Under the pieces are notes generated by a model, which was not told the origin of the DNA, ran no database searches, and saw nothing but the letters and a program-made list of their open reading frames with translations. From NCBI RefSeq assembly GCF_025144145.1, contig NZ_CP083546.1:1008501-1072500 (forward strand): DNA of 64,000 nt, read 5' to 3'. Position numbers and translations under genes: made by a program. This DNA comes from Leisingera sp. M658 (lineage in GTDB: Bacteria > Pseudomonadota > Alphaproteobacteria > Rhodobacterales > Rhodobacteraceae). Below, piece after piece: positions 1-64,000 of the stretch. Numbering within the stretch: the first letter of the stretch is position 1; each line of letters opens with the position of its first letter.

Positions 1-735
1 GCTACAATCCAGGGACTTATGCATTGAAGCATTATGCTTGCCATCTTCTTTCTCGATTGACTGGAAATGGTCACGGTCTGAGCCAGAAAGCGGCTTGAGG
101 ATCCAAGCTACTACATCATTCTCGGTGTTCAGGTAACACTTAGGGGGCGTGGAAGCCCTGTCATCAATTATCTTGAGCGTCGAAGGAGATTCTTGCAGCC
201 TTGGTTGAAGCTTGGTGTTTTCGGCTTCTGAGAAGCTGACGGGATACTTCAGTATTCCGAGAAGCGTACGCCTTGACAGGTTTGCGCCTGCATCTGCGGA
301 GAAGTTCTCAAGGCGAGATAGGATCCGGAGAGTTTGGCCGTTTCCCTCGAACCCCCCAACCTTTTCTCTGTCAGCATTACGCATGCAGTAGTTCAGTGCG
401 ATTTCACCGCCATGACCGAAAGGGGGATGCCCCAAATCATGGGAGCATCCTATCGCTTGAATAGTGCTTCGGTCAGGTAAGCATTTTGTAGCGTCATGTT
501 TAGGATTCGACTTGGCCAATTGTTTGACCAGACCTGAGCCGATTTGTGCGACTTCCAGAGAATGGGTCAATCTGGTTCGGTAAAAGTCACTGTCTCCCAG
601 GTTCAGAATCTGTGTCTTCCCTTGCAACCTACGAAATGATGCAGAGTGAATTACCCGGGCATAGTCAATGTCGCCCGCATCTCGAGCATCCTCTTGTTGA
701 GCATCCCACGGCTCTCTTCGATCTAACCAAGTCAT
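1..735 (-). CDS. dgt: dGTPase-like HD-domain triphosphohydrolase (3' end cut by window edge)
   Basis: Reading the minus strand from the ATG at 735 gives 245 uninterrupted codons to the window edge. The product has the order of conserved elements of dGTP triphosphohydrolases: an N-terminal FRRLQGKTQIL stretch (about residues 34-44), RTRLTHSLEVAQIG around residues 53-66, and the HD metal motif CSHDLGHPPFGHGGE at about 97-111 (His58, His99 and Asp100 are likely metal ligands). The family hydrolyses dGTP to deoxyguanosine and triphosphate. The gene follows the glycosylase gene in the same orientation after a 141-base gap, so it is probably the last gene of the cassette or a close follower. dGTPases are also known as nucleotide-depleting anti-phage proteins, which fits this setting, but a housekeeping role is possible. 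The C-terminus is not visible. Confidence 0.85.
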   Translation of the reverse strand, partial: MTWLDRREPWDAQQEDARDAGDIDYARVIHSASFRRLQGKTQILNLGDSDFYRTRLTHSLEVAQIGSGLVKQLAKSNPKHDATKCLPDRSTIQAIGCSHDLGHPPFGHGGEIALNYCMRNADREKVGGFEGNGQTLRILSRLENFSADAGANLSRRTLLGILKYPVSFSEAENTKLQPRLQESPSTLKIIDDRASTPPKCYLNTENDVVAWILKPLSGSDRDHFQSIEKEDGKHNASMHKSLDCS

Positions 736-876
736 GCTAACTGCTCATCCTTGTAGTAATTTATTTTATGGCGAAATAACTTGTCTATCGCCGAGATTGC
801 CGCGCGCTCGGATGGTAGAAGATTAGTAGCGCTGCTTCGAGGCTTCTTGAGACACGTTTGTGTCGCAGGATAATGT

Positions 877-1539
877 TCAAATCGCAAAAGATAGCTGGCG
901 AGACCCTTTCAGGGATTCAACCTGCCAAATCCACCCATCAAACTCGCGCCGAGAAACAGACAATAAGTCGGCGGCATAACAAAACACGTGCTTCAAGAAG
1001 CCATAGTCATCAGCATCAACGCCGACGCGCTTAGCGAATGTGCGGATGTGACGGTCTACCGCAATCGACTCGATGCCAATAAGGCATGCCAAGTAGTCAA
1101 CCGTTTTTGGACCTACGCCATTCACCTTTTGAAAGGCCGCTCCAAACTCGCCGGTCTTGTATTTTTTCTTGAGGTCTTCGACGTCTTGAACGCCTTCGTC
1201 ATACAGAAAGGCAACGATCCGTTCGAAGCGAGCGATTTTTTGGTGATGGCTCCACTGAAGGAAGGCACCTGTTTCACCATCGTTAACAATCCCGATAAGC
1301 GCGGAAATTGTATCGGCTTGCGGATGCTGGTTCAGAATGTTTGTTACTCTGGGCCGAACAACCGTAGAGTAGCGTAGTCCCGCCTGAAGAGCGGTGTCTG
1401 CCAATACTGCCCCCATATGGTTGCAAACCATGCGCTTCGTCAGGCGGGCTTCCGTTAAGCCTTGGTTGCTGGCAAAGTCAGCAACCTTCCTCGCAGCCGT
1501 TAGCACTGCAAGGGGATCATGTTCACGTGAACGCATCAT
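877..1539 (-). CDS. OGG-like helix-hairpin-helix DNA glycosylase/lyase
   Basis: A 220-residue protein starting at an ATG that shares its A with the TGA stop of the QueC-like gene (TGATG). The frame stays open further upstream to 1626, but that would overlap QueC by 88 bases, so the coupled start is preferred. Residues about 139-171 carry the helix-hairpin-helix and catalytic block VNGVGPKTVDYL followed by IAVDRHIRTF. The lysine (about K145) and aspartate (about D162) match the catalytic pair of bifunctional 8-oxoguanine glycosylases of the OGG/endonuclease III superfamily. There is no FeS cysteine cluster. An OGG-like ancillary protein has been reported alongside QueC-like and TGT-like proteins in type IV CBASS; here it sits with a QueC-like gene but no CD-NTase. 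The function as a base-excising enzyme acting on modified purines is inference. Confidence 0.8.
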   Translation of the reverse strand: MMRSREHDPLAVLTAARKVADFASNQGLTEARLTKRMVCNHMGAVLADTALQAGLRYSTVVRPRVTNILNQHPQADTISALIGIVNDGETGAFLQWSHHQKIARFERIVAFLYDEGVQDVEDLKKKYKTGEFGAAFQKVNGVGPKTVDYLACLIGIESIAVDRHIRTFAKRVGVDADDYGFLKHVFCYAADLLSVSRREFDGWIWQVESLKGSRQLSFAI

Positions 1540-2159
1540 CAAAGTAGCCCCGTTTGCCGGAGTGCTGCTAAACGTTCTACACAATTTGGGCAAGCCCCGC
1601 AGGGTAGTTTGCTCGAGGCTTGACAAGAGAATGTTCGACCTATCGGAACACCCAGTTTTTTAGCATCACGAGCTACATCTGCCTTGGAAGCAAATCTATA
1701 GGGTGAACAAAAGCGGACGGGTCCGACCGCTTCTGTTAAGCCATCAAGTTTGTTCAGAAACTCGGCAGTGCAATCAATTTCCTTAGCGTGGTTGCTATTT
1801 ATGAAACCCGTGTAGACTTCACGGATTCCCAAGGTTTGAGCTCTGGCTGCAGCAGCAGAAAAAAACAACATGGTTCTATAGGGCACATAAAGATCGTCGT
1901 CTTGAACTTCATCCGACCACAAGTTGGGTTCGTCAATCAATCGTGAAGTGGAGCCCCTGAATAGGTCAGAAATTTTGTTTCGTTCGGGAGGCATAACCCC
2001 TTGCGGCATGACCTCATTCAGTCGATTCCATTCGGTTTCTACGCAGTGCTGACCGTAGTCAAAGAACACAGGAACTACAGATTTTCCCTCTGATACAAGC
2101 CGGTATGCAACAGTGGTTGAATCCAGACCACCGGACGCCAACAACAGTGTTCGTGTCAT
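1539..2159 (-). CDS. QueC-like 7-deazaguanine/ATP-dependent amidating enzyme
   Basis: A 206-residue protein. The ATG at 2159 overlaps the TGA of the upstream gene by four bases (ATGA), which decides the start over the longer frame beginning at 2189. The N-terminus has the PP-loop nucleotide-binding motif LASGGLDSTT (SGGLDS at 9-14). The C-terminus has the four zinc-binding cysteines of QueC at about 179, 187, 190 and 193 (CGACPNC). QueC proper converts 7-carboxy-7-deazaguanine to preQ0 for queuosine. No queD, queE or queF lies nearby, and the neighbours are a glycosylase, a kinase-deoxyribosyltransferase fusion and a Met-Gly small protein. A specialised role like that of Cap9 of type IV CBASS or QatC, which act on protein N-termini with a deazaguanine, is therefore plausible. 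That is inference from context. Confidence 0.85.
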   Translation of the reverse strand: MTRTLLLASGGLDSTTVAYRLVSEGKSVVPVFFDYGQHCVETEWNRLNEVMPQGVMPPERNKISDLFRGSTSRLIDEPNLWSDEVQDDDLYVPYRTMLFFSAAAARAQTLGIREVYTGFINSNHAKEIDCTAEFLNKLDGLTEAVGPVRFCSPYRFASKADVARDAKKLGVPIGRTFSCQASSKLPCGACPNCVERLAALRQTGLL

Positions 2160-3496
2160 TTCTTGGTGCTCCGCAACTTCGATAGGCAAGAGAACAAGCC
2201 GTTAAGGCACTCCCCCAATGAATCCGAAAAAACTTCACTACCCGCCATAACCATGGTGTTCTTGTTTTCACATCGTGGGTCGTAGGTGATCACTGGCGTT
2301 CTGGATTTCAGGGCATAGCCGATTTCGACCAATGTGCCTGGGTCCTTCTCCAACGGTACCGCAAATACAACGTCACACTTTTCAAGCAGGGCTAAGTCCT
2401 TATTGTAGACCTCACGCAGCGTATGGATGTCGGCTGGGCGAGCAACTTCGCCGTTTTCTTGAACAGGGCGTCGCACGTTGAAATTATGATATTCCAGAGC
2501 GGACACGGCTTCATCCAATTCATGCTTGTCGATGTAAGAAAAATCGGGTGCAGCAAGATAAATGTTGAATGCTGTTCTTTCGTGCCAGGGCAATGATACT
2601 CCACCCAGCGATCGCACCAACTCCATTGGCAGTTTCAAATCTCTTTGAACGTCTCGACGCAGATCGTCTGGGTATGTCGTTTGAGCGTAGCGTGTAGCAG
2701 CCTGTGCACCGCGCCAGGTTGCTTCGTTAACATCAATGGGTGCCAATGCGGCCATCACAGCAGCGTATACATCACCGACACCAACCGAGTTCACTGTTTC
2801 TCCAAGTGTAGCGTGAATCTCTTCTACACCACCCTCGATTAGATTGATGAGCCTGCTTCCCCCTCGGTTTTCCTTCAACAGAAGGTAGGATGCATTTGCC
2901 GATCTTGCTGCTTCTTCCAGTGGGTCCAAACACTTGCCACCCAACGCATCAAAAAGGTCGGAAGAAGTCGAAATCACTATAGTCTGAATGCGATCCTTGA
3001 AGCACTCCAACTCAAGAAAAGACTCAACTCCGTAGGCAATATCCACAGTGACGTTCGCATTGGATCTTAGGAGTTCACTCAATGTGGATAGTGAGAACTT
3101 GCCTGGGAAAACTACTATCTGTTCAAATTTTTCTAATTGGTTTCCAACTTCCCTCATAGAAACAGATTTTCGCTCACGCAGGAGTTCTTCATATCCTTGG
3201 TCGCCAACTTCTGTGACATCGGAAATAAAAACAACATTGGGAGAGCTGGAGATTTCACCAAGCCAGATAAACTCAGTGCAACCGTGCGCATGAAGGTAAT
3301 CTGTCGCTTCTTGGATAAGATAACTTGGGCAAATACCGGCGACTGCAAATGGAAAGCCGCAAGCCCACAGACCTCGAGCAGCATGAATGATACCCCCAAG
3401 GCGCATCTTGGGTGCAAGACCTTTTCCTAACTGAACGAAGTCAACATAAACTTCGCCTACGACCAAAATCGGGTTTGGGTCAGTGATGTTAGACAA
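2156..3496 (-). CDS. PfkB-type kinase fused to nucleoside 2-deoxyribosyltransferase
   Basis: A 446-residue protein with two domains. Residues about 8-275 look like a PfkB/ribokinase-fold kinase. There is an N-terminal VVGEVYVDF strand, the GG of RLGGIIHAARGLWACG near 34, and a C-terminal anion-hole and catalytic-Asp motif SVGVGDVYAAV, with D242 in the usual GAGD place. Residues about 308-430 look like a nucleoside 2-deoxyribosyltransferase: YLAAPDF, then LEKCDVVFAV, then KDPGTLVEIGYA with the likely nucleophile E391. The start is a TTG at 3496 that overlaps the stop of the upstream small gene; the next in-frame Met falls after the first kinase strand. The combination suggests making, exchanging or phosphorylating an unusual nucleoside. 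I know of no characterised protein with exactly this role, and the substrate is unknown. Confidence 0.8.
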   Translation of the reverse strand: MSNITDPNPILVVGEVYVDFVQLGKGLAPKMRLGGIIHAARGLWACGFPFAVAGICPSYLIQEATDYLHAHGCTEFIWLGEISSSPNVVFISDVTEVGDQGYEELLRERKSVSMREVGNQLEKFEQIVVFPGKFSLSTLSELLRSNANVTVDIAYGVESFLELECFKDRIQTIVISTSSDLFDALGGKCLDPLEEAARSANASYLLLKENRGGSRLINLIEGGVEEIHATLGETVNSVGVGDVYAAVMAALAPIDVNEATWRGAQAATRYAQTTYPDDLRRDVQRDLKLPMELVRSLGGVSLPWHERTAFNIYLAAPDFSYIDKHELDEAVSALEYHNFNVRRPVQENGEVARPADIHTLREVYNKDLALLEKCDVVFAVPLEKDPGTLVEIGYALKSRTPVITYDPRCENKNTMVMAGSEVFSDSLGECLNGLFSCLSKLRSTKK

Positions 3497-3863
3497 TTGT
3501 AAAATCTACGGTCGTTTGAGGGTTGGGGAAAGTGGATGAGCTTTGAACTATACCAACGTAGTTGAAGCCTTCGTTCAAGCATGCGGCAAGATAGTTAAAT
3601 CGAGTCGGTAATGCCCCAACAACTACCCCGTTTGTGTCCAACGCCACGATCCGTTGTGCAACGGTAATCGTTAGCTCGGTTCCCGGTGGCGGAACGGTTC
3701 CGGTGTTCGTGAAGTAGTCACACTGTCCGACCTCTTCTAATTCTGTCGAAAAGGCCATCGCACATTGATCGGTTCCGCTGCTGCCTCCTGATCCACCACT
3801 TCCGTTTGAACTTGAAGGCGATCCTGAATAATCCGAAAATCTACCAGAGCCACTGCTGCCCAT
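3489..3863 (-). CDS. Small Met-Gly protein with Gly/Ser-rich N-terminal tail; possible modification substrate
   Basis: A 124-residue protein with GAGGG about 8 bases before the ATG. It begins MGSSGSGRFSDYSGS, so removal of Met would expose an N-terminal glycine. Residues 2-31 are almost entirely Gly and Ser apart from a short RFSDY patch and read as a flexible tail. Residues 32-124 look like a compact beta-rich domain with short strands such as ELTITVAQRIVALD and a few cysteines. It has no signal peptide. It is the first gene of the coupled cassette: its stop overlaps the TTG start of the kinase fusion. I do not recognise the family. A glycine-tailed small protein directly beside a QueC-like enzyme is what one would expect of a protein that receives an N-terminal deazaguanine, but that is a hypothesis. 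Confidence 0.65.
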   Translation of the reverse strand: MGSSGSGRFSDYSGSPSSSNGSGGSGGSSGTDQCAMAFSTELEEVGQCDYFTNTGTVPPPGTELTITVAQRIVALDTNGVVVGALPTRFNYLAACLNEGFNYVGIVQSSSTFPNPQTTVDFTIV

Positions 3864-3928
3864 AATTGATCCCTCTTAGGGTTGAAGTTAATGAATTTTC
3901 ATCAACCCTAAATGAGTTATCTGTGACG

Positions 3929-4129
3929 TCAATCCAAGAAAACACCGCTCTGATATTGTTTCAGAACCCGTCCTTCGATCGCCATCTTCGGCGAAACGCA
4001 GAAGTGCTTCTCATCAAGTATGTGTTTGATGCAATGCGCAGCATTTTTTAGATTGGGAGCAGTGTTTGGAAACAGGAGCCTCAAACGACGCATGTAGTAG
4101 CCGAAATCGACACACGCTGTAATTGACAT
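3929..4129 (-). CDS. Small ORF coupled to the helicase stop codon
   Basis: A 66-codon frame whose ATG overlaps the helicase stop (TGATG), the typical arrangement for translational coupling. The product is basic, contains four cysteines and a few aromatic residues, and matches nothing I recognise. It ends 65 bases before the Met-Gly gene. It lies in the AT-richer stretch and could equally be a chance frame or a remnant of a gene that once followed the helicase. Confidence 0.3.
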   Translation of the reverse strand: MSITACVDFGYYMRRLRLLFPNTAPNLKNAAHCIKHILDEKHFCVSPKMAIEGRVLKQYQSGVFLD

Positions 4130-6879
4130 CAGGTAGGCTCCATGATCGACGCCTTGCCGATGCTCAGAGTTCCTTCACTCATCCAGTGGATAGCGACGCC
4201 ATATAGAAGTTTTTCGGGCCACTTCCTGCGAACCATGGAGGCATAAGCGTCAATTTGCGGTCGATAGCTCGCAAAGCGTGCGTCAGGATCGGGACAAGGC
4301 CCAGATTTATGGTCGATGATCAACAGCCCGTGCGGTCCCTCGGCAAGGCAATCGAGAATGGCATTGGTTTCCGATCCGTCGGCCGCTTTTTCCTGCAAGG
4401 GTAGTTCGAAGTGGAGCCTGTCATAACCCTGGTCGGTTAGCCATCGGGTCAAGGCCTCCGCTTGGGCGGAAATCTGGGCGATGGCCTTTTCAGGCAAGCC
4501 GGTTGCGGGGGAAATCCGGTCGACCAGATCGGGGCGCTCGGCCAGAACACGGAAAGCCAAGTGCCAGGCAGTGCCGCGTTCGACTGCGCTACTCGTGCGG
4601 GTCTCTGTAACGCCCTCTGCCAGCCGCACAGTTTCGAGGAGCACGTCAGATTCCTGTCCGGGGGCTTTGAGGGTTGAAGGACTGCGGCGCCACGGCGTTC
4701 GCGCACTTTCAGGGATGGTGTGCGGCAGGCCCAAGCGTAGGTGCGCCGCGCTTCCCGACTGCTCAGTTTCCACTGGCTCTTCTGGCAAGCCCTCTGTCAC
4801 CTGCGCCGCAAAGGTCTGTCCGGCGACTGTCAGTGTGTCATCGCCAGGTTCAAACCCTGCACGATCACGCAGCAGGTCAACCATGCGCTCTGCGTGCTCG
4901 CGTGGTTTGGACCGTTCCCGAGGCATTGCGAGGATCAGCCGATCCCGCGTACGTGTCAGCGCGACATAGAGTTTGCGGGCCGCGTCGCGTTCGTCCTCGG
5001 GGCGGCGGGCCTCGGTGAAAGGGACTTGCGATTCCGACGCTGCGAAATCGGGCAGGTAGCTCAATCCAGCATGATCGAGAACATTGTCGAGATCGTGGAA
5101 GGTATCGAAATCGGCCCGCAAGGTGCCCGGGCGCTCGGCAATCTTCTGATCAAGCCCTGCGACAAGGGTGATCGGCCATTCGCGCCCCTTGGCGGCGTGC
5201 CAGGTGCAGATCTCGATCCCGGAAGCAGACCAGCCATCCGGGTCGGGATGGCGATCCCATTCCTTGGCAGATTGATGCGCAATCCAGCCGAGGAAGACTT
5301 GTACCCCAGCACCGTGGAAGCCTGCGGGGGCGCGCAGGTCCTGTGCCATGGTGTCAAACTCCTGTGCTTCGGCCTCAAGGCGTGCCAGATCGGCCAGAGC
5401 TTGTGCCGGTTGCGCCAATCCGGCAGACCAATCGCGTAGTTTGGTCGTGCGCAGGACTTCCGCGAGGGTGTCGGCCACGGTGCGTGTTGCAATGCTGTCA
5501 TTCAGGGTGTGCAGAGAAACGATTGAAACATGTGTGTTCAGCACCCCGTCAACGGCGTTGCGCAACGCGTCCTCCAGTGGCAGGCGCGGTGGGCCAAGGG
5601 TCAACCATGTCAAGGCTGCGTGGGTGTCGTCCGGATCCGCTGCCAACGCCAGCGCGGCGCGAGCGACACGCATTGCGGGCGCTGTCAGCCAACCGTTCTG
5701 CTGGATGCGCACGGGTAGGTCATGGGCTTCGAGGGCGGCGGCAGCTGCGCTGGCCTTGGAGTGGGTATAGGTCAAAACGGCGACGTCGCTTGGTTTGGCT
5801 GGGCGCATCTCCTTGCTTGCCTTGTCATAGACCGGCGTTCCTGCATCCAGGATGTCAGCCACCCGATTGGCGATGCAAGCGGCCGTGGTGTCCTTGCGCC
5901 CACCAGGCAAGTTCAGCACCTCGAGTGCTGGCTTTTCTGTCGCCTCGCGTTGCGGGCTTAGCGGGTCGTACTGGTCGAAGAGCGTCGGGCCAAGTGCATT
6001 GACCATCTCCATGATCCGCGCATCGGAGCGCCAGTTTCGGTCAAGCGGCGTGACCGCATCCGGATTCGCAGCTTGCAAGGCCTCTGACAGCCGTGGGTCA
6101 GCACCTTGAAAACCCATGATGGATTGTTTGATGTCGCCCACGATCAGCGCTCGTTTTGCCCCCTGCGCAAGCCGCCAGAGCAGCGCGAACTGCACCGGGT
6201 TGGTGTCCTGGAATTCGTCGATCACAACACAGTCGATTTCGCCCAGAACGGCATTCAGAATCTCGGGGCGGTTGCGAAGTAGGGTTTCGGTCTCCGCGAT
6301 CATGTCAGCATAATCGATTAGCCCGGACTGGCGCTTGGCAGTCTGGTAGGCCTCCAGAACCTGCTGAGCGCCAGTGACCAACGCGGTCAGATGCGCGCGG
6401 GCATCGGCCAAGGGGCCAGGATGGCGAGGCAGTGCGCTGGCGGCATCCATGACGGCCTGGGCGAGGGCGTCATAGCCTTCTGGTGTGGGGCTGCCGCGTT
6501 TCGTTAACCTGAGGTTGCGCAGTTTCTGCCATACCATCCAATCCTTTTCGAGGACACCAGGTCGGTTGGCCTTGCGCAGGATCTGGTGGTTTCTTGCGAA
6601 CTCATCGCGGACAGACTTCTTTGAAGCAAAATGTGGAGCGAGGCTATCCGGAAAGACCTCCAATAACCCATGTAACGCTCGGCGCAATGCCGCGGTCAGG
6701 GCATCGCCATCCGCCTCGACCGGGCCGTAGCCCTCGGCCAGCGCATCCAGAGCCGGCGCCAGGATGTCAAGCGACTGCCCGCGCGCACCGAGCCCGCGGA
6801 TCAGGTCGACCGTTCGCAGAACATCAGCACGAAACCCATCTTCGGCGGTGGTCTGCGTCGCGTGAGACCACGCATAACT
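4129..6879 (-). pseudogene. UvrD/AddA-like helicase with C-terminal PD-(D/E)XK nuclease, 5'-truncated
   Basis: The frame is open from the stop at 4129 back to a TGA at 6880-6882. The only possible early start is a TTG at 6687, giving 852 residues. It contains helicase motif II (VVIDEFQDTNPVQ, about 154-166), motif III (GDIKQSIMGFQGADP), the NWRSDARI stretch, the CTWHAAKGREWP motif V region and motif VI (LYVALTRTRDRL). A RecB-type nuclease domain follows, with RGTAWHLAF and then AILDCLA...LLIIDHKSG. Walker A (motif I), expected about 200 residues upstream of motif II, is absent because homology to an IS3 transposase begins at about 6876. The protein cannot be an active helicase as it stands, though the nuclease end is complete. 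It was probably part of a two-gene AddAB-like or defence-island helicase-nuclease. Base composition is GC-rich, unlike the cassette after it. Confidence 0.75.
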
Positions 6880-6977
6880 TCACGACAATCTCTTCAGGCT
6901 TGGGCCTCTTGGTCGCCATCTATGGTCCTCCGTTTCCTAATCATAGGGGCGGACCACTTCTTTGGGGGAGGCTCACG
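6876..6977 (-). mobile_element. 5' end of an IS3-family element (orfA start) fused to the helicase
   Basis: On the minus strand an ATG at 6919 encodes MATKRPKPEEIVVKL, the usual N-terminus of this IS3-group OrfA and nearly identical to the start of the orfA at 32785. It is preceded by a leader with CCCCCAAAGAAGTGGTCC, like the leader of the second copy (CCCCCACTGAAGTGGTCC). Homology stops abruptly after codon 15, where the helicase frame begins, so most of the element and the helicase N-terminus have been deleted together. Confidence 0.75.
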
Positions 6978-7143
6978 ATGCCACGCCAAGCCGCACCCTC
7001 ACTCCGCGGCGAACATCAAAGAACCTTCACCAGAGCTGCCAGCCTCCGCCGCTCCTTCAACAACAATGTTTTATAGAATCCGGCCAACGCGGACGGCCCT
7101 TTCCTGCCGTCTGATCATTAAGCGAAACGCTGCGGTGCGGCTC

Positions 7144-7354
7144 GTCAAACCTGCTGTTGGCACATAGCGCAGCATTTCTTCAATGGGGCGGTCCACGTCA
7201 CTGGAGCCATCCGGGCTGCTGTCGAGAAGGAGGCGCGGCGGGCTTGCCGTGCCAGCTCAAAGAGTCCGGCATCATCGCGGCGGATTAAAATACCGGCGGC
7301 ATCGGGCTGATCAGCCCGGCACAATGCACGGGCAAGCCGGGTGACAGCTGACAT
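7144..7354 (-). pseudogene. Remnant coupled to the deacetylase fragment
   Basis: A 69-codon frame starting at an ATG that overlaps the deacetylase stop (TGATG). The first 40 residues (MSAVTRLARALCRADQP...) look like real coding sequence. After a likely one-base slip near 7230, coding character seems to continue in another frame (DVDRPIEEMLRYVP). I do not recognise the family. It looks like a decayed gene of the former deacetylase operon. The stretch from 6978 to 7143 holds nothing I can name. Confidence 0.35.
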
Positions 7355-7740
7355 CAGAACAGAACCGGCTTTGTGTAGTAAGGCAGCTCTTCCACTCGGA
7401 CGGCGTTCGGATCTTTTGCGGCCTCGGCGCGGACATGAGCTGCGATTTCATGCATCGGCGCAAACCAGACATCGCCGCGCTCCAGCACTTTCTCCAGCCA
7501 GGTCTCCACCTGCCGTCAGCGCGCCAGACGCCCGGTCAAGAAAGGATGCCAGATCGCCAGCCACAACCCGCCGGCCTCGAATTGGGCTTCGAATCCTTCC
7601 CAGAAACCCTCAAGGCCGCGGCTGGGTCCGGCCGCCGGCATCATGTAGCCGATCTCATCGTATTGGGCGAAGGGCGGCCAGTCGTCGGTGCCCCAATGGA
7701 CCGGAAGCTCAACCAGCGACCCGGCGATGGAGTTCAGCAT
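7354..7740 (-). pseudogene. C-terminal fragment of a polysaccharide-deacetylase-like protein with an in-frame stop
   Basis: Minus-strand translation from about 7740 reads ELPVHWGTDDWPPF, then WLAIWHPFLTGRLAR, then a TGA, then continues in the same frame with RQVETWLEKVLERGD, VWFAPMHEIAAHV and YYTKPVLF before a natural stop. The WHPF and FAP-containing segments are typical of the C-terminal half of NodB-type polysaccharide deacetylases of this group. The TGA (about 7515-7517) replaces what is probably a Trp codon. The N-terminal catalytic half is missing because the fragment abuts the end of the CobW gene. Confidence 0.6.
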
Positions 7741-7753
7741 AACCCGCAAAAAC

Positions 7754-8689
7754 CTAGGGGTGGGGGTGGGCGGCCAGGAATTGCTCCATATGGGTTTGCA
7801 GGAAACCGTCCTGTGCCAGCCCGTCTTCACCAATGGCAACCAGGCGGGTTTCCGGCGCACCGCGCCACAGGCCGTCCTTGTGGAATTCAATCCGCGAACC
7901 GACCTTTTGGAACACAATCCGGGTTTCCGGAAAATCCGCACAAAAAAGCACGCCTTTGGACCGGAACACGGAATTTGGCAGAGAGCCGAGTGCGGATTTG
8001 AAGCTGGCATAGCTGAAAGGCTCTTGCGCCGACCAGATTTGCGAGCGGAACCCTGCCGCAGGTCGCGATTGTGGAAGGACAGCGTTCTCCGGGTCATGCC
8101 GGCCAGTGTCCAAAAGAAACTGCACCGGCACTTGCCCGATGCTGGCCTCAAAGGCTGGCAGATTCGGGAACAGCCATCGCGCGCGGAAATCCGCAACCTG
8201 CTGCGGCTGCACCAGATCCGTCTTGGTCAGCACCGCGATATCGGCGGCCTCAATCTGCGCCTGCACCAGCTGCTGGCAGTTGTTCGACAGCACATCGGTG
8301 TTTTTGACATCCAGCAGAGTTACCACCGCATCCAAACGGGCATAGTTCCGCAGCTGGGGATAGCCGAAGACAGAAGCGATACGGCCGGGCTGAGAAACCC
8401 CGCTGGCCTCGATCAGCAGATACTCAGGCGAGTTGCCTGAGCGGAACAGGGCCTGGAGCTGCGCCACCATATCACTTTGGATCGAGCAGCAAACGCAGCC
8501 GTTCGACAGCTCCATCACCTCGCGCTCGCGCTTCAGGATCAGGTCGGCGTCAATATTGACCGCGCCGAAATCATTGACCAGCACGGTGATGTTCAGCCCG
8601 TGATCCCCCTGCAGCAGGGTGTTGATCAGAGTGGTTTTGCCAGAGCCGAGGAAGCCTGCGACGATGGTAACCGGAACGCGCGTGTCCAT
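7754..8689 (-). CDS. CobW/P47K-family GTPase (G3E metallochaperone)
   Basis: A full-length 311-residue protein. It has the P-loop GFLGSGKTT (12-20), the metal-binding CxCC motif of the COG0523 group (GCVCC, 64-68), the EASG switch region and a guanine-specificity TKTD motif near 155. The C-terminal CobW domain ends in FLAAHPHP. Proteins of this group are GTP-dependent metal chaperones. The ATG overlaps the stop of the upstream amidohydrolase by one base, so both are translated from one message. The neighbour is a metal-dependent amidohydrolase, so delivery of zinc or another metal to that enzyme is a reasonable guess. No Zur box was recognised. Confidence 0.85.
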   Translation of the reverse strand: MDTRVPVTIVAGFLGSGKTTLINTLLQGDHGLNITVLVNDFGAVNIDADLILKREREVMELSNGCVCCSIQSDMVAQLQALFRSGNSPEYLLIEASGVSQPGRIASVFGYPQLRNYARLDAVVTLLDVKNTDVLSNNCQQLVQAQIEAADIAVLTKTDLVQPQQVADFRARWLFPNLPAFEASIGQVPVQFLLDTGRHDPENAVLPQSRPAAGFRSQIWSAQEPFSYASFKSALGSLPNSVFRSKGVLFCADFPETRIVFQKVGSRIEFHKDGLWRGAPETRLVAIGEDGLAQDGFLQTHMEQFLAAHPHP

Positions 8690-10437
8690 CAGATGTCCAC
8701 CGGAGTGAAATCAGGCACCGGAGAGGTGATGCGGCTTTCAAAATCTGTGCCTTGCATCCAGCCCTTTGGGTCATGCACAATCTCGCCATCCACCATTGTC
8801 AGATGCACCTGCGATTTGTGCCAGTTGCCCTTGGCGTCAATCTCCAACAGGTTGCGGTCCAGGACGATCAGATCGGCGGTCTTGCCTGCGGTGATCGAAC
8901 CGGACACATCCTCGCAGCCCATCGCATAGGCGCCGTTGAGGGTCAGCATCCGGATCGCCTCTTGCGGGGTGATCGACCGGCCCAGTTTGCCCTCCATCTC
9001 CCCGCGCGGGTTTTCGCGGGTGACAAGCGTTTCGAACCCGAACCAAGGGTCGATGCTGCTGACCGGCCAATCGGTGCCCATTACGGTAACTCCGCCCGCA
9101 TCCAGCACGCCGCGCACGTTATAGGCCTCCTGCAGCCGCTCCCCGAAAGACGAGCGCGCACCGATGGTGAACTCCGACGGGAACCATCCCACCGGAGAGA
9201 ACTCGGCAATCACGTCCAGCTCAGCAAAACGGGCCAGATTGCCCTCGTCCAGCAGGGTGGAATGGGCGCATTGGTGGCGCATGCCACCCGAACCATTGCG
9301 GCGGCGGCATTCAGCTACTGCATCCAGGAAAATGTCCGAGGCGCCGTCGCCGGTACAATGGGCGATTACCCGGATCCGCTTGCGGTCCATCTCTGCCACC
9401 ATGTCGTAGATATGTTCGGGCGTCAGGTTCAGCGAGCCCTGCCAGGTCTTTTCGTTCGGCCATGGGGTGATCAAGTAAGAGGTGCGCGGCTCGGCAGTGC
9501 CGTCAAAGTGGAACTTCACGGCATTCGCATTCAGACGCTTGGAGCGGTAGTAATGCCGCTCGCCCGCCAGCAGCTCCCAGCGGCGGCGCACCGGGAAGAT
9601 GTCGTCTTGCCAGCTGATCGCGGCTTCGACCCGCACCGGCAGCTCACCCTCCAGATCAATGGCGCGCAGTGCGTCCAGCCGTCGTTCACAGACATGGACG
9701 TATTTGGTGGCCACCACACCGCGGGCGGACTGGAACCGGGCGCCCTCGCGGTAGGCACGGGTCAGAGCGTGCATCGGCGGCGGCGGCATCGCCGCCATGA
9801 TCAGCGCATAGGCCCCATCAACCAGAATGCCGTCCGGCTCGCCGGTCAGCGGGTCGCGCACGATGTAGCCGTTGTTGGGATCGACTGTGTCCTTGCTGAC
9901 GCCTGCCAGCTCCAGCGCCTTTGAGTTGGCCATGCAGCTGCCCCACATCCGGTCCATGATCGCAACCGGCCGGTCGGGGATAAAACTGTCGAGCCAGTCG
10001 CGCCCTGGCTTCAGCCCCGCCTTGCGGAAGGCGTAGTGGACGAAATGCTTGCCGAAAATCCACTCGCGGTCCGGGTTTTCGGTTGCATAGCGCAGGGTCG
10101 CCTCGCGCACCTGATCCGGGGAGGGCGTCTCCAGTCCCACGTCCAGATAGTCGGAGTATTTCGGCCCCAGAGCCAGATCCGGATGGGTGTGCATATCGTA
10201 CAGCCCCGGCATCGCAAAGGCGCCGTTCAGATCATGCACATGGGTGTAATCGGCAATCAGCGGCTCTATCTCGGCATTGCTGCCAACCGCCATGAACCGT
10301 CCGTGTTTGATTGCCACCGCCTCGGCCCAGGGCTGATCCTGATCAACGGTGTAAATCCGCCCGTTCCGCAGCACCATATCCGCCGCAGGCAGCCCTTCAG
10401 GTGTGTTGGTCGACCGGATTCCGACGCTCGAAACCAT
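8689..10437 (-). CDS. YtcJ-like metal-dependent amidohydrolase
   Basis: A 582-residue protein of the amidohydrolase superfamily, YtcJ type. Domains run from a small beta-sandwich (MVLRNGRIYTVD), through the first metal motif MHTHPDLALG and the central barrel with HCTGDGASDIFLDAV and AHSTLLDE, to GTDWPVSSIDPW and a C-terminal sandwich ending in KTADLIVLDRN. It probably hydrolyses an amide or N-acyl bond of a small cytosolic compound. The frame is open to 10473, but the ATG at 10437 has AGGA upstream and a normal N-terminus. It is divergent from the LysR gene. Its upstream region carries a 16-bp element shared exactly with the ABC transporter promoter, which suggests co-regulation and that the transporter brings in its substrate. 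The substrate is unknown. Confidence 0.8.
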   Translation of the reverse strand: MVSSVGIRSTNTPEGLPAADMVLRNGRIYTVDQDQPWAEAVAIKHGRFMAVGSNAEIEPLIADYTHVHDLNGAFAMPGLYDMHTHPDLALGPKYSDYLDVGLETPSPDQVREATLRYATENPDREWIFGKHFVHYAFRKAGLKPGRDWLDSFIPDRPVAIMDRMWGSCMANSKALELAGVSKDTVDPNNGYIVRDPLTGEPDGILVDGAYALIMAAMPPPPMHALTRAYREGARFQSARGVVATKYVHVCERRLDALRAIDLEGELPVRVEAAISWQDDIFPVRRRWELLAGERHYYRSKRLNANAVKFHFDGTAEPRTSYLITPWPNEKTWQGSLNLTPEHIYDMVAEMDRKRIRVIAHCTGDGASDIFLDAVAECRRRNGSGGMRHQCAHSTLLDEGNLARFAELDVIAEFSPVGWFPSEFTIGARSSFGERLQEAYNVRGVLDAGGVTVMGTDWPVSSIDPWFGFETLVTRENPRGEMEGKLGRSITPQEAIRMLTLNGAYAMGCEDVSGSITAGKTADLIVLDRNLLEIDAKGNWHKSQVHLTMVDGEIVHDPKGWMQGTDFESRITSPVPDFTPVDI

Positions 10438-10521
10438 GCTAATTGTCCTTTTCCTGTCCTGGGCCCGCACCACACCGGCATGCGGCTGCCCTGTCCGAAC
10501 ACAGTAAGAACGCAGGATTTC

Positions 10522-10537
10522 TCACGTCAAATGAAAG
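10522..10537 (-). promoter_or_regulatory. Promoter element upstream of the amidohydrolase, copy 1
   Basis: On the minus strand this reads CTTTCATTTGACGTGA, identical over 16 bases to 11591-11606 on the plus strand, and it sits about 85 bases before the amidohydrolase ATG. TTGACG may be a -35 hexamer, with TTACTG 17 bases later. The flanking GGAATTTC/GGAAATTA is also similar, so an activator or repressor site overlapping the -35 is likely. The LysR protein encoded between the two copies is the obvious candidate. Confidence 0.55.
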
Positions 10538-10606
10538 AAATTCCGCTGCATTTAAAAATTTTTCTCATGTAACATGCCCGAAACCCTGCTTAGAGAGGTC
10601 CCGAAC

Positions 10607-11545
10607 ATGGGTAGCATGGCCGAAAGAGACGCAAGCGATGCGCGCCGGGTCTACCCGTCGATGACCGCGCTCAGGATGCTGGAGGCGGTGTCGCGGCTGG
10701 GCAGCCTGCACAAGGCGTCTGAGGCGATGTTTGTGACCCCCAGCGCGGTTTCGCATCAGCTGCGAAATCTGGAACAAATGCTGGGTGTCAAACTGATCAG
10801 CCGTGCGGGCCGCAAAGTGGAGCTGACCTCAGCCGGCAACCGCTATGTGCAGGACATCCGCAAGGCGCTGGAGATCGTCGAACGCGCCAACGCTCCACTG
10901 GGCGGCAGCGAACCCTTCGGACCCTTGCGGATCAACTGTGCGTCAGGTCTCGGCAGCTATTGGCTCGCGTACCACATCACCGAGTTCCTGGACCTCTTTC
11001 CCAACATAGACCTGGAAATCACCAACGAGACCGATCGCAGCGATATCCTCAACGATCAATCTGATTTCTCGATCATCTACGGCGACGGCGCCTGGCCGGG
11101 CAAGCACGTCCAGCACCTGTTCACCCCACGCGCTTTCCCAGTCTGTTCGCCCGCCTTCCTTGAGCGCCACGGCCGCATCCGTACGCCCGAGGATCTGGTG
11201 AAACTGCCGCTACTGCACCACCGCAATCAAAGCGATTGGGTGGTCTGGCTGTCTGCCGCCAGCAAGAAGAGCTTTGAGTTGAGCAAGGGCATCATGTTCT
11301 CGGACGTGACCCAAAATATCAACGCAGCTATTGCCGGAGCCGGGATAGCCATCGGGGACGACATCCTGGGCCGCCACGCGCTGAGCGAGGGTAAGCTGGT
11401 ACGCCTGTTTGACACCGATATTCGCGGCCCCCACGCCTATTACATCGTTACCCAGAAAGAGCGGATGGAACGCCGGGTTTGCCAGCTGGCGATCGACTGG
11501 CTGTCGCGCTGGTTCCAGGAATACACACTGCAAACGCAGAGTTAG
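10607..11545 (+). CDS. LysR-family transcriptional regulator (GcvA-like)
   Basis: The protein has an N-terminal winged-helix domain (SMTALRMLEAVSRLGS, then AVSHQLRNLEQMLG) and a C-terminal substrate-binding domain with NINAAIAGAGIAIGD, as in the GcvA subgroup. An upstream ATG at 10574 is in frame, but the ATG at 10607 has GAGAGG eight bases before it and is preferred. The gene is divergent from the amidohydrolase and directly upstream of the ABC operon. Together with the repeated promoter element this makes it the likely local regulator of both. Confidence 0.85.
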   Translation: MGSMAERDASDARRVYPSMTALRMLEAVSRLGSLHKASEAMFVTPSAVSHQLRNLEQMLGVKLISRAGRKVELTSAGNRYVQDIRKALEIVERANAPLGGSEPFGPLRINCASGLGSYWLAYHITEFLDLFPNIDLEITNETDRSDILNDQSDFSIIYGDGAWPGKHVQHLFTPRAFPVCSPAFLERHGRIRTPEDLVKLPLLHHRNQSDWVVWLSAASKKSFELSKGIMFSDVTQNINAAIAGAGIAIGDDILGRHALSEGKLVRLFDTDIRGPHAYYIVTQKERMERRVCQLAIDWLSRWFQEYTLQTQS

Positions 11546-11590
11546 CCATACGCAAATTCATGAGAAAATCTCAATTTAACACGGAAATTA

Positions 11591-11606
11591 CTTTCATTTG
11601 ACGTGA
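11591..11606 (+). promoter_or_regulatory. Promoter element upstream of the ABC operon, copy 2
   Basis: CTTTCATTTGACGTGA, an exact inverted copy of 10522-10537 in the same orientation relative to its downstream gene, 57 bases before the ATPase ATG. TTGACG plus AATCCT with a 17-base spacer would be the promoter. Confidence 0.55.
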
Positions 11607-11663
11607 AAAAAACTGACTGCAATCCTTTCGCCAATGCTCAGGGCCTTACCGGGGCCAGGAACG

Positions 11664-12746
11664 ATGGGGAGCCAGTCAGTGTCACAAATCGCGGCCAGCA
11701 GCATCTGCAAGTCCTATGGCAACTTCAAGGCTCTGCATGATGTCAGCATGGAGATCAACAAAGGCGAGTTCCTGACCTTTCTCGGCCCCTCCGGTTCCGG
11801 CAAGACCACTTTTCTGATGATTCTTGCAGGCTTTACCGAACAAACGTCCGGCCAATTGATGAAAGACGGCCGGGATATCAGCGCAATGGTAGCAGAAGAG
11901 CGCAATTTCGGCATGGTGTTCCAGGGTTACGCGCTGTTTCCGCATATGACCGTCTGGCAGAACGTCGACTACCCCCTGCGGGTGCGCAAGATGGGCAGCG
12001 CCGAGCGCAAACAGAAAGTCGGGCGGATCATCGAGACGGTGGGCCTCGCAGAACATGCACACAAAAAACCTTCGCAACTGTCAGGCGGCCAGCAACAGCG
12101 GGTGGCGCTGGCGCGCTCGCTGGTGTTCCAGCCGGATGTGCTGCTGCTGGATGAGCCGCTCTCGGCGCTCGACCGCAACCTGCGCGAACAGATGCAAAGC
12201 GAGCTGAAGCGGGTGCATGAGGAGACCGGCACCACCTTTGTCTTTGTCACCCACGACCAGGGCGAGGCGCTGGCGATGTCCGACAAGATCGCCATTTTCA
12301 ATAGGGGCCGGCTGATGCAGCTGGACTCGCCTGACCGGATCTACAACGCGCCGGACTCGCGCTTCGTCGCGGAATTCCTGGGCCAGATCAACATTTTCCC
12401 GGTGGCGAACCCCGGCATGGACGGTAGCCTCTTGCGCGGCAACCTGGACGGCACGACGCTTTCGGCCGCCAATCCGGGAAACCGCGTGAACGGCACCGTC
12501 AACATCGCCGTGCGGCCTGAACACATGACACTCAGCTCCGAGCGCCCCGCGGATCAGGCCAATGTGCTGTCCGCCAAGGTGATCCAGACCACCTATCAGG
12601 GCTCGCACAGCGACCTGGTGCTGCAGACGCCGCAAGGCCACAGCATCAGCGCCTCCACCCACAACGCCAGTGGCGTGCTGCCCCGCGTTGGCAGCGATCT
12701 GTGGGTCGGCTGGTCGCCCGAAAACACCATCGTGATTGCCGACTAA
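11664..12746 (+). CDS. ABC transporter ATPase, PotA-like
   Basis: About 360 residues. Walker A is GPSGSGKTT (41-49), followed by the Q-loop VFQGYALFPH, the signature LSGGQQQRVALARSL and Walker B VLLLDEPLSALD, with the switch His in FVTHDQGEA. The C-terminal 120 residues form a TOBE-type regulatory domain (NIAVRPEHM). This is the spermidine/putrescine/Fe(III) (CUT1-like) importer class. The ATG at 11664 is taken over 11634 because it gives the normal N-terminus. First gene of a five-gene operon with the binding protein, two permeases and an FAD dehydrogenase. Confidence 0.9.
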   Translation: MGSQSVSQIAASSICKSYGNFKALHDVSMEINKGEFLTFLGPSGSGKTTFLMILAGFTEQTSGQLMKDGRDISAMVAEERNFGMVFQGYALFPHMTVWQNVDYPLRVRKMGSAERKQKVGRIIETVGLAEHAHKKPSQLSGGQQQRVALARSLVFQPDVLLLDEPLSALDRNLREQMQSELKRVHEETGTTFVFVTHDQGEALAMSDKIAIFNRGRLMQLDSPDRIYNAPDSRFVAEFLGQINIFPVANPGMDGSLLRGNLDGTTLSAANPGNRVNGTVNIAVRPEHMTLSSERPADQANVLSAKVIQTTYQGSHSDLVLQTPQGHSISASTHNASGVLPRVGSDLWVGWSPENTIVIAD

Positions 12747-12812
12747 CAAGATCCGGGCCGCACCGCCCCGGGCGGCGGATGGACCCGGCAGAAAATGACC
12801 AGGGAGGATACC

Positions 12813-13916
12813 ATGAACAACTTTCAACGAGACTGCTGCGAGCTATTGGCTGAGCGCTTCCGCAACGGCAAACTGGATCGCCGCGGCTTTCTGACCGGGC
12901 TGGTGGCACTGGGTGCCGCCACTGTAGCCGCGCCTGGGGCCCGTGCTGCGGGCCAGGAACTGGTGGTGGTCAACTGGGGCGGCGACGCGATTGACGCGTA
13001 CTCCGCAGCCTTTGCCGAAGCCTATGAAGCCGCCACCGGCAACAAGTTGAAAATCGACGGCTCCGGCCCGCTCGAAGGCTCGATGAAGACTCAGTTCGAA
13101 AGCAATTCGGTCCGCTGGGACGTCTGCGACGCGGAACCCTATTCCGCGATCCGCCTGGGCCGCGAAGGCATGATGGAGAAAATTGATTACTCCATTGTCG
13201 ATCGCAGCAAGATCGAACCGGGCTTTGACGGTGAATTCTACGTTCCTTCCTATTTCTACAGCAACGTCATCACCTATGACGCCGCCCGCTTCGGCGATGA
13301 CGCGCCCAGCACCTGGGGCGATTTCTGGAACATGGAGAAGTACCCGGGCAAGCGCACCCTCTACAAATGGATGACCGGAGTGCTGGAGGCCGCGTTGCTG
13401 GCCGATGGCGTTGCACCTGCCGAGCTTTATCCGCTGGATGTGGACCGCGCGCTGGCCAAGATCGAGGTGCTGAAGCCGCATATCGTCAGCTTCTGGTCCT
13501 CCGGCGCCGAAAGTCAGCAGCTGTTGCGCGACGGCGAGGCCTCGATGGGCCTGCTGTGGCACACCCGCGCGAACCTAACCAAACAGGACACCGAGGGCGA
13601 GGTCGACTGGACCTTTGATCAGGGTCTGGTGTCGCCCTCTGGCTGGACTGTGATCAAGGGCAACCCGGCCGGGCTCAAGGCTGCAATGGAGTTCATCGCC
13701 CTGGCCCAAAATCCGGACAATCAGGTGACCCTGCTGAACGAGCTGGGCAACGGCCCAGCCAACCCTGCCGCCCATGCGCTGGTGTCGGAAGAGATGAAGC
13801 CTGTGGATGCCAGTTCGAAGGAGAACCTGGAGCGTCAGATCGTGCTGCAGGCGGAATGGTATGCCGACCACTACGGCACCGCACTGGATAAATACCTGGC
13901 CTTGGTCAGCAGCTAA
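12813..13916 (+). CDS. Periplasmic binding protein, PotD-like, with twin-arginine-type leader
   Basis: A 367-residue extracellular solute-binding protein. The leader is long, with RRGFLTGLVALGAATVAAP and an ARA cleavage site, so Tat export is likely. The mature part starts ELVVVNWGGDAIDAY, typical of family 1 polyamine-type binding proteins, and has WDVCDAEPYSAIRLG and SGWTVIKGNP segments. The ATG at 12813 follows GGGAGGA; an upstream in-frame ATG at 12795 is less likely. The ligand cannot be read from the sequence; a nitrogenous compound processed by the nearby amidohydrolase and dehydrogenase would fit. Confidence 0.88.
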   Translation: MNNFQRDCCELLAERFRNGKLDRRGFLTGLVALGAATVAAPGARAAGQELVVVNWGGDAIDAYSAAFAEAYEAATGNKLKIDGSGPLEGSMKTQFESNSVRWDVCDAEPYSAIRLGREGMMEKIDYSIVDRSKIEPGFDGEFYVPSYFYSNVITYDAARFGDDAPSTWGDFWNMEKYPGKRTLYKWMTGVLEAALLADGVAPAELYPLDVDRALAKIEVLKPHIVSFWSSGAESQQLLRDGEASMGLLWHTRANLTKQDTEGEVDWTFDQGLVSPSGWTVIKGNPAGLKAAMEFIALAQNPDNQVTLLNELGNGPANPAAHALVSEEMKPVDASSKENLERQIVLQAEWYADHYGTALDKYLALVSS

Positions 13917-13938
13917 GCACTCGGGGAGGGGCAGCAGG

Positions 13939-14766
13939 ATGGCCGCACGGCTCAATATACACACCATAGCCATGTGGCTGCTGCCCGCCCTGTTCCTGGC
14001 GGTCTATCTCGCGCCGCTCTTGGGCGTCTTCGGCTGGTCTGTCTCTCGGCCCGAGCCGGGCGCGGAGAACTATGTGCGGATGCTGACCGACGCCGATGCG
14101 CTCAACATAATGCTGCGCACCGCGCGGGTCTGCATTCTGGTCACCGGCATCTCGGTTCTGCTTGCCTATCTTATGGCCTACCACTGGGTCTTCGGCTCGC
14201 CCGCCCGCAAGCTTTTCATGGAGCTTTGCATCTTTATCCCCTTCTGGATCTCAGTACTGATCCGCGCCTTCGGCTGGGTGGTGATCCTGCGCAACAAGGG
14301 CATTCTGAATGAAACATTGCTGTCCATTGGCGCCATTACTGAGCCGCTCACACTGGTCAGGACCGAGCTTTCGGTGATCCTGGGCATGGTGCATTTCCTT
14401 GTGCCCTTCGCGGTTTTCCCGATTGCCTCGGTGATGCGCCAGATTGACTCACGGGTGCTCCTCGCCTCGCGCGGCATGGGCGCTAATCCCGCCTTCACCT
14501 TCTGGAACGTGTTCCTGCCGCTCACCATTCCCGGCGTCCTCGCCTCGGTGATCATCGTCTTTGTCTTTGCCCTTGGCTTCTTCATCACCCCGGCGATCCT
14601 CGGTGGCGGCAAAATCGTGATGATTGCGGAATACATCTACATCCAGATGTTCCAGACATCGAACTGGGGCTTTGGCGCCGCGCTCAGCATCGGGGTGCTG
14701 GCCGTGGTCGCGGCAATGGCGGGCCTGCTGTTCAGGGTCATCCGTCCGGAAAGGCTGGTCAAATGA
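13939..14766 (+). CDS. ABC transporter permease, PotB-like
   Basis: 275 residues with about six hydrophobic segments, beginning LNIHTIAMWLLPALFLAVY. The cytoplasmic EAA loop region is SRGMGANPAFTFWNVFLPLTIP. GGGGAGGGG precedes the ATG at 13939; the longer frame from 13807 only overlaps the binding protein gene. It overlaps the next permease by four bases (ATGA). Confidence 0.88.
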   Translation: MAARLNIHTIAMWLLPALFLAVYLAPLLGVFGWSVSRPEPGAENYVRMLTDADALNIMLRTARVCILVTGISVLLAYLMAYHWVFGSPARKLFMELCIFIPFWISVLIRAFGWVVILRNKGILNETLLSIGAITEPLTLVRTELSVILGMVHFLVPFAVFPIASVMRQIDSRVLLASRGMGANPAFTFWNVFLPLTIPGVLASVIIVFVFALGFFITPAILGGGKIVMIAEYIYIQMFQTSNWGFGAALSIGVLAVVAAMAGLLFRVIRPERLVK

Positions 14767-15566
14767 TGCGCAAGCCCCTGAACCTGCAAGGCTGGCTGCT
14801 GAAACTTGCCGCCGTCCTCACCGGCCTCTTCATGCTGATGCCGCTGATGGCTGTGATCCCGGTCTCCTTCACCCCCAAGCGGTTCCTGTCTCTGCCAAAG
14901 GGCGACTGGTCCCTGCGCCACTATCAGGCGCTGATGACGGATGAGGCCTGGCTGGCAAGCATATCCGACAGCGTACTGGTGGCTCTGGCCAGCAGCGTGA
15001 TCGCCACGGTTCTAGCCACCGCTTTTGCCTTGGGCCTTTGGTTCCGCCAGCCGCGCTATGGCGGGGCGCTGGTGGGGCTGGCGCTGTTGCCAATGGCGGT
15101 GCCTCCGGTGGTCTCGGCGGTAATCATCTACTTCCTGCAAGCGCGCATCGGCCTGATCGATACCTATGCGGGGCTGATCCTGACCCATGTGATCATGGTG
15201 ACGCCCTTTGCGGTGATCGTGATGCTGACCGCTACCTCGCGCCTCGACAAGTCGCTTGAGCTCGCTTCGCGCAACCTCGGCGCCTCGCGGATGCAGACCA
15301 CCTTTTGGGTGGTACTGCCGAACCTCAAATTTGGGCTGTTCTCGGCCTGGTTCCTTAGCCTGGTGCTATCCTGGGAGGAGATCGCCGTCACCCTGTTTGT
15401 CAGCGGCATCGACGTGATCACCTTGCCGAAACGGATCTGGGACGGGCTGCGCCTGAACGTGGACCCGATCATCGCCGCAGTTTCGGTGATCCTGATGGTG
15501 CTGACCACCATCGCCATTGTCGCCAAGACCCTGCACGAGCACCACAAAGGCAAATCCGGCAGCTAA
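14763..15566 (+). CDS. ABC transporter permease, PotC-like
   Basis: 267 residues with six predicted membrane spans. The EAA loop is ASRNLGASRMQTTFWVVLPNL. It forms the inner-membrane channel with the preceding permease; the ATGA overlap shows coupled translation. Confidence 0.88.
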   Translation: MMRKPLNLQGWLLKLAAVLTGLFMLMPLMAVIPVSFTPKRFLSLPKGDWSLRHYQALMTDEAWLASISDSVLVALASSVIATVLATAFALGLWFRQPRYGGALVGLALLPMAVPPVVSAVIIYFLQARIGLIDTYAGLILTHVIMVTPFAVIVMLTATSRLDKSLELASRNLGASRMQTTFWVVLPNLKFGLFSAWFLSLVLSWEEIAVTLFVSGIDVITLPKRIWDGLRLNVDPIIAAVSVILMVLTTIAIVAKTLHEHHKGKSGS

Positions 15567-15592
15567 GACCGGCACAATCGAAGGTACCCCTG

Positions 15593-16981
15593 ATGGACAT
15601 CAATCAGATTTCCGAGCTGTTCACCCTGGTGACCGGCGCCCAGAATGTGATCACCGGCGAGCGGCTCGCCCTGCGAAACACCGGCTATTGCGCCGCGAGC
15701 TACGATGGTGGCGTGCTGCTCACGCCGGGTTCGGCGCAGGAAGTCAGCGGGATTTGCCGGCTGGCCGCTGACAACGGGCTGACCATTGTTCCGCAAGGCG
15801 GGCTGACCGGGCTGGTTCAGGGCACAGCCACCGCATCCGGGCAGGTGGCTTTATCACTGGAAAAGATGAACCGCATTCTGGATCTTGACCCGGTGCAAGG
15901 CGTTGTTACCGCCGAGGCCGGCGTCACCCTGCAGCAGGTAATCGACGCCGCCGAGCCCCTCGGCCTCGCCCCCGGTGTCGACCTGCCGTCGCGCGGCAGC
16001 TGCACCCTGGGCGGCATCGCCTCGACTAATGCCGGTGGGATCCAGGCGATCCGTTACGGCATGGCGCGGGACAACATCCTGGGGCTGGAGGCGGTGCTGG
16101 CCGACGGCACGCTCCTTGACCTCAGCAACACCCTGCTCAAGAACAACGCAGGCTATGACCTGAAACAGCTGTTCATCGGCTCAGAAGGCACGCTGGGCAT
16201 CATCACCAAACTCACCCTGCGCCTGCACAGCCGCCCGTCCTCGGTGCAAACTGCGCTGATCGGCTGCGCCGGAACCGAAGATCTGTTCCAAGTGCTGGCC
16301 AGCGCCCGTAAGGTCTTTGGAGGCAGCCTCTTGTCATTTGAAGCTATGTGGCCGGAGTTCTTCACCCAAATCGCCACACATTTGGGCACCGGCCTGGTGT
16401 CACCAGATTGCGGCATCTACGGAGTGATTGAGACAGGTCATTGGGGCGATGTAGGGCAGGACGACACCCTCACGGCCTTCCTGGCACAATGTTACGAAAA
16501 CGGCATCCTGCTGGACGGTGTCGCCGCCCAATCCGAATCCCAGCGCCGAACCATTTGGCAACTGCGCGAGGACGCAGACGTGATTGAAAGCCGCAAGGGG
16601 CCCTGCCTGTCCTATGACGTCGGCCTCTGCCTCAGCGATATCCCGGGCTATGTCGAACAGCTGCAAGAACAGATCGCCCGGGAATGCCCGGGTGTCGGCT
16701 GCTATGTCTTCGGCCACATGGGCGACGGCAACCTGCACATCATGGCGGGCCCCGCCCCTGACCCCGCCAGCCACGCCGCAATTGACGGTGCGATCTACGG
16801 CGTGCTGCAGCAGTTCCCTGGCACCACGGTTTCGGCAGAACACGGCATCGGACTGGAAAAACGCGCTCAGCTGCCGCTTAGCCGCCCCGCACCAGCTCTT
16901 GCGGCCATGCGACGGCTAAAGACAACGTTTGACCCCCAACTTATGCTCAACCCCTTCAAGGTATTTTTAGATCTATCCTAG
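15593..16981 (+). CDS. FAD-linked oxidase, GlcD/D-2-hydroxyacid dehydrogenase type
   Basis: 462 residues of the vanillyl-alcohol oxidase-type flavoenzyme family. An FAD-binding PCMH domain has VPQGGLTGLVQGT, LPSRGSCTLGGIASTNAGG and KNNAGYDLKQLFIGSEGTLG. A C-terminal oxidase domain has VFGHMGDGNLHI and AEHGIGLEK. These enzymes oxidise D-2-hydroxy acids (glycolate, lactate, 2-hydroxyglutarate and others) and pass electrons to the respiratory chain or an ETF. It lies 26 bases after the permease, so it probably acts on the imported compound or its breakdown product. Confidence 0.85.
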   Translation: MDINQISELFTLVTGAQNVITGERLALRNTGYCAASYDGGVLLTPGSAQEVSGICRLAADNGLTIVPQGGLTGLVQGTATASGQVALSLEKMNRILDLDPVQGVVTAEAGVTLQQVIDAAEPLGLAPGVDLPSRGSCTLGGIASTNAGGIQAIRYGMARDNILGLEAVLADGTLLDLSNTLLKNNAGYDLKQLFIGSEGTLGIITKLTLRLHSRPSSVQTALIGCAGTEDLFQVLASARKVFGGSLLSFEAMWPEFFTQIATHLGTGLVSPDCGIYGVIETGHWGDVGQDDTLTAFLAQCYENGILLDGVAAQSESQRRTIWQLREDADVIESRKGPCLSYDVGLCLSDIPGYVEQLQEQIARECPGVGCYVFGHMGDGNLHIMAGPAPDPASHAAIDGAIYGVLQQFPGTTVSAEHGIGLEKRAQLPLSRPAPALAAMRRLKTTFDPQLMLNPFKVFLDLS

Positions 16982-17675
16982 CCTCCTCTTGAAAGGTGAT
17001 GCGCGATTTGACTAGCCTGAATGCCCGCCAAAAAACCGGTGCCTGGGGGATAGCACTTTTGCAGCGAGTATTAGCATCCTGCCCCTCACATCCCACAAAG
17101 AGTTGAGTGTTGGAGACTTCTCGCTACTGCAGCGAATGTCTGGAATGTCCGGCCCCTCGATGATCGATCATGGCTGCAGCGAAAGGGTGGTTCGAGTTTC
17201 ACGCCTCAGACTGGCTTCGAATGACCGGTCCGGCGACATCGGCTGCATCGCAGCGAGGAGCGTGCCGCACCTGCAAGCGAATGCTGCCTCAGCAAACACC
17301 TGGAAGGGCAAGGGCAACGAAGTCCGGCTCACCGCCAGTCCCAGTCCGACCAGGTGAACGGCCTCTTTCTCGGAGATCAGCCATTCACGCCCGGCGCGGC
17401 GAACTTGCGGCATGAGCCCAACCTGTAAACTCGAATTTCTCGCTGCATGCGCACGCAGCGCGAGAAATGCTGCATACGCGTGAAACTCGGTGCTGCCGCT
17501 CAGCGGAAGGAACGGTCATTCATGCTGGCCGCAGCGAAGATCAGACGCGAAACTCACAGGTCGCGGACGAAGTTGCCGTTCCCCGGTTCAGTCTGGAAGG
17601 TCCGCTCGGAAAATTTGGAGGGTGCAATTGATACTCTTCCGCACCTTAAGATAGGCAGGCAAATCGTATTGGATG
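16982..17675. other. Non-coding or decayed stretch
   Basis: About 690 bases without a convincing gene. It contains several short GCAGCGAA-like words (near 17060, 17130, 17170, 17247 and 17530) and one strong inverted repeat at 17436-17467. It looks like eroded repetitive DNA between two converging units. Confidence 0.5.
17436..17467. repeat. Hairpin element, copy 1
   Basis: TTTCTCGCTGC and GCAGCGCGAGAAA pair across an 8-base loop. The sequence and its flanks (AATTT before, TGCTGCAT after) resemble 31807-31842, with differences on both arms that keep pairing. Confidence 0.45.
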
Positions 17676-18332
17676 TCAGGCGACGCCCCACCAGCGCTGG
17701 GTCTGTTCGCAGTGATATCGGATCGCGTTGACCGCGCCTTTAGTGTCACGGCTTTCCAGAGCTTCAATGATCGTAAGATGCTCTTCCATGGCTGATACGA
17801 TCCGGTTTTGAAGAAACGGGCGCGCATTTTGGATAATTGAGATCCGCATCCGGTTGGCTTCATAGCTGGCCGTTAGCTGCGAGTTGTCGAGGCCCTCGGC
17901 AAGGAAATTGTGCAGCGACAGATCGACTTCGATAGCCTTCGGAGGAAGACTGCTTCCCAGTTCAGCCCGTGCGGTGTCTAGCATTGCATTGTGCTGCACC
18001 CGCAAGTCCTTCAAGCCTGATAACGTACTGCCGGCGATCCGCCGGCGCGCTCCCTCCTGATCCAGAACCATCCGGAAATCCAGGCAATTCCGGATGATCT
18101 CCGGACGCGCTTCCATTACTTGCACGCCTCGTTTCGGCAACGTGGCCAGCAGGCCGTGCGAACTGGCCTGTTTCACCGCCTCGCGGACAGCGGCGATCGG
18201 GCAGTCGAGAATTTGGACAAGTTGCGACATGGACAGGAACTGCCCGTCGCGCAATTTGCCGGTCCGCAGCGCGTGCCAGAGCTCCTGCTGAGCTTTTTCC
18301 GCCAGAAGCTGAACGCCGCCTGATTGAGTCAT
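17676..18332 (-). CDS. GntR-family regulator with FCD domain
   Basis: 218 residues. The N-terminal winged helix has ELWHALRTGKL and SQLVQILDCPIAAVREAVKQ (about 18-55). A helical FCD ligand domain has the metal-type residues D...H in EVDLSLHNFLAEG and a late histidine in AIRYHCEQTQRWW. It is divergent from the NCS1 permease gene; an inverted repeat (18403-18424) lies in between and is the likely operator. Confidence 0.82.
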   Translation of the reverse strand: MTQSGGVQLLAEKAQQELWHALRTGKLRDGQFLSMSQLVQILDCPIAAVREAVKQASSHGLLATLPKRGVQVMEARPEIIRNCLDFRMVLDQEGARRRIAGSTLSGLKDLRVQHNAMLDTARAELGSSLPPKAIEVDLSLHNFLAEGLDNSQLTASYEANRMRISIIQNARPFLQNRIVSAMEEHLTIIEALESRDTKGAVNAIRYHCEQTQRWWGVA

Positions 18333-18402
18333 TGACGCCCCGATGTGGTATTATCAACCAAAACCATAAGGTGTTACCTGGATTTTCATATAGCCTGCTA
18401 GA

Positions 18403-18424
18403 TAACATATCTTCTAAAATGTTA
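18403..18424. promoter_or_regulatory. Inverted repeat, likely GntR operator
   Basis: TAACAT, ten bases, ATGTTA: a perfect 6+6 inverted repeat in the divergent intergenic region, about 75 bases before the permease ATG. Confidence 0.5.
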
Positions 18425-18498
18425 GATGCAAGATTAATTTCGCTCGATGTTTAACAGGATAAAAGGGCCGCTTGTCGGGTGGCTTCGGGGAGGAAAGC

Positions 18499-19941
18499 AT
18501 GGCTTCTATAGATCAATCGAATGTCGCCCACGGTGGCACGTTAGACCCAGAGGGCAACGCCCTTAACCCAGTCGGCGCTGACGAAAAAACCTGGGGATGG
18601 TTCGCGATCTTCAACATCTGGGCAAACGACGTGCAATCGCTGTTCGGCTATTCACTTGTCGCGTCGCTGTTCATCTCGTTTGGTGTCGGCGGCTGGACTG
18701 CGTTTGCGGCGCTGATCACTGCCGGGCTTTTTGTCATGTGGATGGTCAACTTGTCTGGTGCCGCTGGTGAAAAATACGGCATTCCCTACCCTGTCTTCGC
18801 GCGCGCCAGCCTGGGAACCCAGGGCGCAAAGCTTCCGGCCATACTTCGGGCAACGGTTGCCGTGTTCTGGTACGGAGTTCAGGTTTACTTTGCCTCGACG
18901 GCGGTGGCTCTCCTGATCCGCTCAATCACCGGCGCAAGTGGCGGGGTGGAAATCCTCGGTCTGACGGGCATCGACTGGATTTCCTTCCTCATTGTCTGGG
19001 GCTTCCACATCGTCATTTTCTGGCGAGGCATGAACTGGGTCGAGACCTTCCTGAACATCGCCGGTCCTTTCGTCTATCTGGTGATGATCGGCTTGGTGAT
19101 CGTGCTTTGGCAGCGCTCCGACGGTCAGCTTCTTTCGGCAACTGCGTCGATCTTTGCTAATCCCGAGGGTACGTTCTGGACAGAGTTCAAAGGCTTCACC
19201 GCCATCGTCGGCACAATGGTGGCCTATTTCGCCGCGGTCATGATCAACTTCAGCGACTTCTCGCGCTATGCTAAGGACAATCGGACGATGAAGCTGGGCA
19301 ACCTTGCCGGTCTGCCCTTCAACATGATTCTGTTCTCGGCACTTGCGCTTTTGACCACTGGCGGCGCAGCTGTGGTGTTTGGTGAAGAAATCATCAACCC
19401 CACAGAAATCGTCGAGCGCACGGACAGCGTGCTGCTGGGCGTTATCGCGGCGATCACCTTCTTCGCCGCTACGGTTGGCATCAACCTGGTGGCCAATTTC
19501 ATCCCCGCAGTAAATGGCATTGCCAACTTGGCGCCAGAAAAGATCAGTTTTCGAAAGGCCGGCTTGATCACATCGATCTTTGCCCTGGTGATCGGTGGGT
19601 TCTGGAACAGCTTCATCAGCCAGTTCGGGATCAGCGGCTTCGTCAATACGCTCGGTGCCGTGCTCGCCCCGATCTTTGGGATCATGATTGTCGACTACTA
19701 TCTGCACCGCAAAGAGCAGCTGAGCGAAGCCGATCTCTACAACATGGAAGGCGGCATCTATCACTTTGACAACGGCTGGAACGGTCGTGCAGTTAAGGCG
19801 TTCGGCGTGGCGGCGGTGTTCTCGGTCGCAACCGTTTGGGTCCCTTGGTTCGCAGTCTTGTCCGGCTTCAACTGGGTGATCGGCGCAATCCTGGGCGGCG
19901 TAATCTACCATGCCATCGCCAAGGACCAAGTGAAAGTCTGA
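18499..19941 (+). CDS. NCS1-family nucleobase/allantoin:cation symporter
   Basis: 480 residues with about 12 hydrophobic segments. The family signatures are IWANDVQSLFGYSL near the N-terminus, AGEKYGIPYPVFARASLG, and NFSDFSRYAKDN after the middle. NCS1 proteins import cytosine, purines, hydantoins, allantoin or related heterocycles. The ATG at 18499 follows GGGGAGGAAAG; the frame extends to 18472 without a better site. A regulator is divergent, and no catabolic gene for a particular base is adjacent, so the substrate stays open. Confidence 0.85.
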   Translation: MASIDQSNVAHGGTLDPEGNALNPVGADEKTWGWFAIFNIWANDVQSLFGYSLVASLFISFGVGGWTAFAALITAGLFVMWMVNLSGAAGEKYGIPYPVFARASLGTQGAKLPAILRATVAVFWYGVQVYFASTAVALLIRSITGASGGVEILGLTGIDWISFLIVWGFHIVIFWRGMNWVETFLNIAGPFVYLVMIGLVIVLWQRSDGQLLSATASIFANPEGTFWTEFKGFTAIVGTMVAYFAAVMINFSDFSRYAKDNRTMKLGNLAGLPFNMILFSALALLTTGGAAVVFGEEIINPTEIVERTDSVLLGVIAAITFFAATVGINLVANFIPAVNGIANLAPEKISFRKAGLITSIFALVIGGFWNSFISQFGISGFVNTLGAVLAPIFGIMIVDYYLHRKEQLSEADLYNMEGGIYHFDNGWNGRAVKAFGVAAVFSVATVWVPWFAVLSGFNWVIGAILGGVIYHAIAKDQVKV

Positions 19942-20059
19942 TGATGCGCTAGTGTCTCGCCGGTGGAGCCTTGTGCTTCACCGGCAACTCTTCTGGGCTC
20001 ATGACCGAAAACTCAGTTCCCAAATCAAGCTGGCGAGTTTGCCCTCTCCGGCAGGGCTG

Positions 20060-20540
20060 GATCTGGCTGGGCAAACGGATCGAGATGACCACGGCTGAAA
20101 TCAAGGAGGTCAGCGAAACTGAGCCGGGTTGCCAGCGGCTTATGACGATCCCAGGTATTTGGCCCGTTGATCTCAACGGCGATGGCTGCTGCCGTTGGCG
20201 AGGGCGAGGCCTATGACCGGGGACGCGACTTTGCAGCCTGGCCCGGATTGGTCCCGAGGCAAAGCAGCACCGGCGGGCGCACGATATTGGGGACATCACA
20301 AAACGGGGCAGTCGTTATCTGCGCATGCTCTTTGTGCAGGCCGCACAGGTCATCATGATGCGCCCCAAGAACTGGCACAAGTTCAGCTTTGGTCCGTGGC
20401 TGGAAGCAGCGTTAATGCGGATGCAGCACAACAAACTTGGTGCGGCACTGGCCAACAAGCTCGCCCGGATCGCCTGGAGCGTCCTCAGCTCCGGCAAGGA
20501 CTTTGATTGGAAAGGACAAGAGATAGCGGCTGCGGTCTGA
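20060..20540 (+). mobile_element. IS110-family transposase fragment, frameshifted
   Basis: The plus strand encodes the C-terminal half of an IS110-type transposase in several frames: SETEPGCQRLMTIPGI, then YDRGRDFAAWPGLVPRQ with STGGRTILG, then YLRMLFVQAAQVIMMRP and KLGAALANKLARIAWSVL up to a stop at 20540. The N-terminal DEDD half is absent and at least two frameshifts break the rest, so it is inactive. Confidence 0.7.
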
Positions 20541-20979
20541 TCAGGCCAATGCCGCAAACAACGTTCGTAAACCTCAACTGCATGGAACGGAATTAAGACG
20601 CACCCAAAGTCTGAGAGTCCAAATGGTCATCAATGATCTGGCAAGTAATGAGACAGCGGCGCGTGCGCACTCCCAACAGGGCCACGGCAAACAATGAAGC
20701 CGATACAAAGACCGGATGCATATCAGCGGCTTCCAGAAGACATGCGATTGATCACTTGCGAACAGCAGCCGGTACATACATTGGGCTCAATGCTGACCTC
20801 GAATGCGCTGCAGCATCCACGGGCTCCAGATCGCCCGGCTAGGCGCGACCGGCCCAACTAGAGGTGGTCGCGGGGTTGATCCAGCGACGTTTTCGGTGAT
20901 GTGCTGCCACCCGCGTCCCAAAAGCCGAGGTTCGGCCTAGTGGCGGCGGAATCTTGGTGAGAGCCCAATGTGCAGGATG
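20541..20979. other. Junk between an IS110 fragment and a broken flavohemoglobin gene
   Basis: No gene that I can support. The sequence joined to the broken globin gene (up to about 20980) is unrelated to flavohemoglobin, so a deletion or insertion ends there. Confidence 0.4.
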
Positions 20980-21491
20980 CTGCGTTCTGTACTGGTAAAG
21001 CTGCTCTTCGCGGCCAATCAGGATGTTGGCCAGGAACCAATATGCTTCGCCCCAGGCGCGGATCACTTCCTCGGTCGCCGCCTCTTTGAGAACCGCCTTG
21101 ATCGCGGCCAACAGGGCGCTGACGACATGATCATAGTGGCGGGGTTCGATTTGCAGGCCCACATGCTTGTTTGCAATACGCTCCACCGCCGACGCCATCG
21201 CCGGAAGGTTTTCGATGTTCTGGGCGTAGGCCAGGATCGCGTTGGTCAATGCTGCGCGCTGGGGGAGGCGCCGTTCTGGTGCGACTGGTTGAGCAGTGTG
21301 CGGATTTCAGGATCGGCCAGCAGCCTGTCGTACATTTCTGCTACGATCTCGCGCCCATGCTGCGCCAGCGCCGGAACAGTCGCCTTTACGGTGTCGATGG
21401 TGGTTTGGCTGAGTGGTGTGCCATTGCACGCTCCTGATTTGTCGGTTGGCAAGCCTGCGGCCTGCTTCGTGAGTTTCACTGCATGAAACAT
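20980..21491 (-). pseudogene. hmp: Flavohemoglobin (NO dioxygenase) globin-domain fragment
   Basis: Two overlapping minus-strand frames together encode a flavohemoglobin globin domain: PLSQTTIDTVKATVPALAQHG, AEMYDRLLADPEIRTLLN, then TNAILAYAQNIENLP and IRAWGEAYWFLANILIGREE. The frame changes at a five-C tract near 21260, where one C too many would explain the break. The FAD and NAD domains are missing: after YQYRTQHPA the sequence becomes unrelated. The gene is divergent from nsrR, the usual arrangement for NO detoxification. It is a remnant, so nsrR has lost its neighbouring target. Confidence 0.75.
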
Positions 21492-21569
21492 TCAGGCTGG
21501 TTGCATGTATGATTGCAGCTTTGAAAGATGCAATCCAAATGAATATTAAAAGCGTGATCGGAGCCCCGG

Positions 21570-22007
21570 ATGAAGCTGAACCTGACAACTGATTACGCGT
21601 TGAGAATTCTTATTTTTCTGGCGTCCAAACCCGAAGAGCTGCACTCGATTGAGACATTGAACCGCATCTACCGTCTGTCGCACAGCTCTTTGATGAAGAT
21701 CGTCAGCGAGCTGGTCCGGCAAGGCTGCGTCATGAGCGTTCGCGGCCGCTACGGCGGCATCAAGCTCGGACAGGCCGCCAGCGAAATCAATGTGGGGCAA
21801 GTCGTACGAAGCATGAAAGAAAGCTTCGAAGTTGCTAATTGCGGAGAATGTCTGATCCTGCCCCAATGCGGGCTTCGAGGGGTCTTTGCTGAAGCGGTCA
21901 ATGCGTTTCTGAGTGTCCTCGACCGCAGCACCGTCGCCGATCTGATCAGAAACAAGGCGGATCTGGTTCCGTTGCTGACATTGTCGGAGGCGGCAGATAA
22001 CCCGTAA
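21570..22007 (+). CDS. nsrR: NsrR-like Rrf2-family nitric-oxide-sensing repressor
   Basis: 145 residues. The N-terminal winged helix has LTTDYALRILIFLA. The three cysteines C91, C94 and C100 have the spacing C-X2-C-X5-C (NCGECLILPQC) of NsrR, which binds a NO-sensitive FeS cluster. It is divergent from the broken hmp. The 78-base intergenic region contains AT-rich words such as TTGCATGTATGATTGCA and AAGATGCAATCC that could be its operator. It may still control distant genes. Confidence 0.82.
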   Translation: MKLNLTTDYALRILIFLASKPEELHSIETLNRIYRLSHSSLMKIVSELVRQGCVMSVRGRYGGIKLGQAASEINVGQVVRSMKESFEVANCGECLILPQCGLRGVFAEAVNAFLSVLDRSTVADLIRNKADLVPLLTLSEAADNP

Positions 22008-22375
22008 TCCGCCGTGAACCGGCCAGGGAACCCAAACTAGGCAAGGGCAGTGACCAGGGGCTAGGCAGGACGCTAATTGCAGGGAGTGGCTGAAATTTGC
22101 GACGCCGTCCCCGTTTGGCCTGCCAACTGCAAGACACACCCGGTTAGTGAGCAGGAAAACAAGGACGAAACGCGGCTTACTATGTCTTCTTTCTGCCTGA
22201 GGTTCTGGGTAACCGTGGCTTCCTGCAATGGCGTAAGGGATGCTGCAAGGCTGGAAGAACATTTGTGTGCCGAACCATGAGCCACCGAAGAGTTGCCGGG
22301 CGATAAAACGTTTTCATAGCGCCTGTTTTGTGCGCAGTTTACCGGCGGGTGGTTCATTTCCGGGCAGGCGGAGCC
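22008..22375. other. Intergenic stretch without a recognisable feature
   Basis: 368 bases between nsrR and the broken HPP gene. I see no coding signal, and no clear hairpin or promoter. Confidence 0.35.
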
Positions 22376-23131
22376 ATGCAGCTGAAGTCAAATCTCTTGC
22401 GCCATCTCTCACCGGTACTGCCGCCAGCACAGATACGGAAAACCCTCGCGTGGCGACGGGTGCCGCCACCGGGATTTGTGTTTGCGCGTTGTTCGCGCTT
22501 GTCTGGCCGGAAATCGCAGGGGTTCCAATGCGCCTGCTCGCCGCCTTGGGCGCCTCCGCGGTTTTAATCTACACCGTCCAAAATTCCCCGCTGGCGCAGC
22601 CCTGGTCGGCAATCTGCGGCAATGTTGTTTCCGCCGCGGCAACGGTTGCAGTCTTGCAAAACCGTGCCCATGCCCAGGCAACCGGCATTGGCTGTGGCCG
22701 CAGCGATCTTCGCAATGATGATCGCGCGGGCCCTGCATCCTCCGGACGGGGCAAATCCCTTGGTGGCGGGACTGGAACCGGAGCCGGTCCTTGATGCAGG
22801 TTTTGCCTTTGCGATCGTACCAGTTGACCTTCTGATGGCCGCTTTAGTCCTGACGGGTGTTCTGATTAACTGGGTCACAGGCCGGATGTACCCGTTTGGC
22901 CAATCCTTAGAGACGCCTGTGCAGCCGCAAGAGGTCCGCGTGGGTCTCAGCAATGACGAGCTGGAGGAGTTGCTGGAGCGCTTCCATCAATCTGCCAACA
23001 TCGGCGTGGCAGATCTGGGGCGGTTGCTTGCCGGTACCGAAGGATGGCCGCCTGGCAGGTATTCTCACGCGTACCGACATCATTGGTCTGCTTCTGCGAG
23101 GGGCGCAAAACAGATTGGCCGCGTAAGTTAG
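22376..23131 (+). pseudogene. HPP-family membrane protein, frameshifted
   Basis: Pieces of one protein lie in three frames: MQLKSNLLRHLSPVLPPAQI from the ATG at 22376, then FALVWPEIAGVPMRLLAALG with ASAVLIYTVQNSPLAQPWS, then AAAIFAMMIARALHPPDGAN, which carries the name-giving HPP motif, and a last membrane segment near LLMAALVLTGVLINWVTGR. At least two frameshifts separate them. HPP proteins are implicated in nitrite or nitrogen-oxide handling, which matches the adjacent nsrR and hmp remnants. From 23132 to 23399 I see nothing. Confidence 0.65.
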
Positions 23132-23399
23132 AAGTCGGTTAGGGGCACTGGAGACGCCCAGGCTGCACCTTCGGTGCCGGGCAGTTTTTACCGCTCAACT
23201 TCAGTTAGTGCTGGGCGCAACTAAAGGCGACTCGCCCCGGACCAGCTACTCGTGCTGTTTGCGGAAAATTGGCGGGTCGAACCCAAAGCGCCGAATGCAG
23301 CGCCTGGCCCGAGCGGCAGGGCTGCGCAGGAAGCGGGCTTTGCAAAGCATTGATCGCTTCCCGATTTCAACCCTTCGCGCCGCTTGCCGGGAACCGCGA

Positions 23400-23636
23400 T
23401 CACGGCCGCCGGACAGAGTTTCCGTTGGCGATGATCTGATTGATCAGAGCGGCTGCTGCCTTGTGAGCTGCGACTTCTGCATCCGTACCGGCAGCGTTTT
23501 CATGTGAGGCTGCAGCGTCACGGAGGATACCGGTGATTTCATGCTCCGGCATCACTTGGAGGTCATTCATGGCAAGCAGCAGCGCCTCGCAAATTGATAG
23601 GGCGGCCATTCCAGCCTTGTCGGAATACTCAGGCAT
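23400..23636 (-). CDS. Small hypothetical protein (78 aa)
   Basis: The ATG at 23636 is preceded by AAAGGAAAATGCAGG, a fair ribosome site. The product is helical (MPEYSDKAGMAALSICEALL, then ITGILRDAAASHENAAGTDA) with no membrane segment. I recognise no domain. It is divergent from the Crp/Fnr gene at 23787. Confidence 0.55.
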   Translation of the reverse strand: MPEYSDKAGMAALSICEALLLAMNDLQVMPEHEITGILRDAAASHENAAGTDAEVAAHKAAAALINQIIANGNSVRRP

Positions 23637-23786
23637 CCTGCATTTTCCTTTCTTGCATTGCATATCAAGCCAATGTGGCAGACTGGTGATCAAGGGCATC
23701 TTTGCAGAAAACGGAGTATGCTGGACTGATCGAGAGCAGCCCTGTCCTGGGGACGTTCCGAAATGCTGCGTCTGTCCGGGGGGGCC

Positions 23787-24521
23787 ATGAACGCCATCAA
23801 AAATAGCCCGTTTACCAGAAAGCTATCAGCTTTTGCCGTATTGTCAGAAGGTGAGCTTGCCGTGCTGGAGCGTTTGCACCAGCGCCGCAGAACGTTTGCT
23901 GCCGGGAGCGATCTTGTGCATCAGGGGCAGCCGGAACAAGCTGCCTATATTCTGTCCTCCGGCTGGGCTTGCTCCTATAAAATCCAGCAGGAGGGATCGC
24001 GCCAGATCGTTGACTTCCAGATACCGGGTGATTTCCTGGGATTGCGCAGCGTTCTTCTGCGCACCTCTGACCATAGCATTGAACCTATCGTGGAGATCGA
24101 AGCTGCTGAAGTTTTGGCAGAAGACCTTCTTGGGGCATTTGCCGATACCCCAAGGCTGGCGGCAGCCATACTGTGGGCCGCGTCCCGGGACGAAGCAATG
24201 GTGGTGGAGCATCTTGTGGGGCTTGGGCGCCGTGATGCGGATGCCCGAATGGCGCATTTCCTGCTGGAACTTGGTGCGAGGCTGGCTCTCGTCGGGATGG
24301 GAAGCAAGGCGGGCTACGCCTGCCCGTTAACGCAATACCATCTGGCCGACGCGCTGGGACTGACCGCAGTCCATGTGAATCGTGTGCTGCGCCAACTGCG
24401 GGAACGAGACCTGGTCACTTTCCGCGACGGTTATGTGAAGTTCGGCAGTTTTGACCGCCTGGTGACACTGGCGGATTTCGATCCGGCGTATCTGGATCAG
24501 GCTGGACCGCTTCTGAAATGA
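23787..24521 (+). CDS. Crp/Fnr-family transcriptional regulator
   Basis: 244 residues from the ATG at 23787 after a G-rich ribosome site; the frame also has an ATG at 23763. The N-terminal cyclic-nucleotide-binding fold has LVHQGQPEQAAYILSSGWAC and DFQIPGDFLGLRS. The C-terminal helix-turn-helix has LTQYHLADALGLTAVHVNRV. No FNR-type N-terminal cysteine cluster is present. It sits beside NO-related remnants, so an FnrL/DnrD-like or redox role is possible but not shown. Confidence 0.82.
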   Translation: MNAIKNSPFTRKLSAFAVLSEGELAVLERLHQRRRTFAAGSDLVHQGQPEQAAYILSSGWACSYKIQQEGSRQIVDFQIPGDFLGLRSVLLRTSDHSIEPIVEIEAAEVLAEDLLGAFADTPRLAAAILWAASRDEAMVVEHLVGLGRRDADARMAHFLLELGARLALVGMGSKAGYACPLTQYHLADALGLTAVHVNRVLRQLRERDLVTFRDGYVKFGSFDRLVTLADFDPAYLDQAGPLLK

Positions 24522-24523
24522 AG

Positions 24524-24554
24524 CGGCCGCCCTCGGGTGAAACCTGGGCGGCCG
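24524..24554. terminator. Strong hairpin between converging genes
   Basis: CGGCCGCCC pairs perfectly with GGGCGGCCG across a 13-base loop, two bases after the Crp/Fnr stop and before the end of the converging 62-aa gene. There is no T-run, so termination is likely but not certain. Confidence 0.55.
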
Positions 24555-24578
24555 GAAAATCGGTCCGGAATAGGAAGG

Positions 24579-24767
24579 TTACACGAGGGCTAGTTTTGCC
24601 GCATCAAGCTCCTTGTACATTTCAGCATCGTTTTCCTCGCTCTGCGCCAGCTCGGCCAGCCGGTAATGCTTCCAGGCAGTATCTTTCTGCGGCCCGGCAG
24701 GAGCCCTTTCGCAGGCAGCTCTCACAGAGGCCAGCTTTATGGACAGCTCTCTTGTTTCAGGTGTCAT
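24579..24767 (-). CDS. Small hypothetical protein (62 aa)
   Basis: The ATG at 24767 follows AAAGGACAATCGA. The product is charged and helical (TRELSIKLASVRAACERAPA, then KDTAWKHYRLAELAQSEEND), resembling small helical proteins common in alphaproteobacteria. No function is known to me. Confidence 0.5.
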   Translation of the reverse strand: MTPETRELSIKLASVRAACERAPAGPQKDTAWKHYRLAELAQSEENDAEMYKELDAAKLALV

Positions 24768-25281
24768 TCGATTGTCCTTTCCTTGGCGCCCGCGGAAAAA
24801 GAAGCGCGAACTGCACGCAGAGCCAAATTAGGCCGGCACATCCTCGGCGCTTCTTGGCACTCGTAATACCCCCGCTGGCAAATGCATGGCCAGTCCGAGA
24901 TGCTTAGCTGGATCCCAATCAGTGCGCACTGACCTAGGTTAGCTAGCGGCGCTGCGTTGCGGAGGCTTGTCAGGGATCAGGCTTTCTCCGTCAGCGAAAG
25001 ACGCGGCCGATTGGGGCCAGGCACCAGATCATCCTATGGCTTCAGAGAGCCCTATACCCGGGCACAGAGCAGCGGCTGTAAAGCACCCGCCTCTCCGGTT
25101 GATCAAAACCACACCTGGAACCGCCCAAGCTGGAAAACCGTCAGGCGCTAACATCGATCAGCACGTGACCATTCCTTTCAGCTTAAAGTCTCGATGACAC
25201 TCAGCGCTGCCGTGATCTCGCGCAACAGGTTACGAGGCGCCCCGCGGCAGCAGCTGCAAGCAGCCGCCATACAGGACATCA
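24768..25281. other. Intergenic stretch without a recognisable gene
   Basis: About 510 bases. Short frames here have no ribosome sites or recognisable motifs. I see no strong hairpin. Confidence 0.35.
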
Positions 25282-25560
25282 ATGAGAAACAGGATGAACA
25301 CACGGTCGTCCAGACTGATGGTGACGTTTTCCCATCCGTTTGCCTTAGCTGGCTACGCTGACGAACTTCCTTCGGGTGGGTACGAAGTTATCGTGGAAGA
25401 GGAGCTTATTCAGGGGCTCAGCTTCGAAGCTTACCGAACCACAGCAACCTACCTGCTGGTCCATGGCAGGGGCGGCCGCGCGGGGCGGACCGAACTGCGC
25501 CTGATCACTCAGAAGGATTTGGAAACGGCGCTGAACCGCGACAGCGGATTCCACACATAA
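25282..25560 (+). CDS. Small conserved-looking hypothetical protein (92 aa)
   Basis: It has AGGA six bases before the ATG. The N-terminal half (MVTFSHPFALAGYADELPSG, then YEVIVEEELIQG) is clearly related in pattern to the start of the 136-aa protein at 29483 (AVFSRSFTLPGFDEALPAG, then EYDIETEL). Both seem to belong to one small soluble family of unknown function. A second ATG at 25294 is possible. Confidence 0.6.
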   Translation: MRNRMNTRSSRLMVTFSHPFALAGYADELPSGGYEVIVEEELIQGLSFEAYRTTATYLLVHGRGGRAGRTELRLITQKDLETALNRDSGFHT

Positions 25561-25605
25561 TTGCAATCATAGCGAGGCGGCGCTTTCTCCGCAGGAGGAC
25601 TAGAA

Positions 25606-25959
25606 ATGACTTATCCCGAATGGCTGAGACCCGGCGTTTACGGTGCCTTGATTGGCGCGGTTTCTATTACTATTGCCGGTTTTTCCTGGGGCGGCTGGGT
25701 GACAGGAGGTCATGCAGAGGCAATGGCGAGCACCAGATCCCATGACGAACTGATTGCAGCCTTGGTGCCAGTGTGCGTCAACATGGCCAAAACAGACACC
25801 GACCGGATCGCCAAGCTGGCGTCAATCCAGGAAACGATGTCCTTCAAACGCCGGGACGCGGTTATTGCAACGGGCTGGGCAACAGTTCCGGGCGCTGAAA
25901 CGCCAAACCGTGATCTGGCGCAGGCTTGTCTGGCCGGGCTGGAATTAGATGCATCGTAA
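25606..25959 (+). CDS. Hypothetical membrane-anchored protein (117 aa)
   Basis: GCAGGAGGAC precedes the ATG. One N-terminal membrane helix (VYGALIGAVSITIAGFSWGG) is followed by a soluble region with PVCVNMAKTD and a second cysteine in AQACLAGLEL. The pattern is common among small unknowns of alphaproteobacteria. It lies 45 bases after the previous small gene, so both may share an operon. Confidence 0.6.
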   Translation: MTYPEWLRPGVYGALIGAVSITIAGFSWGGWVTGGHAEAMASTRSHDELIAALVPVCVNMAKTDTDRIAKLASIQETMSFKRRDAVIATGWATVPGAETPNRDLAQACLAGLELDAS

Positions 25960-26041
25960 TCTTCTTCCACCAATACCGCTTCTTCGCGCCAACGCGGAGA
26001 ACTTCAGCCGGGTGATGGAATTAAGACGTTTTCTGCACTCA

Positions 26042-26704
26042 ATGATCAAACGCCTTGTTGTGGTGTTCGGTCTGCTGGCAGCCTTTATTCAACCTGCATT
26101 TTCAGAGACGGTTGCTCTTCCAGTGCCAGAGAATGCACATAAAAGCAGTTACGGTGATGGCTGGGAATGCAACCGGTCTTACCGGGTGGTCGGCAGCGCC
26201 TGCATAGCCGTCGTTGTTCCGCAAAATGCCTACCCCACACACAGAAGCTATGGTCCCGGGTGGGAATGCTCACACGGGTTCATTGAGGCCGAAGGGGCGT
26301 CCTGTGCTAAAGTGTTTGTGCCCGAAGGCGGGTATCTTGCCCCCTCAGGAACTCGGTGGAACTGCCTGCGCGGTTATAGAAAGATCGACGATTTCTGCCA
26401 GAAAATAGTTCTGCCGCCTGACGCCTATCTGACCAACAGCACACACGGGCCAAGCTGGCTTTGCGACCGCGGTTTCGAAGCTAAAGGCGGCGCCTGCGCA
26501 GTTATCGAAGTTCCAGAACACGCCTTCCTGAATGCGTCGGCTTATGGCCGGCAGTGGAAATGCGAGCGCGGCTACGCAGTGTCTGGTGACCACTGTATCC
26601 TGATTGAACTGCCGGAAAATGCACATCTTGCCAGGACGGGTAACCGTTGGGAGTGCAACAAGAATTTTCAGCAGAAGAAAGGCCGCTGTGTTCTGAACAA
26701 CTAG
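26042..26704 (+). CDS. Secreted protein of six two-cysteine repeats
   Basis: The ATG at 26042 starts a clean signal peptide (MIKRLVVVFGLLAAFIQPAF, cut after about residue 22); the frame itself begins at 25949 inside the previous gene. The mature protein is almost wholly six repeats of about 31-34 residues with the pattern (V/I)xxPxxAxLxxxxxGxxWxCxRGYxxxxxxC. The W-x-C-x-R-G-Y core occurs as WECNRSY, WECSHGF, WNCLRGY, WLCDRGF, WKCERGY and WECNKNF. Twelve cysteines, two per repeat, suggest one disulphide per unit in the periplasm or outside. I know no function for this repeat. Its ribosome site is weak. Confidence 0.65.
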   Translation: MIKRLVVVFGLLAAFIQPAFSETVALPVPENAHKSSYGDGWECNRSYRVVGSACIAVVVPQNAYPTHRSYGPGWECSHGFIEAEGASCAKVFVPEGGYLAPSGTRWNCLRGYRKIDDFCQKIVLPPDAYLTNSTHGPSWLCDRGFEAKGGACAVIEVPEHAFLNASAYGRQWKCERGYAVSGDHCILIELPENAHLARTGNRWECNKNFQQKKGRCVLNN

Positions 26705-26795
26705 GCGCCGCACCTCCGGCTGCCGGCTTGGCAGCATCAATTCCTGCATCAAGAGCACCAATGCCCTGAACGCGGGCCTCTCAGAAGGAAATTCC

Positions 26796-27986
26796 ATGGA
26801 AACCGCAGTCAACGCGGGAAGGCCGGTATGGCAAAATGCCAGCGGTCCGCAACTACGATTATCTGAACGCTCTCAGAAACCTGGCGGTTCCCCCGCCGCT
26901 CGCCCCCCCACCGCAATCGTGTATTGCGAAGGGAATTTCGCACGTGTCGACGGCAAGACAGCAAACGGGCTTGTCCGGCACTCACAAGCCTATCGCATAC
27001 TCTCGGTGGTCGACAGTGATCACGCAGGAGGTGACAGCGGGCAGATCCTTGACGGCGCCCCGAACCACATTCCAGTCTTTGGCGATCTTGAAACGGCAGT
27101 TACTCACGAGGCCGTCATTCCTGACACGCTGATCTATGGGATGGCTCCGTCAGACGGAAAACTTTCGGCAGATGACCGCCGTGTTGTGCTGGATGCAGTT
27201 TCTTTAGGGATGAACATTGTCAGCGGGCTGCATGAATACCTCAGTGACGATCCGGAGATCGCCCTGGCAGCCAAATCGCGCAGTGTTTCCCTTCGCGATA
27301 TCCGCAAACCGCGGAGCAGCAAGGACATGCGTCTGTTTGACGGCAGTGTCGCGAATGTGAGGGCAATCCGTATTGCTGTGCTGGGAACCGATTGTGCGAT
27401 TGGTAAGCGGACGACGGCAACGCTTCTCGCCCGCGAACTGAATGCGCAAGGGATCAAGACTGTCCTGGTGGGCACCGGTCAGACCGGCCTAATGCAGGGT
27501 GCCAAATACGGCGTGGCAATGGACGCGGTGCCGCCGCAATTCTGCTGCGGGGAACTTGAAGGGGCCATTGTCGCGGCATCTGAAGGTGAACAGCCTTATG
27601 TCATTCTGATCGAAGGCCAGGGCGCACTCAGCCATCCGGCATTCTGCACGTCTGCATTCATTCTGCGCGGCAGCCAGCCGGACGCGGTGATCCTTCAGCA
27701 CGCACCCATGCGGGCGCACCGTTGCGACTTTCCAAACATGGCAATGCCTGATCCCGGTGACGAGATCGCTTTGATAGAAGCCTTCGCGACCACAAAGGTG
27801 ATCGGCGTCACACTCAATCACGAGGGGATGACGGACGCCGGACTCACTGCCGCGATCAAGGAACATGCCGGTACCTTGGGCCTTCCTGTCAGCGATGCCC
27901 TCAGCCGTCCCGCGGCGCATCTTGCCGAAATTGTCCTGTCCGCATACCCCCGGTTGCGGCTGATGCCTGTTGCGGCAGCGTTATGA
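26796..27986 (+). CDS. DUF1611-family (DgcN-like) P-loop protein
   Basis: 396 residues after AGAAGGAAATTCC. The N-terminal domain ends with FGDLETAV and a LHEYLSDDPEI stretch. The C-terminal domain has the P-loop-like IAVLGTDCAIGKRTTATLLA and the GTGQTGLMQGAKYGV and LIEGQGALSHPA motifs of DUF1611. Members such as DgcN work with a partner in D-amino-acid metabolism. Here the gene overlaps a PLP-type racemase by four bases, which supports a role in amino-acid stereochemistry. The reaction is not certain. Confidence 0.78.
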   Translation: METAVNAGRPVWQNASGPQLRLSERSQKPGGSPAARPPTAIVYCEGNFARVDGKTANGLVRHSQAYRILSVVDSDHAGGDSGQILDGAPNHIPVFGDLETAVTHEAVIPDTLIYGMAPSDGKLSADDRRVVLDAVSLGMNIVSGLHEYLSDDPEIALAAKSRSVSLRDIRKPRSSKDMRLFDGSVANVRAIRIAVLGTDCAIGKRTTATLLARELNAQGIKTVLVGTGQTGLMQGAKYGVAMDAVPPQFCCGELEGAIVAASEGEQPYVILIEGQGALSHPAFCTSAFILRGSQPDAVILQHAPMRAHRCDFPNMAMPDPGDEIALIEAFATTKVIGVTLNHEGMTDAGLTAAIKEHAGTLGLPVSDALSRPAAHLAEIVLSAYPRLRLMPVAAAL

Positions 27987-29104
27987 CCGCACCGCGTATC
28001 AAAATTGACCTGCACAAAATCCGCGACAACACGCGATGTCTTGTTGAGCGTCTGAAACCGCTCGGAATTACCGTCACAGGGGTCACAAAAGGCGTGTGCG
28101 GTCACCCTGGCATTGCAAGGGCGATGCTGGACGGCGGCGCGATCGGATTGGCAGATGCGCGGCTTGCAAATGTAAGACGCATGCGTAAAGCAGGGCTGAC
28201 CTGTCCGATCCTGATGATCCGGACCCCAATGCTGAGCCAGGCCGGGCAAATCGTCGAAACTTGTGAAGCAAGCTGTAATACAGAGACCAGCGTTATTGCA
28301 AAGCTTGCCGCTGCGGCCCTGCGCAGAGGCATTCGTCACGAGATAATTCTGATGGTGGAAATGGGGGATGGGCGGGAAGGCATCATGCCTGAGGATTTGA
28401 CGGATGCTGCCCTTCACGTCACCAGGACGCCGGGTGTGCTTCTCAAAGGTATTGGCGCAAATTTCGCCTGTCTGGCTGGTGCAGCCCCCACCTCCGGGAT
28501 GTTGGCGGCACTCTCAACCCTTGCTGATGACATTGAGCAGATGTGCGGCCCCTTCGCCGAAGTGGTTTCCGGGGGCAGTTCCGCAAACCTGCCATGGGCA
28601 TTCGATGGCGGGGCGGCAGGGCGGATCAACAATTTGCGCATAGGCGAGGCCATCCTGCTGGGCACTGACCCTGTTTCGGGGCATCCGATCAGCGGGCTTC
28701 ATACAGATGCTTTCACGCTGCTGGCTGAGGTGATCGAGACGAAAATCAAATCAAAGCCGGTACCGCTGAAATTATCCGACCCGGCCCTCTCGGCGCTGAG
28801 CCTGGTGCCAGGCAATCATTGGACAACCCGCTCGATCCTGGCCCTCGGACTGCAAGATACCGACCCTGCAGGGCTGACCTTTCCAGCAGCTGTTACCTTT
28901 GCCGGTGCGACCAGCGATCACATTGTGGTTGAGACGACCAATTGCCCCCTTCGCATCGGCGGCGAGATGTCGTTGCAAATGAGCTACAGCGCCCTTGTGC
29001 GCGCCATGGCAGCCTCCGGTGTTTCGAAGGTTCTACACAGAAACAGAACATTGACAGAAGGTGCCGCCGGTAGCCGCAATGACCGGCTTCCTGAGTTTTT
29101 TTGA
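27983..29104 (+). CDS. Alanine-racemase-fold amino-acid racemase (Orr/YhfX-like)
   Basis: 373 residues with the PLP-barrel N-terminus of this group: RIKIDLHKIRDN followed by VTGVTKGVCGHPG, where the lysine is the PLP anchor. Then come LADARLANVRRMRKAG, ILMVEMGDGREGI and the phosphate-binding VVSGGSSANLPWA. The family includes ornithine racemase and uncharacterised YhfX proteins. ATGA overlap with the DUF1611 gene shows co-translation. Confidence 0.78.
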   Translation: MTAPRIKIDLHKIRDNTRCLVERLKPLGITVTGVTKGVCGHPGIARAMLDGGAIGLADARLANVRRMRKAGLTCPILMIRTPMLSQAGQIVETCEASCNTETSVIAKLAAAALRRGIRHEIILMVEMGDGREGIMPEDLTDAALHVTRTPGVLLKGIGANFACLAGAAPTSGMLAALSTLADDIEQMCGPFAEVVSGGSSANLPWAFDGGAAGRINNLRIGEAILLGTDPVSGHPISGLHTDAFTLLAEVIETKIKSKPVPLKLSDPALSALSLVPGNHWTTRSILALGLQDTDPAGLTFPAAVTFAGATSDHIVVETTNCPLRIGGEMSLQMSYSALVRAMAASGVSKVLHRNRTLTEGAAGSRNDRLPEFF

Positions 29105-29288
29105 TCCTGGCGTTTCCTTAACAGCATTGCTCCAAACCGCGATCAGAGGCCTCCTTCTGCGGCGCTCCGTAGTAAATGGTGCAGTGAATGCCTATATTGA
29201 TGACAATTGCGCATTTTTCCGTGCCTCGCCGCTGGCATGAAAATGGCTCCGGCCGTCAGGCGATCGCAACATCTCTCTCAAAGACCGG

Positions 29289-29483
29289 ATGGCTCATGTG
29301 GCGGCCTTGCCGGAACCAAAGCCATCTGCAGCTTTGAAAGCTGTGGCGGACTTCGGGCGTCTTTCAAAACCCCGGAAACGCCCAATCCTGCCGCTTGGAG
29401 GTCAGGGAAACATTCAAGCGGCGGAGACATACACGCTATGGGCCGCGCAAATACAGCTTAGCAGCAGAGGAGAGATAAATTAA
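29289..29483 (+). CDS. Possible small ORF coupled to the 136-aa gene
   Basis: 64 codons ending in TAATG shared with the next start. The product (MAHVAALPEPKPSAALKAVA...) is basic with no known motif and no clear ribosome site. The rest of 29105-29482 shows nothing else. Confidence 0.3.
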   Translation: MAHVAALPEPKPSAALKAVADFGRLSKPRKRPILPLGGQGNIQAAETYTLWAAQIQLSSRGEIN

Positions 29484-29893
29484 TGGATCAGCTCAGCAGC
29501 AGGACCGTCGCAGTATTTTCCCGATCCTTCACCTTGCCGGGTTTTGATGAGGCACTCCCCGCTGGTGAATATGATATTGAAACCGAATTATCCGCGCCTC
29601 CTGACCACCTGGATCCTCAAGCCTGGAAGGCTTCGGTTCTGGTGCATCTGCATCCCCGGAAATCACATCCTGGTCTGGCGAGGAGCCTGACCGTTTCATT
29701 GGCGGATCTCGACAGTGCCCGGGCCAAAGACAAGCTTTCTGGAAAAGAACTGTCGACGTTCCTCTTCGAGGAAATGCTAGCCGATCCGATGGTGCGCCTT
29801 GTTATGCAATCCGACGGTGTCTCCGAAGCTCAGATCCGGCACCTTTACTCTGGTTTGGGAATATCAGAGCCGGATGGCGAACGGCATGACTAG
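29483..29893 (+). CDS. Small hypothetical protein (136 aa), related to the 25282 product
   Basis: GAGGAGAG lies nine bases before the ATG. The first 30 residues (AVFSRSFTLPGFDEALPAG) match the pattern of the 92-aa protein. A further helical half contains KELSTFLFEEMLADPMVRLV. It is soluble and I know of no function. Confidence 0.6.
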   Translation: MDQLSSRTVAVFSRSFTLPGFDEALPAGEYDIETELSAPPDHLDPQAWKASVLVHLHPRKSHPGLARSLTVSLADLDSARAKDKLSGKELSTFLFEEMLADPMVRLVMQSDGVSEAQIRHLYSGLGISEPDGERHD

Positions 29894-29949
29894 CAGTTTG
29901 AGTACAGACGGCAAAAGGAGCGGCTCTTAATGATGGAGGCAGGCCAATC

Positions 29950-30144
29950 ATGACCAATACCGGCCAAAATGAAGTATTCGTGGCTCCGGCCCGCGAAGAC
30001 GTGCCGCGGGAGCGCCAGTGCCTTCGCTGCAACACCGCGTTCTGGAGTGAAGGGTTCGGTGAGCGGATCTGCCGACGCTGCAAAGCGTCGAATGCATGGC
30101 GCAACGCCGTTCCAGTAAAGTCCGGTTCACCTCGCCGTTACTGA
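29950..30144 (+). CDS. Small zinc-ribbon-like protein (64 aa)
   Basis: GGAGGCAGGCC precedes the ATG. Two CxxC pairs (QCLRCNTAFWSEG and RICRRCKASNAW) form a probable zinc ribbon of a type common as tiny proteins in alphaproteobacteria. Nucleic-acid or protein binding is likely; no specific role is known to me. Confidence 0.6.
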   Translation: MTNTGQNEVFVAPAREDVPRERQCLRCNTAFWSEGFGERICRRCKASNAWRNAVPVKSGSPRRY

Positions 30145-30257
30145 ATGTTCCAGTTAATGACAACTTTCTTGTGCTTGCTTCGGGCTTTGTGAGAAAAGGT
30201 GAAGGTCTGCTTCGACGATTTCGGGGCGACTATTAGGCGTCTGTTCCGTCCCGATTC

Positions 30258-31790
30258 TGTTGAAAAACAACGTGTTGCTGGCGCAGAAAGTAGCGTCTGA
30301 AACAGAGTGCGGGCGCCTTTCTGATCACGCTTTGCGGGTTTGCTGCGGTGCAGGAAAGATCTTGGCCAGTTTGCGGAGGTTTTGAGCGGTTGCGGCGAGT
30401 AGGAATTCGTCATTTTCGCCGCATGGGCCACGTAATCGGAGCCGTCCGAGGCCAAGGATGCGTTTGAGATGGGCGAAGAGCATCTCGATCTTCTTTCGCA
30501 GCTTCATCGAGATTCCGTATTGTTTGGTCTTTGCAATATCGCGTGCAATCTGACGGGCGTCTTCGTGTTCTTCCCGGGTGATGGAACGGAAGTCCATGCT
30601 GGGGCAACAACGGGCCTTTGATGGGCATGATTGGCAGGTGAGCTTGAGCGCCCGGTATTTTGCGACACCTTTGCCGGTTGGTCCCCTGTTTGGATCGGAG
30701 TAGTTACGGCGGAACTGCTTCAGTTCCTGACCTTCGGGGCAGATGTATTGATTGTTCTCAGCATCCCATTCGAAGTCAGCCCGTGTCCAGGTTCCATCTG
30801 TCCGGCCAGCCCTGTCGATAACTGGAATATGTGGCGCGATTTTGCGACCCACCAGCCAGCCCAACATCGGGCCGGAGCCGTATGCCGTGTCCGCAATGAT
30901 CCGTTCCGGGTGCTGGCCAAACCCGCCTTTGACCCGATCCAGCATCGTGCGGACAGCACCCGCTTCTGCCTTTCTGATCGACCGGGTCGCTTCGACGTCC
31001 ACGATGATGCTGTGATCTGTGCCGATGAGATAGTTGGTGGAATAGGCAAAGAACGCAGGGCCTTTGCGGGCTGCTGTCCATTGGCTGGACGGGCCGGAAT
31101 GGGACGTGAACTTTGGTTCGGCCTTTGTTGCTGCGCCAAAAGCCGCGTCGTCCAGTGCGCCGAGATACTCGCGCACGGCACGGGGTGCGTCGTCGGGGGT
31201 GATGGTGCCGTGATCCCAATCTTCCTTGGGTGTCGAGTTTTGTTTGTTCGCGTCCGCTTCAATCAAACTGGCATCCGCTGCAAAGCGCTGGCCGCTGACC
31301 AGTCCTTCGGCGATGCTACACGCCGCCGTCGCTTCCAACAAGCGGCGTAACAGATTGCTTTCTCGGAACCTACCGTGCCTGTTCTTAGAGAAGGTGGAAT
31401 GATCCGGCACAGCATCCGTCAGATCGCGGCGGCAAAACCAGTGATACGCCAGGTTCAGATGCACCTCTTCACACAAACGCCGTTCAGGCCGAATGCCCAA
31501 ACAATAGCCAACCAATAGCATTCGGGTCAGCAACTCCGGATCAATCGGAGGGCGGCCTGTATGGCTGTAGAAATCAGCCAGATACTGACGGATGTCGCTC
31601 AGATCGACGATGCGGTCAATGGACCGCAATAGGTGATCTTGAGGGACATGACCCTCAATGGAGAACTCGTAGAATAGCGCACCTTGCGCTTCCTGCCTCG
31701 GTCCCAACATGATCAATCCCTCCGCTCGATACGGGAATTGAAGCAGCAGTTCATGTGTCAATCAAGAAAGAGCTTTTCAACGAAACAGGC
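30258..31790. mobile_element. IS1182-family insertion sequence (approximate ends)
   Basis: The transposase gene is flanked by similar inverted words: CTGTTGAAAAACAAC near 30258 and, on the minus strand near 31790, CTGTTTCGTTGAAAAGC. These may be the terminal inverted repeats; the exact ends and any target duplication were not established. Confidence 0.45.
30325..31710 (-). CDS. IS1182-family transposase
   Basis: Apparently intact, 461 residues from the ATG at 31710 (MLGPRQEAQG); the frame extends to 31761. It begins with the usual HVPQDHLLRSID and SHTGRPPIDPELLTRMLLVG segments. DDE-type residues are probably in AADASLIEADA, RIIADTAYGSG and the C-terminal YGISMKLRKKIEMLFAHLK. A CxxC...CC zinc-like segment lies at TCQSCPSKARCCP. 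It is the only transposase in the window that looks complete in one frame. Confidence 0.85.
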   Translation of the reverse strand: MLGPRQEAQGALFYEFSIEGHVPQDHLLRSIDRIVDLSDIRQYLADFYSHTGRPPIDPELLTRMLLVGYCLGIRPERRLCEEVHLNLAYHWFCRRDLTDAVPDHSTFSKNRHGRFRESNLLRRLLEATAACSIAEGLVSGQRFAADASLIEADANKQNSTPKEDWDHGTITPDDAPRAVREYLGALDDAAFGAATKAEPKFTSHSGPSSQWTAARKGPAFFAYSTNYLIGTDHSIIVDVEATRSIRKAEAGAVRTMLDRVKGGFGQHPERIIADTAYGSGPMLGWLVGRKIAPHIPVIDRAGRTDGTWTRADFEWDAENNQYICPEGQELKQFRRNYSDPNRGPTGKGVAKYRALKLTCQSCPSKARCCPSMDFRSITREEHEDARQIARDIAKTKQYGISMKLRKKIEMLFAHLKRILGLGRLRLRGPCGENDEFLLAATAQNLRKLAKIFPAPQQTRKA

Positions 31791-31806
31791 TGCCTGGCGT
31801 CATTGC

Positions 31807-31842
31807 AATTTTTCGCTGCGCGCGCTCGCAGCGCAAATTTTT
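31807..31842. repeat. Hairpin element, copy 2, in the leader of a recombinase gene
   Basis: TTTTTCGCTGCG and CGCAGCGCAAATTTTT pair across a 6-base loop. It is related in sequence and position of loop to 17436-17467. It lies in a 285-base leader between the IS1182 element and a tyrosine-recombinase gene that is otherwise empty. Confidence 0.45.
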
Positions 31843-32075
31843 CTGCATCTGCGCAGATTCTCGTGCTGCGGCGCGGCGGCGATTCCGGCCATTCGCGCAT
31901 CGCGCAGCATTTTTGGATGTGGGAATTTGCAGGTCGCCGGACAAGGATGAAGCCGCTGCCGCGGCAATGTTACTTGTGGCTGGTGTTCCGCTTTGCGTTT
32001 GGCCGAGTGCATTTTGCGAACTGACGAACCTGTCTGTCGATTGGGATCTTCTCAATCTGATGACAGGAGGGTCCC

Positions 32076-32600
32076 ATGGCGGACGCCAAGACCACGCATT
32101 TGCGTGAACGAATGATCGAAGATATGCGGATCAAAGGGCTGGGCGAGAACTCACAGAAGTCCCATATCCGGGCGGTTCGATACCTTGCCGAGTTCAAAGG
32201 CCGATCACCGGATACTGCGAGCGCCGAAGATCTGCGTGCTTACCAGCTTCACATGTTGAACACGAACGTCACCCCGTCGACCTATAAGGCGCGGCTGGTC
32301 GGGCTGCGGTTCTTTTTCGAAACGACGTGCCAGCGACCGGACATGAAGCAATGCCTGCGTTTCCATACCGAGCCGCGGAAGCTGCCGGTTGTGTTCAGCG
32401 TCGAAGAAGTGTTCGAATTGCTGAGAGTTGCGCCCGGCCCAGGGCTGAAGTACCGCGCGGCGCTGAGCATTTCCTATGGCACCGGGCTCCGTGCGTCCGA
32501 GGTTTGCAATCTCAAAGTCACTGACATCGACAGCGATCGGATGCTGATCAATGTCGGGAATGGCAAAGGCGGGAAGACGAACGGCGCAAACGGCACGTTG
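32076..32600 (+). pseudogene. Tyrosine recombinase (XerC/D type, IS91-associated), 3'-truncated
   Basis: AGGAGGGTCCC precedes the ATG. The product has the SAM-like N-terminal domain (MIEDMRIKGLGENSQKSHIR) and the start of the catalytic domain with SYGTGLRASEVCNLKVTDID, containing the first catalytic arginine, followed by NGKGGK. After about 32600 the frame runs into foreign sequence and stops at 32675, so the H-x-x-R and tyrosine boxes are lost. Integrases of this type accompany IS91-like elements. It was probably cut by arrival of the IS3 element. Confidence 0.7.
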
Positions 32601-32784
32601 CTTGCAACCTGCCCGTCACGTTTGACGCTGATCAAGATTGTGCCCGGGTGGCTGAGGAACTCTTTAGCAAGTTGAGCGGTTTCTTCGCCTTCTGTTTCTC
32701 CAAACGCCAGTCTGTGGACTTCCAAGTCTGGTCTTCCCCCACTGAAGTGGTCCTCCGCTATGTTTAGGAAAACGGCGGAATACC

Positions 32785-33101
32785 ATGGCCAACAAACGGC
32801 CAAAGCCCGAGGAGATTGTCACGAAGTTACGGCAAGTTGAGGTTCTGACTGGGCAAGGTATGCCGCGTCTGGATGCGATCCGTCAGATTGGTGTGACTGA
32901 ACAGACGTCTTATCGCTGGAAGATCGAAGCATCGCAGCGCCATTGGTTCAAGCGTGATGCTGAGGGTACGGTGGAATGGGCACGGACCAGCTGAAAGAAC
33001 TGAAGCGTCTTCAGAAGGAAAATGAACGGCTGAGAAAGGCGGTGTCTGACTTGACGCTGGACAAGTTGATTTTGGCGGAAGCTGCGAAGGGAAACTTCTA
33101 A
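32785..33101 (+). pseudogene. IS3-family orfA, disrupted
   Basis: It starts MANKRPKPEEIVTKLRQVEV and keeps the helix-turn-helix IRQIGVTEQTSYRW. A foreign stretch (about 32921-32972) then shifts the frame, and the normal tail MGTDQLKELKRLQKENERL...LILAEAAKGNF appears in another frame to the TAA at 33099-33101. Confidence 0.7.
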
Positions 33102-33988
33102 GCCCCGCTCGCCGCCGCGCTTGCATTGATCGCGTTCGTGCTGAACTGCACATCCCGGAGCGCCGGGCATGCCGGGTTCTGAGACAGCATCGATCCACGC
33201 AGCGCAAAGTGCCAGTAGGCCGCGCTGATGAAGAACGATTGGCTGCCGGCATGATCGAGCAGGCGGGACAATACGGTCGATATGGCTATCGTCGGATTGC
33301 GGCTTTGCTGAGGGACGCTGGCTGGCATGTGAATGACAAGCGGGTCGAAAGGCTGTGGCGGCGAGAGGGGCTGAAAGTACCAATGAAACAGCCGAAAAAG
33401 GGACGGCTCTGGCTGAACGATGGATCGTGTGCGCGTCTTCGGCCACAACGGCGCAGCCATGTCTGGTCATATGACTTCGTGCATTGCCGCACTGACGATG
33501 GAAAAGCCTTCCGGACACTGAACATCATCGACGCGTACAGTCGGGAGTGTCTTGCCATCCGTGTGGATCGCAAGCTGAACTCAGGCACCGTCATCAATGT
33601 CCTGAGCGGCCTGTTCATTCTGCGCGGGGTGCCGTCGTTCATTCGTTCAGACAACAGTCCGGAGTTTGTTGCTCAGGCCGTCCAGAACTGGATCAAGGCT
33701 GTTGGCGCGAAGACCGCATACATCGAACCAGGGTCTCCATGGGAGAACGGATATTGCGAGAGCTTCAACGCACGGTTCAGGGACGAGTTCTTGAACGGCG
33801 AAATCTTCTACAGCCTGCGCGAGGCGCAAATCCTCATCGAAGAATGGAGGAAACACGACAACACCAAACGCCCACATAGTGCTCTGGGCTATCGCCCACC
33901 GGCGCCAATCGCTGCCCGGCAGTTGATTACAGAGCAATCAATGAGAGGGGCGCAAAGTGCATCTTGCGATGGATGCTGCCACGTCTGA
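33098..33988 (+). CDS. IS3-family orfB transposase (DDE), C-terminus altered
   Basis: The frame is open from the orfA stop region, as expected for programmed frameshifting: SPARRRACIDRVRAELHIPE, then GYRRIAALLRDAGW. DDE residues are in HVWSYDFVHCRTDDG (first Asp), FIRSDNSPEF (second Asp; usually GPEF) and WENGYCESFNARFRDEF (Glu). The end after LGYRPPAP is replaced by sequence containing a hairpin repeat (33912-33951). Without an intact orfA the element is probably dead. Confidence 0.7.
   Translation, partial: LSPARRRACIDRVRAELHIPERRACRVLRQHRSTQRKVPVGRADEERLAAGMIEQAGQYGRYGYRRIAALLRDAGWHVNDKRVERLWRREGLKVPMKQPKKGRLWLNDGSCARLRPQRRSHVWSYDFVHCRTDDGKAFRTLNIIDAYSRECLAIRVDRKLNSGTVINVLSGLFILRGVPSFIRSDNSPEFVAQAVQNWIKAVGAKTAYIEPGSPWENGYCESFNARFRDEFLNGEIFYSLREAQILIEEWRKHDNTKRPHSALGYRPPAPIAARQLITEQSMRGAQSASCDGCCHV
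33912..33951 (+). repeat. Variable-stem hairpin element A
   Basis: CTGCCCGGCAG, then stem TTGATT, 7-base loop, stem AATCAA, then TGAGAGGGGC. It sits in the 3' end of the IS3 orfB. Confidence 0.65.
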
Positions 33989-34006
33989 CATCCGTGCTGT
34001 CCCTTG

Positions 34007-34044
34007 TCCGGCAGGCGATTTGCAAAGCAAATTTGAGGAGAGGG
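34007..34044 (+). repeat. Variable-stem hairpin element B
   Basis: TCCGGCAG, then stem ATTTGC, loop AAA, stem GCAAAT, then GAGGAGAGGG. Same layout as element A with a different but self-complementary stem. Confidence 0.6.
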
Positions 34045-34064
34045 AATTCACCCCCAGCCGCGAC

Positions 34065-34109
34065 GGCCCCTCTCGTGGTTATGCTGCGCAAACCACTGCC
34101 GGGCAGTGG
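34065..34109 (-). repeat. Variable-stem hairpin element C (inverted)
   Basis: On the minus strand: CCACTGCCCGGCAG flowing into stem GTGGTT, a 10-base loop, stem AACCAC, then GAGAGGGGCC. It is joined to the 5' side of the IS5 fragment. Confidence 0.65.
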
Positions 34110-34527
34110 ACAGCCCGGTCCTGCCGGAACTGCTCGATCAGAGTCCGAAGGACGAAGAGATCGGCAGCGTGACTGCAGACGGGGCCTATGACACGCGCCG
34201 TTGCCACTCCGCCATCATCAAGCGTGGGCCGTCCCGATTATCCCTATCCGCAAGAATGGCCAGCCGTGGAAAGAAAACTGCCCGGCGGCACAGGTCAGAA
34301 ACGAAACCTTGCGCGCCACCCGGCACTACGGCCGGGCCTTCCGGAAACGCTGGACGGGATACCACGCCCGGAGCCGGGTCGAGGCAAAGATGCGCTGCTT
34401 GAAGGCATTCGGCGAGCGCATAGCCGCAAGAGACCCCGACCGCCAAACCGCTGAAATCCACATCCGCATCGCACTCATCAACCGCTTCAACGCACTCGGT
34501 ACCGCCGAGATCGTCCGCGTCGCCTAA
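34110..34527 (+). mobile_element. IS5-family transposase C-terminal fragment, frameshifted
   Basis: SPVLPELLDQSPKDEEIGSV and TADGAYDTRRCHSAIIKRG occur in one frame. After a slip near 34220, IPIRKNGQPWKENCPA, ATRHYGRAFRKRWTGYHARS and RIALINRFNALGTAEIVRVA follow in another, to the TAA at 34525. The N-terminal part is missing. Confidence 0.75.
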
Positions 34528-34837
34528 GTTCAGAGGGGAAAGGGGGAGCCAGGCCTCAAGAGGGAGTTCTGCAACATGTATAACCGCCCCTTGCGCAAGA
34601 GGTAACTTCAGAGTTGATCTTGGCGCGTCACCGGGTGCTGACATGTACCCGGCCTCGTATGCGGCGTCACACATGCCGCAGGGCCCGTATGGTGTTCGCG
34701 GATCAGACCCCAAATCAAAGCCGCGTGCTCATGGGCACTCTGTTGCACACTGGTTTTCCCGATCCCGTCTCACGACTATTGCGCCAAACTGCTCTTTGCC
34801 CTCTTACGCTCCGGCGCCCTCGCGACCTACCGCTGGC
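34528..34837. other. Stretch between IS5 and IS110 remnants
   Basis: 310 bases with no gene I can support; probably scrambled IS DNA. Confidence 0.35.
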
Positions 34838-34885
34838 TCATGCCACCGCGGCCGGAGATTGGTAGACGCCGCCTCGGGCCATCCG

Positions 34886-34926
34886 CTGCCCGGCAGGGCA
34901 TTGCGCAGCAATGTCCCGAGAGGGGG
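34886..34926 (+). repeat. Variable-stem hairpin element D
   Basis: CTGCCCGGCAG, then stem GGCATTG, loop CGCAG, stem CAATGTCC, then CGAGAGGGGG. It is inserted in the IS110 gene near its end. Confidence 0.65.
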
Positions 34927-35104
34927 CTCAGACGACCCGCGCCATCTTGTTCGCCAGCGCCACCCTCACCAGCACCGGTGGCTTGCGTGACAGCATTCCA
35001 GCCAGCCAGGTGCCCGGCCGGGCCGCAGCATGGACGTGACGTTTGATGATGACGCTGTTGGCGTCAATGATCAGCAACCGCCTGAGAGACCGCTCGCCTA
35101 TCCA

Positions 35105-35145
35105 CTGCCCGGCAGGGCATTGCGGCACGCAATGTCCCGGGAGGG
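35105..35145 (+). repeat. Variable-stem hairpin element E
   Basis: CTGCCCGGCAG, then stem CATTGCG, loop GCA, stem CGCAATG, then TCCCGGGAGGG. It is inserted in the IS110 gene after LGATT, in the same orientation as element D. Confidence 0.7.
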
Positions 35146-36167
35146 TCGTAGTGGCCCCAAGCCGCTGCTTGCCGCCTGTCGAATGCTGGCGGGGCGTGAG
35201 GCCGAGCCATGCCGCAAAATCGCGGGTCTTGCGGAACGTCTCGGGCGGCGGCGCAAGGGTCGCGATGGCCGTAGCGATCAGCGGGCCGATGCCCGGCACC
35301 GTCATCAGGCGGCGCGCCACGTCGTTTTCCTTGGCCCGGCGGGCGATCTCGGCATCGAGCTTGACAATCTCTGCCTCCAACTGGGGCAGGGCCGCGATCA
35401 GCACCTTGAGTGTGGGGATGGCATCGGCTGGCAAGCCGCTTTCCGGGGCTTCGACGATTGCAATCAGCTTCGACGCGTTGGCCGCCCCCTGTGGCGCGAC
35501 CTGTCCGAACTCGCTCAAATTCCCTTACAGTGCATTGATGGCCTGGGTCCGCTGCCGGATCAGAAGCCCACGCACGCGGAACACCATCGCCGCACCCTAC
35601 GTCTCTTCGCCTTTCACAGGCACAAAGCGCATCGTCGGACGCAGCGCGGTCTCGCAGATCGCCTCGGCATCGGCTGCATCATTTTCTGGCGTTTGACAAA
35701 GGGCTTCACGTAGGCGGGTGGGATGAGCCCTACATCATGACCCAGCTTGCCGATCTTACGACCCCAGAAATGAGCACCGCCACAGGCTTCCATGACGACA
35801 ACACAGGGCTGCAACCCGCTGAAGAAAGCCAGCACCTGATCCCTCCGCAGCTTCTTGCGCAGAACAGGCTGCCCCGCTCTATCTGCCCCGAGGGCCTGAA
35901 ACACATTCTTCGCCAGATCGAGCCCGACCGTGATAATCTCTGACATGACCGCTCTCCCTTGTGGATCGTTGCAGACCCACCTTGGCACAGTGATGCCGTC
36001 GGGGGGCGGTCACATCATCAACGCCCCTAAAGGGGTCCGAACCGGCCTTTTCATTGATTGCCAGTGCCAGTTGTCACTTTTGGAAAGGGTTTTGTCCCAT
36101 ATGGACGTGGAAGCGCTGTCAAACAACACGTAGGTGGCGTGAAGGAACCCAAATTCGGAGCAACAAA

Positions 36168-37940
36168 ATGACCTATCAGGCGCCGGTTCGCGATATCATG
36201 TTCAATATCGAGCATTTGTCTGACTGGCCCGGGGTTGCATCTCTGGCGGCTTATGCCGGGATCGAAACCGGGGATGTCCAGGCTGCGCTGGAAGGGTTCG
36301 GGCGCTTTTGCTCGGACGTGGTTGCTCCGCTTTCTGGCTCCGGAGACGACACCGGTGCGCGGTTCGACGGTGAAAATGTCGTGATGCCCGAGCCATACCT
36401 GCAGGCTTATGCGCAATACGCCGGGATGGGCTGGCAAAGCCTGCCGCACCCGGAGGAGTTTGGCGGGATGGGGCTGCCGCGGGCCGCAGGGGCCGCTGCG
36501 ACGGAGATATTGAACGCAGCGGATTTGAGTTTCGGGCTGTGTCCGCTTTTAACCGACGGGGCGGTTGAGGCGCTGTTGCTTACCGGCTCCGGCGCGCAAA
36601 AAAAGCGATACCTCGAGCCGATGATTTCCGGCCGATGGTCCGGCACCATGAACCTGACAGAACCCCAGGCGGGCAGTGATCTGGGGCGCGTGCGGTGCAA
36701 GGCGGAACCGGGTGCGGATGGTGCGTATTCGATCAGCGGAACAAAGATCTTCATCACCTATGGCGCGCACAGCCTGACCGAAAACATCGTTCATCTTGTT
36801 TTGGCGAGAACCCCTGATGCCCCGGTCGGCCCAAAGGGGCTGAGTCTGTTCATTGTGCCGAAATTCCTGGTCCAAGAAGACGGATCGCTTGGCCGGCGCA
36901 ATACCGTCCAATGTGTCAGTATTGAGCATAAATTGGGCGTCAGGGCGAGCCCGACCGCGGTTCTGGAATTTGACGGCGCCACCGGTTTTCTGGTGGGAGA
37001 GGAAAACCGGGGCCTTGAATATATGTTCGTGATGATGCGGGCTGCCCGGTTTTCTGTGGGCGTGCAGGGGGTTGCCGTATCGGAACGCGCGTATCAGCAC
37101 GCCTTGCGCTATGCGCAGGAGCGGGTGCAGAGCCGCCCGGTTGACGGCAGCTCCAAGGAGGCTGTGCCGATCCTTCAGCATCCGGATGTGCGGCGGTTGC
37201 TGCTGCGGATGCGGGCCTTGGTCGAAGGCGGGCGGGCTTTGGCGATGGCCACTGCAGGATGGCTGGACCTGGCGCAGCACGCCGAGGCCGAACAGGCCCG
37301 CGAGGCGTCGGAGATGGCCGAATTTCTGGTGCCGCTGGTCAAGGGGTACTGCACGGAACGGTCTGTGGAAGTCACCTCTATGGGCCTGCAGGTTCATGGC
37401 GGCATGGGGTTCATCGAAGAAACCGGGGTTGCGCAATTTTATCGGGATGCCAGGATCCTGCCGATCTACGAGGGCACGACGGCGATCCAGGCCAATGATC
37501 TGCTGGGCCGCAAAGTGCTGCGGGACGGTGGCAAGACCGCCCGCCGCTTTGCCGGCATGATCCTGTCGATTGAGGCGGACTTGCGCAAGGGCAGCGCGAA
37601 GGCGCAGCTGGTTGCAGACCGGCTGGGGCAGGCGCGCCGCGCGTTTGAGACCAGCCTTGCCTGGCTTCTGGAGACCGCGCCCAACGACCCCAATGCGGCC
37701 TATGCCGGCGGTGTTCCCTTTCTGATGCTGGCAGGCAATCTTGCCTCGGGCTGGCAGCTGGGCAGGTCAGTCCTGGCTGCTGAATCCAAGCTGGAACAGG
37801 GCGAAGACACAGCCTTCATGACACAGAAAATCGCCACCGCAGTGTTTTACGCACAGCATATTCTTGTGGAATGCGGAACCGAAAGCGCCCGGATCATCGA
37901 CGGCAGCAAAAGCCTGTTCGATGCCGGTTTCGAAATCTGA
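36168..37940 (+). CDS. dmdC: 3-methylmercaptopropionyl-CoA dehydrogenase
   Basis: 590 residues from the ATG at 36168 after GGAG; the longer frame from 36054 runs into IS-flanking DNA. It starts [20 protein letters not shown], the typical N-terminus of roseobacter DmdC. It has the acyl-CoA dehydrogenase blocks [39 protein letters not shown] and [20 protein letters not shown] with [13 protein letters not shown]. It oxidises MMPA-CoA to methylthioacryloyl-CoA in DMSP demethylation. dmdD follows 56 bases later. dmdA and dmdB are not in the window. Confidence 0.88.
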
Positions 37941-37996
37941 ACAATGGAAATTCCCGGCCTGGACAGGGGCCGGACAGTAAGGAAAAGGCCAGAACA

Positions 37997-38803
37997 ATGT
38001 CGCAAGCTGCCAGTTCGCAAACCTATGAAAAGCTCGCCATCGAACAGCGGGACAATGGTGTCTTTATTGTCTCGCTCAACCGGCCGTCCAAGCGAAATGC
38101 GCTGGATGCTGCCACGATTGAGGAACTCATCTGCTTTTTCAGCGGTGCGCATCGCAATGGCGTAAAGGCGGTGGTGCTGGCAGGCGCGGGCGACCATTTC
38201 TGTGCTGGCCTGGATCTGGTGGAGCACTGGAAGGAAGACCGCAGCCCGGATGACTTCATGCATGTCTGCCTGCGCTGGCACGAGGCCTTCAACAAGATGG
38301 AATACGGCGGGGTGCCGATCATTGCCGCCCTTCAGGGGGCGGTTGTCGGCGGCGGGCTGGAACTGGCCAGCGCGGCCCATGTCCGGGTGATGGATCAGAC
38401 CACTTATTTTGCGCTTCCTGAAGGTCAGCGCGGCATTTTTACCGGCGGCGGCGCCACCATCCGGGTGTCCGACATGATTGGCAAATACCGGATGATTGAC
38501 ATGATCCTGACGGGCCGGGTGTATCAGGGGCAGGAAGCGGTCGATCTGGGACTGGCGCAATACATCACCGAAGGGTCCAGTTTCGACAAGGCGGTCGAGC
38601 TTGCCGATAAGGTCGCGCAAAACCTGCCGCTGACCAACTATGCCATCTGTTCGGCGATCAGCCATTTGAACAATATGTCGGGCATGGATGCGGCTTATGC
38701 CGAAGCCGTCGTGGCCGGCGTTGTGAATACGCAGCCGGCGGCGCGTGAACGGCTGGAGGCCTTTGCCAACAAAACCGCAGCCCGCGTGCGGCCCAACAGC
38801 TAG
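37997..38803 (+). CDS. dmdD: Methylthioacryloyl-CoA hydratase
   Basis: 268 residues, an enoyl-CoA hydratase-fold protein. The oxyanion-hole segment is [16 protein letters not shown], followed by [20 protein letters not shown] (Glu near 122) and [14 protein letters not shown] (Glu near 142). The two glutamates match those used by DmdD to release methanethiol and acetaldehyde. It is directly downstream of dmdC. The ATG at 37997 is taken because the extension to 37871 overlaps dmdC. Confidence 0.88.
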
Positions 38804-38820
38804 GCCGGGCAAATCAGCCG

Positions 38821-38846
38821 TCAGGCCGTGGTTTTGCATGGCCTGA
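38821..38846. terminator. Hairpin after dmdD
   Basis: TCAGGCC pairs perfectly with GGCCTGA across a 12-base loop, 18 bases after the dmdD stop. No long T-run. Confidence 0.5.
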
Positions 38847-38925
38847 TGCCACCGCAGGGTGGCGGGCAGGGGAGACGGACCCTGTATGCGGTGCAGATTG
38901 CTTATGCTTTGTGATAGTCCACATC

Positions 38926-38953
38926 TTGACATAACCGGTTTTGTGGTTATTTT
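38926..38953 (+). promoter_or_regulatory. arsR promoter with embedded operator
   Basis: TTGACA (38926-38931), 16 bases, TATTTT (38948-38953). The spacer is filled by the perfect inverted repeat ATAACC-N8-GGTTAT (38931-38950), so a bound ArsR dimer would block RNA polymerase. The arsR ATG is only seven bases downstream of the -10, implying a leaderless or nearly leaderless message. Confidence 0.65.
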
Positions 38954-38959
38954 GACGTC

Positions 38960-39277
38960 ATGACAATATCAAGCCACAACGCCCGCGCCCTTGCTGCCCT
39001 TGGCCACGATGCCCGTCTGGCCATTTTCCGCCTGCTGGTCAAAGCAGGCGAGGACGGGCTGCGGGTCGGCGAGATTGCCGAACATCTGGGTTTGGCGCCC
39101 TCCACGCTGGCGCATCATCTGTCGGCACTGGTGGATGCCAGGCTGGTTGTGCAGGATAAGCGCGGGCGTGAAGTGTTCAACCGGGTTGATTACCCCGTCA
39201 TGCTGGGCGTGGTGAATTTCCTGACATCCGAATGCTGCACGGGCGTGACCCTGTCAGCCAAGGAGGAGGTCGCATGA
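38960..39277 (+). CDS. arsR: ArsR-family metalloid-responsive repressor
   Basis: 105 residues with winged-helix ALGHDARLAIFRLLVKAG and IAEHLGLAPSTLAHHLSALV. A C-terminal vicinal cysteine pair (SECCTG, near residue 95) is the As(III)-binding type found in several proteobacterial ArsR groups rather than the classical CxC in the recognition helix. It is followed 55 bases later by the permease gene. Confidence 0.83.
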   Translation: MTISSHNARALAALGHDARLAIFRLLVKAGEDGLRVGEIAEHLGLAPSTLAHHLSALVDARLVVQDKRGREVFNRVDYPVMLGVVNFLTSECCTGVTLSAKEEVA

Positions 39278-39332
39278 GGTGAACAATTCTTTTCTGCGAT
39301 CTGAAACAACTATAAAACCGGTGATATAAAAA

Positions 39333-40382
39333 ATGGCAAACGCAACGAACATTCCCCCAAGACCAGGCGCATCCGTCTGGCGGTTCTTCCAACAGCAGCG
39401 GGTCTGGTTCGCCTCCGCCGCAATCCTGCTGCTGCTGGCCATTTTTGATCCGGCGCAATCTGCAGGCAGTGCTGTCTTTGCCGGGGCCGCGCTGGCGCAT
39501 ACGGCACCTTATCTGCTGTTCTCCATTGCCATCGCGGCCTGGGCTGGCGCTACTGGCGCGGACAATCTGGTTGCCAAGGCTTTTACCGGTAAACCGCTTC
39601 TGATGATTGCGCTCGGCGCTCTGGCGGGCGGGTTGTCGCCGTTCTGCTCCTGCGGGGTGATCCCGCTTATTGCGGCACTTCTGTCGATGGGGGTACCGTT
39701 GTCCGCCGTCATGGCGTTCTGGCTGGCGTCGCCGATCATGGATCCCTCGATGTTCTTTCTGACCGCCGGAGTTTTGGGTGTTGAATTCGCGGTGGCCAAA
39801 ACCGCAGCCGCAGTGGGTCTTGGCATTTTTGGCGGCTTGGTTGTCCATTTGCTGAACCAGAGCGGCGCCTTGAAGGATGCGTTGCGTGACGGTGTCGGAA
39901 ACGGCGGCTGCGGCGGAGCAAAGCTGCGCGCGCCCAAGCCGGTGGTCTGGGCATTCTGGACCGAGGCTGAGCGCCGGGCAAAATTTGCCGCAACCGCCTG
40001 GACCACAACGCTGTTCCTGGCCAAATGGCTGCTGCTGGCCTTTATTCTGGAAAGCCTGATGCTGGCTTGGATCCCGGCGGAAACAGTGACCTCCGCCCTG
40101 GGCGGTGAAGGGCTGCTGCCGATCATTACAGCAACGCTGATTGGTGTCCCGGCCTATCTGAACGGTTATGCGGCGCTGCCGCTGGTCGGCGGGCTGATCG
40201 AGCAGGGTATGGCACCAGGGGCAGGCCTTGCCTTTCTGGTGGCCGGTGGCGTGACCTCGATCCCCGCAGCGATGGCCGTGTGGGCGCTGGCACGTCCGCA
40301 AGTCTTTGCGCTGTACCTTGGCCTATCGCTCAGCGGAGCTTTTTCCGCGGGGCTGCTGTTCCAGCTCTGGCACGCAGTCTGA
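39333..40382 (+). CDS. ArsP-like permease (DUF318)
   Basis: 349 residues with about eight to ten hydrophobic segments. The signature is GGLSPFCSCGVIPLIAALL, in which the CSC cysteines are proposed to bind trivalent organoarsenicals, with a second half-repeat around GVPAYLNGYAALPLVGGLIE. A role in efflux of methylarsenite-type compounds is likely from the family and from the arsR gene upstream. Confidence 0.8.
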   Translation: MANATNIPPRPGASVWRFFQQQRVWFASAAILLLLAIFDPAQSAGSAVFAGAALAHTAPYLLFSIAIAAWAGATGADNLVAKAFTGKPLLMIALGALAGGLSPFCSCGVIPLIAALLSMGVPLSAVMAFWLASPIMDPSMFFLTAGVLGVEFAVAKTAAAVGLGIFGGLVVHLLNQSGALKDALRDGVGNGGCGGAKLRAPKPVVWAFWTEAERRAKFAATAWTTTLFLAKWLLLAFILESLMLAWIPAETVTSALGGEGLLPIITATLIGVPAYLNGYAALPLVGGLIEQGMAPGAGLAFLVAGGVTSIPAAMAVWALARPQVFALYLGLSLSGAFSAGLLFQLWHAV

Positions 40383-40441
40383 TCTTGCCAGCCGGGGGAT
40401 GTGCCAGTGTCCTGGGGCGTCCCGGCGAAACCAGCGCGGAC

Positions 40442-40476
40442 GGGCGGGGCAGTAACCCAGTGGTTTCGCCCCGCCC
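40442..40476. terminator. Bidirectional hairpin between converging genes
   Basis: GGGCGGGGC pairs perfectly with GCCCCGCCC across a 17-base loop, between the ends of the permease (plus) and the flavoenzyme (minus). Confidence 0.6.
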
Positions 40477-40488
40477 AGGCGTGCCGCC

Positions 40489-42936
40489 TCAGGCCTTCAC
40501 CCGGCTCATCGACGGGTCGTAGAGCGGGCTGAGCTGCACCTTGCAGGGCACTCTCTCAGTTGCGACTTCCAGCTCGTAGTCCCCGCTCAGCACATATTCT
40601 GCATCAACGCCATCTGAGTTGCGGATATAGCCGTAACCAATGGATTGCCCCACCGTGTAGCCATAGCCGCCCGAGCTGAGCCAGCCGACCCGCTGGCCAT
40701 TCCGGTAGATGGTTTCGCGGCCTAACAGCACCACACCGGGATCAGCGGTAAAGCAGGCGAGCATCTTCTTCACACCCTTGGCTTTTTGCGTTTCGGCGGC
40801 GGCACGGCCCTTGAAGGGCATGTCCTGCTTCAGCTTCACTGCCCAGCCCAGCCCGGCTTCAAACGGGGTGTGGTCCGGCCCGATATCAGCTCCCCATGCG
40901 CGGTAGCCTTTTTCCAGGCGCAGGGACTCAATAGCGCGGTAGCCGGCGTTGATCAGCCCCTGCGGAAGCCCGGCTTCCATCAGCGCATTGTAGACGGTCT
41001 GGGCGTATTCCACCGGCAGGTGCAGCTCCCAGCCCAGCTCACCCACATAGGTGACGCGCAGCGCCTGCACCGGGCAGCCAGCGATGCCGATGGTGCGGAT
41101 GGTGCCGAACTTGAAACCGTCGTTTGATACATCGTCGCGGGTGACAGCGGCAAGGATGTCGCGCGCTTTCGGCCCCATCAGCGACAGCACCGCGTTCGAT
41201 GAGGTGATGTCGAACAGCTGACAGTTCATGCCATCGGGGATGTTGCGGTGGATCCAGTCGAAATCATGGGTGGCATAGCCGGTGCCGGTGACAATGTAGA
41301 ATTCGTCATGCGCCACCCGGCCCACGGTCAGATCGCATTCGATACCGCCTTTGTTGTTCAGCATCTGGGTGTAGATCAGCGCGCCCACCGGCTTGTCCAC
41401 GTTATTGGCGCAGATCCAGTTCATCGCGACCAGCGCATCCGGGCCTTTCAGCGCGAATTTGGCGAATGAGGTCTGGTCGAACAGCACCGCGGCTTCGCGC
41501 GCGGCCTTATGTTCGCGGCCCACCGCCTCGAACCAGTTCTGGCGGCCAAAGCTGTAGACGTCCTTTGGCGTTTCTCCTTTGGCGGTATCGACGAACCAGT
41601 TGGGGCGCTCCCAGCCGAGCTTCTCGCCGAAACAGGCGCCCTGGCTCTTCAGAGTGTCATAAAGCGGCGACTTGCGGCAGGGGCGGCCGGAGTCGTGTTC
41701 CTCATGCGGCCAGGCCATGGTGTAGTGCTTGCCGTAAGCCTCGACTGTTCGGGTGCGGACCCAGTCGGTGTCGAAATGCGGGCGGCCAAAGCGGCGGATA
41801 TCGGCGGACCACAGGTCGAACGGCGGCTCGCCGTTCTTCACCCATTCCGCCAGCGCCATACCTGCACCGCCGCCCGCGGCGATGCCGAAGGCGTTGAAAC
41901 CCGCGCCGACAAAGAAGTTCTGCAGCTCAGGCGCCTCGCCGATGATGAAGTTACCGTCCGGAGTAAAGCTTTCCGGCCCGTTGGTCAGCGTCTTGATACC
42001 GGCATGTTCCAGCGCCGGGACCCGGCCAAGCGCCTGTTCCATTAGTTGCTCGAAATGGTCGAAGTTGCTGTCCAGCAGCGTGTAGTGGAAGCCCTGGGGG
42101 ATGCCGTCCTGGGCCCAGGGGATCGGGTTCGGCTCGTAGCCGCCCATCACCAGCCCGCCGACTTCTTCCTTGTAATAAGTCAGCCGGTCGGGGTCGCGCA
42201 GGGTGGGCAGGTTGGACGGCACGCCCTCGAACGGCTCGGTCACCATATACTGGTGCTCCATCGGCACCAACGGCACGTTGACACCAAACCGCTTGGCAAA
42301 AGTGCGGGTCCATTGACCGGCGCAGCAGATCACCTTTTCACACTCAATCCGGCCATGTTCGGTGATCACGGCGCGGATTTTGCCGTCCTTGATCTCGATA
42401 TCGGTGACCTTGGTGTCCTCAAATATCTTCGCCCCGGCCATCCGTGCGCCCTTGGCCAGCGCCTGGGTGATGTCGGACGGGTTGGCCTGGCCGTCGGTGG
42501 GCATGAAGGCGGCGCCGATCACGTCGGAGATATCCATCAGCGGCCACAAGTCCAGCGCCTCCTTGGGGGTCAGCAGCTCCATCTCCAGACCAAAGGAATG
42601 CGCGGTGGTGGCCTGACGCTTCACTTCGGTCCAACGTTCCTCGTTGCAGGCCAACCGCAACCCGCCGTTCATTTTCCAGCCTGTGCCCAGGCCGGTTTCT
42701 TCCTCAATCTTGTTATAAAGGTCGACCGAATAGCCCAAGAGCTGGGTGATATTGGCGTTTGAGCGCAGCTGCCCGACCAGCCCGGCGGCGTGGAAGGTGG
42801 TGCCCGAGGTCAGCTTTTTCCGCTCCAGCAGAACGGTATCCGTCCAGCCCAGTTTGGCCAGGTGATAGGCTGTTGAGCAGCCGATAATGCCGCCGCCGAT
42901 GATGACTGCCTTGGCAGTTGAGGGGAGTTCGGTCAT
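40489..42936 (-). CDS. Dimethylglycine/sarcosine dehydrogenase-like flavoenzyme with GcvT domain
   Basis: 815 residues. The N-terminal FAD-binding DAO domain has AVIIGGGIIGCSTAYHLAK and TSGTTFHAAGLVGQLR, with the covalent-flavin-type histidine context typical of dimethylglycine dehydrogenases. The C-terminal half is a GcvT/folate-binding aminomethyltransferase domain (GRQNWFEAVGREHKAAREA, RVTYVGELGWELHLPVEYA). Such enzymes demethylate N-methylated glycines and pass the C1 unit to tetrahydrofolate. It is the last gene of a minus-strand cluster with a betaine-type importer, consistent with betaine or choline breakdown. Confidence 0.83.
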   Translation of the reverse strand: MTELPSTAKAVIIGGGIIGCSTAYHLAKLGWTDTVLLERKKLTSGTTFHAAGLVGQLRSNANITQLLGYSVDLYNKIEEETGLGTGWKMNGGLRLACNEERWTEVKRQATTAHSFGLEMELLTPKEALDLWPLMDISDVIGAAFMPTDGQANPSDITQALAKGARMAGAKIFEDTKVTDIEIKDGKIRAVITEHGRIECEKVICCAGQWTRTFAKRFGVNVPLVPMEHQYMVTEPFEGVPSNLPTLRDPDRLTYYKEEVGGLVMGGYEPNPIPWAQDGIPQGFHYTLLDSNFDHFEQLMEQALGRVPALEHAGIKTLTNGPESFTPDGNFIIGEAPELQNFFVGAGFNAFGIAAGGGAGMALAEWVKNGEPPFDLWSADIRRFGRPHFDTDWVRTRTVEAYGKHYTMAWPHEEHDSGRPCRKSPLYDTLKSQGACFGEKLGWERPNWFVDTAKGETPKDVYSFGRQNWFEAVGREHKAAREAAVLFDQTSFAKFALKGPDALVAMNWICANNVDKPVGALIYTQMLNNKGGIECDLTVGRVAHDEFYIVTGTGYATHDFDWIHRNIPDGMNCQLFDITSSNAVLSLMGPKARDILAAVTRDDVSNDGFKFGTIRTIGIAGCPVQALRVTYVGELGWELHLPVEYAQTVYNALMEAGLPQGLINAGYRAIESLRLEKGYRAWGADIGPDHTPFEAGLGWAVKLKQDMPFKGRAAAETQKAKGVKKMLACFTADPGVVLLGRETIYRNGQRVGWLSSGGYGYTVGQSIGYGYIRNSDGVDAEYVLSGDYELEVATERVPCKVQLSPLYDPSMSRVKA

Positions 42937-42944
42937 GTCAGTCC

Positions 42945-43826
42945 TCAGGTGTTTTGAAAGTCGTCAAGTGCGGCGCGGAAGCGCGCGAGGTTTCCGGCGG
43001 TGTAAGCCGCATAGTCAAAGTCGATTTCTGAAGTGATTTCCGAGACCATGCTCCACATGGTCTCCCGCAGCAGCGAGGCGCATTTCATGGCGCTGTAGCG
43101 GTGCAGCAGCGTGTCCGTCACCGGTGCTTCGAAATAGGTTTCCAGCAGCCAGAGTTCCTGCTGCTGCGACAGCCCGTTGTTAGAGGCGAGCCCGCCCAGG
43201 TCGAACAGCGGCGAATTGAAACCGGCATAGTCATAGTCGATCAGCCAAAGCCGCTGTCCGTCGTCCAGAAAATTGCCGCAGAGCAGGTCGTTATGGCCAA
43301 AGACGATGTCGAAGGGGCCGGCGGCCTGTTCCAGGCCGTTGCCGATGCCAGCCAGTTCTGTCGCCAGCGGCGCATACGGGCTGTTCTGGTCCTGCAGCGT
43401 CGCGGCATAATCGCGGATCACATGAAAGACCCAGAAGACCAGTGCCGGGCCGCGCAAATGCCGAGGCACATCGCGGTGGCAGGATTTCACCAGCTCCAGC
43501 ACCCGCGGCAGCATGGCCGGGCCGCGCACGTCCGCTTCAGTCAGGGTGCGGCTTTCGATGAACTCCAGCACCGTCAGGCCGTCTTGGGTGTGCACCACCG
43601 CGGGCGACAGGCCGGCGGCATGGGCTGCACGGCTGGCCGCCAGCTCATTAAAGCGCATCACCTGATGCAGCGGGATGTCATCGCCCGCGCGCACCACGTA
43701 TTTGCCGGCACTGTCCTGGACCAGGCAATTCACATTGGTGATACCGCCGTCGAGCGGTTTGACGTCTATTTCACCTTGCCAGATCGGCAGGGCGCGGATG
43801 CGGTTCAGCAGATCGGATTGGCTCAT
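42945..43826 (-). CDS. Choline-kinase/APH-like phosphotransferase
   Basis: 293 residues with the aminoglycoside/choline kinase fold: LDGGITNVNCLVQDSAGKYV, YVVRAGDD, catalytic FGHNDLLCGNFLDDG and metal-binding WLIDYDYAGFNSPLFDL. The ATG at 43826 lies three bases after the permease stop. A long frame starting at 44363 only joins it to part of the frameshifted permease. It probably phosphorylates choline, ethanolamine or a related amino alcohol brought in by the transporter. Confidence 0.8.
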   Translation of the reverse strand: MSQSDLLNRIRALPIWQGEIDVKPLDGGITNVNCLVQDSAGKYVVRAGDDIPLHQVMRFNELAASRAAHAAGLSPAVVHTQDGLTVLEFIESRTLTEADVRGPAMLPRVLELVKSCHRDVPRHLRGPALVFWVFHVIRDYAATLQDQNSPYAPLATELAGIGNGLEQAAGPFDIVFGHNDLLCGNFLDDGQRLWLIDYDYAGFNSPLFDLGGLASNNGLSQQQELWLLETYFEAPVTDTLLHRYSAMKCASLLRETMWSMVSEITSEIDFDYAAYTAGNLARFRAALDDFQNT

Positions 43827-43828
43827 GC

Positions 43829-45827
<1,999 letters not shown>

Positions 45828-46005
45828 GCTGCGTCTCCCGTTCCAAACAGCACCCGGGCAACAGCCTGGCGGCCGATACTGCCGACGATCCGGCCGCTGC
45901 CGTCACTGACGGGGCGCGGCGCGTCCGCTGCGATAATCTGCTCGGCCACCTCCGATACCCGCGCTGATTGCAGCACCGGGTCGCCTTCGCCGCCGGTGTC
46001 GGGGG

Positions 46006-46848
46006 TCATGATGCCGCCACCGTCAGCACTTTGGAGCGCGGGATGTGGCGGGTGAATTCAGCGACATAATCCGTGGCCGGGTTCAGCACCAGTTCCTCGG
46101 GCGTGGCAATCTGGATGATTTCGCCGTCCTTCATGATGGCGATACGGTCGGCCAGGCGCACCGCTTCCTCAAAGTCGTGGGTGATAAACACGATGGTTTT
46201 GTGCAAGCGGGCCTGCAGGCGCAGGAACTCGTCCTGCATCTCGCGGCGGATCAGCGGGTCCAGCGCCGAGAACGGCTCGTCCAGAAACCACAGATCCGGT
46301 TCCGTCACCAGCGAGCGGGCGATGCCGACGCGCTGCTGCTGGCCGCCGGACAGCTCGCGCGGGTAATAATCCTCGCGGCCCTTGAGGCCGACCAGTTCCA
46401 CCACCTCGCGGGCCTTGGCCTCCGCCTCGGCTTTGGGGGCGGCCTGAACTGTCAGCGGGAACTTCACGTTTTGCAAAACGGTCAGATGCGGCAGCAGGGC
46501 AAAGTGCTGGAACACCATGCCCATCTTGTGGCGGCGGATTTCGATCATTTCACGCGCGCTGGCGGTCAGCAGATCCACGCCGTCAAACAGCACCTGGCCA
46601 CCGGTGGGTTCGATCAGCCGCGACAGGCAGCGCACCAGGGTCGATTTGCCGGACCCGGACAGCCCCATGATGATAAAAATCTCGCCTTCGGCAATGTCGA
46701 TACGGGCATCGCGCACAGCACCGATAATACCCGCGTTGCGGATCTCCGCGCCGCTGGGGGACGGGTTGCCGTTCAAAAACGCCGTGGTATTGGCGCCATA
46801 TAGCTTCCAGATATTGCGGCAGGAGAGTTTGGTCTTGGGGGTCATCAA
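46006..46848 (-). CDS. ProV-like ABC ATPase (C-terminus frameshifted)
   Basis: 280 residues: Walker A GLSGSGKS, Q-loop VFQHFALLPH, signature LSGGQQQRVGIARSL, Walker B LWFLDEPFSALDP and switch FITHDFEEAVRLA. It couples ATP to betaine/choline-type uptake. The frame ends at VAAS, but the usual C-terminal accessory segment continues in another frame (MTPDTGGEGDPVLQSARVSE ... IGRQAVARVL) to 45824, so one base near 46010 is probably wrong or lost. A product of about 341 residues would be normal for ProV. Confidence 0.82.
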   Translation of the reverse strand: MMTPKTKLSCRNIWKLYGANTTAFLNGNPSPSGAEIRNAGIIGAVRDARIDIAEGEIFIIMGLSGSGKSTLVRCLSRLIEPTGGQVLFDGVDLLTASAREMIEIRRHKMGMVFQHFALLPHLTVLQNVKFPLTVQAAPKAEAEAKAREVVELVGLKGREDYYPRELSGGQQQRVGIARSLVTEPDLWFLDEPFSALDPLIRREMQDEFLRLQARLHKTIVFITHDFEEAVRLADRIAIMKDGEIIQIATPEELVLNPATDYVAEFTRHIPRSKVLTVAAS

Positions 46849-46950
46849 TGCGGTTCCTGAACCGGTCCGCGGAATGCGGCCGGGTTGATTGACGGGGCAG
46901 GGGAAAAGGCCGGGGCTGCCTGAGAGCGTGCAGCAGCCCCGGGAGTGAGA

Positions 46951-47897
46951 TCAGTTGCTGATCCAGCCGGACCAGCGGTCCTTGTTTGCGGCCATCCAAT
47001 CCGACACCACTGTATCGATATCAACGCCGTCCAGATCAGCCTTGCCGACCATGGCGCTCATCTCTTCGTTGGTAATCTGGTAGGACTGCACGATCTCATA
47101 GGCGCCCGGCCATTTTTCCGGCAGCCCTGCCCAAGCGGCTTTCCAGATCGGGCCGCGCGGCTTGCCGCAATCATAGGCCAGATCCGGGTTCACCCCCGCC
47201 GCAGGATCGGCGTAGCATTCCGCGGAATAGGGCGGGAACTCCACGAATTCACCGTCGTATTTGGCTGGCGCCCAGTGCGGCACATATACCCACAGGACAA
47301 TCGGGTCCTGGCGCTGATAGGCGGATTCCAGTTCGGCAAACAGTGCGGCGTCGGTGCCTGCGTGAACCACTTCAAATTCCAGCTCCAGCGCCTCGACGCG
47401 TTCCTCGTCAAAACCGCCCCAGGTGACCGGGCCGCCGACATAGCGCCCGTAGGGCGAGGTTTCCGCAGTTGCGAATTCCTCGGCGCAGTCCTTCAGCGCC
47501 TGCCAGTCGGGCAGGCCGGGGCAGCGGTCTTTCATATAGGGGGGTACCACCATTCCTCGATCGCCATCAGTCCGGTTTCGCCGGCATTGACAACTTTGCC
47601 CGAAGCGGTTGCGTCGTCCAGCGCCTCGCGCCCGGTGGTCTCCCAGATTTCCATCGCCAGATGCAGATCGCCGGTCTTCAGCCCGGCAAACTGCGCGATA
47701 TAGTCTGCCTGGACATATTCGATGTTATACCCTGCCTCCTGCAGGATGCTGCCCATGATCTTGGTGTTGATCAACTGGCCGGACCAGTCGTGCAAGGTCA
47801 GTTTAATGGGGTCGGAGGACTCGGCGGCCCAGGCGGATGAAGCGGAAACGGCGGCTGTCAGCGCCACGGCTCCCAAAGCGTTGAAGTTTCTCAGCAT
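46951..47897 (-). pseudogene. OpuAC-type betaine/choline binding protein, one frameshift
   Basis: The first part starts at the ATG at 47897 after AGGGAA, with a signal peptide (MLRNFNALGAVALTAAVSAS, cut after AWA) and KLTLHDWSGQLINTKIMGSI. At a six-C tract near 47543 the frame breaks; an extra C would join EEWWYPP to YMKDRCPGLPDWQALKDCAE and the rest up to SGWISN. The OpuAC domain (LWVYVPHWAPAKY) is otherwise complete. It binds quaternary amines in the periplasm for the transporter downstream. Confidence 0.78.
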
Positions 47898-47983
47898 AAG
47901 GAATTCCCTGATATGTGGCATTTTGTGCGATTCTTGGCGTCGGCTGTTATGATGGTGCGGCGATTGTGCCGATCAGTCAATAA

Positions 47984-48078
47984 AAAACCACAATAAGCCA
48001 CAATCACCTCGAGGAAAGTGCGTTTTGAGGCGAACAGGCGCGGTATCCGAGGCCTCATGTGTTGTTTTTTGTGGCTTT
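47984..48078. promoter_or_regulatory. Repeated CCACAAT sites, likely DeoR operators
   Basis: AACCACAAT and AAGCCACAAT stand in tandem at 47986-48004, and the inverted word TTTTGTGGCTTT lies at 48067-48078. All fall in the divergent region between the binding protein and the DeoR-family gene. Confidence 0.5.
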
Positions 48079-48106
48079 CTGGCGTAGCAACACAACAGGA
48101 GGCCCA

Positions 48107-48886
48107 ATGACCAAAAGCCGCAAAACCACCAATCAGCGCGAAGAGGAAATCCTGCGGGCGCTGCAGCAGGCAGGCGGGTCCTGCCGGGTCAGCTATCTGG
48201 CCGGCAGGCTGGGTGTGTCCAATGAAACCATCCGGCGCAATATCCGCACGCTGGAGGATGCCCAAGCGGTCCGCAAGGTGCACGGCGGGGTGCATCTGGT
48301 TGAAGATGTGAACGAGCTGCCGCTGCAAAACCGGATGGACACACACGCCTCAGAAAAGCAGCGTCTGGCCATCGAGGTTGCCAAGACCATCAGCGACGGG
48401 GATTCGGTCTTTTTGGATGTCGGCTCCACCACCGCTTATGTGGCGCAGGAGCTGCGGCAGCGGTCGAACCTCTTTGTGGTGACCAATTCCGTGCTGGTGG
48501 CACATGCGCTGGCATCGCGCAACAACAACCGGGTGTTTCTGGCGGGCGGCGAGCTGCGCCCGCATGACGGCGGTGCTTTCGGGGCCGAAGCGCTGGATCT
48601 GGTGCGGCGGCTGAACGTGCAGTTTGCCATCTTTTCGGCCGGGGCGATCAATGCCGAACTGGGCTTTATGCTGCATGATCTCGAAGAGGCAAACCTGGCC
48701 CGTGTCGCGGCGGCCAATGCGCAGGTCCGGATTGTTGTGGCCGATCATGACAAGTTCAACAAGCGCGCACCGGTGTCGGTCGGCAAGGATACAAAATTCG
48801 AGGTCTTCTATACGGACGCGCAGCCGCCGCAGGCCATCAAGGACATGCTCAAGGCGATGGATACCGATCTGATCGTGGTTGAATAA
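48107..48886 (+). CDS. DeoR/GlpR-family transcriptional regulator
   Basis: 259 residues from the ATG at 48107 after AGGAGG. The N-terminal helix-turn-helix is VSYLAGRLGVSNETIRRNIR and the C-terminal sugar-phosphate-isomerase-like sensor has DSVFLDVGSTTAYVAQELRQ and VVADHDKFNKRAPV. Divergent from the transporter cluster and likely its repressor; DeoR proteins usually sense phosphorylated compounds, which would fit the kinase in that cluster. Confidence 0.82.
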   Translation: MTKSRKTTNQREEEILRALQQAGGSCRVSYLAGRLGVSNETIRRNIRTLEDAQAVRKVHGGVHLVEDVNELPLQNRMDTHASEKQRLAIEVAKTISDGDSVFLDVGSTTAYVAQELRQRSNLFVVTNSVLVAHALASRNNNRVFLAGGELRPHDGGAFGAEALDLVRRLNVQFAIFSAGAINAELGFMLHDLEEANLARVAAANAQVRIVVADHDKFNKRAPVSVGKDTKFEVFYTDAQPPQAIKDMLKAMDTDLIVVE

Positions 48887-48984
48887 CCGGGCAGGGCCGT
48901 CATCCGGACAAGACGCAGCCCAGTTGCTCTGGCTGCGCCCGGTTTGCAGAATTCCCTCTGCATCAAAACTTTTTCTTGCCGCAA

Positions 48985-49175
48985 CGAAAGGGATGCGCTA
49001 CCCGCGCTTTACCGGTCCCGAAAGGGCTAAGAGGGAATCCGCGGTGCCTGCCGGCGCCAAACGGAACTGCCCCCGCAACTGTAGGCGGCGAGAGCTGTGC
49101 CATGACGTCACTGGACCAAACGGTCCGGGAAGACGGCACAGTCATTGACCCGCCAGTCAGGAGACCTGCCGGTGA
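48985..49175 (+). ncRNA. Cobalamin riboswitch
   Basis: The conserved blocks appear in order: GGCTAAGAGGGAATC, GGTGCC, AACGGAACTGCCCCCGCAAC with TGT, and the B12 box GCCAGTCAGGAGACCTGCC at 49152-49170. About 155 bases separate it from the first importer ATG, room for an expression platform. Adenosylcobalamin binding would switch off the importer. Exact ends are approximate. Confidence 0.9.
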
Positions 49176-49329
49176 AAACCGAAAGACACCGGGCGGGGTT
49201 GTCCGGGGAGGTTGCCGGTAAGATGCGCCGCCGTTTTCCGGTGCCGCAAGCGGGGGCCAGACCCTCAGCCTTACCGGTCAATGCCCTTTCACCCGTTCTC
49301 CGGTCATTGACACATGGAGATCGAATATC

Positions 49330-50340
49330 ATGTTTTTGCGTTCCGGCCTGATCGGCCTTTCCTTCATCGCTGCCGCACAGGCTGCGGCGGCCGGCGAAAC
49401 CTTTCCGCTGACCATAGAAAACTGCGGCCAGTCGGTCACCTTCGAGGCGCCGGCAGCGTCTTCGGTAACGGTTGGCCAGGCGGCGACCGAAGTGCTTTAT
49501 GCGCTGGGGCTGGGCGATAAGGTGCTGGGCACCTCGGTCTGGTTCAACGACGTGCTGCCCGAATACGCAGACATGAATGCCAAGATCGACCGTCTGGCCG
49601 ACAACGACCCAAGCTTTGAAAGCGTCGTGGCAAAACGCCCCGGTCTGGTGGCAGCGCAATACGAATGGCACGTCGGCCCCGAAGGCGTCGTAGCCAAGCG
49701 CGAGCAGTTTCATGACCTCGGCATTCCGACCTATGTGATGCCCGCCGATTGCGTCGGCAAGGACAACACCACCGGCGGTGACGGCACCCGCACGCAGATG
49801 TTCACCACCGGCAGCCTGTATCAGGGGATCGAAGAACTGGCGGCGATCTTTGGCGAGGCTGAAAAGGGCGCCGAACTGGTTGCCGATTACAAGGCGCGCG
49901 AGGCTGCGGCGGTTGCCAAGGCGCAGCAGGTCGCGCTGGAAGATGCCTCTGCCGTGTTCTGGTTCTCGTCGCCCGAGATGGAAAGCGACCCGTTTGTGGC
50001 CGGCCAGAAGGGCGCGCCAGGCTACATGATGCAGCAGCTGGGCCTGCGTAATGTCGTTGAGACCGACGAGGAATGGCCGACAGTCGGCTGGGAGACCATC
50101 GCCAAGGCCAATCCGACGGTGATTGTGATTGCCCGCATGGACCGCCGCCGCTTTGCCGCGGATGACTATGAAAAGAAGCTGGACTTCCTGCGCAATGATC
50201 CGGTGGCGAGCCAGATGGATGCAGTCAAGAACAACCGTATCGTTGTGATGGACGCCCAGGCGATGGATGCCACCATCCGTGCCATTCCGGCGCTGGAGGA
50301 TCTGGCTGCTGAACTCAGCGTGATCGGCACCAGCCAGTGA
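49330..50340 (+). CDS. Periplasmic binding protein, probable cobalamin/corrinoid importer (BtuF-like)
   Basis: 336 residues. A signal peptide (LIGLSFIAAAQAAAA) is followed by a type III binding-protein fold: SVTVGQAATEVLYALGLGDK, PEYADMNAKIDRLADNDPS and ANPTVIVIARMDRRRFAADD. The fold is shared with siderophore binding proteins, but the riboswitch upstream points to a corrinoid or cobalt-linked compound. It overlaps the permease start (GTGA). Confidence 0.82.
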   Translation: MFLRSGLIGLSFIAAAQAAAAGETFPLTIENCGQSVTFEAPAASSVTVGQAATEVLYALGLGDKVLGTSVWFNDVLPEYADMNAKIDRLADNDPSFESVVAKRPGLVAAQYEWHVGPEGVVAKREQFHDLGIPTYVMPADCVGKDNTTGGDGTRTQMFTTGSLYQGIEELAAIFGEAEKGAELVADYKAREAAAVAKAQQVALEDASAVFWFSSPEMESDPFVAGQKGAPGYMMQQLGLRNVVETDEEWPTVGWETIAKANPTVIVIARMDRRRFAADDYEKKLDFLRNDPVASQMDAVKNNRIVVMDAQAMDATIRAIPALEDLAAELSVIGTSQ

Positions 50341-51386
50341 GTGCAGCCGCTGCAATCACATGGCAGGGCGTCAAGGGCGCGTGCCTGGCCTTGCCGGTGC
50401 TGATTGCGGCGGTTCTGGCAGGCGCAATGATCGGGGAAACCGCGCTTGCGCCTGACCTTGTGCTGTCGGTTCTGGCCAATAAGCTGGCCGGGGCAGGGCT
50501 GCCGGTTGATCCGATAGATCAAGGCATTATCTGGAGTTACCGGCTGCCGCGTGCGCTTGTGGCGGGGGCCTGCGGGGCGGCGCTGGCGGTGGCGGGCGTG
50601 GTGCTGCAGGCCCTGCTGCGCAATGCGCTGGCAGACCCCTATATCCTGGGCATTTCCGCCGGCGCCTCGACCGGGGCGGTTGCGGTGACCATTGCAGGGC
50701 TTGGCGGCGGTGCGCTGTCGTTGTCCTTTGGGGCTTTTAACGGCGCGCTGCTGGCCTTTGGCTTTGTTGCCGTTCTGGCCCGGGCCGCCGGGGCCGGCGG
50801 CAGCCGCGCTGCGGCAGCGCAAATCGTGCTGGCCGGTATTGCAGGCTCGCAGCTGTTCAACGCGCTGACGGCCTTCATCATCGCCAAATCCGCCAACGCC
50901 GATCAGGCCCGCGGCATCATGTTCTGGCTGATGGGCAATATGGGCGGGGTGCGCTGGCCGGACGTGTGGCTGGCAGTGCCGCTGGCGCTGGCGGGCTGGG
51001 TCGTCTGCCGGTTCCATGCGCGGGCGCTGGATGCCTTTACCTTTGGCACCGATTCAGCAGCCTCGCTGGGCATTCCGGTGCGGCGGGTGCAAGTTATCCT
51101 GATCTTTGCCACCGCGCTGACCACAGCGGTGATGGTGTCGATTGTCGGCTCGATCGGCTTTGTCGGCCTGGTGATCCCGCATGCGGCGCGGTTCCTGGTT
51201 GGTCCCGGGCATCGCAGGCTGATGCCGGCCGCGGCGCTGACCGGGGCGGTGTTCCTGATTGGCGCAGACATCGTGTCCCGGATCATAATCCCTGGCCAGG
51301 TGCTGCCCATCGGCGTTGTTACAGCCCTGATCGGCGCGCCGTCCTTTGCGGTGATCCTGGTGCGCGGAAGAAGGGCTGCGCGATGA
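50337..51386 (+). CDS. FecCD/BtuC-type permease
   Basis: 349 residues from a GTG that overlaps the previous stop. About ten membrane segments. Family blocks are YRLPRALVAGACGAALAVAG, LADPYILGISAGASTGAVAV, GIMFWLMGNMGGVRW and SIGFVGLVIPHAARFLVGPG. ATGA overlap with the ATPase gene. Confidence 0.88.
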   Translation: MSAAAAITWQGVKGACLALPVLIAAVLAGAMIGETALAPDLVLSVLANKLAGAGLPVDPIDQGIIWSYRLPRALVAGACGAALAVAGVVLQALLRNALADPYILGISAGASTGAVAVTIAGLGGGALSLSFGAFNGALLAFGFVAVLARAAGAGGSRAAAAQIVLAGIAGSQLFNALTAFIIAKSANADQARGIMFWLMGNMGGVRWPDVWLAVPLALAGWVVCRFHARALDAFTFGTDSAASLGIPVRRVQVILIFATALTTAVMVSIVGSIGFVGLVIPHAARFLVGPGHRRLMPAAALTGAVFLIGADIVSRIIIPGQVLPIGVVTALIGAPSFAVILVRGRRAAR

Positions 51387-52144
51387 AGATCGAAGCCCGC
51401 AGCCTGTCTTACTCCATCCGCGGCAAGCTGCTGTTGTCTGATGTCTCATTGACGGTGCAGCCGGGTGAGACCCTGGCGCTGGTCGGTCCGAACGGGTCCG
51501 GGAAATCCACGCTGATGCGGCTGCTGGCGGGGTTGGCACGCCCATCGCATGGCGAGGTTCTGCTGGCGGAAAAACCCTTGGCGCAGCTGACGCGCAGAGA
51601 GGTCGCCCAGCGGACCGCGATTGTCGAACAGCAGGCCGATACTGCCGAGCGCATCACCGCACGGTCGGTGGTGGAACTGGGGCGGACGCCCTGGCTGTCA
51701 GCGTTGAGACCTTGGAGCGGCGAAGACAGCCTGCATGTTGAAAACGCGCTGAAGACAGTGGAAATGGAGGGTTTTTCCAGCCGCGAATGGGCCACATTGT
51801 CCGGCGGCGAGCGGCAGCGGCTGCACATCGCCCGCGCCCTTGCGCAGCGGCCCGGGCTGCTGCTGCTGGACGAGCCGACAAACCACTTGGATATTCATCA
51901 CCAGCTGTCGATCCTGAACTGCATCCGGAACCTGAAGGTGACCACCGTCGTGGCACTGCACGATCTGAATCAGGCGCTGATGTGCGACCGGGTGGCGGTG
52001 CTGTCGGGCGGACGCCTGGTGGCGCTGGGCACCCCGCAGAGAGCATTGAACCCGGAAACGGTATCGGAAATTTTCGGGATCAAGGCCCGCTGGATCCGTG
52101 ACGCGGACGGGGCAGAACCGTTTTTGTCCTTTCATCTGGCGTGA
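51383..52144 (+). CDS. FepC/BtuD-type ABC ATPase
   Basis: 253 residues from the ATG at 51383; the frame is open upstream to 50966 but only as an overlap of the permease. It has Walker A LVGPNGSGKST, signature LSGGERQRLHIARAL, Walker B LLLLDEPTNHLD and switch VALHDLNQAL. Third gene of the riboswitch-controlled importer. Confidence 0.88.
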   Translation: MKIEARSLSYSIRGKLLLSDVSLTVQPGETLALVGPNGSGKSTLMRLLAGLARPSHGEVLLAEKPLAQLTRREVAQRTAIVEQQADTAERITARSVVELGRTPWLSALRPWSGEDSLHVENALKTVEMEGFSSREWATLSGGERQRLHIARALAQRPGLLLLDEPTNHLDIHHQLSILNCIRNLKVTTVVALHDLNQALMCDRVAVLSGGRLVALGTPQRALNPETVSEIFGIKARWIRDADGAEPFLSFHLA

Positions 52145-52282
52145 GCGGCTGCGATGCCGTACTCCCGCCCGTTGCCGGATCTCCTGACGGAGACCCCGCG
52201 CCCGTTGGGCCCGGCGCCGCGCTGCCGCGCGGCAGAAACGCTGACCTTTTTATAACCTTGCGGGCGAGGGGTGTTGGGGAGT

Positions 52283-53779
52283 TCAGCTGTTGGTGATTTC
52301 CCCAAGGATTTTGTTGCGCTGGATCTTTCCTGACGGCCCTTTGGGCAGGTCCGGCAGGATGTGGATCTCGTCCGGCGACTTGAACCGGCCCAGTACGGAC
52401 TGGCAGATTTCGATCAGCTCCAGCGGTGTCAGGCTGGAACCGTCGCGGATTTTGACCGCGGCCTCGACCGTTTCACCGTAGCTTTTGCAGGGGCGGGCAA
52501 AAGCGGCGGCCTCGATCACGTCGGGGTGCGAATAAAGCGCCTCGTCAATCTCGCGCGGTGCGATGTTTTCGCCGCCTTTGATGATCAGCTCTTTCAAGCG
52601 TCCAGTCACGAAGACATAGCCGTCTCCGTCAATGCGCCCCAGATCACCGGTCCGCAGCCAGCCGTCCGCGGTGAAGGTGCCCGCAGTGGCCTCCGGGTTG
52701 TTCAGGTATTCCAGCATCACGTTGGGACCGCGCACGGCCAGTTCGCCCTCGGTGCCATCGGTAACCGGCTGCTGGTTTGCATCCAGGATGGCGATGCCGT
52801 TGCCATAGCCGACACCGGGGGAGCCGATCTTGCGGGTGCCGGGAGGCAGGGGATTGGACAGGATCTGCGCGGCGGTTTCCGTCAGGCCCATGGTCTCGAT
52901 GATGGGGATGCCGAACCGGTCCTCAAACGCGCGCTGCACGTCCGGAGCCAGCGCTGAGGACGCGGAGCGGCCAAAGCGCAGGCGTGTCCTGGTGCTGTCG
53001 ACGGGATCAAGCTCTGAGTGCAGCAGATGCGATATGATGGTCGGCACCACCGAAAACCACGTGGCCTTGGACCAGCCCGCATGCGCCCAGAAGCGGCTGG
53101 CCGAGAAACGCTCGCACATGGCCAGCGAGCCGCCGGAAATCAGCGTGCCCATCACCGTCACGCACAAGCCGTTGATGTGGTAGACTGGCAGCACGCACAG
53201 ACCGCGGTCCTGCGGTGTCAGCTCATGCGCGATGGCCGTGGTCCAGCCGCCGGCCAGCAGGCTGGCGTGGCTGTGCACCACCCCCTTGGGCTGCCCGGTG
53301 GTGCCGGAGGTATACATCAGCAAAGCGTGGTCACCGGCAGAGAGCGGGTGCAGCTCTGCCGGTGACCCGCCAGTTACTGCCTGCCTGTCTAATGGGGAGA
53401 GGATGGACAGGTCGGCAGTCTGCGCGAACAGGTCTGTCTGGCTGTCATGCACAAAGGCAAAGCGGGCGCCGCTGTGCTGCAGGGCGTAGGCGACGGCGCT
53501 GTTGCCCGCGACCAGGTTGATCATGGTGGCGCGGAAGCCGCCGTAGAGCACCCCGAACAGGCATTCGAGGGCCTCGCGCCCGTTTGGATGCAGGATGGCG
53601 ATGCTCTCGCCCTTGGCGATGCCCATCGCGGTCAGCGAACGGGCGATGGCCTCAGCCGTGCTGTGCAGTTCTTGCCAGCTGAGATCCGGCGCGCCATCGG
53701 GGAAGACAAAACCGGTGCCGCCGTCCTTGGCGCGTTTGTCCAGCCAGTCGCGGATGGTTCCTTTGGGCGGTTCCATCAT
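52283..53779 (-). CDS. sauT: Acyl-CoA synthetase, probable sulfoacetate-CoA ligase (SauT-like)
   Basis: 498 residues of the AMP-forming ANL family: ALLMYTSGTTGQPKGVVHSH (P-loop), IIETMGLTETAAQILSNPLP, WLRTGDLGRIDGDGYVFV, the hinge GRLKELIIKGGENIAPREID and the catalytic lysine near GPSGKIQRNKI. The ATG at 53779 overlaps the dehydrogenase stop; the frame to 53923 is an antisense-free overlap with no ribosome site. Adjacent to a SauS-like sulfoacetaldehyde dehydrogenase, so activation of sulfoacetate is the likely reaction; that depends on context. Confidence 0.72.
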   Translation of the reverse strand: MMEPPKGTIRDWLDKRAKDGGTGFVFPDGAPDLSWQELHSTAEAIARSLTAMGIAKGESIAILHPNGREALECLFGVLYGGFRATMINLVAGNSAVAYALQHSGARFAFVHDSQTDLFAQTADLSILSPLDRQAVTGGSPAELHPLSAGDHALLMYTSGTTGQPKGVVHSHASLLAGGWTTAIAHELTPQDRGLCVLPVYHINGLCVTVMGTLISGGSLAMCERFSASRFWAHAGWSKATWFSVVPTIISHLLHSELDPVDSTRTRLRFGRSASSALAPDVQRAFEDRFGIPIIETMGLTETAAQILSNPLPPGTRKIGSPGVGYGNGIAILDANQQPVTDGTEGELAVRGPNVMLEYLNNPEATAGTFTADGWLRTGDLGRIDGDGYVFVTGRLKELIIKGGENIAPREIDEALYSHPDVIEAAAFARPCKSYGETVEAAVKIRDGSSLTPLELIEICQSVLGRFKSPDEIHILPDLPKGPSGKIQRNKILGEITNS

Positions 53780-55197
53780 TGGCCCGCCTCCGCCCAATAG
53801 CTGGCAAAGATGTCGTCCAATGCCGGTTCGCGAGGTGCGATTTCGCGCACGATCTTGGTGGTTTGCACGAAATGCAGCCAATGGAGGTTGGTGTCGATCG
53901 AATTGCCGCCCCAGCTGCCGCATCCCATCGACAGCGAAAACGGCATGCCATTGGTGAAGGCACCGCCGGTGGCAAAGGTGTGCGCCTGATTGACGATCAC
54001 CCGGCAGGCGGGCATCTCGCGGCCCAACTCAATGGCGCGGGTGTCCTGGCTTGTGTGGATGCCGATGGAATGGCCGCCGCCCTGGTGGTCCAGAATCCGG
54101 GCGGCGATGGCTTTGGCATCCGCGAAATCGGCGGCGCGGTAGACCGCCAGAATGCGGCTCAGCTTTTCGCCGGACAGCGGGTGATCCGGGCCGATGCCTT
54201 TGGTTTCCACCGCCAGGAATTTGGTGCCTTCCGGGACCTGGCCGGCCATGTCCAGTGCCGCCAGCATCTTGTCCGCGTCCTGTGCAATGACTTCGCGGTT
54301 CAGGTGGCCGTCGGGCCAAAGTTTGGCGATGATGCCGTCTGAGTCAGTCTCGGAGATCAGCGCGCCGCCTTCCTGGGCCAATGCGGTGATAAACCGGTCA
54401 TAAATGGCGTCCACCACCACAACCGAATTCTCCGACGAGCAGGAGGTGGCGTTATCGAACGTCTTGGAGGCGGTGATCTTTGCTGCCGCGCTAGCCAGAT
54501 CGGCGGTCTCGTCCACGATCACCGACACATTGCCGGCCCCCACGGCCACGGCAGGGGTGCCGCAGGACTGTGCGCGGTGGACGTTGTTCTGGCTGCCGGT
54601 GCAGATCACCCGGTCCGCGGTCTCCATCAGCGCCTGGGTCTTGGCCTTGGAGCCGGGTGCAGGGATCATCTGCACCAGATCCGGGTCCAGCCCGAGCTTG
54701 GCGAATTCGGCGTGGATATAGGAGAGCAGCAATTCGCAGGAAGCGACACCCTTGGGCGAGGGCGCCACAACAATGGCATTGCCGCCCTTCAGCGCGTTGA
54801 TGATGTTGTTGGCGGGTGTGGCCGCTGGGTTGGTCGAGGGAACCACGGCGCCGATCACCCCGATGGGGCGCATGATCTCGGTGATGCCGGTCGCGGGATC
54901 ATCGCTGACGATGCCCTGGGTCTGAACGCCTGCAATGTCGCGCAGCAGTCCCAGCGTCTTGCGGTGGTTCTTGGTGATCTTGTCAGGCACGTTGCCCAGG
55001 CCGGTGGATTCAACGGCAAGCTTGGCCAGGGACCGGTTGCGGGCGGGTTCCATGATGGCCCAGCCTGCCGCCAAGGCTGCCTTGTCATACAGCGCCTGGC
55101 TGCCGCGGGCCTCGAATGCCTTTTGTGCGGTGCGTGCGCGCGCCACGATCTGTTCCACCTCGGCGATGCCAGAGGCGAGTGCGTCCTGAGCGGTCAT
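53776..55197 (-). CDS. sauS: Acylating sulfoacetaldehyde dehydrogenase
   Basis: 473 residues, acylating aldehyde dehydrogenase family: GVIGAVVPSTNPAATPANNI, DRVICTGSQNNVHRAQSCGT, catalytic cysteine in FDNATSCSSENSVVVV, and HTFATGGAFTNGMPFSLSMG with CGSWGGNSIDTN near the C-terminus. This is the SauS subgroup, which reduces sulfoacetyl-CoA to sulfoacetaldehyde. The sulfoacetaldehyde acetyltransferase gene (xsc) that would follow is not in the window. Confidence 0.8.
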   Translation of the reverse strand: MTAQDALASGIAEVEQIVARARTAQKAFEARGSQALYDKAALAAGWAIMEPARNRSLAKLAVESTGLGNVPDKITKNHRKTLGLLRDIAGVQTQGIVSDDPATGITEIMRPIGVIGAVVPSTNPAATPANNIINALKGGNAIVVAPSPKGVASCELLLSYIHAEFAKLGLDPDLVQMIPAPGSKAKTQALMETADRVICTGSQNNVHRAQSCGTPAVAVGAGNVSVIVDETADLASAAAKITASKTFDNATSCSSENSVVVVDAIYDRFITALAQEGGALISETDSDGIIAKLWPDGHLNREVIAQDADKMLAALDMAGQVPEGTKFLAVETKGIGPDHPLSGEKLSRILAVYRAADFADAKAIAARILDHQGGGHSIGIHTSQDTRAIELGREMPACRVIVNQAHTFATGGAFTNGMPFSLSMGCGSWGGNSIDTNLHWLHFVQTTKIVREIAPREPALDDIFASYWAEAGQ

Positions 55198-55265
55198 GTC
55201 TTTCCTCGATTGATTGTCCGGGGCAGGGGCGCTGCCCCGGAGGGTTTCGGCCAGGGGGCGCGGGA

Positions 55266-56225
55266 TCAGAGCCCGGCCAGAAGTTCCTTAAGCGTCTGTT
55301 CGCGGGCGACCCACATCGCCTTGACCTCGTCACGGGTCATGATGTGCATGGGCGAGCCGCCGGCCTGCATCTTTTTGGCCACGCGGGGGTTAGCGAACAT
55401 CTCGGGCACGGTGGCGGCGAGTTCGTCGATCACCTCTTGCGGGGTGCCTTTAGGCACCATCACACCGCGGAAATTGACCGAGGAATTGTCGACGTCCAGT
55501 CCCTGCTCCTGCATGGTGGGCACGTCAGGCAGAAACTCCGAGCGCTGCAGGTCCGCCACGCCAAGGATCCTGACGTTGCCTGCTTCCTGCGCGCGGAAGG
55601 CGTCAGACAGGTTGTTTACCCCGCCCATGACTTCACCGGCGATAACGGCCTTCATCGCCGCGGCACCGCCGCCCTTGGTCGGGATATAGGCCATCTTTAC
55701 GCCAGCGGCCTTTTCAATTTGCAGCGCGGCAATATGGTGGCCCACAAACAGGCCCGCGCCGGAGAAGGTCAGCTTGCCCGGGTTTTCCGTGGCATGGGCA
55801 ACCACATCCGCCATCGAGGTGAAGGGGCTGTCCGCGGCGACAACAAACACCGCCGGGTCGGCGCCCCAGTTGGCGATAGGTTCAAAGCTGTCGGAGGAAT
55901 ACTGCACGCCGCCCTTGATCGACTGGGCGATGAAGTGGGGCACGTTGTAGGCCGCCAGCGTGTAGCCATCCGGGTCCGCTTGCGTCGCAAACCAGTTCCA
56001 GCCGACACGGCCGCCGGCACCCGGCTTGTTGATGATGGCGATGGGCATGCCCAGCGCATCTTCGTTACCCGCGGTCATGGTGACGATGCGGGCCTGGAAG
56101 TCAGTGGCACCGCCTGCGCCGTAAGAGACCATCATCATGATCGGGCGTTCGGGGTAATCCTCGGCCAAGGCGGCTCCGCCCAGGCCCATCAGCGCCATGG
56201 CAGCGCCTGTAATCAGTTTCTTCAT
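55266..56225 (-). CDS. TctC-family periplasmic binding protein
   Basis: 319 residues with a signal peptide (KKLITGAAMALMGLGGAA, cut after ALA) and the Bug/TctC pattern: PERPIMMMVSYGAGGATDFQ, NKPGAGGRVGWNWFA, LTFSGAGLFVGHHIAALQI. It binds the substrate for the TTT transporter encoded upstream. In this setting sulfoacetate is the likely ligand. Confidence 0.85.
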   Translation of the reverse strand: MKKLITGAAMALMGLGGAALAEDYPERPIMMMVSYGAGGATDFQARIVTMTAGNEDALGMPIAIINKPGAGGRVGWNWFATQADPDGYTLAAYNVPHFIAQSIKGGVQYSSDSFEPIANWGADPAVFVVAADSPFTSMADVVAHATENPGKLTFSGAGLFVGHHIAALQIEKAAGVKMAYIPTKGGGAAAMKAVIAGEVMGGVNNLSDAFRAQEAGNVRILGVADLQRSEFLPDVPTMQEQGLDVDNSSVNFRGVMVPKGTPQEVIDELAATVPEMFANPRVAKKMQAGGSPMHIMTRDEVKAMWVAREQTLKELLAGL

Positions 56226-56278
56226 TTTCTTCTCCTCCCTAATGATTTCGCTTATGTTTCCGGGCCGCGTTCAAACGG

Positions 56279-56734
56279 TCAGAACAGAATTTCACGTGGC
56301 GTGTAAACGCTCAGCAGCAGCGCAAAGAGCCCGTACATCACGGCAACAAAACAGGCGGTGATCAGGGCGCGTTTGCCCCAGGTTCTGGCTTCGGAATGGG
56401 GCGCCGGATCGTAAATCGACAGCAGAATGAAAAAGGCGATGGCGGTGGCGGTATAGAACCCCAGTGTCTTGGCGGCCCAGAAGACATAGATCAGCATCAC
56501 CACCAGCCCCGGCACCATTTGTATGAACATGCTGCGGGACACGCCCGAGCCGACTTTGCTGAGGCCCAGGACAGCCTTGCCAAAGGTCCAGCCGGCCAGC
56601 ACCACAAACACCGAGGCAATCAGGCGCGGGAATAGGAAGGCCTCGGCAGGGGCCTGAGTGTAGCTGATCCAGGCGACCCAGATACTGACCGCAAGGACCA
56701 GGCCGGAGCCGAAAATATGCTGAGACCGGTTCAT
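56279..56734 (-). CDS. TctB-family small membrane subunit
   Basis: 151 residues with four membrane segments (FGSGLVLAVSIWVAWISYTQ, LIASVFVVLAGWTFGKAVLG, and two near the C-terminus). The small permease subunit of tripartite tricarboxylate transporters; its ATG overlaps the TctA stop. Confidence 0.82.
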   Translation of the reverse strand: MNRSQHIFGSGLVLAVSIWVAWISYTQAPAEAFLFPRLIASVFVVLAGWTFGKAVLGLSKVGSGVSRSMFIQMVPGLVVMLIYVFWAAKTLGFYTATAIAFFILLSIYDPAPHSEARTWGKRALITACFVAVMYGLFALLLSVYTPREILF

Positions 56735-58242
56735 GCCTGCGCCTCCTCTTTGGTGGTGTAGCGGCGGCTACGCAGCTCCATCCAGGCTGAATAGGCGACG
56801 GAGGCAACAACCACGGCGATCAGGAAGATGTTCAGCCCGCCGGACAGGAAGTAGCCGGCCCGGCCCACTGTGGCGTCGGCGATCATGCCGCCCTGGATGA
56901 AGTTCGACTCCGCGATCGGACCCAGGATCAGCCCCAGCACCAGCGGTGCGGCGGAAAAGCCGAAGCGTTCCAGAAAATACATGCCGATGCCGAGGCAGGC
57001 CATCACATAGACGTCGCCCATCGAGCTTTGCACCGAGTAGGCGCCGAAGACTGAGAGCGCCAGCACGATGGCAGCCATCACCGATTGCGGCACCTGGGCA
57101 ACGCGGGCGGCGAGACCCGCCACATAAAGGCCGAAGAGGCACATCAGAACCTGGCCCACCAGCATCGAATTGATGAAGGTCCAGGCCACATCCGGGTGGT
57201 TGTCGAACAGGTCGGAACCCGGGAAGATGCCATGGATCAGCAGCCCGCCAAGCAGCACCGCAGCGGTGGGGCTGCCGGGGATCGACAGCGTCAGAAGCGG
57301 CACCAGCGACGGGCCGACCATGGCGTTGTTGGCAGCTTCCGCGGCGATCACGCCCTCGCTGTGGCCCTTGCCGAATTTCTCCCTCTCGGAGGAGAACTTC
57401 TTAGTCTGGTCGTAGGCTACCAGTCCGGCGATCTGGCCGCCCACACCGGGGATCAGGCCAATGATCGAACCAGTGATGGTGCCGATGCCCAGGGCCAGGG
57501 GACGGCGGAGCAGTTCCTTGGTGGCGTCCAGAACCGAGTGTTTTTGCACTTCGATTACCTCGGCACCTGATGTGCGGCGGCCCTTGGCGAACATGGTCAG
57601 CACCTGCGGGATGGCAAACAGGCCGATGAGGGCCGCGATGATGTTGATGCCGCCGCCAAGCGACGGGTGGAAAATGAAGCGCTGGGCGCCCATGATGTCG
57701 TCAAAGCCGATGGTTGCCAGCCACAACCCGATGCAGCCTGACAGCAACCCCTTAACCACCGAGGCGGAATCGAGCGAGCCGATGACCGTGACGCCCAGGA
57801 TCGCCAGCCAGAACAGATGCGAGGGGCCAAAGGCCAGCGCCCATTCGGCCAGCAGCGGGGTCAGGAAGATCAGCAGCAGCACGCCGAAAATACCGCCGAC
57901 GGCGGAGGCCAGGAAGGACAGCTGCAGCGCCTTGGCGCCCTGGCCCTGCTTGGCCATCTGGTGGCCGTCCAGGGTGGTGGCGATATTGGCCGGCGCGCCG
58001 GGGATCTTCAGCAGGATCGCACTGACCGCGCCGCCTGCAACAGTGGAGGTATAGGCTGCCCCCAGAAGGATCAGACCCTGCACGGCCTCCAGATGAAAGG
58101 TGAAGGGGATCAGCAGCGCCACTGCCATTGTGGGGGAAAGCCCCGGGGTTGCGCCCAGGATAAGCCCGCCGATCGTGCCGCCCAGAAGCAACAGAAAGGA
58201 CAGCGGCGAGAAGACGTCTCCGAAGTAAAATATGAAGTCCAT
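56731..58242 (-). CDS. TctA-family large membrane subunit
   Basis: 503 residues with about twelve membrane segments. Signatures are GGTIGGLILGATPGLSPTMA, KIPGAPANIATTLDGHQMAK, GLIPGVGGQIAGLVAYDQTK and LTLSIPGSPTAAVLLGGLLI. First gene of the minus-strand operon tctA-tctB-tctC-sauS-sauT, 72 bases from a LacI-type operator. Confidence 0.87.
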   Translation of the reverse strand: MDFIFYFGDVFSPLSFLLLLGGTIGGLILGATPGLSPTMAVALLIPFTFHLEAVQGLILLGAAYTSTVAGGAVSAILLKIPGAPANIATTLDGHQMAKQGQGAKALQLSFLASAVGGIFGVLLLIFLTPLLAEWALAFGPSHLFWLAILGVTVIGSLDSASVVKGLLSGCIGLWLATIGFDDIMGAQRFIFHPSLGGGINIIAALIGLFAIPQVLTMFAKGRRTSGAEVIEVQKHSVLDATKELLRRPLALGIGTITGSIIGLIPGVGGQIAGLVAYDQTKKFSSEREKFGKGHSEGVIAAEAANNAMVGPSLVPLLTLSIPGSPTAAVLLGGLLIHGIFPGSDLFDNHPDVAWTFINSMLVGQVLMCLFGLYVAGLAARVAQVPQSVMAAIVLALSVFGAYSVQSSMGDVYVMACLGIGMYFLERFGFSAAPLVLGLILGPIAESNFIQGGMIADATVGRAGYFLSGGLNIFLIAVVVASVAYSAWMELRSRRYTTKEEAQA

Positions 58243-58313
58243 TCAGGGCCTCCCAACCCGGCTGATCCCGTTTTCACGTTTCTTGACAATTCAGGTTAGG
58301 CCATGAAAATAGT

Positions 58314-58331
58314 AATGCAAACGTTTTCATT
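58314..58331. promoter_or_regulatory. LacI-type palindromic operator
   Basis: AATG-c-AAACGTTT-t-CATT, a perfect palindrome apart from two bases, between divergent tctA and the LacI-family gene. It is 25 bases before the regulator start and 72 before tctA. Confidence 0.75.
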
Positions 58332-58355
58332 AAATGTATCGCGGGAGGGGGATTT

Positions 58356-59378
58356 TTGGCTTTAAAACAAAAGGGTAACGTCGATATCGTCGCGGTGGCC
58401 AAGGCTGCCAAAGTGTCTCCCTCCACGGTGTCGCGCACCTTTAATCACCCCGATCTGGTCAGCCCGGCGACTCGCAAGAAGATCAACCGCGCTGTGCAAA
58501 AGCTTGGTTACATCCGCAACCGCGCGGCGCAGACGATGCACGGTAAGCGTTCATCCACTATCGGCCTGGTTGTGCCAACAATCAACCATGCGATTTTTGC
58601 CGAGGTGATCCAGGCGTTTTCGGATGCCATCGGCAAAGAGGGGTTCAGCCTGCTGCTGGCCTCGCACGGGTATGATCTGGAGCGCGAGTACGCGATGGTG
58701 CGCAAGTTTCTGGAGCACCGGGTCGACGGGGTGGCGCTGATCGGGCTGGAGCATTCGCAGGCCACCGCCCGGTTGATCGCGCAGCAGGAAACTCCGGCGA
58801 TGGCGATCTGGAATTATGCCGAAGATGCGGAACTGCCATGTGTCGGGGCCGACAACCGGCAGGCAGGCCGGATGGCAGCGGCGCATCTGCTGGAACTAGG
58901 GCATCGGGACATCGGTCTGATCTTTCCTGACACCCAGGGCAATGACCGGGCGCGGCACCGCCTGTCGGCGGTGCTGGAAACCCTTGAAGCTGCGGGCATC
59001 ACCGTGCCGCAGGACAGAAAATCCGAGGCGCCTTACAGTGTCGCGCAGGCCAAGCAGGCGGCCTTGGATCTGCTTGCCGGCCCGTCCCGTCCGACGGCGT
59101 TGTTGTGCGGCAATGACGTGATTGCCCAGGGCGCGCTGTACGGGGCGCAAAAACGCGGGCTGAAGGTGCCTGAGGAGCTGTCGGTGATGGGGATCGGCGA
59201 TTTCAAAGGCTCGGCTGATATTGAACCCGGCCTGTCAACGGTCCGGATCCCGGCTGAAACCATCGGAACGCTCGCAGGTGCGCAGTTCACCCGTTTTATC
59301 ACATCCGATGCGCCGGAACCTTTCAGGCTGTGCTGTGAGCTGGAGCGGGTTATCCGGGGAACCACCGGGCCGGCCTAA
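58356..59378 (+). CDS. LacI-family transcriptional regulator
   Basis: 340 residues. A TTG start at 58356 follows GGGAGGGG and puts the DNA-binding domain VDIVAVAKAAKVSPSTVSRT at the usual N-terminal place. The C-terminal periplasmic-binding-like domain has GLVVPTINHAIFAEVIQAFS and TALLCGNDVIAQGALYGAQK. Likely regulator of the tct-sau operon and of itself through the palindrome at 58314-58331. Confidence 0.85.
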   Translation: MALKQKGNVDIVAVAKAAKVSPSTVSRTFNHPDLVSPATRKKINRAVQKLGYIRNRAAQTMHGKRSSTIGLVVPTINHAIFAEVIQAFSDAIGKEGFSLLLASHGYDLEREYAMVRKFLEHRVDGVALIGLEHSQATARLIAQQETPAMAIWNYAEDAELPCVGADNRQAGRMAAAHLLELGHRDIGLIFPDTQGNDRARHRLSAVLETLEAAGITVPQDRKSEAPYSVAQAKQAALDLLAGPSRPTALLCGNDVIAQGALYGAQKRGLKVPEELSVMGIGDFKGSADIEPGLSTVRIPAETIGTLAGAQFTRFITSDAPEPFRLCCELERVIRGTTGPA

Positions 59379-59387
59379 GCAATTGCT

Positions 59388-60275
59388 CTAACCGGGCAGG
59401 TCGCTGGACAGGTCGCAGGATTGGATGAATGCACTGCATTCCGCGGTAAGCGCGGCAAAGCGGGAGCGGTCGCGCTGATACAGATAAACTTCGCGCCTGT
59501 CCGGCAGGTCGGCAATCGGGCGGAACACCGTGGTTTCCGGCATGAAACGGGCCACGGTTTGCGGCAGAACCGTGACCCATTTTCCTGTGCGCACCATGGT
59601 GATCAGTGAATGGGTGTTGTGGATCGTCACATCCGCGCCGCTGCTGGCCTCGACAAAGCGCTCATTGCGGATCAGGTCGCACAGCGCATTGCGGACAAAT
59701 CCCGCGCCGGTGACATCCGCAATGGAGGGCGGGCTGTCTTGCCGAAACAGCGGGTGCCCGGCAGAGCAGACCAGTCCGAAACGGTCCTCGAACAGCGGCA
59801 CCGCCCTGACCCCGTTCAGGGGGTGATAGCCCGAGGCGATGCCGATATCCGCCTTGCCCTCGGCCAGCGCATCCAGCACCTGCTGGGTGTCGGTATCGCG
59901 CAGTTCAACCTTAAGCCCGGGGTAGCGGGCGGTCATATGCTCCAACACCGGCGGGAACACAAGCGCCGCAACTGAAGGCACCGAGACGATACGGATCAGC
60001 CCGTGAATGGCCTCTGCTGCCATTTCGATGCTTCGCACGGTCTGGTCGAACTGGCGCACTTGTTTCTGGGCCAGTTCAAACACCTGCTCTCCCAATGATG
60101 ACAGTTGGTTCTTGCGCTCGCCTTCGAACAGCTTTTTGCCCAGATGGTCCTCCATTTGCTTGAGGGTCATGGAGACAGCTGACTGGGTCCGGCCCAGACG
60201 GTTGGCCGCCTCTGACAGGTTGCCGGTCTGCGCCACCGTGCAAAAGGCACGCAGCATTTCGATTTTCAAAGCCAT
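59388..60275 (-). CDS. LysR-family transcriptional regulator
   Basis: 295 residues from the ATG at 60275: MLRAFCTVAQTGNLSEAANR and LGRTQSAVSMTLKQMEDHLG form the winged helix, followed by a LysR substrate domain (GIASGYHPLNGVRAVPLFED). The open frame continues to 61709, but that is antisense to the dehydrogenase. It is divergent from the aldehyde dehydrogenase gene and is its likely regulator; its end lies ten bases from the converging LacI gene. Confidence 0.85.
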   Translation of the reverse strand: MALKIEMLRAFCTVAQTGNLSEAANRLGRTQSAVSMTLKQMEDHLGKKLFEGERKNQLSSLGEQVFELAQKQVRQFDQTVRSIEMAAEAIHGLIRIVSVPSVAALVFPPVLEHMTARYPGLKVELRDTDTQQVLDALAEGKADIGIASGYHPLNGVRAVPLFEDRFGLVCSAGHPLFRQDSPPSIADVTGAGFVRNALCDLIRNERFVEASSGADVTIHNTHSLITMVRTGKWVTVLPQTVARFMPETTVFRPIADLPDRREVYLYQRDRSRFAALTAECSAFIQSCDLSSDLPG

Positions 60276-60380
60276 GACTTCAGAAATTCTGTAGTTACGT
60301 TCAGTTAATTGAGTTTGACTGATGCCGGTGCCGAAGTCCATCCTGCTGTAAACCTGAAATTCAGCATCTGAGGCTTCTCC

Positions 60381-61826
60381 GTGACCAAATTGAACCTGAT
60401 TGCCGGCGAATGGCTGGCTGGCGAAAGCGAAATCGAAAACCGCAACCCTTCGGATCTGAGCGATCTGGTCGGCATGTTTGCCCAGGCCAGCGCCGATCAG
60501 CTGGAGGCAACGCTGGACCAGGCGCAAGTTGCGCAAGCCGAGTGGGAAGCCTATGGCATGGAGCGCAAGCAGGCGGTGCTGATGAACATCGGCAACGAGC
60601 TGATGTCCCGCGCCGAGGAGCTGGGCACCCTGCTGTCCCGCGAAGAAGGCAAGCCGTTTGCTGAAGGCAAGGGCGAAGTCTACCGTGCCGGTCAGTTCTT
60701 CACCTATTACGCCGCTGAATGCCTGCGTCAGCTGGGCGAAAATGCCGATTCTGTACGTCCCGGCGTTGAAATCGACGTGCGCCGCGAAGCGGTTGGCACC
60801 GTTGCCATCATCAGCCCCTGGAACTTCCCGACCGCAACCGCGTCGTGGAAAATTGCGCCGGCGCTGTGCTACGGCAACGCCGTGGTTTGGAAACCTGCCA
60901 ACATCACCCCGGCATCGGCTGTTGCGCTGACAGAAATCATTAACCGTCAGGACATCCCCAAGGGTCTGTTCTCGCTGGTCATGGGCTCGGGCCGCTCGAT
61001 CGGTCAGCGCCTGGTGGAAAGCCCCAAGGTCAACGCCATTTCCTTCACTGGGTCTGTGCCGGTTGGCAAAGGCATCGCCTCGGCCGCCATCCAGAACTTG
61101 ACCAAAGTGCAGATGGAGATGGGGTCCAAAAACGCGCTGGCGGTTATGGATGATGCAGATATCGATCTGGCTGTGACCCTCGCGCTTGGCGGTGCCTTTG
61201 GCAGCACCGGTCAGAAGTGCACCGCGTCGTCGCGTCTGGTTGTGCATGCTTCGGTTCACGATGAATTTGTCGAAAAACTGGTCGCGGGCGCCAGCGCCTA
61301 CAAGGTTGGCCACGCCCTGGAAGAGGGGACGCAAATTGGCCCCGTTGTCAGCGAGCAGCAGCTGAACGAGAACCTGGCCTATGTCGATCTGGGCAAAACC
61401 GAAGGCGCCGAACTGGCCTGCGGCGGCCAGCGGCTGGAGATGCCGCACGAGGGCTATTACATGTCCCCCGGCGTATTCCTGAACACCAACAACCAGATGC
61501 GCATCAACCGCGAGGAAATGTTCGCGCCGCTGACCAGCGTGATCAAGGTTGGCAGCTATGACGAAGCGCTGAGCGTGGTGAACGACACCAACTTCGGCCT
61601 GACTTCGGGCATCGTTACCCAGTCGCTGGCCCGCGCCACCCATTTCCGCCGCAACGCCCGCACCGGTGTTGTCACCGTCAACCTGCCCACCGCAGGCACC
61701 GACTACCACGTGCCGTTCGGCGGCCGCGGCGACAGCTCTTATGGCCCGCGCGAGCAGGGCAAGGCAGCGGCGGAGTTCTATACCACCGTCAAGACCGCCT
61801 ACATCAGCGCCGGCAATCCGGTCTGA
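60381..61826 (+). CDS. NAD(P)-dependent aldehyde dehydrogenase
   Basis: 481 residues from a GTG at 60381. It has TVAIISPWNFPTATASWKIA, the nucleotide loop ISFTGSVPVGKGIASAAIQN, the general-base Glu in VQMEMGSKN and the catalytic Cys in GSTGQKCTASSR, followed by the EEMFAPLTSVIKV block. This resembles 2,5-dioxovalerate/semialdehyde dehydrogenases. The real substrate is unknown. Followed by a dipeptidase gene after 133 bases. Confidence 0.83.
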   Translation: MTKLNLIAGEWLAGESEIENRNPSDLSDLVGMFAQASADQLEATLDQAQVAQAEWEAYGMERKQAVLMNIGNELMSRAEELGTLLSREEGKPFAEGKGEVYRAGQFFTYYAAECLRQLGENADSVRPGVEIDVRREAVGTVAIISPWNFPTATASWKIAPALCYGNAVVWKPANITPASAVALTEIINRQDIPKGLFSLVMGSGRSIGQRLVESPKVNAISFTGSVPVGKGIASAAIQNLTKVQMEMGSKNALAVMDDADIDLAVTLALGGAFGSTGQKCTASSRLVVHASVHDEFVEKLVAGASAYKVGHALEEGTQIGPVVSEQQLNENLAYVDLGKTEGAELACGGQRLEMPHEGYYMSPGVFLNTNNQMRINREEMFAPLTSVIKVGSYDEALSVVNDTNFGLTSGIVTQSLARATHFRRNARTGVVTVNLPTAGTDYHVPFGGRGDSSYGPREQGKAAAEFYTTVKTAYISAGNPV

Positions 61827-61959
61827 TTAATGAACTCTGGCAGCGCCGTGCAGCCGGCCTGCCAGCTTATGGACGCGCCCGTTCTGCCTCACGTGGGGCG
61901 GGCGCATACTGCCCGCCGCAAGGGGCCGGGCGATGGTTTTTGAAATTCGAGGTGCTTGA

Positions 61960-62943
61960 ATGACCGGATACCGTATCGATTGCCTGCAATATGCCAACTG
62001 GTCGGAGAAGATATTCCGTCAGCTGCGCGAGGGCGGCGTGGACGCGATCCAAGTCACCATTGCCTATCACGAGAACTTCCGCGAAACGGTTCTGAATTTT
62101 GAGAAGTGGAACCGCTGGTTCGAGCAGTATCCTGACCTGATCATGAAGGGGCAGTGGGCCTCTGACATCGACAAGGCCCGCGACACCGGCCGCACCGCAG
62201 TGTTCTTCGGCTTCCAGAACCCGTCGCCGATGGAAGACGACATCGGCCTGGTCGAGATCCTGCACACCCTGGGCGCACGTTTCATGCAGCTCACCTATAA
62301 CAACCAGTCGCTGCTGGCGACCGGCTGTTACGAGGCCGAGGATCCCGGCATCACCCGGATGGGCAAGCAGGTCATCAAGGAGATGAACCGCGTCGGACTG
62401 GTCGTGGACATGAGCCATTCCGCCGACCGTTCCACCATCGAGGCGGCGGAGATTTCCACCCGCCCGATCGCCATCACCCATGCCAACCCGTATGAGTGGT
62501 CGCCGGCCCTGCGCAACAAAAAGGATGACGTCATCCGCGCGGTCACAGGCCACGGCGGCATGCTGGGCTTTTCGGTCTATCCGCATCACCTGAAGGACAA
62601 GGGCGCCTGCACCCTGCAAAGCTTCTGCGAGATGATTGCACGCACCGCCGACAAATACGGGGTGGAACACCTCGGTATCGGCACCGACCTGTGCCAGGAT
62701 CAGCCCGACAGCGTGGTTGAGTGGATGCGCGTCGGCCGCTGGAGCAAGGAAATCGACTACGGCGAAGGATCAGCCGCCGCTCCGGGATTCCCGGAAATGC
62801 CTAGCTGGTTCAAGGACAACCGCGACTTTGGAAACATCGAAGAGGGCCTTCGCGCGACGGGCATGAACGATGATGAGGTCAGCGGCATCATGGGCGGGAA
62901 CTGGCACCGGTTCTTTGCCGAAAACTTTGGCCCCAAAGGATAA
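61960..62943 (+). CDS. Membrane-dipeptidase family (M19) zinc hydrolase
   Basis: 327 residues: AVFFGFQNPSPMEDDIGLVE, GARFMQLTYNNQSLLATGCY, VDMSHSADRSTIEAAEIS (zinc His), PIAITHANPYEW and HLGIGTDLCQD, ending with IMGGNWHRFFAENF. The N-terminal HxD zinc motif normally starting this family is replaced by a short MTGYRIDCLQY segment, so metal binding may differ. The group hydrolyses dipeptides or related amides; many roseobacter copies are uncharacterised. Confidence 0.8.
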   Translation: MTGYRIDCLQYANWSEKIFRQLREGGVDAIQVTIAYHENFRETVLNFEKWNRWFEQYPDLIMKGQWASDIDKARDTGRTAVFFGFQNPSPMEDDIGLVEILHTLGARFMQLTYNNQSLLATGCYEAEDPGITRMGKQVIKEMNRVGLVVDMSHSADRSTIEAAEISTRPIAITHANPYEWSPALRNKKDDVIRAVTGHGGMLGFSVYPHHLKDKGACTLQSFCEMIARTADKYGVEHLGIGTDLCQDQPDSVVEWMRVGRWSKEIDYGEGSAAAPGFPEMPSWFKDNRDFGNIEEGLRATGMNDDEVSGIMGGNWHRFFAENFGPKG

Positions 62944-62948
62944 CCTAA

Positions 62949-64000
62949 ATGGAAACAACCGCGCAGACATCAATATCACTACGGGACCCGGCGCAGGTCA
63001 TGCGCCTTAGCCGTCTCGGTTCTTTGCACCAGTGCCGCCTCAGCTTCATGCGGATTCTGACACGGCGCATGGCCCGCGAAAACTGGAGCTTTTCGCGCCC
63101 CAAGTTTGATATTGATGAAAACGGGGTCGGTGTTGCAGTCTTTTCCGCAACCGGCCCTGCGCGGACCTATTCTCTGATCGCCTTTGCACATGATCTGCCG
63201 CCTGAAATGCGGTCGGATCGTGTGATTGCAACTGCGTGGGATGCCACCTTTGCCCTGTTCGATGGTGTCCCGACGGATGAAGACATCGAACGTCTTTCGA
63301 AAAATGTCCCCTATCAGGAAGCCGGCCGGGTCAGCGAGCGCGAGATTTCGGTATCGCGCGCAAACCGGTCCGTGCGCCTGTGGGAACATGTGGTTTCCGC
63401 CCTGTCCGAAGGCCGCCAGCCAGATGCTGCCCAGCTTGATGCCGTCGGCTATTTGATGCGGACCACAGCCGTTTACGGATCGGGAAAACTGGGTGCTGCG
63501 GATCGCGAGATGATCGCAAAACGCCCCGAATTCCAGGTTCCGTTCCAGGCCGAGATGCTGTCGGTTTTCCTGACCCGCTGGTTTGTGCGCGATCTGGTGC
63601 AGCATATGGCAGACCTGCGCGCCAAGGCGGCAGGCCGAACAGCAGCACAGCTGGCCCCGGAACTGGCCCGGTCGCTTGGTATCGGCAACTCAACCGGCTT
63701 GGGCATGGCGCCGTTCCTGCTGAACCATCCGGTTCTGTTCAACAACTGGATCGCCGCCCGCGAGGATGCAATCCGTACCGTCCGCAGTCTGGACAGCGCA
63801 TCGGAGGACGAAATCGCCCTGTTCCTGCGGCTTTTGCAGCGCAGCAAAAAGAATGTTGACCTGTGGCAGTCCGAGCATGAGATCCAGGTGCGCAAACTGG
63901 CCGGGCTGCGGAACGACCTGGAACAGATCGACGCCTATCTGAGCACTCCGCAGGTGCTGAGCGGTCCCCAGCCCTGGGATCAGATGCACCGCTGGGCCGA
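62949..64000 (+). CDS. Unknown protein, start only (runs off window)
   Basis: The ATG at 62949 lies five bases after the dipeptidase stop. At least 350 codons are open to the window edge. The product begins METTAQTSISLRDPAQVMRL, with SFMRILTRRMARENWSFSRP, then YSLIAFAHDLPPEMRSDR and GKLGAADREMIAKRPEFQVP. It is soluble and Arg-rich; I recognise no domain. Close spacing suggests an operon with the dipeptidase. Confidence 0.65.
   Translation, partial: METTAQTSISLRDPAQVMRLSRLGSLHQCRLSFMRILTRRMARENWSFSRPKFDIDENGVGVAVFSATGPARTYSLIAFAHDLPPEMRSDRVIATAWDATFALFDGVPTDEDIERLSKNVPYQEAGRVSEREISVSRANRSVRLWEHVVSALSEGRQPDAAQLDAVGYLMRTTAVYGSGKLGAADREMIAKRPEFQVPFQAEMLSVFLTRWFVRDLVQHMADLRAKAAGRTAAQLAPELARSLGIGNSTGLGMAPFLLNHPVLFNNWIAAREDAIRTVRSLDSASEDEIALFLRLLQRSKKNVDLWQSEHEIQVRKLAGLRNDLEQIDAYLSTPQVLSGPQPWDQMHRWA

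Follow-up and report, generated by a model that had tools for sequence, protein, structure and literature searches.

What might a QueC-like enzyme do when it is encoded between a PfkB/deoxyribosyltransferase fusion and a glycosylase? The question is raised by one end of the window, by which we mean the whole 64,000-nucleotide stretch of Leisingera sp. M658 DNA that was analysed. The ORFs of the window confirm a four-gene operon on the minus strand. The first gene (3863-3489, minus strand) starts with ATG and encodes a small Gly-tailed protein of 124 residues. The gene of the fusion (3496-2156, minus strand; 446 residues) starts with a TTG that lies within the final bases of the small gene, ATTGTCTAA, and is joined by an ATGA overlap to the QueC-like gene (2159-1539, minus strand; 206 residues). 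The last gene encodes an OGG-like glycosylase of the HhH-GPD type (1539-877, minus strand; 220 residues) and begins at an ATG in a TGATG overlap; we chose this start at 1539 over the TTG at 1626 where the mechanical ORF begins. The 5' part of a dGTPase gene (735-1, minus strand) lies 141 bases past the glycosylase gene and is cut by the window edge, and the whole gene, encoding 451 residues, is found at G000:C1:1007880-1009235 (L174:7880-9235), G000 being the Leisingera genome. In 1-kb windows, the GC content is 0.47-0.50 across positions 1-4000 versus 0.56-0.64 across 4001-14000.

That the core is more than a chance arrangement follows from its recurrence in 56 other named loci, which supports the sequence-only reading. 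These loci, partly non-independent (L022 and L066 belong to a single genome, and three loci, L047, L049 and L050, are nearly identical), come mostly from alpha-, beta- and gammaproteobacteria, MAGs included. The QueC-like and glycosylase genes are present in all 56, and the order of the core is kept in 55 as far as the contigs permit, L060 being rearranged. Absence of the small protein from homologous loci, which would have spoken against the earlier reading, is not what we see: its gene is present in 52 of the 53 related loci whose contig extends to it. The core is rare (5 of 295 genomes of the family, the window's own counted) and is carried on plasmids, beside integrases and on contigs catalogued as viral. 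Of the 13 viral-catalogue contigs that the small gene found, QueC found 12 too, and the remaining one breaks off just past the small gene. A distant-mode search with the window-type operon of Proteus gave no match in E. coli. On sequence grounds, the four-gene core is a real and mobile unit.

The QueC-like enzyme matches PF06508 (E 9.4e-32) and carries the motifs SGGLDS, YGQ(x)5E, D129-C130 and C(x)7CxxCxxC. Canonical QueC has YxQxHxxE, VPxRN, YPDC and C(x)8CxxCxxC according to PMC13329287, whereas the window enzyme has YGQHCVETE, PYRT, EIDC and C(x)7CxxCxxC, with Glu127 in place of the Tyr of YPDC. Its TIGR00364 score is 94.5 bits versus a cut-off of 150.3. Judged by motifs and model scores, the enzyme is not the housekeeping QueC, in agreement with the sequence-only reading; its gene is unlinked to queD and queE, and the genome has its own queC with both of them at G000:C1:2418044-2419808. 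In all 57 window-type sequences Q180 follows C179, giving CQ(x)6CxxCxxC.

The small protein consists of a disordered tail (residues 1-30) with the motif MGSSGSGRFSDYSG, followed by a predicted HIRAN-like domain (residues 31-124). The tail is near-invariant, reading MGS[ST]GSGxFSDYxG. The Met-Gly start noted earlier is conserved among relatives: with start codons picked by the MG motif and L067 left out of the codon count, all 48 distinct starts have Gly2, and all four Gly codons are used for it. At this level of comparison, the N-terminal Gly tail is under selection as protein. The folded part was modelled by AF2 at a pLDDT of about 93 and, in Foldseek, remotely matches the HIRAN domain of HLTF (6kcs_A; E 5.2e-4, probability 1.00, TM about 0.5, 12% identity); L004, L005, L008 and L010 were left out of the structure alignment. 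The Pfam HIRAN model had no hit among 44 small-protein members, and searching PDB sequences with the small protein turned up nothing convincing.

The enzymes of the operon keep the catalytic motifs expected of them. The fusion joins a PfkB/ribokinase-fold domain to a nucleoside 2-deoxyribosyltransferase domain. PF05014 is found in all 38 fusion members and PF00294 in 13 of them, the window's own fusion not being among the 13; the ribokinase family is the top match for the kinase part. The motifs G239xGD242 and DPGTLxE391 are kept among relatives. The glycosylase is of the OGG/endonuclease III-like kind, and its K174 and D191 (numbered from TTG 1626) are kept in 57 of 57 sequences; a sequence search of the PDB with it gave no convincing hit. 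The PADLOC OGG model of type IV CBASS matches it weakly (E 3.8e-6). We dropped a comparison based on that model (PDLC00910, matched in 4 of 398 genomes), as the three neighbourhoods examined, out of four, consist of an integrase-like, a small and an OGG-like gene with no CBASS.

The dGTPase, which the sequence-only reading had placed in the set, is a frequent accessory neighbour outside the invariant core. It lies within 8 kb of the core in 11 of 49 carriers versus 0.23 expected, in four layouts, a count that takes in the window itself (picked with the dGTPase in view) and related loci sharing one layout. In addition, GajA adjoins the window-type locus L008, and a GajA-like gene adjoins L203, which is the sister operon (described below) as found in E. 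coli, where it lies beside an anti-phage dGTPase and a trio of integrase-like genes. The dGTPase excess, the GajA-like neighbours and the carriage on plasmids and viral-catalogue contigs together suggest a role in defence. PADLOC matched 246 families with 130 of 192 listed flanking ORFs, which come from 34 of the 56 loci, 110 families with 103 control ORFs taken elsewhere in carrier genomes (ten stretches), and 2 with 43 window ORFs. We rejected these totals as proof of defence islands and used the dGTPase count with its expectation instead, because redundant models swell them: a single type I restriction gene is hit by many, and such genes occur among the control ORFs too. In addition, PADLOC lists no more than 25 families per run. 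As to whether the set recurs in defence islands, a check proposed by the sequence-only reading, the recurrence, the mobility and the proximity to some defence genes hold, but the PADLOC totals do not by themselves demonstrate an island.

Taking these observations together, we consider it somewhat probable that this mobile operon acts against phages by conjugation of the QueC kind, where both the chemistry and the defence role are inferred. Also in favour are the spacing of two motifs as in Cap9, the related small protein of the sister group, and the precedents of QatB/QatC and Cap9. Points against it are Glu127 in the QueC-like enzyme, the Met-Ser-Gly start of most sister proteins, the remoteness of the HIRAN match and the carriers discussed next. 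The small protein is our proposed substrate of the QueC-like enzyme. Removal of its methionine would expose Gly2, to which the QueC-like enzyme could join a guanine-like nucleobase with the help of ATP. The HIRAN-like domain would then bring the tagged protein to DNA ends arising in phage replication. Acting on deoxynucleosides and DNA, the fusion and the glycosylase may release that base or re-attach it; alternatively, the fusion could be the effector. The accessory dGTPase may contribute dGTP depletion and deoxyguanosine.

Which base would be attached? Canonical queC is present in 32 of 51 carriers, and genome searches found neither canonical queC nor full-length QueE in 17 distinct carriers, where QueE was sought with a nine-sequence profile (replacing a too narrow single-sequence search) that recovered six of the eight other carriers positive for queC, missed two MAGs, and found G000, whose own QueE is within the profile. 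About a third of carriers thus have no detectable host pathway to 7-carboxy-7-deazaguanine. Because of these 17 carriers, host-made 7-carboxy-7-deazaguanine is unlikely to be a universal substrate, and the earlier suggestion that the attached group is a host-made deazaguanine is not supported. Fifteen of the 17 were aligned with 32 other carriers, and the catalytic residues of the QueC-like enzyme are the same in both sets. It is conceivable, if rather unlikely, that the base comes from the phage: a modified purine, released by the glycosylase and the fusion from phage DNA or nucleotides, would be attached by the QueC-like enzyme to the HIRAN-like protein and so activate it. Such a trigger would fit the carriers that lack the pathway and keep the residues, the two possible base-freeing activities in the operon, and the more distant QueC relatives encoded on contigs catalogued as viral (L093-L129); however, defence would be limited to phages with such bases, and action of the glycosylase on deazaguanine is without evidence.

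An unlikely reading is that the operon is a module like type IV CBASS or Qat, in which host 7-carboxy-7-deazaguanine is used and the substrate protein is new. The carriers with canonical queC and the Gly tail would agree with it, as would two motif spacings, Y/FxQ(x)5E and C(x)7CxxCxxC, shared with Cap9 (9nto_B; spacings also taken from the motif text in PMC13329287). A search with a Cap9 fragment matched 150 plasmid records but picked out no Cap9 among the 30 matches listed, which were annotated as queC-like or as nothing, and the QatC models score the QueC-like enzyme at 13.3 and 21 bits. Against this reading, the pathway is not visible in about a third of carriers, and no CD-NTase, TGT, QatA or QatD is found among the neighbours, either in the ORFs read in the window and extended locus or in the annotation tables of relatives; the PADLOC lists, limited to 25 families each, do show one TGT and one TRIP13 match in sister flanks.

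A bolder and quite doubtful version of conjugation is a protein-linked deoxynucleotide. The QueC-like enzyme would put a guanine-like base on the N-terminus of the HIRAN-like protein, the deoxyribosyltransferase would add deoxyribose from deoxyguanosine released by the dGTPase, and the kinase a 5' phosphate. The HIRAN-like domain would present this bulky nucleotide at phage 3' DNA ends and block them, and the glycosylase would strip host DNA of it. A chain terminator borne by a protein is, to our knowledge, without precedent in immunity.

Part of the set that the sequence-only reading called new, namely a QueC-like gene paired with a PfkB/deoxyribosyltransferase gene, is already published as QueC Cluster 4, for which purine salvage was proposed (Libby et al. 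2026, PMC13329287). We assigned a sister group of loci to Cluster 4 by the Cys motif in L012 and L013 and by the neighbour, and this group reads YGQ(x)5E where the paper gives YGQ(x)6E. A related small protein is encoded in 25 of 26 sister loci, and the window-type and sister small-protein profiles match (probability 97.0). The sister proteins mostly start Met-Ser-Gly, so that in the wider family position 2 is not always Gly. In a PADLOC scan of 92 hand-picked ORFs, mostly from 150 flanking ORFs and chosen with annotation in view, the sister flanks gave one TGT match and one TRIP13 match. Purine salvage by our operon, with the fusion and the QueC-like enzyme recycling a purine nucleoside, as PMC13329287 proposes for Cluster 4, is in our opinion improbable. 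The domains of the fusion are those of nucleoside and sugar enzymes, and a Vut/queuosine-precursor transporter gene adjoins two sister loci; salvage, however, leaves unexplained the conserved tail, the HIRAN-like body and the glycosylase, as well as the rarity, the mobility and the dGTPase and GajA neighbours. Least probable is a selfish addiction module in which the modified small protein turns toxic to the host once the glycosylase is lost: carriage on plasmids and beside integrases would suit it, but we noticed no antitoxin-like gene at the loci, and the four genes strictly co-occur, which is unusual for addiction modules.

If the proposed anti-phage conjugation is correct, the operon would be a third, mobile conjugation architecture, with a HIRAN-like partner and nucleoside enzymes, which would suggest that the chemistry is general; Cluster 4 would gain a role other than salvage. 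Since about a third of carriers have no detectable host pathway, the identity of the attached base is a sharp and testable question.

How does the operon compare with known systems? The body of the small protein is predicted to fold like HIRAN domains such as that of HLTF, but the protein is stand-alone, has a long Gly/Ser tail and is only distantly similar in sequence. Against NF041026, the anti-phage dGTPase model (cut-off 400), the 245 dGTPase residues encoded in the window reach 329.1 bits, and the whole gene passes the dGTPase model TIGR01353; here, the dGTPase is a variable accessory and not core. As in Cluster 4, the QueC-like gene directly follows the PfkB-deoxyribosyltransferase gene, and the window QueC-like profile is homologous to that of the sister group (probability 97.9), yet the window enzyme has CQ(x)6CxxCxxC in place of CH(x)5CxxCxGCxK, the Cys motif of Cluster 4. 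Neither a small protein nor a glycosylase, both of which are present in sister loci, was found to be mentioned for Cluster 4 in section 4 of PMC13329287 or by a term search. Type IV CBASS was reported in 2025 to conjugate a nucleobase to a protein (PMC11996544), and the same is proposed for a second defence system, QatB/QatC (PMC13279940). With the former the operon shares Q(x)5E, C(x)7CxxCxxC and a Gly-ended partner proposed as substrate; that partner is a CD-NTase in CBASS and HIRAN-like here, and a TGT-like protein there stands against a deoxyribosyltransferase-kinase fusion here. Qat differs in that QatC has about 400 residues (206 in the window enzyme), with extensions and remodelled motifs, and in its QatA and QatD, neither of which was seen among the ORFs of the window locus. 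The folded part of QatB is helical, whereas the window partner is predicted to be HIRAN-like. In Qat as in the window operon, a partner with a disordered MG tail, starting MGTS in QatB, is encoded beside a QueC-like enzyme.

The operon at the edge of the window is a real, mobile unit. Its layout is as the sequence-only reading described it: four minus-strand genes, encoding a small glycine-tailed protein, a PfkB/deoxyribosyltransferase fusion, a QueC-like enzyme and an HhH-GPD (OGG-like) glycosylase, with each end overlapping the next start, and a dGTPase 141 bases further on (451 aa, open over the whole frame, the remainder lying beyond the window edge). The GC content is 0.47-0.50 in the first 4 kb vs 0.56-0.64 at 4-14 kb. 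Just outside the window, transposase-like and TniB-like ATPase genes, recognised by reading ORFs, adjoin this dGTPase (L174:4608-7465). The window genome has a second QueC, 31% identical to the operon copy, beside queD and queE; since this separate QueC adjoins queD/queE, the operon gene is not the housekeeping one.

A profile of six QueC-like proteins matched 59 loci in named genomes, which are partly non-independent (L022 and L066 come from a single genome; L047, L049 and L050 differ very little from one another). Of these, 56 resemble the window's operon (window type, 60-76% identity), and the other three (L070-L072) are distant, at 28-30% identity, with none of the other operon genes seen there. 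The QueC-like and glycosylase genes are present in all 56 window-type loci, and the small gene in 52 of the 53 whose contig reaches far enough, contig ends having cut L022, L038 and L066. The gene set recurs in other genomes, small protein included. Locus L060 is rearranged and has lost the small gene, and the glycosylase of L024 is split over two frames. In L060, from Bradyrhizobium sacchari, the frame before QueC (L060:7459-8004) matches a dGTPase fragment and, weakly, the fusion. Carriers include Mesorhizobium, Rhizobium, Cupriavidus, Halomonas, Marinobacter, Pectobacterium, Photobacterium and Rhodobacterales, and within the window's family just 5 of 295 genomes have the fusion, the window's own counted. 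Plasmids carry window-type operons (the Proteus records being 4-Mb entries within the plasmid collection), as do 13 contigs listed in the viral catalogue. Searching that catalogue with the small protein likewise gave 13 contigs, 12 of which the QueC search finds too; the 13th, L194, stops just past the small gene, and in L090 this gene is divergent.

Gly2 of the small protein is invariant in 48 distinct starts drawn from 54 loci (L067 excluded) and is encoded by GGA, GGC, GGT or GGG. S6, D11 and Y12 are likewise invariant, and positions 16-20 vary widely. Start codons, chosen by the MG motif, are ATG (46), GTG (1) and TTG (1). The AlphaFold2 model has a disordered tail followed by a domain at pLDDT ~93. 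Pfam and PDB sequence searches gave no convincing match, and Foldseek returned four matches at E < 0.001, namely three HLTF HIRAN chains (best E 5.2e-4, probability 1.00, TM ~0.5) and Lactobacillus plantarum lp_0118. The HIRAN domain of HLTF binds 3' ends. Passages of PMC11706625 describe HIRAN domains as damage-response domains predicted to bind DNA. Literature matches listed for HIRAN together with QueC were all off topic.

Related operons form a sister group that we take for the published QueC Cluster 4, on the strength of the Cys motif in two loci (L012, L013) and the neighbour gene rather than the cluster's member list. QueC at least 41% identical to the Moraxella copy is found in 24 plasmid records, including haloarchaea, Synechocystis and Pseudomonas aeruginosa. 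A small protein directly precedes the fusion in 25 of 26 sister loci, the 26th (L134) starting at a contig end; nine of the 25 had gone into the profile used for this search. The sister small protein's profile matches that of the window-type small protein. Its N-terminus is mostly Met-Ser-Gly, and sometimes Met-Gly-Gly, Met-Thr-Gly, Met-Cys-Gly or Met-Ser-Ser. Ogg-HhH glycosylases account for 17 of 92 sister flanking ORFs, which were picked partly by annotation. The portion of PMC13329287 available to us calls the QueC and PfkB-deoxyribosyltransferase pair of Cluster 4 likely purine salvage, and its Cluster 4 text mentions neither the small protein nor the glycosylase. On one contig catalogued as viral (L135:6365-10143), two small proteins and two fusions surround a single QueC; the second fusion, without the GxGD and GTxxE motifs, looks like a pseudo-enzyme, and a PDC-S15 candidate defence gene comes after the array. 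On two Rhodobacterales plasmids, a Vut-family gene annotated as queuosine salvage lies beside sister operons (L077:8308-8847, L079:8272-8847).

A dGTPase lies within 8 kb of the operon in 11 of 49 carrier genomes, vs 0.23 expected by chance; the 11 include one truncated copy and the window's own, and the relatives among them are non-independent but show four layouts. In Cupriavidus the operon adjoins GajA of Gabija, matched over almost its full length (E 2.3e-30). Beside the sister operon of E. coli KMi029, a nuclease matching GajA in its first 110 residues only (E 4.5e-13) is next to a UvrD/PcrA-like helicase; glycosylase, methylase and anti-phage dGTPase genes follow, and three integrase-like genes and ssb adjoin. 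Further sister neighbours include a Thoeris-like TIR gene, multiubiquitin/ThiF genes and restriction enzymes. PADLOC totals for flanks and control stretches were not clearly separated. Among 5426 E. coli genomes, a search for close copies found the sister operon in 10, with 97.5-100% identity. The KMi029 operon and one on a Citrobacter plasmid are 100% identical. A run of three consecutive integrase-like genes, adjoining ssb, lies near the sister operon on two E. coli chromosomes (L203:525-5347, L204:2985-7807), and the L204 methylase gene is split by an insertion sequence. Separately, a trio of an integrase-like, a small and an OGG-like gene recurs in L200-L202 and matches the PADLOC type IV CBASS OGG model; no CBASS genes were seen near it.

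The proposal that a host-made deazaguanine is the tag fares less well. Of 51 carriers, 32 have canonical queC (PF06508 E < 1e-50), leaving 19, or 17 distinct ones (G704 equals G208, G708 equals G010), without such a copy. A QueD-family match is also missing in 15 of the 19. A full-length QueE match is absent from all 17 (best match 5.8e-12, partial) but present in 6 of 8 other, queC-positive carriers. Some of the 17 are MAGs, and G051, G208, G010 and G034 are 99-100% complete. At the QueC-like catalytic positions compared, 15 aligned carriers that lack canonical queC agree with 32 that have it, except for one His-to-Arg at 124. Either, then, the attached base is something other than host-made 7-carboxy-7-deazaguanine, or it comes from elsewhere, e.g. 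from phage; of our results, this one weighs most against the sequence-only reading's inference.

The fusion matches the Pfam deoxyribosyltransferase in 38 of 38 sequences; 13 of the 38 also match PfkB, a group that excludes the window's fusion, and Foldseek indicates a ribokinase fold. Its expected catalytic motifs GxGD (55 of 57 rows) and DPGTLxE (56 of 57) are conserved, contig-cut rows counted, as are the expected catalytic residues K174 and D191 of the glycosylase (57 of 57). Since deoxyribosyltransferase-like proteins occur as effectors in retron defence, the fusion could by analogy be an effector. Apart from what PMC13329287 says on Cluster 4, we found no published description of the operon in the literature covered, outside which most subscription papers fall. 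The best reading, which we hold with slightly better than even confidence, is that the operon is a new version of the QueC-based systems for N-terminal conjugation, with an inferred chemistry and defence role. Its QueC-like enzyme has SGGLDS, YGQ(x)5E, R95, D129-C130 and C(x)7CxxCxxC in all 57 sequences. Two of these spacings, Q(x)5E and C(x)7C, differ from the canonical QueC motifs listed in the accessible text of PMC13329287, and in the PDB alignment they are those of Cap9.
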